A DNA stretch of 35,653 bases, from the NCBI GenBank assembly GCA_945861935.1, contig CAMAVU010000011.1, positions 1 to 35,653 on the forward strand, read 5' to 3'. How positions within the stretch are numbered: position 1 is the stretch's first letter; each line of letters begins with the position of its first letter. A program made the translations under genes and the position numbers. Below are positions 1 through 35,653 of this stretch, piece by piece. The notes beneath the pieces are model-generated. The model did not search any database and was not told the origin of the DNA. It saw only the letters and a list, made by a program, of their open reading frames with translations. Source of the stretch: Bifidobacterium breve. Lineage in GTDB: Bacteria > Actinomycetota > Thermoleophilia > Miltoncostaeales > Miltoncostaeaceae.

Positions 1-24
1 GACAGTCCCCGGGGAGGGACTGTC
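1..24. repeat. Inverted repeat of the GGGGACTGTCCCC family
   Basis: A 9-bp stem (GACAGTCCC / GGGACTGTC) encloses a 6-base loop and is followed by CCCGCGG. It lies 17 bases beyond the stop of the leftward ImmA-type gene, so it could fold as that operon's terminator. The same core recurs at 4169–4384, 8582–8604, 26787–26801 and 35379–35653. The left edge of the window cuts any further copies. Confidence 0.7.
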
Positions 25-40
25 CCCGCGGTTCCGGGTC

Positions 41-586
41 CTATGCCCCCTGCGGGCGGGTGCCTGTGATGCCCAGGTTGAAGTAGCGCCACTCCATCGC
101 GATGCCGCTCACGCCGAAGAGCCCGGCGGCCTCGTTGACGTCCGCTCCCCGGGCGGCGGCATCGCGCACGGCGCCTTCAGGCATCAGCAGCGAGGCGGCG
201 AAGTTGTTGGCTTCGCGCTCGAGCACGCTGTCCACTCTGGCCGAGATGTCCGACTCCCGGCAGAGGATGGGCTCGGGCGTCGTGCTGCGCCCCTCGTCGC
301 ACTGGCACACCCAGTGTCCGATCTCGTGGGCGAGGGTGAAGCGTCGTCGCCCCTCGCTCACTCGCGCCTCCTGTGCGTTCAGGTACACGTAGCGGGTAGC
401 GGGCACGAGCAGGCCGGACACCTCGATCTCGTCGGACTCGATCACGAACAGGCCGAGCAGGTCGCTCGCAACGCGGTCCACGGGCACGGGGCCGTCTGCT
501 GGCCGGGCGTTCCGGAACGTCGCATCGAAGCGCGCGAGCAGGGCCTCGGCGCGCGGATCCGATTCCCGGCGTCCGGCTGGGCTCAC
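41..586 (-). CDS. ImmA/IrrE family metallo-endopeptidase
   Basis: This is a predicted zinc peptidase of the ImmA/IrrE family (181 aa). The zinc motif HEIGH lies at residues 87–91, in the context FTLAHEIGHWVCQC. The likely third ligand is Glu125 in the second helix (EREANNFAASLLMP), which is the family's typical arrangement. Known relatives, ImmA of ICEBs1 and IrrE of Deinococcus, cleave or inactivate an HTH repressor encoded next to them. Here the gene is last in a three-gene leftward operon after a sigma factor and an HTH protein. Its GTG start overlaps the HTH gene's TGA (GTGA), so the two are probably translationally coupled. By inference, the substrate is the HTH protein or another regulator of the operon. 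The fold and active site are well supported; the target is a guess. Confidence 0.9.
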   Translation of the reverse strand: MSPAGRRESDPRAEALLARFDATFRNARPADGPVPVDRVASDLLGLFVIESDEIEVSGLLVPATRYVYLNAQEARVSEGRRRFTLAHEIGHWVCQCDEGRSTTPEPILCRESDISARVDSVLEREANNFAASLLMPEGAVRDAAARGADVNEAAGLFGVSGIAMEWRYFNLGITGTRPQGA

Positions 587-1155
587 CCCGGCCCGCCGGT
601 GAACAGGTCGTCAACATTGTCGGGTTCGAGCGCTGGCGAGGCCATGCTGTGCCAGACCGCCTGCGTCCCGTCAACGGAGCGTGCGAACACCGCCTGGCTC
701 CCACCCGGCGACGATGGCCCGGGCCCCTGCACGAGGAGCGATGCCCGGGCGACGCCCAGCACCTTGGCGACGGCGTCGAAGACCCGGTCCCGGATCCCGG
801 CGAGCGGCAGCTGCCCGGTCTCGAGTTCGTGGTAGTACACGGCCACCCGCTGGTCGTCGGCCGACCCGAGCCCCAACTCGTCGCGCAGCCCCGTCACCAC
901 CTCGTCGCGCGTCATGCCCTTGGCCGCACGCAACTCCAACAGGGGCGGGTGGCCGCGCAGCATTGCCTGCACCATCAGGACCGTCTCGATGGCGGGATCG
1001 GGCGGGGTCTCCTCCACCAGCACCGTGCGGATGCGCCGCCCCATTTCCTCCCGCCCGGCCTCGGGAACGCGGGCCAGGAACGCCGATGCATCGGGGTGCT
1101 CGCCCGCCGTGTAGGCCCGGCGGAACTCCGCGGTCAGTTCCTCGATTTCGCTCAT
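583..1155 (-). CDS. HTH (XRE-like) regulator of the sigma/ImmA operon
   Basis: This predicted cytoplasmic regulator is 190 aa long. The N-terminal ~80 residues are helical and acidic (EIEELTAEFRRAYTAGEHPD and onward). The middle part (about residues 80–145) resembles an XRE/Cro-type helix-turn-helix: LRAAKGMTRDEVVTGL, then YYHELETGQLPL, then a third helix up to RASLL. The last ~40 residues are Gly/Pro-rich and probably disordered. The ATG at 1155 overlaps the stop of the sigma gene (ATGA), and its own stop overlaps the start of the ImmA gene. The gene sits where an anti-sigma factor or an ImmR/DdrO-like repressor would be expected. I do not recognise a named family, so the HTH assignment is moderate and the partner role is inferred from context. 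Confidence 0.7.
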   Translation of the reverse strand: MSEIEELTAEFRRAYTAGEHPDASAFLARVPEAGREEMGRRIRTVLVEETPPDPAIETVLMVQAMLRGHPPLLELRAAKGMTRDEVVTGLRDELGLGSADDQRVAVYYHELETGQLPLAGIRDRVFDAVAKVLGVARASLLVQGPGPSSPGGSQAVFARSVDGTQAVWHSMASPALEPDNVDDLFTGGPG

Positions 1156-1703
1156 GTGCCGTCCTCCACGAGCCACTGCCCGATGCGGTCCTTGGCGCGA
1201 TGGTGGATCTGGTGTGCGTTGTTGGGGGTGATCCCCATGGCCCTCGCCACCTCCGCGAGGCTGCGTCCGTCAAGATAGTGCATGGTCATCAGTGTGCGCT
1301 CACGATCATTCAGCCGGGCGAACAACGCCTCGACAACCTCATCCTGCCCCACTCGATCCAGGTCGTGGGCGGCGGAGTGATCGACCGGCTCGTCCCCCGG
1401 CATGTCGCCGAGCGAGCGCTCCCGCTCCCGGTTCCCGGCGGCGTCGGCCACATAGCCCTTGATCGTCCAGATCGTGATCTGGAAGACCACCGCCCGGATG
1501 GGCAGCGAATAGCGCCTGCCTGACTGGATCTCGCGGGTGAGCCGCAGGAAGACCTCCTGCCGCACCTCTTCGACCTCACCGCCACGCACCTTGCCGGTGG
1601 AACGGATCCAGTGCAGAACGGGCTCCCAGTACAACGCCGCCACGCTGTTGATGTCGTAGTCATCACTTGACAGGCACTCGGGATGTGTCGCTTCCTTACG
1701 CAC
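1152..1703 (-). CDS. RNA polymerase sigma-70 family (ECF-like) factor
   Basis: This is a short alternative sigma factor of about 183 aa. An N-terminal region-2-like segment contains EEVRQEVFLRLTREI and a helix FQITIWTIKGYVAD. The C-terminal region 4 is clear: LNDRERTLMTMHYLDG, then the HTH SLAEVARAMGITPNNAHQIH. The linker between them is acidic. The reading frame stays open far upstream across the groES promoter, so the start must be chosen. I favour GTG at 1703 because a TATTCT hexamer lies 9 bases before it on the minus strand; GTG 1712 is the alternative, and neither has a clear ribosome binding site. It is the first gene of the sigma–HTH–ImmA operon and points away from groES. The family call is firm; its regulon is unknown. 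Confidence 0.85.
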   Translation of the reverse strand: MRKEATHPECLSSDDYDINSVAALYWEPVLHWIRSTGKVRGGEVEEVRQEVFLRLTREIQSGRRYSLPIRAVVFQITIWTIKGYVADAAGNRERERSLGDMPGDEPVDHSAAHDLDRVGQDEVVEALFARLNDRERTLMTMHYLDGRSLAEVARAMGITPNNAHQIHHRAKDRIGQWLVEDGT

Positions 1704-1952
1704 GCTGTTCACAGAATACGCTTGCAACACCCGCCATTCGGCGCACGCGTCGGCCGACTGCCGGAAATCAAGGTGCTCCGTGCACCGGGAGCGGTCATGC
1801 ACGTGGGGGTACGTGTGTCTGTCCCCGGCCTGAGCCCGGCTCACAGGCTCTCCGGATACCGCCGGGACACGCCGCGGGGGTCGCTCCCGCCATTCCGGGA
1901 CCGGCTGAAGCCCCGCAATACGCCCAAACCCGGGGCGTCGGGACGTTCGCAC
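1704..1952. other. Divergent intergenic region between sigma operon and groES
   Basis: About 250 bases separate the leftward sigma gene from the groES promoter. I see no convincing gene here; the open frames are short or are extensions of neighbours in GC-rich sequence. A TATTCT hexamer on the minus strand (1718–1713) is the best -10 candidate for the sigma operon, but I find no good -35 at the matching distance. Confidence 0.4.
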
Positions 1953-1981
1953 TAGACAGCCCGCGCCCGGTGCTCTAGCCT
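1953..1981 (+). promoter_or_regulatory. Probable groESL promoter
   Basis: TAGACA at 1953–1958 (5 of 6 match to TTGACA) is followed after 17 bases by TAGCCT at 1976–1981. The predicted start near 1988 falls at the left edge of the CIRCE operator, where HrcA would block transcription. The hexamers and spacing are seen; promoter activity is inferred. Confidence 0.5.
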
Positions 1982-1985
1982 CCCG

Positions 1986-2012
1986 TTGGCACTCAGGCGG
2001 GGCGAGTGCCAT
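1986..2012 (+). promoter_or_regulatory. CIRCE operator (HrcA binding site)
   Basis: TTGGCACTC–N9–GAGTGCCAT matches the CIRCE layout (TTAGCACTC–N9–GAGTGCTAA) with 8 of 9 paired positions. It lies 42 bases before the groES start and overlaps the predicted transcription start. CIRCE is bound by the repressor HrcA, so groESL here should be heat- and misfolding-induced. No hrcA gene is in the window. Confidence 0.9.
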
Positions 2013-2054
2013 GCCAAGCGCCCCGCAGTCGCAGATACTGGACATGGAGGATTG

Positions 2055-2393
2055 ATGAGCATTACGCCGCTTGGTGACCGTGTCATCGTGACCGCGGGAG
2101 AGTCGGAGGAGGTCACGGCCAGTGGAATCGTGCTTCCCGACACGGCCAAGGAGAAGCCCCAGCGGGGCATTGTCGTCGCGGTTGGCCCGGGCCGGCTCGT
2201 GGATGGCGAGCGCGTCGCTCCCGACGTCGAGGTGGGTGACGTCGTCATCTACTCCAAGTACGGCGGGACCGAGCTGAACATTGATGGTGAGGACGTGATG
2301 GTGCTGAGCGAGCACGACATCCTCGCGAAGCTCGACGCACCCGCACCCGCGAAGGTCGACGCACCCGCGAAGGTCGTAAAGGGCAAGAAGTAA
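2055..2393 (+). CDS. groES: Co-chaperonin GroES
   Basis: This is the 10-kDa co-chaperonin that caps the GroEL ring. The N-terminus ([12 protein letters not shown]), the mobile-loop region around residues 20–30 ([14 protein letters not shown]) and the family motif [20 protein letters not shown] are all present. The protein is 112 aa against a usual length near 95. The excess is a C-terminal Ala/Pro/Lys-rich tail in which APAKV is repeated (about residues 95–112). GGAGG at 2046–2050 precedes the ATG at 2055 by four bases and fixes the start. It is co-transcribed with groEL 34 bases downstream and controlled by the CIRCE element upstream. Confidence 0.97.
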
Positions 2394-2412
2394 GGCATCT
2401 CGGAGAACCTGA

Positions 2413-4065
<1,653 letters not shown>

Positions 4066-4101
4066 ACCGAGCCACCTGGCTCAGTAGTTCTGCACCAGAC
4101 A

Positions 4102-4125
4102 GGGGCGGGCCGAAAGGCCCGCCCC
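4102..4125 (+). terminator. Terminator of groESL
   Basis: A perfect 10-bp stem (GGGGCGGGCC / GGCCCGCCCC) closed by a GAAA tetraloop lies 36 bases after the groEL stop. It is followed by TCGTCGTT rather than a T-run, which is common for actinobacterial terminators. Confidence 0.85.
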
Positions 4126-4133
4126 TCGTCGTT

Positions 4134-4384
4134 GGAGCAAGGGGACTGGAGCAAGGGGACTGGAGCAAGGGGACTGTCCCCCTGAGGGGACTGTCCCCGC
4201 GGTTGGGGGTTGGGCCCCGCGGTTGGGGGATGGGGGTTGGGGGTTTGCTGTTGGGGGACTGTCCCCCTGAGGGGACTGTCCCCGCGGTTGGTGGTCCCCG
4301 CGGTTGGTGGGGTCACCTGAGGGGACTGTCCCCGCGGTTGGTGGTCCCCGCGGTTGGTGGTCCCCGCGGTTGGTGGGGTCACCC
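4134..4384. repeat. Repeat patch: 14-bp tandem units, GGGGACTGTCCCC palindromes and G-runs
   Basis: This gene-free stretch is built almost wholly of repeats. Three tandem copies of GGAGCAAGGGGACT occupy 4134–4175. GGGGACTGTCCCC palindromes follow, for example at 4169–4181 and 4186–4198, with more copies to about 4335. TCCCCGCGGTTGGTGG-type units then recur several times up to 4384. A G-rich block at 4205–4257 lies inside. The open frames running through it are low-complexity and not credible genes. The patch separates the groESL terminator from the tail-collar cassette. Confidence 0.85.
4225..4257 (+). other. Potential G-quadruplex
   Basis: Four runs of five G lie at 4225–4229, 4232–4236, 4239–4243 and 4253–4257, with loops of 2, 2 and 9 bases. 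This satisfies the usual G-quadruplex pattern on the plus strand. It lies within the repeat patch. Confidence 0.6.
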
Positions 4385-4493
4385 CCCCGGCGATGCCGTC
4401 AGCGACGTTCGGCCTGCCTGCCCCGCGGGTGCCGACGTCCCGTCCGACTGGTAGGTTGGACCCACTCCTTCCCCCGACCGATCGAGCGGGCCG

Positions 4494-4971
4494 ATGGCCG
4501 ATGCAGAGTCTCCGCACGTGGGATCCATCTCGATGCTCGCCTTCCCATGGCCCATGAACTGGTGGGCGCTTGCGACGGGCCAGACCCTGCCGATCGTGCA
4601 GAACCAGACGCTTTCCGCGCTGTACGGCACCTTCTTCGGCGGCGATGGCCGGACGACCTTCGGCCTGCCCGATCTGCAGGGGCGCGGGGTGGTGGGGCAG
4701 GGGCAGGGAAACGGCCGTCCCTTCGCCGCGCTGGGCAGAGCACATGGGTGCGGAGACCTCAGTCCTGACGCCGTGGTTGATGCCACAGCACGTGCACACG
4801 GTGACTTCGGGCGGGACGGCAGGGGTGCTCGGCTCCGCGGCCGCTCGTGGAACGGCGGGTCAGGAACCGACGGGGGTTACCGGTGGCGGCACCGCCGTCG
4901 GGACGCTGCCGCCGAGTCCCGTGGTGAGTCAGCAGGTATGCCTGAGCGGGCTCTTCGCTGAACACGCGTAG
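4494..4971 (+). pseudogene. Tail-collar domain protein, frameshifted
   Basis: The first ~80 codons from ATG 4494 encode a phage-tail-collar (microcystin-dependent protein-like) N-terminus: GSISMLAFPWPMNWWALATG, then FFGGDGRTTFGLPDLQGRG. This is closely similar to the intact protein at 5514–5999. Near 4735–4745 the homology moves to the +1 frame, where GAETSVLTPWLMPQHVH matches the paralogue's QESVTLTVANLPPHEH. That frame then runs to the TAG at 4969–4971. One extra base, or two missing, would explain this. It may be a true pseudogene beside a repeat patch, an assembly error, or much less likely a recoding site. The paralogue comparison makes the frame break clear. Confidence 0.8.
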
Positions 4972-5008
4972 CGACGGCATGGATCTGAGAAAACGATCGG
5001 AGGACGCG

Positions 5009-5521
5009 ATGGAACACGACGATTCGGGCACAGGTACGACCTCGCGCCGGGCGTTCCTGACCGGGGCGGCAGGGGTCGCGGGCGCGGCCATCGGTGCAAG
5101 CGTGCTGGGAGCGGCGGGTGTGGCCCAGGCGTCGACCCCGAAGAGGGTGTCGGGGTCGACGCATCCCCCGCCTCACCCGCACCGGGCGCCGCACGCCCAC
5201 TACCGCCGGGGTCTGTTCGAGGACGCCAAGAGCGCCCGGGTGACCCTGCTGCTGGATGGCTCACCCGTGACGCTGACCATCCGCGACATCAATCCCCTCG
5301 GCGTCGCCGAGGCGGCGCCGGGCGGGTCGCACCTCTGGCACAACGCCTTCTCCGTGACCATGACCGGACCCGTCGGAACGGACATCCCGCAGGGAACCTA
5401 CCCTGTGACCATCAACGGGAAGCGCTTCGACCTGTTCGTGGTGCCGCTCCTCCGCACTACGGCCACGCCGGTGTACGAAGCCATCATCAACCGTGCCTAC
5501 TACAGGAGGGCCCGTGGCTAG
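5009..5521 (+). CDS. Tat-exported DUF6916-like protein
   Basis: This 170-aa protein begins with a twin-arginine signal (TSRRAFLTGAAG) and an Ala/Gly-rich hydrophobic stretch ending near AQA, so it is probably folded before export. A His/Pro-rich linker follows. The C-terminal ~100 residues resemble the beta-rich DUF6916 domain: ARVTLLLDGSPVTLTI, FSVTMTGP, IPQGTYPVTI, FDLFVVPL. To my knowledge such domains are often encoded beside tail-collar proteins, and here one lies on each side. ATG 5009 is chosen over 4979 because AGGA-type ribosome binding sequence ends just before it. The stop overlaps the downstream collar gene by 8 bases, implying coupling. The function of the family is not known. 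Confidence 0.75.
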   Translation: MEHDDSGTGTTSRRAFLTGAAGVAGAAIGASVLGAAGVAQASTPKRVSGSTHPPPHPHRAPHAHYRRGLFEDAKSARVTLLLDGSPVTLTIRDINPLGVAEAAPGGSHLWHNAFSVTMTGPVGTDIPQGTYPVTINGKRFDLFVVPLLRTTATPVYEAIINRAYYRRARG

Positions 5522-5999
5522 TTACGAACCCTATCTGGGGTCCATCGATGCTCTGGGATTCCCGTGGCCCATCAATGGGTGGGCGATCGCCGATGGCTCG
5601 TTTCTCCCCACCTCCCAACAAGCCGCGCTCTACTCGCTGTTGGGAACCGCTTTCGGCGGGAACGGTACGACGACATTTGCCCTGCCCGATCTCCGTGGCC
5701 GTGGCACCGTGGGGCAGGGCGCGGGGGCTGGGCTGACCCCCCGGGTCATAGGACAGGTCTTTGGGCAGGAGAGCGTCACGCTCACTGTGGCCAACCTGCC
5801 ACCGCATGAGCACGCGGTGACGTTGGGCGGCACCGCGGCCTCAAGCGGATCCACCGCGGCCGCAGGCAGCGGTTCCAACACGCCGCCGGCAATCGCGACA
5901 TCCGCTGCGGGCGGGGCACAGCCCTTCCCGACCCTGCCACCCAGTTTGGTTCTGGCGTTCCAGGTCGCGCTTGTGGGGTATTACCCGTCCCGCAATTAG
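5514..5999 (+). CDS. Phage tail collar domain protein (MdpB-like)
   Basis: This 161-aa protein carries the tail-collar domain: YLGSIDALGFPWPINGWAIA, FGGNGTTTFALPDLRGRGTV and LPPHEHAV, with a Ser/Ala/Gly-rich region before the C-terminus. Proteins of this type occur in tail fibres, and also outside phages as microcystin-dependent protein-like genes of uncertain function. The GTG at 5514 follows AGGAGGG at 5504–5510 and overlaps the stop of the Tat-protein gene. The frameshifted paralogue lies 540 bases upstream. No capsid, terminase, portal or integrase gene is nearby, so this is a free-standing cassette and not a prophage. Confidence 0.85.
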   Translation: MASYEPYLGSIDALGFPWPINGWAIADGSFLPTSQQAALYSLLGTAFGGNGTTTFALPDLRGRGTVGQGAGAGLTPRVIGQVFGQESVTLTVANLPPHEHAVTLGGTAASSGSTAAAGSGSNTPPAIATSAAGGAQPFPTLPPSLVLAFQVALVGYYPSRN

Positions 6000-6037
6000 T
6001 CGCCCGCGCGTAGGGCCAGGCGCGCTTCCTCGGATTT

Positions 6038-6065
6038 CCATAGGTATTGTTGCGTATTGCTATGG
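6038..6065 (+). promoter_or_regulatory. AT-rich palindrome upstream of metY (candidate operator)
   Basis: CCATAG–N16–CTATGG forms an inverted repeat, and inside it GTATTG occurs twice with a 10-bp period (6044–6049 and 6054–6059). It is strikingly AT-rich for this genome and lies 53 bases before metY. It could be a repressor site controlling the methionine genes. I see no SAM-riboswitch core in the 6000–6117 gap. The regulator is unknown. Confidence 0.5.
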
Positions 6066-6117
6066 CCGCGTCGGCGGGTGCGGCTGAGTCCGTGACGAAG
6101 CAGGAGAGGCCGATCTG

Positions 6118-7422
6118 ATGAGCGACCACCACCGTGACACCCTCGCCCTCCACGGGGGGCAGACGCCGGACCCGACCACCAACGCGCGGGCCGTGCCGAT
6201 CTACCAGACGACGTCGTTCGTGTTCAACGACGCCCAGCACGCCGCGAACCTGTTTGCGCTCGCTGAGCCGGGCAACATCTACACGCGCATCATGAACCCC
6301 ACGTGGGATGTGCTCGAGCAGCGCGTCGCGCAACTGGAGGGGGGCATCGCCGCGTGTGCCATTGCGTCCGGTCAGGCCGCTGTGGCCTACTCCGTGCTCA
6401 ACGTGTGCCGCGCCGGCGACAACGTCATCGCCGAGCCGCAGCTCTACGGCGGCACCTACAACCTGTTTGCCCACACGCTCCCGCAGTTCGGCATCGAGGT
6501 GCGCTTCGCCGATCAGGACGACCCGGGGTCGGTGGCGCGGTTGGCCGATGCGAAGACCCGTGCGGTGTTCGTGGAGTCGCTCGGCAACCCGAGTCTCGAC
6601 GTGCTGGATCTGGCTGCGTGGGCCGATGCCGCCCACGCAGCGGGCGTTCCCCTGATCGTGGACAACACCGTCCCCACGCCGATGCTGTGCCGACCGTTCG
6701 AGCATGGCGCCGACATCATCGTGCACTCGCTCACCAAGTTCATCGGCGGCCACGGCACGTCAATCGGCGGCATCGTCGTGGACTCGGGCAACTTCGACTG
6801 GGTGGGAAATGCCGAGCGCTTCCCGGGGCTCACGTCACCCGATCCGTCATATCACGGGGTCGTGTGGTCCGACGCCCTCGGCCCGGCGGCCTACATCGGG
6901 CGCATCCGGACGGTCCTCCTGCGCAACATCGGCGCCGCGCTGTCGCCGTTCAACGCGTTCCTCATCCTCCAGGGGATCGAGACGCTGCACCTTCGGATGG
7001 AGCGCCACTGCAGCAACGCGTTGGCGATCGCACAGCACCTGCAGGCGCACCCCGACGTGGAGTGGGTGGACTACCCGGGGCTGGAGTCGTCGAAGTACCA
7101 CGAACTGGCCAGTCGTATGCTGGATGGCGGTTACGGTGCCATCCTCACGTTCGGCATCCGGGGTGGCCGCGATGCAGGGCAGGCGCTGATCTCCAACCTC
7201 GCGTTGTTCAGCCACCTCGCCAACATCGGCGACGCGAAGTCGCTGGCCATCCACCCCTCCACGACCACCCACTCGCAGTTGAACGACGAGGAGTTGTCGC
7301 TCGCGGGCGTGAGCCCGGAGATGGTGCGGCTGTCGGTGGGCATCGAGAACGTCGGGGATCTCGTCCGCGACCTCGATCAGGCCATCGCCACCGCGACGGC
7401 CGGGGTGGGGGCACCCGCCTGA
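6118..7422 (+). CDS. metY: O-acetylhomoserine sulfhydrylase (aminocarboxypropyltransferase)
   Basis: This PLP enzyme converts O-acetylhomoserine and sulfide to homocysteine in direct-sulfhydrylation methionine synthesis. It has 434 aa, the usual MetY length. The PLP lysine is Lys207 in SLTKFIGGHG. Other family stretches are present: PIYQTTSFVF, IYTRIMNPTWDVLE, ASGQAA and the C-terminal HPSTTTHSQL. The ATG at 6118 follows AGGAGA at 6102–6107. metX follows with a 4-base overlap, and that enzyme makes the substrate. The AT-rich palindrome at 6038–6065 is the likely control site. Confidence 0.95.
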   Translation: MSDHHRDTLALHGGQTPDPTTNARAVPIYQTTSFVFNDAQHAANLFALAEPGNIYTRIMNPTWDVLEQRVAQLEGGIAACAIASGQAAVAYSVLNVCRAGDNVIAEPQLYGGTYNLFAHTLPQFGIEVRFADQDDPGSVARLADAKTRAVFVESLGNPSLDVLDLAAWADAAHAAGVPLIVDNTVPTPMLCRPFEHGADIIVHSLTKFIGGHGTSIGGIVVDSGNFDWVGNAERFPGLTSPDPSYHGVVWSDALGPAAYIGRIRTVLLRNIGAALSPFNAFLILQGIETLHLRMERHCSNALAIAQHLQAHPDVEWVDYPGLESSKYHELASRMLDGGYGAILTFGIRGGRDAGQALISNLALFSHLANIGDAKSLAIHPSTTTHSQLNDEELSLAGVSPEMVRLSVGIENVGDLVRDLDQAIATATAGVGAPA

Positions 7423-8573
7423 CCATCAGTACGCCGGCCGACGGTCTCGGGTTGACCGAGACCCAGCGGGTCGTCCTGTTCACTCGGGACGACCCGCTGG
7501 GTCTCGAGTCGGGCGCGCGGCTGGGTCCGGTTGAGGTGGCATACGAGACGTATGGCACGCTGAACGCGGACGGCACCAACGCGGTGTACGTGTGCCACGC
7601 CCTCACAGGCGATGCCCATGCCGCCGGCCACCACGGCGACCCGGGGCGCCGGGGGTGGTGGGACAACCTGATCGGTCCCGGCCGTCCGGTGGACACGGAC
7701 CGCTTCTTCGTCGTCTGCTCGAACCTCCTGGGCGGATGCCAGGGAACCACCGGTCCGGGGTCGGAGAACCCGGACACCGGGCGCCCGTACGGGCTGGCGT
7801 TCCCGCTCTTCACCGTGCGCGATCTGGTGGAGGTGCATCGTGCGCTGCTCCGGCATCTGGGCATCGCCCGGCTGGCGGGTGCCATCGGCGGATCGCTCGG
7901 CGGCATGCAGGTCCTTCAGTGGGTCATCGACCACCCGGGCGAGGTTGATGCCGCGCTGGTCGTCTGCGCGTCGCCGCGGCTCTCGGCGCAGAACATCGCC
8001 TTCAGTGCGGTTGCCCGCGAGGCGATCATGCGCGACCCGGACTTCCAGGGCGGGGACTACTACGGCACGGGACGCGCGCCCGACACCGGTCTGTCGATCG
8101 CACGGATGATGGCGCACATCACGTATGTGTCGGAGGCGTCCATGCGCGAGAAGTTCGGGCGCCGCCTCCAGCACGGTGACGCCCCTCACTTCGACTTCAG
8201 CGTGGACTTCCAGGTGGAGTCGTACCTGCAGCATCAGGGCGAGTCGTTCCTCAAGCGGTTCGACGCCAACACCTACCTGTACATGACCCGGGTCATGGAC
8301 TACTTCGATGCCTTCTCCGACCCGGTCACGGTGGGTGCCCGCCTCGAGGGCACTGCCACGCGCTTTCTCGTGGTGTCGTTCGATTCCGACTGGCGCTTCG
8401 ACACCGAGCACTCGCGCGAGATCGTCCGTCACCTGCAGGCGTGGCGGGTGCCCGTGACCTTCCGCGAGGTGGAGAGTCCGTGGGGTCACGACTCGTTCCT
8501 GCTCGAGATCCCCGAGTACCACCGCACGATCCAGGCCTTCCTCGACCGCACCGCGGGCGATCTGGGCATCTGA
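7419..8573 (+). CDS. metX: Homoserine O-acetyltransferase
   Basis: This alpha/beta-hydrolase-fold enzyme transfers an acetyl (or succinyl) group to homoserine. The likely triad is Ser159 in GGSLGGMQ, Asp324 in DSDWRF and His357 in WGHDSFL. YETYGTLNADG and NLLGGCQGTTGP are typical of the family. No ATG, GTG or TTG lies at the expected N-terminus except TTG 7452. I prefer CTG 7419, which overlaps the metY stop as CTGA and has a GGTGGGGG purine run about six bases upstream. The same arrangement recurs at mfd. The length is then 384 aa, normal for MetX. metW follows after a palindromic repeat. Function is firm; the start is moderate. Confidence 0.93.
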   Translation: MTISTPADGLGLTETQRVVLFTRDDPLGLESGARLGPVEVAYETYGTLNADGTNAVYVCHALTGDAHAAGHHGDPGRRGWWDNLIGPGRPVDTDRFFVVCSNLLGGCQGTTGPGSENPDTGRPYGLAFPLFTVRDLVEVHRALLRHLGIARLAGAIGGSLGGMQVLQWVIDHPGEVDAALVVCASPRLSAQNIAFSAVAREAIMRDPDFQGGDYYGTGRAPDTGLSIARMMAHITYVSEASMREKFGRRLQHGDAPHFDFSVDFQVESYLQHQGESFLKRFDANTYLYMTRVMDYFDAFSDPVTVGARLEGTATRFLVVSFDSDWRFDTEHSREIVRHLQAWRVPVTFREVESPWGHDSFLLEIPEYHRTIQAFLDRTAGDLGI

Positions 8574-8581
8574 GCCGCTGC

Positions 8582-8604
8582 ACCGCGGGGACTGTCCCCG
8601 CGGT
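8582..8604. repeat. Perfect GGGGACTGTCCCC-family palindrome between metX and metW
   Basis: ACCGCGGGGAC and GTCCCCGCGGT flank a single T, giving an 11-bp perfect inverted repeat. It lies 8 bases after the metX stop and could act as a terminator or attenuator between metX and metW. The core is the same as in the patch at 4134–4384. Confidence 0.8.
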
Positions 8605-8612
8605 CGGCGCGG

Positions 8613-8618
8613 TAGCCT
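8613..8618 (+). promoter_or_regulatory. -10 hexamer of a leaderless metW promoter
   Basis: TAGCCT ends exactly seven bases before the metW ATG, so transcription would begin at the start codon. No ribosome binding site is visible. No -35 match is seen, which is common for such promoters. Confidence 0.5.
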
Positions 8619-8625
8619 CAGCCGG

Positions 8626-9234
8626 ATGGCACTCCGACCCGATCTCGATGTCGCCGCCGCCATGGTGCCGCACGGGTCGCGCGTGCTCGACCTCGGCTGT
8701 GGCGACGGCGTCCTCCTCGAACACCTCATCCGTGATCAGGAGTGCACCGGCACCGGTGTGGAGATCTCGGACGAGGGCTTTCACGCGTGCGTGGCGCGGG
8801 GCGTTCCCGTGCTGGTCGCCGACATCGATCAGGGGCTGGGCGACGTGGACGACGACGCCTTCGACGTGGTGATCCTGTCGCAGACCCTGCAGGCCACGCA
8901 CCGGCCGCCCCTCGTGCTGCACGAGATGATGCGGGTGGGGCACGTGGGCATCGTGTCGTTCCCCAACTTCGGTCATTGGCGTCTGCGGTGGTCGCTCGCG
9001 GCACGGGGTCGCATGCCCGCGAGCGCATCCCTGCCGTACCACTGGTACGACACCCCGAACATCCACCTGTGCACCATCCGCGACTTCGAGGCCCTCATGG
9101 CCCATGAGAACCTGATGATCATGCAGCGGGTGCTCCTCGATGCGCGCGGGCACCGTCTGACCGGCGCGCGCCGCCGTCGCCCGAACCTGCTCGCCGCGGG
9201 TGCCGTGTATCTGGTGGGGCGCTCCCGCCCGTGA
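8626..9234 (+). CDS. metW: Methionine biosynthesis protein MetW
   Basis: MetW is a class-I SAM-methyltransferase-fold protein, classically encoded beside metX and linked to homoserine acylation. The SAM motif VLDLGCGDGVLLEHL lies at about residues 20–34. Family hallmarks are present: SQTLQATHRPPLVLHEMMRV, FPNFGHWRLRW and PYHWYDTPNIHLCT. At 202 aa it has the normal length. It appears to have its own leaderless promoter (TAGCCT at 8613) besides read-through from metX. The AEC gene overlaps its stop (GTGA). Confidence 0.95.
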   Translation: MALRPDLDVAAAMVPHGSRVLDLGCGDGVLLEHLIRDQECTGTGVEISDEGFHACVARGVPVLVADIDQGLGDVDDDAFDVVILSQTLQATHRPPLVLHEMMRVGHVGIVSFPNFGHWRLRWSLAARGRMPASASLPYHWYDTPNIHLCTIRDFEALMAHENLMIMQRVLLDARGHRLTGARRRRPNLLAAGAVYLVGRSRP

Positions 9235-10148
9235 TCGAAACCGCATTCGCGGCGCTCATCATGATCGCGATCGGGGTGCTGTTGCGGCAGCTCGGGGTGA
9301 TCCAGCGCGATCAGGCGCCCATCCTCGTGCAGGTCACGCTCTACGTTCTGCTGCCGGCTCTGGTGCTGGACATCATGGTGGGCACCGACCTCGAATGGGG
9401 TCTCATCGTCGTGCCCTTCGCGGCGTTCGCGGTGACCGCGCTGATGGCACCCCTCGCGCTCGCCCTTGCCCGGATGATGAGGCTGGGACGCGGCGCGACC
9501 GGTGGGGTGCTGGTGATGGTGGGGGTGGCCAACACCGGATTCTTCGGCCTTCCGCTCATCGCGGCGTCGGGCGGGGACTACTCACTGGCTGTGGCCGTGA
9601 TGTACGACGCCCTCGGCACCGGCATCCTCATCTGGACATTCAACCCCTTCGTGGGTGCGTGGTTCGGCCGGGGCGAGGTGGAGGACGCGGGGACGATCTG
9701 GCACTCCCTCCGCGGACTCCTGCTGCCACCCATGTGGGCGCTGGTCATCGGCCTGATCCTCAACCTGTCCGGCGTCCACGAGCTCTGGGGACCGATCCAG
9801 ATGCCCGTGGGATTCCTCGCCGCGGGGCTCCTCCCGATCGTGATGCTCTACGCCGGGATCGTGCTCGAGTGGTCGGGTATCGTCGGCAACTGGCGCATCA
9901 TCGCCGGGGTGTCGGTGCTGAAACTGGCCGTTGCGCCCGTGGCGGCGTTCGCCATCGCATGGGCGTTCGGCTTCCGCGGGGACGCACTCGACACCATCAC
10001 GGTCCTCGGGGCCATGCCCAGCGGCATGATGGCCCTCGTCATGGGCGCGCACTACCGTCTGCCCGTCAGCCTGCTGGCCGGGTGCGTGGCCGTCACCACC
10101 GTCCTCTCGCTGTTCACCATTCCCATCGTCTCGGCGGTCATCCTGTGA
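9231..10148 (+). CDS. AEC family transporter (auxin efflux carrier type)
   Basis: This 305-aa integral membrane protein has about ten hydrophobic helices. It shows the two-half layout of the AEC/PIN-like family, with conserved stretches such as TLYVLLPALVLDIM, VGVANTGFFGLPLI and the C-terminal LGAMPSGMMALVMG. Members export small organic anions, including malate and auxin-like compounds; the substrate here is unknown. Its GTG start overlaps the metW stop and its stop overlaps the pyrF start (both GTGA), so metW–AEC–pyrF should be one transcript. Position after metW suggests, weakly, an amino-acid-related substrate. Confidence 0.9.
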   Translation: MIETAFAALIMIAIGVLLRQLGVIQRDQAPILVQVTLYVLLPALVLDIMVGTDLEWGLIVVPFAAFAVTALMAPLALALARMMRLGRGATGGVLVMVGVANTGFFGLPLIAASGGDYSLAVAVMYDALGTGILIWTFNPFVGAWFGRGEVEDAGTIWHSLRGLLLPPMWALVIGLILNLSGVHELWGPIQMPVGFLAAGLLPIVMLYAGIVLEWSGIVGNWRIIAGVSVLKLAVAPVAAFAIAWAFGFRGDALDTITVLGAMPSGMMALVMGAHYRLPVSLLAGCVAVTTVLSLFTIPIVSAVIL

Positions 10149-10981
10149 GCATCCATCCCTTCAGCGTGCGGCTTGCGGCGAATACCGCCTCGCGGCGCAG
10201 CCATGTGGTACTGGGGCTCGACCCCGATCCCGCGCGCGTGGAGGGGGGTGCCGTCGGCGCACGGGACTTCTGTCTGCGCGTCATCGAGCAGGCTGCCCCC
10301 CACTGCGTGGCCGCCAAGCCTCAACTCGCATGCTTCGAGCGCTGGGGCGCCGCGGGCTGGTCGGCGTTCGAGGATGTCGCCCAGGCGGCGTCCGATGCCG
10401 GGCTCCTGGTGATCGCCGATGCCAAACGCGGGGATGTGGGTGCGAGTGCGCGCCACTACGCGGCGGCGTTCCTGCGCCGCCCCATTGATGCCCTCACCAT
10501 CAATCCGATGATGGGGACCGATGCCGTGGAGCCGTTCCTCGACGCCGCCCGCGAGACCGGCACGGGACTGTTTGTGCTCGTCCGCACCTCCAATCCCGGT
10601 GCCGTGGAGTTTCAGGATCTGCCCCTCGCCGACGGGCGCCCGTGGCATGAGGCGGTGGCCGACACGGTACGCACATGGGGTGCGTCCATCCCCCCGCGGA
10701 AGGACGGGCTCTCGTCCATCGGGGCGGTGGTCGGTGCCACGGTGCCGGAGCGGCTGGCCCGGCTGCGGGACCTCATGCCCGAGCAGCCGTTCCTGCTGCC
10801 CGGAGTGGGCGCGCAGGGCGGTGACCCCGCGGCGCTGGGCCCCGCGTTCGGTGGCCACATCGCCGGTGCGCTCGTGTCGGCGAGCAGGTCGGTGATCTAC
10901 GCCGACGACCCGGGCCGTGCGGCATCGGATCTCCGCGAGGTCGTATGGGCCGCCTGGGAGCGGGTGGCCGCCGGCATCTAG
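10145..10981 (+). CDS. pyrF: Orotidine 5'-phosphate decarboxylase (type 2)
   Basis: This enzyme catalyses the last step of UMP synthesis, OMP to UMP plus CO2. It is the longer subfamily-2 form (278 aa), with GLDPDP near residue 25 and the catalytic DAKRGD at 92–97. Also visible are INPMMGTDAVEPF, the phosphate-binding LPGVGAQGGD and the C-terminal SRSVIYA. The GTG start at 10145 overlaps the AEC gene's stop; longer upstream readings of this frame only shadow the AEC gene. The stop overlaps by two bases the stop of the convergent membrane-protein gene. Confidence 0.95.
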   Translation: MSIHPFSVRLAANTASRRSHVVLGLDPDPARVEGGAVGARDFCLRVIEQAAPHCVAAKPQLACFERWGAAGWSAFEDVAQAASDAGLLVIADAKRGDVGASARHYAAAFLRRPIDALTINPMMGTDAVEPFLDAARETGTGLFVLVRTSNPGAVEFQDLPLADGRPWHEAVADTVRTWGASIPPRKDGLSSIGAVVGATVPERLARLRDLMPEQPFLLPGVGAQGGDPAALGPAFGGHIAGALVSASRSVIYADDPGRAASDLREVVWAAWERVAAGI

Positions 10982-11313
10982 CCAGCGAGGCGCAACCCGG
11001 GTCGCCGGCCCTGCCACCCGCACCACAGCGCAAACAGCACGAGTGCGATCACTGCCCCGGTCCAGTGCAGCCCGGTCACCACCCCGACCAGACTCACGAC
11101 GCCCGCCACGAGGGCGCCGAACAGCGTGGGCCACGTGGGCAGGGTCAGCACGGCGATGGTGATGAGGGTCGCCACCAGCCACGACAGCGGTCCGATGGCC
11201 CAGCCCCAGGCGGCGAAGAACTCATGCGACAGCGTGAGCCCCGTGGCCGCGCCGAGCACGGCCACCACCACCGCCTGCGACAGCGCGGCCCGTACGGAGA
11301 GTCCCCAGTCCAT
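10978..11313 (-). CDS. Small four-helix membrane protein, unknown
   Basis: This 111-aa protein has four hydrophobic segments separated by short loops (AVVVAVLGAATGLTL, IGPLSWLVATLITIAVLTL, LFGALVAGVVSLVGVVTGL, AVIALVLFALWCGW) and a basic C-terminus. I do not recognise a named family. I chose ATG 11313 over GTG 11331 because TACCCT lies six bases upstream of it on the minus strand, matching the leaderless promoters seen elsewhere. It is convergent with pyrF and lies downstream of the GH15-like gene on the same strand. Confidence 0.65.
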   Translation of the reverse strand: MDWGLSVRAALSQAVVVAVLGAATGLTLSHEFFAAWGWAIGPLSWLVATLITIAVLTLPTWPTLFGALVAGVVSLVGVVTGLHWTGAVIALVLFALWCGWQGRRPGLRLAG

Positions 11314-11319
11314 GGCCCG

Positions 11320-11325
11320 AGGGTA
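11320..11325 (-). promoter_or_regulatory. -10 hexamer of a leaderless promoter for the small membrane protein
   Basis: Read on the minus strand, TACCCT ends six bases before the ATG at 11313. It supports that start over the GTG upstream. Confidence 0.4.
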
Positions 11326-11354
11326 GCCCACGTGGCATCGCGCGAGGATGGTGC

Positions 11355-11385
11355 CACTCCACCCCCGACCCCCCGGTGAGGAGTG
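11355..11385 (-). terminator. Possible terminator of the GH15-like gene
   Basis: CACTCCACC pairs with GGT–GA–GGAGTG (9 bp with a two-base bulge) around a C-rich loop. It lies 60 bases past the stop of the GH15-like gene and before the promoter of the small membrane protein. There is no T-run on the minus strand. Confidence 0.35.
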
Positions 11386-11444
11386 CCCCGATGAGAAGAC
11401 GCCGGATGTTCATCAGCACGACGGGGTGCCGGAACCCCGACTGA

Positions 11445-12440
11445 TCAGGCGCCCATCCGGGTGAGCAGGTCGGGCAGGTAGGGGATGTTTCCCCCGGCAT
11501 CGCCGGCGGGAGCCCCCACCACGATGTCGGCGTCGAGGTCGTTCACCGTGCCTTCGGCCGGGGGCGCCCCGCCGCTCAGGTCGCGGATGGGACCGCCATC
11601 CCCCGCGCGGGAGATCCACTTCTCGATGTAGTCGGCCTCGGCGGTGTAGCCCAGAGCGCGGAAGGCTGCTGCCGCTCGCGGCTGGTCGTCCATCCAGGCC
11701 AGGCGCCCGTCGGCCTTCGGGCCGTCGCCGTACGATGTCGTGACGGCTCGCACCAGAGCGCCTGTGGGGTGGTACATCATCCCCTTCAGCAGCAGTGCAT
11801 CCGGGTCGTGACCCGAGGGTGCGCCCCATGCACGCCAGAACCCCGCGGTTTCCTCAACCATGTGACGCAGGTCGGTGCCCTTGCCCTGGGGGTCCTGCCA
11901 GCGCAGGGCCATCACGCGCCTCTCGCCCTTGGGCAGGGTGGCGGTGCCACCCAGATCCACGCCGTACACACGGCGAGGGAGTTCGCTCTGGAGTTCGATC
12001 GCCAGTCCGGGGCCGTGGCCGACGACCTTGCGCCCCTCGGTGCGCCAGCTCGGGGGGGTACGGCCGTAGGCGTACCTGAGGCGCGTGACCAGGCCGATCT
12101 CCACCTCGCCCTCGAGAACCACGACCTGCCGGATGAACATGCCCGGCCAGGCGGCCTGCACGGGTCCGCGCGGGGGGATCGTCAGGGCATCGATCACCCG
12201 CACCGAACCCTTCGGACTCTCGAGATCGGTCTCCACGATGAGCGTGCCCTCGCGGTACCGCTGTGCCACGGTCTCGGCGTCGGGGAACACGACCTCCACG
12301 CCTCCGCCACGCACGGGGTCCACAAGGCCGCTGATGACGCTCGGCTGGTCAATGCGGGGCGCGACCAGCCACGAGAGCCGGGCCGTGTCGTCGATCAGGC
12401 CCATCGCCCGGCCGTCTGAGATGAGGAGAGGTTGGGACAT
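11445..12440 (-). CDS. GH15-like protein lacking most of the catalytic barrel
   Basis: The N-terminal ~220 residues resemble the beta-sandwich of bacterial GH15 glucoamylase/trehalase-type enzymes: ISDGRAMGLIDDTARLSWLV, APRIDQPSVISGLVDP, VRVIDALTIPPRG. The next block, LLLKGMMYHPTGALVRAVTTS, matches the first part of the (alpha/alpha)6 barrel. Where active GH15 enzymes carry an Asn-Trp-Asp-Tyr-Arg-type segment leading to WLRDAS, this protein has RLAWMDDQPR. It then ends about 75 residues later. At 331 aa it is roughly half the usual ~600, and the region holding the catalytic glutamates is missing. A sugar-binding or regulatory role, or decay, is possible. The start ATG 12440 follows TAGCCT by eight bases on the minus strand. 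Confidence 0.7.
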   Translation of the reverse strand: MSQPLLISDGRAMGLIDDTARLSWLVAPRIDQPSVISGLVDPVRGGGVEVVFPDAETVAQRYREGTLIVETDLESPKGSVRVIDALTIPPRGPVQAAWPGMFIRQVVVLEGEVEIGLVTRLRYAYGRTPPSWRTEGRKVVGHGPGLAIELQSELPRRVYGVDLGGTATLPKGERRVMALRWQDPQGKGTDLRHMVEETAGFWRAWGAPSGHDPDALLLKGMMYHPTGALVRAVTTSYGDGPKADGRLAWMDDQPRAAAAFRALGYTAEADYIEKWISRAGDGGPIRDLSGGAPPAEGTVNDLDADIVVGAPAGDAGGNIPYLPDLLTRMGA

Positions 12441-12448
12441 GGCCGGGC

Positions 12449-12454
12449 AGGCTA
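12449..12454 (-). promoter_or_regulatory. -10 hexamer of a leaderless promoter for the GH15-like gene
   Basis: TAGCCT on the minus strand lies eight bases before ATG 12440. The divergent DsbA-like gene has its own hexamer at 12471, so two back-to-back promoters fit in 43 bases. Confidence 0.45.
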
Positions 12455-12470
12455 CCCGAGGTCCACCGCC

Positions 12471-12476
12471 TAGGAT
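12471..12476 (+). promoter_or_regulatory. -10 hexamer of a leaderless promoter for the DsbA-like gene
   Basis: TAGGAT ends seven bases before ATG 12484, and no ribosome binding site is present in between. Confidence 0.5.
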
Positions 12477-12483
12477 CGTGCGT

Positions 12484-13359
12484 ATGGACATCGAGATCAC
12501 CTTCATCTCCGACCCGGGGTGCCCCTGGGGCTACTCCGCATCGCCGGCACTCGCTGCGCTGGAGTGGCGCTATGGGCCGCGCCTTCGCTGGGATCTGGTC
12601 ACGATCGGCATCGCCGAGGACGCGTCGGGGTACGAGGAGCGCGGGTACGACCCCATCATGATGGGGCAGCGCATGGAGATGTTCCGGCAGTTCGGAATGC
12701 CCTTCACCCAGGGACCCCGGGCGCGCCTGACGGGCACCGGGCGTGCGTGCCGTGCTCTCCATGCCGTGCGAGTGGTGTCGCCCGGCGACGAGATGACCGC
12801 GTTCCGCGCACTGCAACTCGGCTGGTTCACCACACGCATGCTCATGGACGAGGACCCGAACATCGCAACCGCGCTCGGCCGTGTGCCGGGCCTCGACGTC
12901 CGGGCGGTGATGGCCCTGCTCGACGCCCCCGAGGTCGAGGACGCCTACCAGGCCGACCGCGCCCGGGCGCGCACCGCTGCCGGCAGCCCCACCGCGTTCC
13001 AGGGCAAGGCGTCCGGAAGCGAGGGGGCGGTGCGGTACACCGCCCCCTCGCTCCTGTTCCGGGCGGGCGGCACCGTGCTCGAGGCCGGCGGCTTCCAGCC
13101 CCTCGAGGCCTACGACGTGATCGTCGCGAACCTCGACCCCACCGGGTTCCGGCGCACCCTGCCGGACGACCGCCCCGAGGAGGTGCTGGCCGAGTTCCCC
13201 CTGGGGCTCAGCACCCAGGAGATGGCAGAGGTGATGCGCACCGACATCGAGAGGCCCATTGACCGCCGCGCCGCCGCCCAATCGCTCCTCCGTGCTGTCG
13301 GCCGGGGCACGGTGAAGGTGGAGCCGCTGGGTGACGACGCGCTGTGGAGCGTGGCCTGA
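12484..13359 (+). CDS. DsbA/FrnE-like thioredoxin-fold protein
   Basis: This 291-aa protein begins with the thioredoxin-fold strand and active-site region of the DsbA/FrnE/HCCA-isomerase group: ITFISDPGCPWGYS. The motif is CPWG (Cys13), so the resolving cysteine of CPWC is missing. A cis-Pro-type strand (YTAPSLLFRAGG) and a helical insertion (about residues 60–170) follow. No signal peptide is present, so it acts in the cytoplasm. With one cysteine it could be a monothiol reductase or isomerase, or use glutathione-like or mycothiol-type thiols; this is inference. It is transcribed divergently from the GH15-like gene. Confidence 0.8.
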   Translation: MDIEITFISDPGCPWGYSASPALAALEWRYGPRLRWDLVTIGIAEDASGYEERGYDPIMMGQRMEMFRQFGMPFTQGPRARLTGTGRACRALHAVRVVSPGDEMTAFRALQLGWFTTRMLMDEDPNIATALGRVPGLDVRAVMALLDAPEVEDAYQADRARARTAAGSPTAFQGKASGSEGAVRYTAPSLLFRAGGTVLEAGGFQPLEAYDVIVANLDPTGFRRTLPDDRPEEVLAEFPLGLSTQEMAEVMRTDIERPIDRRAAAQSLLRAVGRGTVKVEPLGDDALWSVA

Positions 13360-13383
13360 CCATCGCCCGAGGCGCAGGAGGGT

Positions 13384-13407
13384 GTCACTCCCCGGGGGAG
13401 AGGTGAC
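13384..13407. terminator. Hairpin between convergent genes
   Basis: GTCAC/GTGAC and TCCC/GGGA pair around a short loop with a three-base bulge. It lies 25 bases past the DsbA-like stop and overlaps the end of the leftward 80-aa gene, where a bidirectional terminator would be expected. No T-run follows. Confidence 0.4.
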
Positions 13408-13627
13408 CCCTGCATGCGGCTTCGTGGCCGTCGGTGCTGGTGCCTTGCAGACTCACCTCAGCAGGCCACGCACCGGGGTCCGGCCCGGCGTCGTCTGCCG
13501 GCCGCGTGACCACTGCCTGCCAGCGGGTGGCGGAGCACGCCCATCCGTCCTCCGCGAACTCGTTGAGCAGGTCGTGGAGGATGTCCGGCGGGCCCAGCAG
13601 CAGGTAACTCCTCGGCGTCGTGCTCAC
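13385..13627 (-). CDS. Small hypothetical protein (80 aa)
   Basis: I do not recognise this protein. It starts at GTG 13627 and has a compact N-terminal part (SYLLLGPPDILHDLLNEFAEDGWACSAT) followed by a strand-like WQAVVTRP and a polar tail. Third codon positions are almost all G or C, as in the neighbouring genes, which favours real coding. It is convergent with the DsbA-like gene and divergent from the 98-aa gene at 13653. No ribosome binding site is seen. Confidence 0.5.
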   Translation of the reverse strand: MSTTPRSYLLLGPPDILHDLLNEFAEDGWACSATRWQAVVTRPADDAGPDPGAWPAEVSLQGTSTDGHEAACRGHLSPGE

Positions 13628-13638
13628 GGGGCGGAGGA

Positions 13639-13644
13639 TAGAGT
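13639..13644 (+). promoter_or_regulatory. -10 hexamer of a leaderless promoter for the 98-aa gene
   Basis: TAGAGT lies eight bases before GTG 13653, with no ribosome binding site between them. Confidence 0.45.
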
Positions 13645-13652
13645 GCCCGCCC

Positions 13653-13949
13653 GTGAAGCAGCGTCATCGATCGTTCACCGGCGAGATCGTCCTCCTGTTC
13701 GAGGACCACGACCGCTATCGCGGTCGGCTGCTCCTGATCACGCTCGACACCGAGGTGCCGCTGGAGCTCAACACCTTCCAGGTGGAGGGTCCCCTGGCGG
13801 ATCGGCTGGCGCCCGTGCTGGAGGAGGGCCAGATCGTGCGCATCGACTGCCGTGGCGAGATCCAGGAGGTCGTCTCACCCGAGAGCATCGAAACCAGCGA
13901 GAAGACCGTCGCGATCGTGCTTGACGTTGTCGTGCTCCACGGGCCCTGA
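13653..13949 (+). CDS. Small hypothetical protein (98 aa)
   Basis: I do not recognise this protein. It alternates predicted strands (GEIVLLFEDH, YRGRLLLITLD, LELNTFQVEG, QIVRIDCRGEIQEVVS, TVAIVLDVVVLHG), which suggests a small all-beta, perhaps OB-like, fold without membrane or signal segments. GTG 13653 is preferred over upstream starts in the frame because TAGAGT sits eight bases before it. The alpha/beta hydrolase gene starts six bases after its stop, so they are probably co-transcribed. Confidence 0.65.
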   Translation: MKQRHRSFTGEIVLLFEDHDRYRGRLLLITLDTEVPLELNTFQVEGPLADRLAPVLEEGQIVRIDCRGEIQEVVSPESIETSEKTVAIVLDVVVLHGP

Positions 13950-13954
13950 CGCCC

Positions 13955-14587
13955 GTGCTCGTCGAGAACATCACCGTCGGGGGTGATGGTCCCCTGCTCG
14001 CCGCTGACCTCATGCGCCCCGACGTCGGTGCGCCCCTCGCCGGTGTCGTGGTGTGTCATCCGCACCCCATGTACGGCGGCACGCGCGGGAGCCACATGGT
14101 GCAGGCCATCGCCCGCGCTGTGGTGGAGGCGCACATGGCGGCGCTCGTGTTCGACTTCCGGGGTGCGGGGGAGAGCGCCGGTGACCCGGTGGCCGACCAC
14201 ACCGAGTGGACCGATGCCGTGCGGGTGCTGGACGCACTGCAGGACGCAGTGCCGCCCGGCACGCCACTGGCCATCTGCGGCTACTCGTTCGGCGCCTGGG
14301 TGGCTCTGCACGTGGGCGCCATGGACCACCGGGTGCGCGCGGTGGCCGCGGTGGCGCCCGGTTGGTACCTCCCCGGCGACCTGAGGGGGTGCCCCGTATA
14401 CGTGGCGCATCCCGAGGGCGACCACCTGACGCCGGTCCCTGTGATCGCCGACTGGCTGACCTCCGCAGGTGGTGGCGAGTTGGTCGTCGTGCCCGGCGCC
14501 GACCACTACCTGCGGGCGGAGGCAGATGATGTCGGGCGCGGAATCGCCGACTTCCTGTCCCGCGCCCTGCCCGATGGGCACGGCTAG
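13955..14587 (+). CDS. Alpha/beta hydrolase (COG2945-like)
   Basis: This 210-aa cytoplasmic serine hydrolase resembles the COG2945 group, with the signature [17 protein letters not shown] near residues 34–50 and [11 protein letters not shown]. The likely triad is Ser111 in GYSFGAW, Asp156 in HPEGDHLTP and His184 in GADHYL. Substrates of the group are undefined. The GTG start is six bases after the 98-aa gene. Its TAG stop (14585–14587) begins the TAGAGT hexamer that serves ilvD. Confidence 0.88.
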
Positions 14588-14590
14588 AGT
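14585..14590 (+). promoter_or_regulatory. -10 hexamer of a leaderless ilvD promoter (overlaps a stop codon)
   Basis: TAGAGT ends seven bases before ATG 14598. Its first three bases are the TAG stop of the hydrolase gene. No ribosome binding site precedes ilvD. Confidence 0.5.
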
Positions 14591-14597
14591 CACGCGC

Positions 14598-16307
14598 ATG
14601 ACGAATCCCAACCCGTACCAGCAGCCCAGCGATCCGGCGAAGCGGCGGAGCGCAGTGATGACCGACGGCCCCGACCGCGCGCCCGCCCGGGCCATGCTCA
14701 AGGCCATCGGCTTCGACGATCAGGACCTGGCGCGCCCCATCGTGGGCGTGGCCACCACCTGGATCGAGACGATGCCCTGCAACATCAACCAGCGCGAGTT
14801 GGCCACGCACGTCAAGGTGGGCATCCGGAAGGCCGGCGGTACGCCGATGGAGTTCAACACCGTCAGCGTCAGCGATGGCGTCTCAATGGGCACCGAGGGC
14901 ATGAAGTCGTCGCTGATCAGCCGCGAGGTCATCGCCGACAGCATCGAGTTGGTGTGCCGCGGTCATTCGTTCGACGCCGTTGTGTGCCTGGTGGGATGCG
15001 ACAAGACCATCCCGGGAGCCGTCATGGCGCTCGGCCGCCTGGGCATCCCCGGCCTGGTGCTCTACAACGGCTCCATTGCCGCCGGGGTGTTCCAGGGTCG
15101 TGACATGACCGTGCAGGACGTCTTCGAGGGCGTGGGCGCGCATGCCGCCGGGAAGATTGACGACGACGAGTTGCTGGCCATCGAAAACGCTGCCTGCCCG
15201 GGCGCCGGCGCATGCGGTGGCCAGTTCACCGCCAACACGATGGCCATGGTGTGCGAGTTCCTCGGTATCGCCCCCGCCGACCTGAGTGGTGTTCCCGCCA
15301 CGGACCCCGGCAAGGCCGGGGCCGCCGAGGAGGCCGGGAAGATAATCATGCGCCTCGTGCGCGAGAACATCACCCCCGCCGACATCATCGACCGACGCGC
15401 CATCGAGAACGCCGTGGCATCGGTGGCCGCCACAGGCGGTTCCACGAACGCGGTGCTGCACCTCATCGCCATCGCGCGCGAGTTCGGGATCCCGTTCACG
15501 ATTGACGAGTTCGACGCCATCGCGGAGCGCACGCCCATCGTTGCCGACATCAAGCCGGGCGGACGGTTCGTGGCGGTGGACCTCTTCCGGGCCGGTGGCC
15601 CCGGCCTCGTCATGCGCGAGCTCCTGAAGCAGGGGAAGATTGACGGCACCGCTCCCACGGTGGACGGCCGGACCCTGCAGCAGGTCGCCGACGAGGTGAC
15701 GGAGGCGCCGGGTCAGGAAGTGGTGGTGCCGATCGAGACGCCGCTCAAGGCGACCGGCGGCTTGGCGATCCTGCGCGGCAATCTGGCGCCCGAGGGCGGC
15801 GTGGTGAAGCTGGCCGGCCACGAGCGCCTGCTGCACCGTGGCCCGGCGCGCATCTTCGAGCGCGAGGAGGATGCCTTCGCCGCGGTCAAGGCAGGCGGAA
15901 TCGTCGCGGGCGATGTGGTGGTCATCCGCTACGAGGGCCCGGCTGGCGGCCCCGGCATGCGGGAGATGTTGCATGTGACCGCGGCCATCGTCGGCGAGGG
16001 TATCGGCGAGGACGTCGCGCTCATCACCGATGGCCGCTTCAGCGGGGCGACCCATGGCCTGATGGTGGGGCACATTGCGCCGGAGGCCTTCCGCGGCGGC
16101 CCCATCGCGGCGCTCCGGGAGGGTGACATCGTCGTGCTCGACGTGCAGAGGCGCGAGGTCAACGTCGAGTTGTCCGACGAGGAGATCGCCGAGCGGATGC
16201 GGGACTGGTCGCCGCCGCCGCCCAACTACACCACGGGCGTGCTTGCGAAGTACGCCGCGCTGGTGTCGTCGGCCAGCGAGGGAGCCATCACGAGGCCCCA
16301 TCCGTAA
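14598..16307 (+). CDS. ilvD: Dihydroxy-acid dehydratase
   Basis: IlvD dehydrates 2,3-dihydroxy-isovalerate and its methylvalerate homologue to 2-keto acids in valine and isoleucine synthesis, using an Fe–S cluster. The probable cluster cysteines are Cys61 (ETMPCNINQ), Cys134 (VGCDKTIPG) and Cys206 ([11 protein letters not shown]). Other family segments are [12 protein letters not shown], the C-terminal [21 protein letters not shown] and a normal length of 569 aa. ATG 14598 is chosen from the leaderless hexamer at 14585. The neighbouring genes are not in the same pathway. tRNA-Gln follows. Confidence 0.97.
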
Positions 16308-16374
16308 GCAGCGTCGGTCCCGGGCGCGCCGGACTGCGCTGGTATCGTCCGGCGTGCCGTGCCGGGAGGCGCGC

Positions 16375-16445
16375 TGGGGCGTAGCCAAGTGGTAAGGCAG
16401 CGGGTTTTGGTCCCGCGACCGGGGGTTCGAATCCTCCCGCCCCAA
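16375..16445 (+). tRNA. tRNA-Gln (anticodon UUG)
   Basis: The 7-bp acceptor stem TGGGGCG/CGCCCCA is perfect. The anticodon arm is GCGGG–TTTTGGT–CCCGC, giving anticodon TTG (glutamine). The T arm has loop TTCGAAT and one G·U pair. The discriminator is A at 16445. The 3' CCA is not encoded and must be added. TATCGT at 16343 is a possible -10. It lies between ilvD and glmU. Confidence 0.96.
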
Positions 16446-16473
16446 CAAGGCAACCAAGGGTGAGACCAGCGAG

Positions 16474-17868
16474 TTGAGCGTCGGCGCCATCGTCCTTGCC
16501 GCGGGACACGGGACCCGGATGCGGTCCCGGCTCCCCAAGGTGCTGCACCCTCTGGCCGGCCGCCCGATGATCCTCTGGGCGCTCGATGCCCTGAGGGGCA
16601 TCACGGCCGACAAGGTGGTGGTGGTGCTGGGGCCCGAGGGCGAGCAGGTGGCGCCCGCGCTCCCGGCCGGCATGCGCCCCGCCCTGCAGCAGGAGCGCGA
16701 CGGGACCGGCGGGGCCACCCGCATCGGGTTGCAGGCGCTCGACCCGTCCGTGACGACCGTGATCGTGATGTGCGGCGACACCCCCCTGGTGGACCCCGCC
16801 CTCGTCGAGGCGCTGGTGTCCGATCACCAACGCAGCGGGCGCACCGCAACCATGGTCACCGCCATCCTCGGGGACGGCGGGTCATATGGCCGGGTCATCC
16901 GCGACCACCGCGGCGTGCGGGTGGTCGAGGCCCGGGATGCCGATCAGGACGAGTTGGCGGTGCGCGAGGTCAACGCGGGCCTGTTCGTCTTCGACCGGTC
17001 GGCGCTGGCTGCTGCCCTCAGTCAGGTCGGCACCGACAACGAGCAGGGCGAGGCATACCTGCCCGACGTCCTGCCCGTGATCGGGGGCGAGGCGGGGGCG
17101 ATGGTGGCCCCCGACCCCATCGTCGTGCAGGGGATCAACACGAGGGCCGACCTCGCGGAATGCGAGGGCGTCATCAGGGCCCGCCTGCGCCACGTGCTCA
17201 TGCTGGGCGGGGTCACGATGCCCGACCCCGCGCGGGTGCTTGTGGACGCCGGGGTCACGGTGGGGCAGGACACCACGCTGTGGCCCGGCACCATCCTCAG
17301 GGGGGCCACCACCATCGGCGAGGGGTGCGAGATCGGCCCCGACGCGCTGGTGGACGACTCAACGATCGGCGACGGCACACGCGTGGTCAGCGCCCATGTG
17401 CTCTCCTCGTCCGTGGGGCGGGGGTGCACGGTCGGTCCCTTCGCCTACCTGCGCCCGGGTGTGGTGATGGAGGACGCCAGCCGGGCGGGCACCTATGTGG
17501 AGATGAAGAACACCCGGCTGGGCCAGCGGTCACGGGTGCCGCACCTCTCGTATATGGGTGACGCCGACATCGGGAGCGACACCAACATCGGCGCGGGCAA
17601 CATCACCGCGAACTACGATGGGTTCCGCAAGCACTCCACCACGGTGGGAGCGGGCGTCAGGACCGGCAGCGACTGCGTCCTGGTGGCGCCGGTCACCCTC
17701 GGCGACCGCGCGATGACCGGCGCGGGATCCATCATCACCGGGGACGTGCCCGAGGGTGCGCTGGGCATCGCCCGGGCGCGGCAGGAGAACATCGAGGGAT
17801 TCACGGCGAAGGCGGAGGCCCGTGCCCGACGGGCGACGGGAACCGACGGCGAGGCGGAGGTGACGTGA
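16474..17868 (+). CDS. glmU: Bifunctional GlmU (uridyltransferase / acetyltransferase)
   Basis: GlmU makes UDP-N-acetylglucosamine for peptidoglycan in two steps. The N-terminal uridyltransferase is marked by LAAGHGTRMRSRLPKVLHPL, with GDTPLV further on. The C-terminal left-handed beta-helix acetyltransferase shows YLRPGVVMED, THRee-sided repeat stretches, EMKNTRLGQRS, LSYMGDADIGSDTNIGAGN and TANYDG. At 464 aa it is full length. The TTG start at 16474 lies 28 bases after the tRNA and has AAGGGTGAG upstream. prs follows with its ATG overlapping the glmU stop (TGATG), so the two are co-translated. Confidence 0.97.
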   Translation: MSVGAIVLAAGHGTRMRSRLPKVLHPLAGRPMILWALDALRGITADKVVVVLGPEGEQVAPALPAGMRPALQQERDGTGGATRIGLQALDPSVTTVIVMCGDTPLVDPALVEALVSDHQRSGRTATMVTAILGDGGSYGRVIRDHRGVRVVEARDADQDELAVREVNAGLFVFDRSALAAALSQVGTDNEQGEAYLPDVLPVIGGEAGAMVAPDPIVVQGINTRADLAECEGVIRARLRHVLMLGGVTMPDPARVLVDAGVTVGQDTTLWPGTILRGATTIGEGCEIGPDALVDDSTIGDGTRVVSAHVLSSSVGRGCTVGPFAYLRPGVVMEDASRAGTYVEMKNTRLGQRSRVPHLSYMGDADIGSDTNIGAGNITANYDGFRKHSTTVGAGVRTGSDCVLVAPVTLGDRAMTGAGSIITGDVPEGALGIARARQENIEGFTAKAEARARRATGTDGEAEVT

Positions 17869-18866
17869 TGGGCACCAAGAGCATCGATCGTGACGACAGC
17901 AAGCGGCTCATGGTGTTCGCCGGCACGTACAGCAAGATTCTGGGTCAGCGCATCGCCGACCGGCTGGGCATCGCGCTCGGCGACGTGCGGATCCAGCGCT
18001 TTCAGGACGGCGAGGTCTACGTCCGCTTCGACGAGAGCATCCGCGGCGCCGACATCTTCCTGGTCCAGTCCACCAGCACCCCGGCGAACGAGTCGCTCAT
18101 GGAGCTGCTCATCATGATCAACGCCGCCAGGCTGGCGTCGGCCCACCGCATCACCGCAGTCATGCCGTGGTACGGCTACTCCCGTCAGGACAAGAAGAGC
18201 AGCCCGCGCGAACCCATTACCGCCCGCCTCGTCGCCCAGTTGCTCGAGGCCGCGGGGGTGGACCGCGTGCTCACGATGGACCTCCACGCCGGGCAGATCC
18301 AGGGCTTCTTCAAGATCCCCGTGGACCACATGACCGCAACGCCCATTCTGGCCGACCACTTCTCCGAGCGGCAGTTCGCCGGCGACTTCCCCGAGGGGCT
18401 GGTGGTGGTGTCGCCGGACGCGGGGCGCGCCAAGTTGGCCAACCACTTCGCCGAGAAACTCGGCGCCCGTCTGGCCGTGCTCGCCAAGCAGCGCCCTGAG
18501 CACAACGAGGCCGAGATCACCTTCCTCATCGGTGATGTGGACGGCAAGGCGGCGCTGCTCATCGACGACATGATCGACACCGCCGGCACGCTGTGCGCTG
18601 GCGCTGCCGTGGTGAAGAAGGCCGGAGCCACGAAGGTGCTTGCCGCCGCGACCCACGGCATCTTCTCGGGTCAGGCATACGAACGCCTGGCCGAGTCGGT
18701 GATCGAGGAGATCGTGGTGACAGACACCATCGACGTGGCACATGGCGCCGCGGCCGGCAAGATCCAGGTGCTCTCGGTGGGCCGCATCCTCGCCGACACC
18801 ATCCACAACGTCTTCTGCGACGAATCGGTGTCCGAGATCTTCGCGGGGGAGAACCAGCTGTTCTGA
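17868..18866 (+). CDS. prs: Ribose-phosphate pyrophosphokinase
   Basis: Prs makes PRPP from ribose 5-phosphate and ATP for nucleotide, histidine and tryptophan synthesis. Family landmarks are FAGTYSKILGQRIA, RFQDGEVYVRF, PWYGYSRQDKK, the metal-binding DLHAGQIQGFF and the PRPP loop DDMIDTAGTL. The length is 332 aa. ATG 17868 is preferred over GTG 17865 because GGAGGTGA at 17856–17863 is well placed. It is coupled to glmU. The glmU–prs pair ahead of rplY–pth is a common actinobacterial order, but here a ~6-kb secreted/transport block separates prs from rplY. Confidence 0.97.
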   Translation: MGTKSIDRDDSKRLMVFAGTYSKILGQRIADRLGIALGDVRIQRFQDGEVYVRFDESIRGADIFLVQSTSTPANESLMELLIMINAARLASAHRITAVMPWYGYSRQDKKSSPREPITARLVAQLLEAAGVDRVLTMDLHAGQIQGFFKIPVDHMTATPILADHFSERQFAGDFPEGLVVVSPDAGRAKLANHFAEKLGARLAVLAKQRPEHNEAEITFLIGDVDGKAALLIDDMIDTAGTLCAGAAVVKKAGATKVLAAATHGIFSGQAYERLAESVIEEIVVTDTIDVAHGAAAGKIQVLSVGRILADTIHNVFCDESVSEIFAGENQLF

Positions 18867-18872
18867 TCCCTA

Positions 18873-18898
18873 ATGCCGCGATTCCGTGGCAGCGGCAT
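18873..18898 (+). terminator. Possible prs terminator
   Basis: ATGCCGC and GCGGCAT form a 7-bp stem with a 12-base loop, seven bases after the prs stop. No T-run follows. Confidence 0.45.
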
Positions 18899-18997
18899 GG
18901 TGATGCTCCATGCGCCTCACCCCGGAGTGCCATGAGTACCTGCCCGGGGTGGAGACAGGGGGGAGGGCGAGCCTCGTGCCGACCCCCCACGATGGTT

Positions 18998-19033
18998 CCG
19001 CTCAGGCGCCGGGCCTACGTGGGGCCTGAGCGG
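18998..19033 (-). terminator. Terminator of the leftward secreted-protein gene
   Basis: CCGCTCAGGC and GCCTGAGCGG form a perfect 10-bp stem around a 16-base loop, 22 bases past the stop of the leftward gene. It is strong enough to serve both strands between prs and that gene. Confidence 0.6.
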
Positions 19034-19055
19034 CTACCTGCCGGATGCCATGGCC

Positions 19056-19991
19056 TCAGCAGACGCCGCTCGCCTCCGACTGGCTGAGCGGGCTGAGCGA
19101 CCAGGATGTCGGGAGCCCTTGGACCTGCGACGCGAGGGAGAGCGTGGCCGGACCCGTGGATGGTCCGACCGGCGCCCTCAGCACCGAGGTGGGGATCGCG
19201 CCCGAGAGGTTCGGGCCGCTCGTCAGCTGGGCGTAGCCGCCGACCCATTGGTCCAAATACGAGGGGTAGGAGAAAATCCCGCTGGGATCAACCGCGGGCG
19301 ACTGTCCGGAGCCAAAGAGCCACCCATACCCCACGGTGGCGAAGGTCGTCGCGCTGAGGAAGATGTTGGAGAAGTTGGGCCCCGCGTAGCCGGACCCCCA
19401 GAAGTTGACGCAGATGAGCGCCGTGTTTCCTCCCACCGCCTGCTCGAAGGCCACCGTCGGGGCCGGGGGCGCGGGGGGGCATGGTCCCTGAGTATCGCTC
19501 ATAGGGTACAAGCATGTCCCGTGCCCGATGCGGATGAACGTGTCGGACCCGAGTCCGGCACTGGCACCGTTCCCCACCGCCATTGCGCCCTTCTTGGTGG
19601 TGGCCGTCTCGCGGGCCAGCGTCGAGCGGACCCGTATGCGCTTCGGCGACCCCAGCACTGCGGCCACCGCCCGCGGGATGCGGATGTGGAAGTGAACGGG
19701 GTGACCGTGCTTCGCGCTCTCACCGAACAGCGCGGTGTCGGTGGCGGTCACACGATGCCGTCCGCTGATGAGGGTGACCGTGAGGATTCCGCGTGAGCGC
19801 GCGTCGGCAGTGCCCTTGGCCGTCTTGGCGCTGCGTGTGAAGTCGGCGTCGGCGGTAACCACCCACACGCCCTTCGCAGTCCGATCCACGTTGAGCGCTT
19901 TGAGCGAGGGCGCCTTCGCCCAGGCGAGGGCCGGCACGATCAGTAAGGTCGAGGTGGCGAGGGTGGCGAGGGTGGCGGTGCGGCGGGGCAT
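19056..19991 (-). CDS. Secreted protein of unknown function (311 aa)
   Basis: A Sec-type signal peptide is clear: a basic MPRRT start, a hydrophobic core and AWA before the mature protein. The mature part opens with a beta-rich domain (about residues 27–135, with ILTVTLISGRHRVTATD and FHIRIPRAV). A Cys/Pro-rich stretch (GHGTCLYPMSDTQGPCPPAP) follows, then a Gly/Ser/aromatic-rich C-terminus. I do not recognise a family. GAGGTGA four bases before the ATG supports the start. It is divergent from the lysyl-oxidase-like gene, and the two may share a 119-base control region. A surface or matrix role is only a guess. Confidence 0.75.
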   Translation of the reverse strand: MPRRTATLATLATSTLLIVPALAWAKAPSLKALNVDRTAKGVWVVTADADFTRSAKTAKGTADARSRGILTVTLISGRHRVTATDTALFGESAKHGHPVHFHIRIPRAVAAVLGSPKRIRVRSTLARETATTKKGAMAVGNGASAGLGSDTFIRIGHGTCLYPMSDTQGPCPPAPPAPTVAFEQAVGGNTALICVNFWGSGYAGPNFSNIFLSATTFATVGYGWLFGSGQSPAVDPSGIFSYPSYLDQWVGGYAQLTSGPNLSGAIPTSVLRAPVGPSTGPATLSLASQVQGLPTSWSLSPLSQSEASGVC

Positions 19992-20110
19992 GGATCACCT
20001 CAACGTTGGGGACGGCATTCATAGCACGGTGGGCATCGCCAGGGCGTCGGGCGCATCCCGGTCGGGGTGTCGACGGCGCTCCCACGGTGCGGGTGCTCTC
20101 GCCTGACCGG

Positions 20111-20935
20111 ATGCTCCCGGCTCTGCGGCATCGCACCCTGCTGTCCATTCTGGGGGTCGCATTGGCCGTGACTCCGGGTCTGGCGGTATCTGCCGTGGCC
20201 GGCGGGCAATCCACCAGCCCGGAACTGCTGCCCGACCTGCGGCAGGAGGCCCCGTCGCAGGTGGCGGTCCGGCGCGTTGGCGGGCATGTGGTGCTGGCGT
20301 TCCGGTCGGCGGTGGCAAACGTCGGGCGGGGTCCCCTGGTGATGACCGGTCGACGCGTGCGAGGCGAGCGCCTGATGACCGTCACCCAGCAGGTCCACCG
20401 TGCGGATGGATCGGTGTCCCAGGTGCCCATCGTCTCCCGCATGACCTACCAACCGGGTGGGCACCGTCACTGGCACCTGCAGGGATTCGAGCGATTCTCT
20501 CTGCACAACGCGTCCACGGGCCGGCTCGTGTCCGTATCGCGGAAGGTCGGTTTCTGTCTCGGCAGTCGCTACCGGGTGACCCCCCCGGTGCCCGGCACCC
20601 CGGGCACGCCTGCGTACTCGCACAACTGCGGACCCCACATGCCGGGCCTCATGACGATGCGTATGGGCATTGATGTCGGTTATGTCGATGACTACCTCGC
20701 CATGGTCGAGTTCCAATACATCGACATCACGCAGGTGCGCTCCGGGACCTACCTGCTGGCGCATCAGGCGGATCCCGGCCACCGTCTGCGGGTTGGGAAC
20801 CGCGTTGACGACACCGCGTATGCGTGGATCCGCCTGTACCCGCCGGCCGCACCCCATGCGCTGCCCCGCGTGGCGGTGGTGGGGAGATGCGCCGGCGGCC
20901 CTGCGAGTACGTGCCCGGCGCCGCTCGGGGTGTGA
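20111..20935 (+). CDS. Lysyl-oxidase-like secreted protein
   Basis: Lysyl oxidases oxidise peptidyl lysine to allysine with copper and a lysine tyrosylquinone cofactor. This 274-aa protein has a signal peptide (LLSILGVALAVTPGLAVSAVA). The copper motif His118, His120, His122 lies in GHRHWHLQGFERFSL. Lys145 lies in SRKVGFCL and Tyr195 in VDDYLAMVEFQYIDIT, the positions equivalent to the cofactor-forming Lys and Tyr of animal enzymes by my hand alignment. VRSGTYLL matches the family's next strand. An active enzyme is therefore plausible. ATG 20111 begins the signal peptide, but no ribosome binding site is seen and longer starts exist. It is flanked by two secreted proteins, which are candidate substrates. 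Confidence 0.85.
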   Translation: MLPALRHRTLLSILGVALAVTPGLAVSAVAGGQSTSPELLPDLRQEAPSQVAVRRVGGHVVLAFRSAVANVGRGPLVMTGRRVRGERLMTVTQQVHRADGSVSQVPIVSRMTYQPGGHRHWHLQGFERFSLHNASTGRLVSVSRKVGFCLGSRYRVTPPVPGTPGTPAYSHNCGPHMPGLMTMRMGIDVGYVDDYLAMVEFQYIDITQVRSGTYLLAHQADPGHRLRVGNRVDDTAYAWIRLYPPAAPHALPRVAVVGRCAGGPASTCPAPLGV

Positions 20936-21074
20936 CCCGCGTGCATCGGGTCCCCGGGTTCCCCGGGCGGAGGGACGTGCGGGCCATGAGCGCTTTGTAA
21001 TCAATTGCGCACGCCGCGTAAGGGGATGATGGGCGGCCCCCCAGATGGCGGGACGGTGAGAGACCATCCATGCA

Positions 21075-23315
21075 GTGCCGCCCTCCCACCTCATCCGTCG
21101 CACGCTGCTCGTGGCCATCGCCGGGTTGGCCGCTGCGGCGGGACCTGCGATGGCCGGCACCCCGGGTGCCTCGTGCCAGGCGCAGTCCGTTGCGTTCGTG
21201 CCCACGGACATCGCACGGTTCACCTGGACCCTGCCGGTGCAGTTGGCCTATGCCGCGAGCGCCAAGGTGCAGGTGCGCCCCTCGGGCACGCCCGACGTCT
21301 GGCTCACCCTTGCCAACACCCCCGTCGCGGTCGCGGGAACCCGCACGCAGTCGGGCAACATCGGCAACCCGCGTCTGGCCGCCGGCTCATGGGATTGGCG
21401 CATGCTCCTCACCGAGTGGGACGGGACGGTCATCACCTGCGACGGATCGGCCTTCACGGTGGTTCGGCTCCCTGCCCCCGACATCGCCCTCTCGGGGCCG
21501 CGCATCACGTGGGATGGCTGGCGCACACCGGTGTCCGGGCAGGTGGCATCGGTCACCCCGGGTGCGGGGGACGCATCGGTGGGCAGTGCGTCGCTGATCC
21601 GGTTCCAGTACGCGTCGGGGTCATGGACGGGCACCCTTGCGGCCCCGGCTGGCATCCCCGCCAGCGAGATCCAGATCGTCCGTGCCTACCGCCGCACGGC
21701 CAACGGGATGACCGGCGACTCACGGCTCGTCGCACTGCACACCGACACCGTCGCGCCCACCATGCCGGTGCCCCCGGGCGAAGCGGTGGACGTGCCCGCC
21801 GGGGGGGCCACCGTGACGTTCGCCCCGTCGGTGGACTGGCTCTCGGGCCTGGACGGCTATCAGGCCAGGATCGTGCACCCGGACGGCGAGGCGGGTGCCT
21901 GGATGGGCAGTACGGAACCGGTCGTCGCCGTGGGACCCGGCGCCATCGGCGGGGAACTCGAGATGCGCGCATGCGACCGCGTGGGAAACTGCTCCGCTCC
22001 GTCCGCCGTGGCGCTGATCGAGGCCCCCCCTGAGGATGAGCCGTACCCCGAGCCCGAGATCGAGCCCGACGACCCGCCTGCACCGACGCCCACGGACGGC
22101 ACCACCGGTGACCGGGCGCGGCGGCAGGCTGTCGCGCCGCGCATCACCGCGCTGGTGCCGGCGGCACCCGCCGGGGGCTCCGGGCGCGTGACCGTCGAAC
22201 TCAGCCGGGCAGCCGAGGTCACCTTCCGGTTCCGCGGAGCCGTGGTGGCCAGGGCCTGGCTGGGCTCGGGCCGCACGCTGATACGCCTGCCCGCCCAGAC
22301 CTCCGCCCGTCGGGGGCCCCTCACCGCCCACCCCGTGGCGGGGGCGCAGGCCGGCGACCACGTGACCGCCACCGTCTCCCTGCCCGGTGGGCAGAGGCAG
22401 AGGCGCGAAACGGCCCGGCGTGCGACACCGGTGAGGCCGGGAGCCCAGACCGTGCTCTACGACCTCGACGCCGCGGTGCGCGAGGTCGTGGACCCGCTCG
22501 ACGGGGCGGCGGGGCTCGGCCACCGACGTGGTGCCCTGCGCCAGGAGCCCTCGACGAGCGGGTTGTTCGCCGCCGACGACGACGCAGCACGTATGGCCAA
22601 GGTGACCGAGGAGGACCTGCACGGCCTGTCCGCAGACGCGATCGCGGAGTTGCTGCGCGAGGAGATCGACGACTCCCCCGCCCATCTGGTGGCCTTCGAC
22701 GAGCTCACGGCACACGAGGCAGACGCCCGGGGCCCGGTGGTGAAGGGAGGCCGCATCCCGCCGCCGGACCCCTCGTCACCGGGGGCCCAGTTCGCCCAGG
22801 CGCTCATCTCGCTCGATGTGCCGTCACCCTATGGGGGCACATGGGCCAGCCGGGTCCATGTGTACATCGCACCGGCCGTCACGTCCGCGATGGCCATCGG
22901 GCGCGGTCCCGATCGCAACTGGGGACGTGATGGCAAGGCGCGGCTCCGGACCTACCGGACGGTCATGCCCGGGCTCGCACGGGCGGGTGCCATCTGGATC
23001 GAGGCCTACCACGGCAGGACCCTGCCGCTCACCCCGTTCACGGTTGATGAGTGGACGCGGGCCCCCGCTGCGTTCACGGCCGAGTACCGCCGGGCGGGTG
23101 GCGACCCCTCCCGCCTGCACCTTCTCGTCACCGGTACCGACACGTACCCGGTCGGTCCCCTGCCTGTGGGATGCGTGACCCCGCAGGCCTGTCAGTGGGT
23201 GCTGGCCGAGTCAACCCCCGCGGGAAGGGCGATGGTGGCGAACGGGGTCGGCGGGTACCGTCTGGCGGCACATGCCCGGTCGTGGCTGGCCGAATGGCAG
23301 GCCCGGGCTGCGTAG
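21075..23315 (+). CDS. Large secreted protein with Ig-like regions (746 aa)
   Basis: The N-terminus is a signal peptide (basic LIRRTLL, hydrophobic core, likely cut after AMA near residue 27). Residues ~30–315 look like beta-sandwich repeats of the fibronectin/Ig type, with two similar modules ending in CDGSAFTVV and ACDRVGNCSAPS. An acidic Pro-rich linker (about 318–345, EDEPYPEPEIEPDD and on) leads to another beta-rich segment. The C-terminal ~200 residues form a separate domain (WASRVHVYIAP, GAIWIEAYHG, HLLVTGTDTYP) that I cannot assign. GTG 21075 is chosen to begin the signal peptide; the nearby ATG is in another frame. Its TAG stop overlaps the TAGGCT hexamer of the MMPL gene. Confidence 0.8.
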   Translation: MPPSHLIRRTLLVAIAGLAAAAGPAMAGTPGASCQAQSVAFVPTDIARFTWTLPVQLAYAASAKVQVRPSGTPDVWLTLANTPVAVAGTRTQSGNIGNPRLAAGSWDWRMLLTEWDGTVITCDGSAFTVVRLPAPDIALSGPRITWDGWRTPVSGQVASVTPGAGDASVGSASLIRFQYASGSWTGTLAAPAGIPASEIQIVRAYRRTANGMTGDSRLVALHTDTVAPTMPVPPGEAVDVPAGGATVTFAPSVDWLSGLDGYQARIVHPDGEAGAWMGSTEPVVAVGPGAIGGELEMRACDRVGNCSAPSAVALIEAPPEDEPYPEPEIEPDDPPAPTPTDGTTGDRARRQAVAPRITALVPAAPAGGSGRVTVELSRAAEVTFRFRGAVVARAWLGSGRTLIRLPAQTSARRGPLTAHPVAGAQAGDHVTATVSLPGGQRQRRETARRATPVRPGAQTVLYDLDAAVREVVDPLDGAAGLGHRRGALRQEPSTSGLFAADDDAARMAKVTEEDLHGLSADAIAELLREEIDDSPAHLVAFDELTAHEADARGPVVKGGRIPPPDPSSPGAQFAQALISLDVPSPYGGTWASRVHVYIAPAVTSAMAIGRGPDRNWGRDGKARLRTYRTVMPGLARAGAIWIEAYHGRTLPLTPFTVDEWTRAPAAFTAEYRRAGGDPSRLHLLVTGTDTYPVGPLPVGCVTPQACQWVLAESTPAGRAMVANGVGGYRLAAHARSWLAEWQARAA

Positions 23316-23318
23316 GCT
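23313..23318 (+). promoter_or_regulatory. -10 hexamer of a leaderless MMPL promoter (overlaps a stop codon)
   Basis: TAGGCT ends six bases before GTG 23325. Its TAG is the stop codon of the upstream secreted-protein gene. Confidence 0.4.
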
Positions 23319-23324
23319 TGTGAG

Positions 23325-25454
23325 GTGCTCGACCGAATAGCGCGCGCGTCGTTCGCGCACCCGGTACGGATACTCCTCATCGCCCTGGCCCTTGCGGCGG
23401 TTGCCCTCGGGGTCGGGATGTCACTCATCGGCGGTCTGTCGGCGAGCGGCTTCAACGACCCCGACTCCAATGCGCTCCTGGCGCACGACGAGATCGTTGC
23501 GGCCACGGGTGCTGCGGCCGTCCCGTCGCTGGTCGCCGTGGTGGATCCGGGCGCCCTCATTGCATCGCCCGAGGGGGCCGTCGCCGTCGCGCGCGTGGTG
23601 CGGGCGGTGGACGACGACCCGGCTGTGGCACGCGTGGTGGGCCCGGGTCCGGCCAGCCCGCAACTGATCTCCCTCGACGGTACGAAGGCCGGTGTGGTCG
23701 CGTACTTCGGGGACATCGACGAGGACGACGCCCAGGCCGCCGCCGCACGTCTGGATGACCGGCTCAGGCAGATGCCCGGCGTCACGGTGGGTGGCGGGTG
23801 GACGGCGGCTGCCCAGACCGGCGCCATGGTGGGCGAGGATCTGCTGCTCGCCGAACTGATCGCGTTCCCCCTCCTGTTCCTGGTCTCGCTGTGGGTATTC
23901 CGGGGATTCGTGGCGGCCCTGCTGCCACCCCTGATGGGCGCGCTCGTCATCTTCGGCGGCTTCTTCCTGCTCGGTGTCGGCGACGAGGTCATGGGCCTGT
24001 CGGTGTACGCGCTCAACCTCGTCACCGGTCTGGGTCTGGGTCTTGCAATCGACTACAGCCTGCTGATGGTCTCGCGATATCGCGAGGAGATCGCCCGGCA
24101 CGGGCCCGGAGTCCGGGCGCTGGAGGTGACGCTGCGTACGGCGGGTAAGAGTGTGGTCTTCAGCGCCGTCACCGTCGCGGCCGCGCTCGCCGCGCTGATG
24201 ATCTTCCCCCAGAACTTCCTGTTCTCGATGGGGTTCGGCGGGCTGGTGGTGGGGGTGGTGGCCGCGATCGTGGCCGTCGGGGTGCTGCCCGCCCTGCTGG
24301 CGCTGCTGGGATCGCGCGTGAACTCTCTGGCTCCCCGTCGCTGGCGGGCGCACAGTGAGGCGGCCGATCGCGTGGAGCAGTCGGGGGTCTGGTACCGCCT
24401 GTCGCACGTCGTGATGCGGCGTCCGGCCATCGTGGCGGTCGCCACCGCCGCAGTCATGGTGCTGCTTGCGCTGCCGGCGCTCGGCGTGCGGTTCACCACC
24501 ACCGATGCCCGCGTGCTTCCCGCGGACGCGAGCGCGCGTCAGGTGGACAACGTGTTCGACCGGGAGTTCCCGGGTGGTAACGCAGCCCCCATCTTCCTGG
24601 CGGTGCGCGCACCGGACACCCCTGCGGCGGCCGCGCGGCTTCTGGACATGACACGGGAGATCGGGCGGCTGCCCGCGGTGGCCTCGGTGCGGCCACCGGT
24701 ATTCGTCGGCGAGGGCACGTGGAAACTGGATGCGACCTCTCGCTACCGGGCGCTCGATGACCGCACGATCACGCTGGTGCAGGACATCCAGGCACTCGAC
24801 GACCCCTACCCCACGAGGGTCGGCGGCTTCACGGCGCTGTTCGTGGACCAGCGGTCCAGCCTCGCCGCGCACCTTCCGTGGGCGGCCCTCGTCATCGTGG
24901 CGGTGACGATCGTTGCCCTGTTCCTCATGACGGGGTCGGTGTTGCTGCCGGTGAAGGCCGTCATCATGAACGTGCTCACGCTCGGGGCCACGCTTGGGGT
25001 GCTGGTGCTCATCTTTCAGGACGGCCGCCTTGAGGGCTTCCTTCACTACGACAGCCAGGGCGCCGTGGACCTGACCCAGCCCATCCTCATCGGGGCGCTC
25101 GCGTTCGGCCTGTCCACGGACTATGCGGTGTTCCTGCTGTCGCGCATCAAGGAGATCCGTGACGCCGGGGGCGGGGAGCGCGAGTCGGTCGCGCTCGGCC
25201 TGCAGCGCACGGGGCGTGTGGTCACGGCGGCCGCACTGCTGTTCTGCATCGCCATGGGCGCGTTCGCCATCTCGCGCATCGTCATCATCAAGGAACTCGG
25301 CATCGGCACCGCGCTGGCGGTCGCGCTGGATGCAACGGCGGTCCGCGCCCTGCTCGTGCCGTCCCTGATGGCGCTGTTCGGGAAATGGAACTGGTGGGCC
25401 CCCGGCCCGCTCCGCAGGCTGCATGCACGGATCGGGGTGAGAGAGAGCGGCTGA
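23325..25454 (+). CDS. MMPL family RND-type transporter
   Basis: This 709-aa transporter has two repeats of one helix, a periplasmic domain and a five-helix bundle, the MMPL/HAE3 layout. The conserved proton-relay-type segments are GLGLGLAIDYSLLMVSRYREE in the first half and ALAFGLSTDYAVFLLSRIKE in the second. MMPL proteins move lipids, siderophores or drugs across the actinobacterial membrane, powered by protons. It is shorter than the mycobacterial proteins (~950 aa) and close to bacterial HAE3 size. It directly follows the secreted-protein cluster, but no lipid-synthesis gene is adjacent, so the substrate is open. Confidence 0.93.
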   Translation: MLDRIARASFAHPVRILLIALALAAVALGVGMSLIGGLSASGFNDPDSNALLAHDEIVAATGAAAVPSLVAVVDPGALIASPEGAVAVARVVRAVDDDPAVARVVGPGPASPQLISLDGTKAGVVAYFGDIDEDDAQAAAARLDDRLRQMPGVTVGGGWTAAAQTGAMVGEDLLLAELIAFPLLFLVSLWVFRGFVAALLPPLMGALVIFGGFFLLGVGDEVMGLSVYALNLVTGLGLGLAIDYSLLMVSRYREEIARHGPGVRALEVTLRTAGKSVVFSAVTVAAALAALMIFPQNFLFSMGFGGLVVGVVAAIVAVGVLPALLALLGSRVNSLAPRRWRAHSEAADRVEQSGVWYRLSHVVMRRPAIVAVATAAVMVLLALPALGVRFTTTDARVLPADASARQVDNVFDREFPGGNAAPIFLAVRAPDTPAAAARLLDMTREIGRLPAVASVRPPVFVGEGTWKLDATSRYRALDDRTITLVQDIQALDDPYPTRVGGFTALFVDQRSSLAAHLPWAALVIVAVTIVALFLMTGSVLLPVKAVIMNVLTLGATLGVLVLIFQDGRLEGFLHYDSQGAVDLTQPILIGALAFGLSTDYAVFLLSRIKEIRDAGGGERESVALGLQRTGRVVTAAALLFCIAMGAFAISRIVIIKELGIGTALAVALDATAVRALLVPSLMALFGKWNWWAPGPLRRLHARIGVRESG

Positions 25455-25465
25455 GTCGCTATTGT
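25437..25465 (+). promoter_or_regulatory. Possible rplY promoter
   Basis: GTGAGA at 25437–25442 and TATTGT at 25460–25465, spaced by 17 bases, each match consensus at four of six positions. They lie at the end of the MMPL gene and 40 bases before rplY. Confidence 0.35.
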
Positions 25466-25504
25466 CCCCCGTCGGTCCGGACCAGTCCTCGGAGGCCTCA
25501 CCTG

Positions 25505-26143
25505 ATGTCGCAGCACGTTCCCCTTACTGTCAGCACCCGCGAGGCGCGCGGCAGCGCCGCGAACCGGCGCCTGCGCAAGGAGGGACGCCTGCCCGGTGTC
25601 CTCTACCAGCCCGGGGGCGACTCGCTCGCCTTCGAGGCCGATGAGTACGAGGTGCGCCGCCTCATCCGTCGTGGCGGTATCCGCTCGGCGGTCGTCGAAC
25701 TGACGGTGGACTCAGGCTCCCCCCGCACGGTGCTGTTCAAGCAGTGGGACACCGACCCGGTGCGTGATCAGATCACTCACCTCGACCTGCAGGAGGTCGA
25801 CTTGGCCGTCGAGGTCGAGGCCGATGTACCGGTGCTGCTGGAGGGGATCGCACAGGGCGTCCGTGACGGCGGCATCCTGGACCAGACGGCGCTCACCATC
25901 CGCGTGCGCGCACTGCCGGATGTCCTCCCACGCGCCATTGAGTTCGATGTCACCGCGATCGAGTTGGGCGCGACGGTGCACGCCGTGGACCTCATCATGC
26001 CCGCGGGCGTGACCATGGTGACCGAGCCCGAGCACGGGGTCGCGTCGGTGATGCTCACCCGCGCGAGCCTGTCGGGTGAGGGCGGGGCCTCTGGCGATGG
26101 CTCGATGTCGGCCGACGGGGCCGCGGAGCACGAGGGCGAGTAG
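25505..26143 (+). CDS. rplY: 50S ribosomal protein L25 (Ctc/TL5 type)
   Basis: L25 binds 5S rRNA in the large subunit. This is the long general-stress (Ctc/TL5) form with two domains. The N-terminal 5S-binding part carries REARGSAANRRLRKEGRLPGV and the C-terminal beta domain carries VEVEADVPVLLEGIAQGVRDGG. At 212 aa it has an acidic, Ser/Gly-rich tail typical of the longer forms. GGAGG at 25491–25495 precedes ATG 25505. pth follows after six bases, a conserved pairing. Confidence 0.95.
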   Translation: MSQHVPLTVSTREARGSAANRRLRKEGRLPGVLYQPGGDSLAFEADEYEVRRLIRRGGIRSAVVELTVDSGSPRTVLFKQWDTDPVRDQITHLDLQEVDLAVEVEADVPVLLEGIAQGVRDGGILDQTALTIRVRALPDVLPRAIEFDVTAIELGATVHAVDLIMPAGVTMVTEPEHGVASVMLTRASLSGEGGASGDGSMSADGAAEHEGE

Positions 26144-26149
26144 GGGCCC

Positions 26150-26824
26150 GTGGCGGACGCGGCAGCCGAGCCGCCGGTCCGCCTGGTGGTGGGGCTTGGG
26201 AACCCGGGTGCCCGGTACGCACGCACGCGCCACAATTCCGGCCAGCGGGTGGTGCAGGCTCTGGCTCTGCGCCTGAGTGCCCCCCGGTTCGCGGGGCGCT
26301 ACGCCGGTGAGTTCTCCGAGGCGCGCGGTCCCCGCGGTTCCGTGGCGCTCCTGGTGCCGACGACGTTCATGAATGATTCCGGGTCGTCGGTCGGCCCCGC
26401 GGTCGGCGGGTTGCGGATCACCCCCGAGCAGGTGCTCGTGGTGCATGACGACATCGATGTGCCCTTCGGCGAGATCCGGGGCAAGAGGGGTGGGGGGCAT
26501 GGCGGGCACAACGGTCTGCGCTCGATCGTGCAGGGTCTTGGCAGCCACGACTTCCTGCGGGTGCGCGTGGGCGTGGGGCGTCCCGGGCCGGGCTTCCGCG
26601 GAGATGAGGCCGATTGGGTGCTGGGGCCCTTCGACGAGCCCGTGGTCCAGGTGGATGATCTTCTCGCCCGCAGTCTGGCGATGACTGAGGCCGTGCTGGA
26701 TCACGGTATGGATGAGGCAGTCGCGCGCTTCCACGCCCGCCCGCCGGGTGAACGCGCCCGCGCACGGGCAACCCGGCCCGACACCCCGGGGACAGTCCCC
26801 GAGGTGGGTGGGGGAGACTCCTGA
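26150..26824 (+). CDS. pth: Peptidyl-tRNA hydrolase
   Basis: Pth frees tRNA from peptidyl-tRNA released by stalled ribosomes. The catalytic His28 lies in RTRHNSGQ. LVVGLGNPGARY, PTTFMNDSG, VVHDDIDVPFGEIR and GGGHGGHNGLRSI are all present. The start is GTG 26150. The protein is 224 aa, about 30 longer than usual. The last ~14 residues are encoded by a GGGGACAGTCCCC-family palindrome and the G-rich stretch after it. The end of the gene also carries the GGGGGAG run that appears to serve as ribosome binding site for mfd. Confidence 0.95.
   Translation: MADAAAEPPVRLVVGLGNPGARYARTRHNSGQRVVQALALRLSAPRFAGRYAGEFSEARGPRGSVALLVPTTFMNDSGSSVGPAVGGLRITPEQVLVVHDDIDVPFGEIRGKRGGGHGGHNGLRSIVQGLGSHDFLRVRVGVGRPGPGFRGDEADWVLGPFDEPVVQVDDLLARSLAMTEAVLDHGMDEAVARFHARPPGERARARATRPDTPGTVPEVGGGDS
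26787..26801. repeat. GGGGACAGTCCCC-family palindrome inside the 3' end of pth
   Basis: CGGGGAC and GTCCCCG flank a single A. It is the only copy seen here that is translated, encoding part of the extra C-terminal tail of Pth. Confidence 0.75.
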
Positions 26825-29800
26825 GCACGGCTGCACGATCCATTGACCGGCTGTTGCTCGGGTCGGAGCCCGTGGCGCAGGCGGCCGATCGCCTCCTGGC
26901 GGGGCAACCGGCGGGCGCGCTCCTCATCGGTCGCCCGGCGTGGCCCCTCGTGCTGGCCGCCATCGCCCGGAGGGCCGGGTATCCGCTGCTGCTGGTGCCC
27001 GCACGCGACGAGGAGGCACGCGACCTGGCCACCGACCTCGCCGTGCTGCTGGGGGACGACCACGTGTCGCTGTGGCCATCACGGGGGGCGCCCGCAGGAG
27101 GCGGGGTGGGGATCTCGCCGCACCTCACCGGCCAGCGTGCTCGCGCGGCCGGGCTGCTGGGCCACGCGGGGCACGTGGTCGTGGCGTCGGCCCCGGCTCT
27201 GGCCGAGCGCATCCCGTCCGTCCGGGATCGCGCCGGGATCGTTGTGGTGCAGGCGGGCGAGCGTCTGGATCAGGACGCCCTCGTCAATCGCCTCGCACGC
27301 ATGGGCTATGAGCGCACGGTGCAGGTTGAGGAGCGTGGTGAGATGGCCGTGCGCGGAAGCCTCGTGGACGTGTACCCGTCCACGGCCGCCGGTCCGGTGC
27401 GCATCGACTGGTTCGGTGACGAGGTCGAGTCCATCCGCGCCTTCTCCCCGTTCACGCAGAAGACCATCCGTCCGCTGTCGCAGATCGAGGTGTGGGCCGC
27501 CGCCGAGGACCCCGGTGCCGCGCTGGTGGATCCGCTGGATGACCCCGGGGCCGGTGAGGCCCGGGTGGTGCGTCTGGCGCCAGACGATTACGGGCGTGCC
27601 ATGCGCGACGCGCTGGAGCGGTTCGAGGAGGAGGCCGCCGCAGGTGCCCTCGCCGACCCCGACGTTCTGATGGTGCGCCTCGGGTTGGCCGCGGTGCTCG
27701 ACGTGGCCGTACCTGCGGGGGCCGGGGATGCCGCCTTCGACGCCCTGGAGGCGCGCTTCCCCACGCGGGGGCTCGCCGAGGCCGAGGCGGAGATGGCGCG
27801 GCTTTCGTCGGGCGGTGGGCGTCTCGTCGTGTGCTTTGCCCGGCGCGGGGACATGGAGCGCACGCAGGGGCTCCTCACGAAGGTGAAGCCCGTCATCCTT
27901 GATGCCGACGGGCGCATGCCGGGCCCCGGCACCGTGGCCTTCGCGCACCTCGACCTGCGCACGGGGTTCGTGTCGCGCGCCCTTGGGCTGGCCGTGGTGC
28001 CCGACGCGGCCCTCATCCGGCGTCGTCCGGCGGCGCGGGTGCCCATCCGCCATGGCCGCCGCATCCAGTCGTTCCTGGATCTGCGGGTCGGCGACCACGT
28101 GGTGCACGAGGACCACGGCATCGGTCGTCTGGAGCGTTTCGAGACCCGCACGGTGGCCAACGTCACGCGTGACTATCTGGCGCTGGTGTTCGCGGGGGAC
28201 GACCGGCTATTCGTCCCGCACGACCACCTGGACAAGGTGGCGCGGTACGTGGGATCCGATGGCAGCGACCCGTCGCTCTCGAAGCTCGGGGGGAAGGCGT
28301 GGGCCACCCTGAAGGCCCGGGCCCGCGAGTCGGTGCGCGAGATGGCCGGAGAACTCATCGCGCTGTACGAGGCCCGGGGGCGGGCCGAGGGCTTCGCCTT
28401 CCCGCCAGACGACGAACTCTCGATGGAGTTCGAGCGGCGCTTCCCCTATCGGGAGACCCCCGACCAGCAGCGCGCAATCGACGAGGTCACGGACGACATG
28501 GAGCGCCCCGCTCCCATGGACCGGTTGCTGTGCGGTGACGTCGGCTTCGGCAAGACCGAGATCGCCATGCGCGCCGCCTTCAAGGCGGCTGCGGGAGGCA
28601 AGCAGGTGCTGGTGCTCGTGCCGACGACGCTGCTGGCCCAGCAGCACCTTGCCACCTTCCGCGAGCGGTTCGGCGACCTTCCCGCGAGCGTGGATATGGT
28701 CAACCGGTTCCGTACCGCGGGGCAGGTCAAGGCGACGCTCGGCCGCTTTCGCGCCGGCGAGTTGGACGTTCTGATCGGCACCCATCGGGTGCTCTCGCTC
28801 GACGTGCAGCCGAAGGATCTCGGCCTGGTCATCGTGGACGAGGAACAGCGCTTCGGGGTGGCGCAGAAGGAGGCGCTGCGCCAGTTGCGGCTGAGGGTGG
28901 ACGTGCTGTCCCTGAGCGCGACGCCCATTCCCCGCACGCTGCAGATGTCGCTCTCCGGCCTGCGTGACATCTCGGTGATCGAGACCCCGCCGCCCGGCCG
29001 CCGCCCGATCGCCACGCACGTCGGCGAGTTCGACGCCGAGATCGTCATTCAGGCCCTCACGCGCGAGAAGGCGCGCGGTGGCCAGGTCTTCTATCTGCAT
29101 AACCGTGTGGAGACCATCGAGGAGGCCGCCCTCCGGGTACGCCAGATGGTGCCTGACCTCGAGGTGCTGGTGGCCCATGGGCAGATGAACGAGTCGGCCC
29201 TCGAGGACGTGATGCTGGCGTTCGTCCGCGGCGAGGGTGACGTCCTGGTGGCGACGAGCATCATCGAGTCCGGGATCGATATCCCGCGCGCCAACACACT
29301 GGTCGTCGAGCACGCCGATGCCCTTGGCCTGAGCCAGTTGCACCAGATCCGTGGCCGGGTGGGACGCTCGGACGTGACCGCGCATGCCTATCTCTTCTAC
29401 GCCGACGCAGACAGCATCACCCGCGATGCCGCCGCCCGGCTCCGCGCCGTGGCCGACTACACCGATCTGGGCAGCGGGCTCCGCATCGCGATGCGCGACC
29501 TGGAGATCCGCGGCGCGGGCAATCTCCTCGGCGACGAGCAGAGCGGCCAGGTGGCTGCGGTGGGCTTCGAGATGTACGTGTCCATGTTGCAGGACGCCAT
29601 CGCCCAGGGGCGCGGCGAGGCGCCCCCGGAGGAGGAGGTGCGCGTGGACATCCCGGTCTCCGCGTACATCCCCGCCGAGTACGTGCCGTTCGAGGCCGCC
29701 AAGATCGACCTGCACCGCCGCATCGCCCTGACCGTGGACGCCGAAGCCCTCGCACGCGTGGCCAGCGAGATCGAGGACCGCTTCGGCGAACCCCCGCCGC

Positions 29801-30075
29801 CCGTCGAGGCCCTGTTGCAGGTGCAGCGGTTGCGCATCCTCCTGCGCCAGGCCGGGGCCCGTCAGGCCTCGGCCCGATCGGGCCGCATCGTCATCGGCCC
29901 CGCCGCACTCGACTCGGGACGGATGCGTGCGCTGCGTGATGGCGTGGACGGGGCCCTCTACTCCACCGGCGACAGCCTCATCAGCATTCCCGCGCCCTCT
30001 GGCCCATCCGAGCGCATCGCCGCCGCCATCGCCGCCCTCGAGGTCGTCACGGCGCCAGCCGTGCAGGTGGCATGA
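26821..30075 (+). CDS. mfd: Transcription-repair coupling factor Mfd
   Basis: Mfd removes RNA polymerase stalled at lesions and recruits UvrA. The 1084-aa protein has the UvrB-like N-terminal region, the CarD-like polymerase-interaction domain from about residue 420 (LRVGDHVVHEDHGIGRLERF), and a RecG-type helicase core. The Walker A motif GDVGFGKTE lies near 573, VDEEQRFG near 672 and LSATPIPRTLQMSLSG after it. The C-terminal TRCF domain follows. The best start is CTG 26821, which overlaps the pth stop (CTGA) and has GGGGAG four bases upstream. TTG 26854 is a weaker alternative that would remove 11 residues. The membrane-protein gene starts inside its stop (ATGA). Confidence 0.96.
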   Translation: MSTAARSIDRLLLGSEPVAQAADRLLAGQPAGALLIGRPAWPLVLAAIARRAGYPLLLVPARDEEARDLATDLAVLLGDDHVSLWPSRGAPAGGGVGISPHLTGQRARAAGLLGHAGHVVVASAPALAERIPSVRDRAGIVVVQAGERLDQDALVNRLARMGYERTVQVEERGEMAVRGSLVDVYPSTAAGPVRIDWFGDEVESIRAFSPFTQKTIRPLSQIEVWAAAEDPGAALVDPLDDPGAGEARVVRLAPDDYGRAMRDALERFEEEAAAGALADPDVLMVRLGLAAVLDVAVPAGAGDAAFDALEARFPTRGLAEAEAEMARLSSGGGRLVVCFARRGDMERTQGLLTKVKPVILDADGRMPGPGTVAFAHLDLRTGFVSRALGLAVVPDAALIRRRPAARVPIRHGRRIQSFLDLRVGDHVVHEDHGIGRLERFETRTVANVTRDYLALVFAGDDRLFVPHDHLDKVARYVGSDGSDPSLSKLGGKAWATLKARARESVREMAGELIALYEARGRAEGFAFPPDDELSMEFERRFPYRETPDQQRAIDEVTDDMERPAPMDRLLCGDVGFGKTEIAMRAAFKAAAGGKQVLVLVPTTLLAQQHLATFRERFGDLPASVDMVNRFRTAGQVKATLGRFRAGELDVLIGTHRVLSLDVQPKDLGLVIVDEEQRFGVAQKEALRQLRLRVDVLSLSATPIPRTLQMSLSGLRDISVIETPPPGRRPIATHVGEFDAEIVIQALTREKARGGQVFYLHNRVETIEEAALRVRQMVPDLEVLVAHGQMNESALEDVMLAFVRGEGDVLVATSIIESGIDIPRANTLVVEHADALGLSQLHQIRGRVGRSDVTAHAYLFYADADSITRDAAARLRAVADYTDLGSGLRIAMRDLEIRGAGNLLGDEQSGQVAAVGFEMYVSMLQDAIAQGRGEAPPEEEVRVDIPVSAYIPAEYVPFEAAKIDLHRRIALTVDAEALARVASEIEDRFGEPPPPVEALLQVQRLRILLRQAGARQASARSGRIVIGPAALDSGRMRALRDGVDGALYSTGDSLISIPAPSGPSERIAAAIAALEVVTAPAVQVA

Positions 30076-30656
30076 GCTACCTCATCCTCTCCCTCATCGC
30101 GATGGGGTTCGCGTTGATTCCCCTTCCGCTGTTCCCGTCATGGGTGGTGGTGGCGTACATGGTCGTGCAGTTCGACCTTCGGTTCATGCCGGCGATCCTC
30201 GTAGGCGCTCTGGGCACCACGGCTGGCCGGGTCATCCTGGTGGCGGTCTCGCGGGTGGCGGGCCACCGCATGCTGGGGTCGTGGTCGCGGGGCAATCTGG
30301 AATACCTGCACGGGAGGCTTGAGGGAGCCGCGGGAAACCTGGGAATCGCCGTGCTGCTGGGGGCGTCCCCGCCGCCCGCGGGTGTGCTGTTCGTGCTGGC
30401 CGGGCTCATGCGCATCCGGCTGTGGCTCGTGGCCGCGTCTGTCTTCGTCGGGCGGTGCATCGGTTACATCATCAGCGTCGGCGGTACCAGCCTGGCGGCC
30501 ACGCATCTGGCCGAGAAACTGCGGGGGGTGGTCGGCCCGTGGTCGGTCGTCCTGGCGGTCGTCATCATCGCGGGCGTGCTGGTGCTCGTGCTGCGCATCG
30601 ACTACCGGGTGCTGCTCGAGGAGCGGAGGCTCCGCCTGCATCGCGGGCGCCGGTAG
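30072..30656 (+). CDS. Multi-pass membrane protein, VTT/DedA-like
   Basis: This 194-aa protein has about five hydrophobic segments. The middle part (GALGTTAGRVILVAVSRVAG, GASPPPAGVLFVLAGLMRI, ASVFVGRCIGYI) resembles the VTT/DedA group, which includes phospholipid scramblase or flippase-like proteins, but the match is partial. It ends with a basic tail. Its ATG overlaps the mfd stop (ATGA). Its TAG stop begins the TAGAGT hexamer of the SurA-like gene. The membrane location is firm; the family is moderate. Confidence 0.65.
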   Translation: MSYLILSLIAMGFALIPLPLFPSWVVVAYMVVQFDLRFMPAILVGALGTTAGRVILVAVSRVAGHRMLGSWSRGNLEYLHGRLEGAAGNLGIAVLLGASPPPAGVLFVLAGLMRIRLWLVAASVFVGRCIGYIISVGGTSLAATHLAEKLRGVVGPWSVVLAVVIIAGVLVLVLRIDYRVLLEERRLRLHRGRR

Positions 30657-30659
30657 AGT
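30654..30659 (+). promoter_or_regulatory. -10 hexamer of a leaderless promoter for the SurA-like gene (overlaps a stop codon)
   Basis: TAGAGT lies eight bases before GTG 30668. Its TAG is the stop of the upstream membrane-protein gene. Confidence 0.45.
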
Positions 30660-30667
30660 GCCCCGCC

Positions 30668-31663
30668 GTGACCCGGGCCCGCCACCTCGCCATCCTCGTG
30701 CTGACCGCCGCCGTGCTCGGCGCAGTCTCCCTCGCCGGGTGCGGCGGCAGCAGCCTGCCTGACGGGGTGGTGGCCCGCGTGGGCGACCAGGACATCTCGC
30801 AGGCCGAACTCGATCAGATCGTCAACCAGCAGGCGCAGGCGGCCGAGCAGCAGGGGCAGGCGTTCTCCGAGCCCGGCAGCGAGGAGTACGCGACCGTCCA
30901 GCGCCTGGCCGTCGAGGGTCTCGTGTTCACGAGGATCGTCCTCCTCGAGGCAGAGAAGTGCGGCACGCCCTGCGTCGCCACCACCGCTGAGGTGGCCGCC
31001 GACCGGAACAGGATCATCAAGGAGAACTTCGGGGGTGACTCCGAGAAGTTCGCGGAGTACCTCACGGAGGAGGGGTTGACCGCCGCCGACGCAGACCGCA
31101 TCATCCGCGCCGGGATCGAGGAGCCGAGGCTCACCGCCCGCGTGACGAAGGGCATCACGGTGACCCCCGCCCAGGCCCTCGCATACTGCGTGGCCCACCC
31201 GGACGAGTTCAAGGAGCCCACCACCCGCGAGGCCTCACACATCCTCGTGAAGACCGAGGCCGAGGCCGAGGCGATCCGCGCCCAGGCGACGACCGCGAAC
31301 TTCGCCGACTTGGCACGGCAGTACTCCACCGACCCCGGCTCCAAGGACCAGGGCGGCGACCTGGGCACCATCCAGACGGGTGCGTTGGTCCCGGAGTTCG
31401 AGAAGGTGGCGCTCGCCCTGGACGATGGCGAGATCTCCGACCCGGTCGAGACCCAGTTCGGCTGGCACATCATCACCGTGAGGGTGAGTCAGGCCCGCGA
31501 CATCCCGTGCGACGAGGCCGAGGCGCAGATCATCTCGTCCCAGACGCAGGTGAAGCGCAACGAGGCGATCCAGAAGTGGCGCACCGGGCTCGTGACGGCG
31601 TGGGCCCCGAAGACGGTCTACGCCGACCCGTCTCTGGAGCCGGTGTCCGGCGCCACCGGGTAG
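30668..31663 (+). CDS. SurA/PrsA-like peptidyl-prolyl isomerase lipoprotein
   Basis: This 331-aa exported folding factor begins with a lipoprotein signal whose lipobox LAGC puts the lipidated cysteine at residue 25. A helical SurA-N-like chaperone region follows (VARVGDQDISQAELDQIVNQ and on). The parvulin domain lies at about residues 190–280: REASHILVKTEAEA, FADLARQYSTDPGSKDQGG, LG, then FGWHIITV. It should fold proteins on the outer face of the membrane. A homologue lies between mfd and mazG in many actinobacteria. mazG starts eight bases after its stop. Confidence 0.92.
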   Translation: MTRARHLAILVLTAAVLGAVSLAGCGGSSLPDGVVARVGDQDISQAELDQIVNQQAQAAEQQGQAFSEPGSEEYATVQRLAVEGLVFTRIVLLEAEKCGTPCVATTAEVAADRNRIIKENFGGDSEKFAEYLTEEGLTAADADRIIRAGIEEPRLTARVTKGITVTPAQALAYCVAHPDEFKEPTTREASHILVKTEAEAEAIRAQATTANFADLARQYSTDPGSKDQGGDLGTIQTGALVPEFEKVALALDDGEISDPVETQFGWHIITVRVSQARDIPCDEAEAQIISSQTQVKRNEAIQKWRTGLVTAWAPKTVYADPSLEPVSGATG

Positions 31664-31670
31664 GTACGGC

Positions 31671-32684
31671 ATGACCCTGATCGTCGGCCTGGGCCCCGGT
31701 CACCCCGACGCTGTACCGGCCACGGCGGTCGCGGCCATCGCTGGGGCGGACCCCGCATGCATCGTCGCGCCAGCGCTTGACCCGGCGCTCCTCGAGGCCA
31801 TCGGCGTGCAGCCGGGAGTCCTGCCCGAGCCCATCCCGCCCGATGCGGTGGTGCTGGCGCCCGACCCCGAGGCATACGCCATCGCCGTGCGGGTCCTCGG
31901 GGCCGAGACCCTGCCGGCGCGCGATGCACTGCGAGCCCGGGCCATCGGTGCGCGCGTCGCCGAGTTGGCGGTGGTCGCGTCGCGCCTCAGGGCCGAGTGT
32001 CCGTGGGATCGCGTGCAGACGGCCCAGACGATCGTGCCGCACACCGTGGAGGAGGCCTTCGAGGTGGCCGAGGCCGTCGCTGGCGGAGACCCGGCGCATC
32101 AGGCCGACGAGATCGGCGACCTGCTCTTCCAGTCGGTGTTCCTTGCCGGACTGCTCGAGGAGGACGGGCATGCCGACCTCGCCACGGTGGCCCACGGCCA
32201 GACGGAGAAGCTGATCAGCCGGCACCCGCATGTGTACGGCGACAGCGCAGCGGCCGATGCCACGGCGGTGCTCGACATCTGGGAGCAGGCGAAGCGCGCC
32301 GAGCGACCGGAGCAAGGCATCTTCCACGAGTTGCCGCCCGGCTTGCCGGGGCTGGCATATGCGGCCAAGGCACAGAAGCGTGCCGCCGGCGTGGGCTTCG
32401 CCTTCCCGGATGTCACGGCGGCGCTCGCCAAGTTGGACGAGGAGGTGGGGGAGGTGCGCGCCGACCCCGGCCAGCACGAGGTGGGGGATGTGATCTTCGC
32501 CGCGGTCGCGGTGGCGCGCGCGGCGGGTGTGGACCCCGAGATCGCCGTGCGGGCCGCCGCCGCCCGGTTCCGCGAGCGCGTGGAGGGTGCTGCGCGCATG
32601 GCGGCCGAGGCCGGCCAGACGTTCGAGGCGCTCGGCCCCGTGGCGCAGCAGGAGTGGTACGCGGCGTTTCGCGCGCGCCCGTAG
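31671..32684 (+). CDS. mazG: Nucleoside triphosphate pyrophosphohydrolase MazG
   Basis: MazG hydrolyses NTPs to NMP and pyrophosphate, limiting damaged or excess nucleotides. Two MazG domains are visible: ECPWDRVQTAQTIVPHTVEE with EEAFEV and DEIGDLLFQSVF, then a second with DEEVGEV and HEVGDVIFAAVAVA. The first ~95 residues (LIVGLGPGHPDAVPATAVAA) look like a shortened remnant of the tetrapyrrole-methylase domain fused to MazG in YabN-type proteins. The length is 337 aa. Its TAG stop begins the TAGTAT hexamer of the eno promoter. Confidence 0.93.
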   Translation: MTLIVGLGPGHPDAVPATAVAAIAGADPACIVAPALDPALLEAIGVQPGVLPEPIPPDAVVLAPDPEAYAIAVRVLGAETLPARDALRARAIGARVAELAVVASRLRAECPWDRVQTAQTIVPHTVEEAFEVAEAVAGGDPAHQADEIGDLLFQSVFLAGLLEEDGHADLATVAHGQTEKLISRHPHVYGDSAAADATAVLDIWEQAKRAERPEQGIFHELPPGLPGLAYAAKAQKRAAGVGFAFPDVTAALAKLDEEVGEVRADPGQHEVGDVIFAAVAVARAAGVDPEIAVRAAAARFRERVEGAARMAAEAGQTFEALGPVAQQEWYAAFRARP

Positions 32685-32687
32685 TAT
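32682..32687 (+). promoter_or_regulatory. -10 hexamer of the eno promoter (overlaps a stop codon)
   Basis: TAGTAT begins with the TAG stop of mazG. A start near 32694 would give a leader of about 28 bases carrying the GGAAGG ribosome binding site (32712–32717), so unlike its relatives this promoter is not leaderless. Confidence 0.5.
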
Positions 32688-32697
32688 CGCCGGGTAA

Positions 32698-34001
<1,304 letters not shown>

Positions 34002-34002
<1 letters not shown>

Positions 34003-34416
34003 TGGCAGGAAGTCGCCGCCCCAGCGCGTACCCCATCCCTGAAGGGACCCACCGGGGGGCCCGCGCGGTCCGGGATCGGCACGCTGCTCAAGCGACTCCT
34101 CACCATCGGACTGATCTGCGGCCTCGCGTTCGCCTATGTGGGACCGGTGCGCGACTACATGGGCCAGAAGGATCAGTTGCGTGTGGAGCAGGAGGAACTG
34201 ATCGAGGCGCGCAAGGTGCGCGACGATCTGGCCCGGCAGATCAGGGCGCTCGGACGGGAGGACGTGCTCGAGGCCCGTGCCCGCGAACTCGGCATGGTGC
34301 GCCCGGGCGAGACACCCTATGCCGTGCGGGGTACCGGAAAGCCAGCCCCACCGCCGACGGTGGCCACCGATGAGGGCACCGGGGTCTGGGGCTTCATCAC
34401 CGGCCTCATCGACTGA
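34002..34416 (+). CDS. ftsB: FtsB/DivIC septum formation initiator; 5' end unresolved
   Basis: FtsB-type proteins are small divisome components with one membrane helix and a coiled coil. The helix (LLKRLLTIGLICGLAFAYV, from about 34084) and the coiled coil (DQLRVEQEELIEARKVRDDL) are clear, as is the following ELGMVRPGE typical of the family. That frame (codons beginning at 34039, 34138 and so on) has no ATG, GTG or TTG before the helix; the only option is CTG 34039, without a ribosome binding site. ATG 34002, coupled to the eno stop, is in another frame and opens with MAGSRRPSAYPIPEG. A one-base slip near the G6 run at 34054–34059 would join the two. The family and context are firm; the start is not. 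Confidence 0.85.
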
Positions 34417-34852
34417 CGCGGAAGCCGTCCGTGGGCTGATCGGGCGCGCGCCGCACGCCGGGTTCCGGGTGGCGGTGCGCTGTCCCCATGGCACGCCGGC
34501 CGTCATCGAGAACGCCCCGCGCGACGAGCGCGGGCATCCGTTTCCCACTCGCGCCTGGCTCACCTGCCGGGCCCTGTCCCTGGCGGTGAGCCGCCTCGAG
34601 GCCGATGGAGGCGTGCGCCTCCTGGAGGAGGACCCGTCCATGGCGGAGCCTCTGGCAACCGCGCACGCGGTGCATCAGGAGCGGCACGACGGCCACCGGG
34701 TGGCTGGCACCGGCGACCCCCGCCACGTCAAGTGCCTGCACGCCCATCTGGCATTCGCCCTCGCCGAGGGCGGCAGTCCGGTGGGCGACTGGATCATCGC
34801 GCGGGGGAACGCCGAGTGGCCCGCGGAGTGCTGTCGGGGGGAGTCCGCGTGA
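34370..34852 (+). CDS. DUF501 family protein
   Basis: DUF501 proteins of unknown function follow ftsB in most actinobacteria. This 160-aa protein has the family pattern RVAVRCPHGTPAVIENAP, HPFPTRAWLTCRAL, VSRLEADGGV and VKCLHAHLAFALA, with conserved Cys and His residues that may bind metal (CPHG, CLHAH). ATG 34370 lies 47 bases inside the ftsB end and is the only good start before the conserved part. The next gene overlaps its stop (GTGA). Confidence 0.9.
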   Translation: MRAPGSGASSPASSTDAEAVRGLIGRAPHAGFRVAVRCPHGTPAVIENAPRDERGHPFPTRAWLTCRALSLAVSRLEADGGVRLLEEDPSMAEPLATAHAVHQERHDGHRVAGTGDPRHVKCLHAHLAFALAEGGSPVGDWIIARGNAEWPAECCRGESA

Positions 34853-35166
34853 GAGGAGCGACGCCGGCCGTGGCGAGCGTCCTCGGCGAGTGGGACGCGG
34901 GGGAGCGGCGGCTCGACGAGCGGGTCCCCGCACGCGAGGCACGGTTGCGTGTCGTGGCCGCGGTGGACGGCGAGTTGCGCCGCCGCCTGGGACCCCGTTA
35001 CGCGCTGGCCGACCTGGTGCGTGTGTATGGCGAATCGTCCACCTGGTTCTTCACGCTGGCGGAGCGGGCGGCCCCGACGGCCCCGGACGCATGGGATCCC
35101 GCGGCGACCCTCGACGCCGCGTTCGCCCGGTGGGCTCGCAACGCATCAGACGCGGTGGCCCGATGA
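34849..35166 (+). CDS. Hypothetical protein (105 aa)
   Basis: I do not recognise a named family. The protein is helical, rich in Ala and Arg, with LRVVAAVDGELRRRLGPRY, LADLVRVYGESSTWFF and a C-terminal FARWARNASDAVAR. There is no signal peptide or membrane helix. GTG 34849 overlaps the DUF501 stop, and GGGGGGAG stands about six bases upstream. It belongs to the same transcript as eno–ftsB–DUF501 and is coupled to the next gene (ATGA). Confidence 0.8.
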   Translation: MRGATPAVASVLGEWDAGERRLDERVPAREARLRVVAAVDGELRRRLGPRYALADLVRVYGESSTWFFTLAERAAPTAPDAWDPAATLDAAFARWARNASDAVAR

Positions 35167-35369
35167 GCACGGCGCGTGCACGCGGAGATCGCCCGGGTGG
35201 CCGCCCTCGCGGCATGGTGACGCGCGGAGTGGCGATCCTGCTCGTGGCCGCCGGGATCATCATCGGTGGCCTGGTCGGCTACGTCGCCCGCGGCGGCCCC
35301 GACCAGCCGACCGAGTTGCAGGTGACCACCCCACTGCCGGTCATCACGGTGACGGTCGGGAAGTCCTAG
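35163..35369 (+). CDS. Small single-helix membrane protein (68 aa)
   Basis: A basic N-terminus (about 20 residues, rich in Arg and Gly) leads into one membrane helix (GVAILLVAAGIIIGGLVGYVA), then a short Pro/Thr/Val-rich tail outside. The topology is N-in, C-out. The ATG overlaps the stop of the previous gene. The family is unknown. It is the last gene of the operon before the tandem array. Confidence 0.75.
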   Translation: MSTARARGDRPGGRPRGMVTRGVAILLVAAGIIIGGLVGYVARGGPDQPTELQVTTPLPVITVTVGKS

Positions 35370-35378
35370 CCGAACCGC

Positions 35379-35653
35379 GGTGACAGTCCCCCTTACCGCG
35401 GGGACAGCCCCCGCCCGGTGACAGTCCCCCTTACCGCGGGGACAGCCCCCGCCCGGTGAACCGGGACAGCCCCCGCCCGGTGACAGTCCCCCTTACCGCG
35501 GGGACAGCCCCCGCCCGGTGACAGTCCCCATTACCGCGGGGACAGCCCCCGCCCGGTGAACCGGGACAGCCCCCGCCCGGTGACAGTCCCCCTTACCGCG
35601 GGGACAGCCCCCGCCCGGTGACAGTCCCCCTTACCGCGGGGACAGCCCCCGCC
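35379..35653. repeat. Tandem array with a 100-bp higher-order unit
   Basis: Two related units alternate without spacers: A (38 bp, beginning GGTGACAGTCCCCCTTACCG) and B (24 bp, beginning GGTGAACCGGGACAGC). Both end in the same GACAGCCCCCGCCC. The order is A A B A A B A A, with A starting at 35379, 35417, 35479, 35517, 35579 and 35617 and B at 35455 and 35555. The A-A-B block repeats every 100 bases exactly. One base differs (C to A in the fourth A). The array runs off the window. It belongs to the GGGGACTGTCCCC-like family. Confidence 0.9.

Follow-up and report, generated by a model that had tools for sequence, protein, structure and literature searches.

What does a sigma factor do in one operon with a helix-turn-helix (HTH) protein and an ImmA/IrrE-type peptidase? 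The question is raised by the left end of the stretch of DNA analyzed here (the window), which is the whole of contig C11 (35,653 bases) from a genome of 1.6 Mb; related records carry the labels Thermoleophilia or Actinomycetota. Little genetic work has been done on Thermoleophilia, a class of bacteria common in soil and water. Three genes in the order sigma, HTH, ImmA, hereafter the trio, are transcribed away from a divergent groES-groEL operon, with an overlap of exactly 4 bases at both junctions (Table 1). A preliminary description had read them as a leftward unit in which stress might activate the peptidase, which would then remove the HTH protein and release the sigma factor. Our analysis suggests that the trio is probably a previously undescribed damage-response switch, with the repair of double-strand breaks as its likely output.

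Table 1. Features of the trio and its upstream region, in window coordinates
Feature	Position	Strand	Evidence
ImmA/IrrE-type (M78) zinc metallopeptidase, 181 aa, GTG start	41..586	-	Pfam PF06114 9.7e-15
EREANNFAASLLMP motif, ~residues 122-136 of the peptidase, with presumed third zinc-ligand glutamate	179..223	-	E123, A126, F129, L133, P136 invariant
HEIGH zinc-binding/catalytic motif, residues 87-91 of the peptidase	314..328	-	H87, E88, G90, H91 invariant in 40 aligned relatives
HTH protein, 190 aa, ATG start (alternative GTG at 1176)	583..1155	-	48-member alignment A1; model; sigma upstream in 72/74 loci
Disordered linker (residues 145-178, pLDDT <50) and short C-terminal helix with VDDLF motif (181-186) of the HTH protein	598..723	-	Alignment A1; model
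XRE-like helix-turn-helix domain, residues 67-144	724..957	-	Z ~7 to DdrO 6jq1/6rnz, SinR 1b0n, CapH 7t5u
N-terminal helical domain of the HTH protein, residues 1-66, proposed sigma-binding part	958..1155	-	Model helices 3-16, 23-28, 32-48; stand-alone 77-aa form in L066
ECF-like sigma-70 family factor, 183 aa, GTG start	1152..1703	-	TIGR02937 2.4e-15; Sigma70_r4_2 3.4e-11
TATTCT within GCGTATTCT, a possible -10 element 9 bases ahead of the GTG start	1713..1718	-	GCGTAnnnT-like sequence at the same place in congeners, by eye
CIRCE element of the divergent groES-groEL operon, outside the switch	1986..2012	+	One match, 1 mismatch, 0.01 expected

Results

Gene content and conservation of the trio

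The reading frames confirm the leftward unit of three genes with its 4-base overlaps, and gene order, strand and overlap recur in relatives far beyond chance. The ECF-like sigma factor announced in the preliminary description is recovered by the two-domain sigma-70 model TIGR02937 at residues 23-176, with 56.6 bits against a cut-off of 42.9. Pfam reaches its region 4 (Sigma70_r4_2) and not region 2; among 41 orthologues, region 4 is found in 32 and region 2 in 7. The sigma factor is the least conserved of the three proteins.

A close homologue of the peptidase occurs in 10 of the 19 other genomes of the genus, and the congener trios carry ImmA behind sigma and HTH in the same order and on the same strand. 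Across the class, 123 of 399 genomes have some match to the peptidase. Most of the 60 loci that we fetched contain the trio; these were picked by the peptidase, and 20 further loci were picked by the N-terminal domain of the HTH protein alone to avoid that selection. In all 20 of the latter, a sigma gene lies directly upstream on the same strand, and the peptidase gene is nearby in all 17 in which the HTH gene is not at a contig end. The preliminary description had tied its proposal to conservation of the trio in relatives, and that conservation is there. When the loci are pooled, sigma adjoins HTH in 72 of 74 and ImmA lies within 2.5 kb in 70; three of the four loci without a nearby ImmA end at a contig edge beside HTH.

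The sigma and HTH genes are always co-directional and close, and ImmA is movable: it is turned tail to tail in 21 loci, with at least 4 changes of orientation by parsimony on the HTH tree, a quick tree with many weak forks. The peptidase gene has thus been flipped in many lineages and is still nearby, which indicates that its linkage has been kept whereas its membership in the operon has not.

Beyond the class, the trio was found in 1 of 24 genomes of one other class of the same phylum, and the survey outside Actinomycetota covered relatives of the peptidase only. The HTH protein has no match in 50,697 phage records and 72,556 plasmid records. The absence of mobile-element genes around the trio, also claimed in the preliminary description, stands on one side of the window and in the congeners examined, where no mobile-element look-alikes lie beyond the ImmA end; the window contig itself ends 40 bases behind ImmA, so that this other side is judged from congeners only. 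These observations support the trio as a real, conserved and apparently non-mobile module.

Two variants of the arrangement were seen. Members of one clade (L090, L091, L092, L136) carry between sigma and HTH an extra gene of ~130 aa, whose product may resemble sigma region 2. Locus L274 (genome G356) holds at 8161-9796 a second sigma-HTH-ImmA-like locus, which has two of the promoter elements described below and adjoins a TM0106-type RecB nuclease gene.

The peptidase resembles CapP and lacks a sensor domain

The assignment of the third protein to the ImmA/IrrE peptidases proved sound: the Peptidase_M78 profile matches above the Pfam cut-off, and both HExxH and the downstream glutamate are present. 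HExGH and ErEAnxFAaxLLMP are invariant or nearly so among aligned relatives, and HExxH is kept in 71 of 71 trio peptidases. The nearest solved fold to the predicted model (pLDDT 89.7) is CapP (7t5t; Z 16.0, rmsd 3.1 over 160 residues), followed by PrpR and PprI/IrrE (Z 11.4-12.6 for the latter), and the PADLOC capP model matches the protein at 2.5e-25. The trio peptidase ends after the peptidase and a helical part, at 181 aa, and has no C-terminal GAF-like sensor domain. PprI needs such a domain for activation by single-stranded DNA (PMC10904395), so the signal must enter the trio differently.

An HTH protein with an additional N-terminal domain and a constrained tail

No Pfam family matches the HTH protein above its cut-off, with HTH_31 appearing only weakly, and the XRE-like fold was recognized in its AlphaFold model (pLDDT 80.7). 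Structural matches (Foldseek/VIA) span residues 64-151 only, with Z ~7 to DdrO, SinR and CapH (6.7 for CapH 7t5u), values that are common among small helical folds. The matches that the sequence profile returned from the PDB, designed helical bundles and the like with weak E-values, were rejected. The net charge of the HTH domain is only marginally lower than that of 30 ordinary XRE domains of related genomes (p 0.045), and we gave this comparison no weight.

Among 48 orthologues (alignment A1), invariance is limited to G114 of the HTH and L184-F185 of the tail, and D182 and R159 are nearly invariant. A [DE]xLF tail motif is present in 66 of 74 trio HTH proteins. With L184-F185 among the sole invariant columns, the tail motif must be under strong constraint. 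The protein may consist of a sigma-associated N-terminal domain, the HTH and a disordered tail that ends in D-x-L-F.

Locus L066 (genome G024) bears on the first of these parts. There, downstream of a second intact sigma gene, lies the gene of a 77-aa protein made up of the N-terminal domain only, without HTH or peptidase; this gene arrangement suggests that the domain may be the sigma-facing part. The short protein may also be a decayed duplicate or remnant, because decay of tandem copies is seen within the family in L070. L066 is the only clear stand-alone case among 299 genomes; a candidate in L130 was rejected, as it looks like an MgtE-type transporter. In a partial correlation of pairwise distances between the parts of the trio, the sigma-ImmA value is highest and the HTH parts have no clear pairing to either partner; this analysis was set aside.

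A bipartite promoter element in part of the family

A de novo search upstream of the operons returned one outstanding motif, (T)GTCAGA-N16-CGAC, from the distant half of the family; the element is clear in the f5/f7/f9 part of the family. In 11 loci, it stands before the sigma operon. The trio loci, 304 kb in all, hold 33 copies at a spacing of 16 against 0-5 at every other spacing, and permuted motifs gave a mean of 0.7 and at most 7. No copy at spacing 16 turned up in 280 kb of DNA taken at random from these genomes and related ones. Genome-wide counts were 10, 12, 20 and 12, against 0, 3, 1 and 6 for the reversed pattern.

In G211 and G356, the copies cluster round the trio, with 5 of 10 in the 14 kb around it in G211, and for many copies the next gene starts 8-40 bases downstream. 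The genes behind the element include sigma-HTH itself, recC (TIGR01450, 799.9 bits), an HD_4 hydrolase gene, ARPP-1 and small unknown proteins. In G162, two copies stand at an operon with Rad50-, Mre11- and NurA-like genes, beside a UvrD-like helicase gene. Farther behind the element, at 107-195 bases, come ssb and two yhaM-like genes; the farther-off genes also include one for a primary-type sigma factor. At least half of the copies listed for G203 are intragenic and probably arose by chance. Where ImmA is flipped, the element stands before sigma-HTH and not before ImmA. Such a distribution of the element resembles that of an ECF factor that controls its own operon and, for the most part, genes close by.

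In the clade of the window, the element was absent from 236 kb, and the window itself is at chance level. A search for a bipartite promoter in this clade returned only the conserved start region of the sigma gene and was rejected. The candidate -10 element of Table 1 would give a possible, nearly leaderless sigma transcript.

Two small protein families without a Pfam or NCBIfam match lie directly behind the element in several genomes, one represented by L137 3804-4220 and L273 8581-8937, the other by L275 7720-8232 and its relatives.

DNA-repair genes beside the trio

AddAB adjoins the congener trios L056 and L058. Elsewhere, the trio has as neighbors RecB-RecC (L064), AddAB-like (L068), AddA-like (L218), RecD2 (L101, L109), RecC (L272), TM0106-type RecB nuclease (L076, L094, L274) and Rad50/Mre11/NurA (L275) genes, so that nuclease-helicases of the RecBCD/AddAB kind are found beside it in several unrelated genera. 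The same queries gave no match in 20 random 14-kb stretches of such genomes. By hand count, ~9 of 30 genera have repair neighbors against 0 of 20 random stretches (p 0.006, for a gene class chosen after seeing the loci). We regard this link to DNA repair as suggestive, and the element copies before recC and the Rad50/Mre11 operon lend it partly independent support. In the window genome, AddB and DUF1996 genes, the usual downstream neighbors, were not detectable, which may reflect loss or a gap in the assembly.

ARPP-1 (PF20208) is found beside the trio still more often than the repair nucleases. It was seen in several families (L061, L068-L073, L075, L088, L089, L107, L205, L206, L219), and in L273 and L275 its gene lies directly behind the promoter element. 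Within the genus, a secreted DUF1996 protein is encoded behind ImmA (L055 8774-9871, L056 1939-3027, L058 2287-3303, L059 9665-10732, L061 7089-8123); the block upstream of this gene is strongly conserved and contains a TTGC-N6-GCAA palindrome.

Discussion

The reading that we favor is a proteolysis-controlled sigma switch, in which an HTH brake is cut by ImmA, the sigma factor is freed and break-repair genes are the output; taken as a whole, we hold it to be evenly poised between right and wrong. What the sequences show is a conserved module, an intact catalytic site, an ECF-type promoter in relatives and repair genes behind this promoter or beside the trio. The HTH protein, made together with the sigma factor, would keep it inactive, probably through the N-terminal helical domain. 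On a signal, which may be DNA damage, for instance single-stranded DNA, the peptidase would cut its HTH partner, with the disordered segment that links the HTH to the D-x-L-F tail as the most likely site, and set the sigma factor free. Because known M78 peptidases cut an XRE protein, this is the simplest transfer from what they do. Free sigma factor would then transcribe its own operon, yielding new brake and hence negative feedback, together with a gene set centered on double-strand-break repair. The protease would be constitutive and the brake resynthesized, and an element that serves sigma-HTH but not ImmA in the flipped loci is what such a division would lead one to expect.

A wider claim would make the trio a LexA-independent DNA-break response of a whole actinobacterial class, with the protease destroying an HTH-type anti-sigma factor and the sigma factor transcribing RecBCD/AddAB, Mre11-Rad50-NurA and other genes; we put it forward tentatively and think it rather doubtful.

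In the favored reading, the target of the brake is the sigma factor. In a rival reading it is DNA: the HTH protein would be a DNA-binding repressor on the sigma promoter, so that a cut by ImmA derepresses sigma and sigma is only an amplifier. Such a repressor would resemble the ImmA/IrrE substrates of the literature examined, DdrO, ImmR and CapH, all of them DNA-binding repressors (PMC8072749, PMC10904395), and DdrO, SinR and CapH are the closest folds to its HTH; against this, the protein has in the model an extra N-terminal domain and no C-terminal dimerization domain, and its HTH is too divergent for the Pfam cut-offs. Motif searches upstream of the sigma operon found no conserved operator, and the strongest conserved element there is a sigma-type -35/-10 pair; the charge difference from ordinary XRE domains is only marginal. 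Three things make us favor action on the sigma factor, namely the near-invariant coupling of sigma and HTH, the additional N-terminal domain and the absence of a conserved operator from the searches, and we consider a repressor unlikely.

The constant pairing of sigma and HTH beside a movable ImmA would also suit a working unit of these two, in which the HTH protein serves as co-factor or positive partner and its removal by ImmA ends the response. This is improbable: the M78 peptidases in the literature examined act as anti-repressors, and we know of no precedent for one acting with the opposite sign.

M78/XRE pairs are common on mobile elements (PMC8072749), and one such pair has been described as a toxin-antitoxin system (PMC10538038). 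That the trio is a toxin-antitoxin or prophage-type ImmR/ImmA module with a passenger sigma gene is nevertheless very improbable, given the sigma gene in all 20 HTH-picked loci, the lack of phage or plasmid records matching the HTH protein and surroundings made of chromosomal housekeeping genes. Least credible of all is a heat-shock link, in which the sigma operon would belong with the divergent groESL operon on account of their common intergenic region with its CIRCE element and the same arrangement in G008 and G009, since the G014 trio lies ~14 kb from groES, the two are on separate contigs in G013 and G018, and the arrangement is absent in every other family looked at.

The nearest parallels of the trio are IrrE (PprI)/DdrO of Deinococcus and CapH/CapP, and by analogy it may work like them. 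IrrE cuts DdrO between Leu106 and Arg107, which abolishes dimerization, and its expression is not induced (PMC8072749). Both PprI and CapP are activated by single-stranded DNA (PMC10904395, PMC13373217). The trio shares with IrrE/DdrO an M78 peptidase, an XRE-fold protein and repair genes as likely output; judging by the flipped loci, it also shares an apparently uninduced protease and a brake co-induced with the response. It differs in the added sigma factor, the adjacency of its genes, a peptidase without a GAF-like domain, and an HTH in mid-protein, with an extra N-terminal domain before it and a predicted disordered tail in place of the C-terminal dimerization domain. Moreover, the output element of its relatives is a sigma promoter and not a palindromic operator. 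CapP provides the closest solved peptidase structure and CapH a fold similar to that of the trio HTH; unlike CapH/CapP, the trio has a sigma factor, no sensor domain and no CBASS genes seen, and a PADLOC search of seven trio-neighbor proteins returned no immune operon and only a weak HerA-like match. Because the defining architectures of IrrE/DdrO and CapH/CapP are not found here, we do not file the trio under either.

ImmR/ImmA of ICEBs1 likewise sets a short M78 peptidase beside an HTH protein, but the trio is not on a mobile element and has the sigma factor as part of the unit. As in ECF sigma/anti-sigma units, the gene of the presumed regulator comes right after the sigma gene and overlaps its end, and a bipartite promoter stands before the sigma operon in the relatives; the regulator, however, has no recognized anti-sigma domain, and the protease that goes with it is an M78 enzyme of the cytoplasm. 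Three mechanisms for soluble anti-sigma factors are listed in a review of non-canonical ECF factors, in which IrrE and ImmA do not appear (PMC8999054). Our limited literature search found no published account of a sigma-HTH-ImmA trio, which is no proof of novelty.

If true, the switch would join sigma release by proteolysis and IrrE-type repressor cleavage in one compact module and, in its most far-reaching form, replace repressor cleavage by cytoplasmic proteolysis of an anti-sigma factor. Should the link to repair hold, it would add another LexA-free route of DNA-damage sensing beside IrrE/DdrO, PafBC, DriD and CapP. Thanks to the sharp promoter element, the regulon can be read straight from the sequences of the relatives and put to the test.

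Other features of the window

A palindromic repeat, GGGACTGTCCC, is dispersed in the window (1-26, 4170-4332, 8588-8598, 26789-26799, 35380-35649), with 30 one-mismatch matches against 1.6 expected. It forms an array at the right end of the contig, occurs at the left end too, and is probably the cause of the assembly breaks. At 4494-5999, two frames resemble phage-tail-collar or microcystin-dependent proteins (LAFPWPMNWWALATGQ and similar), with a twin-arginine-like secreted protein between them; all were named by eye.
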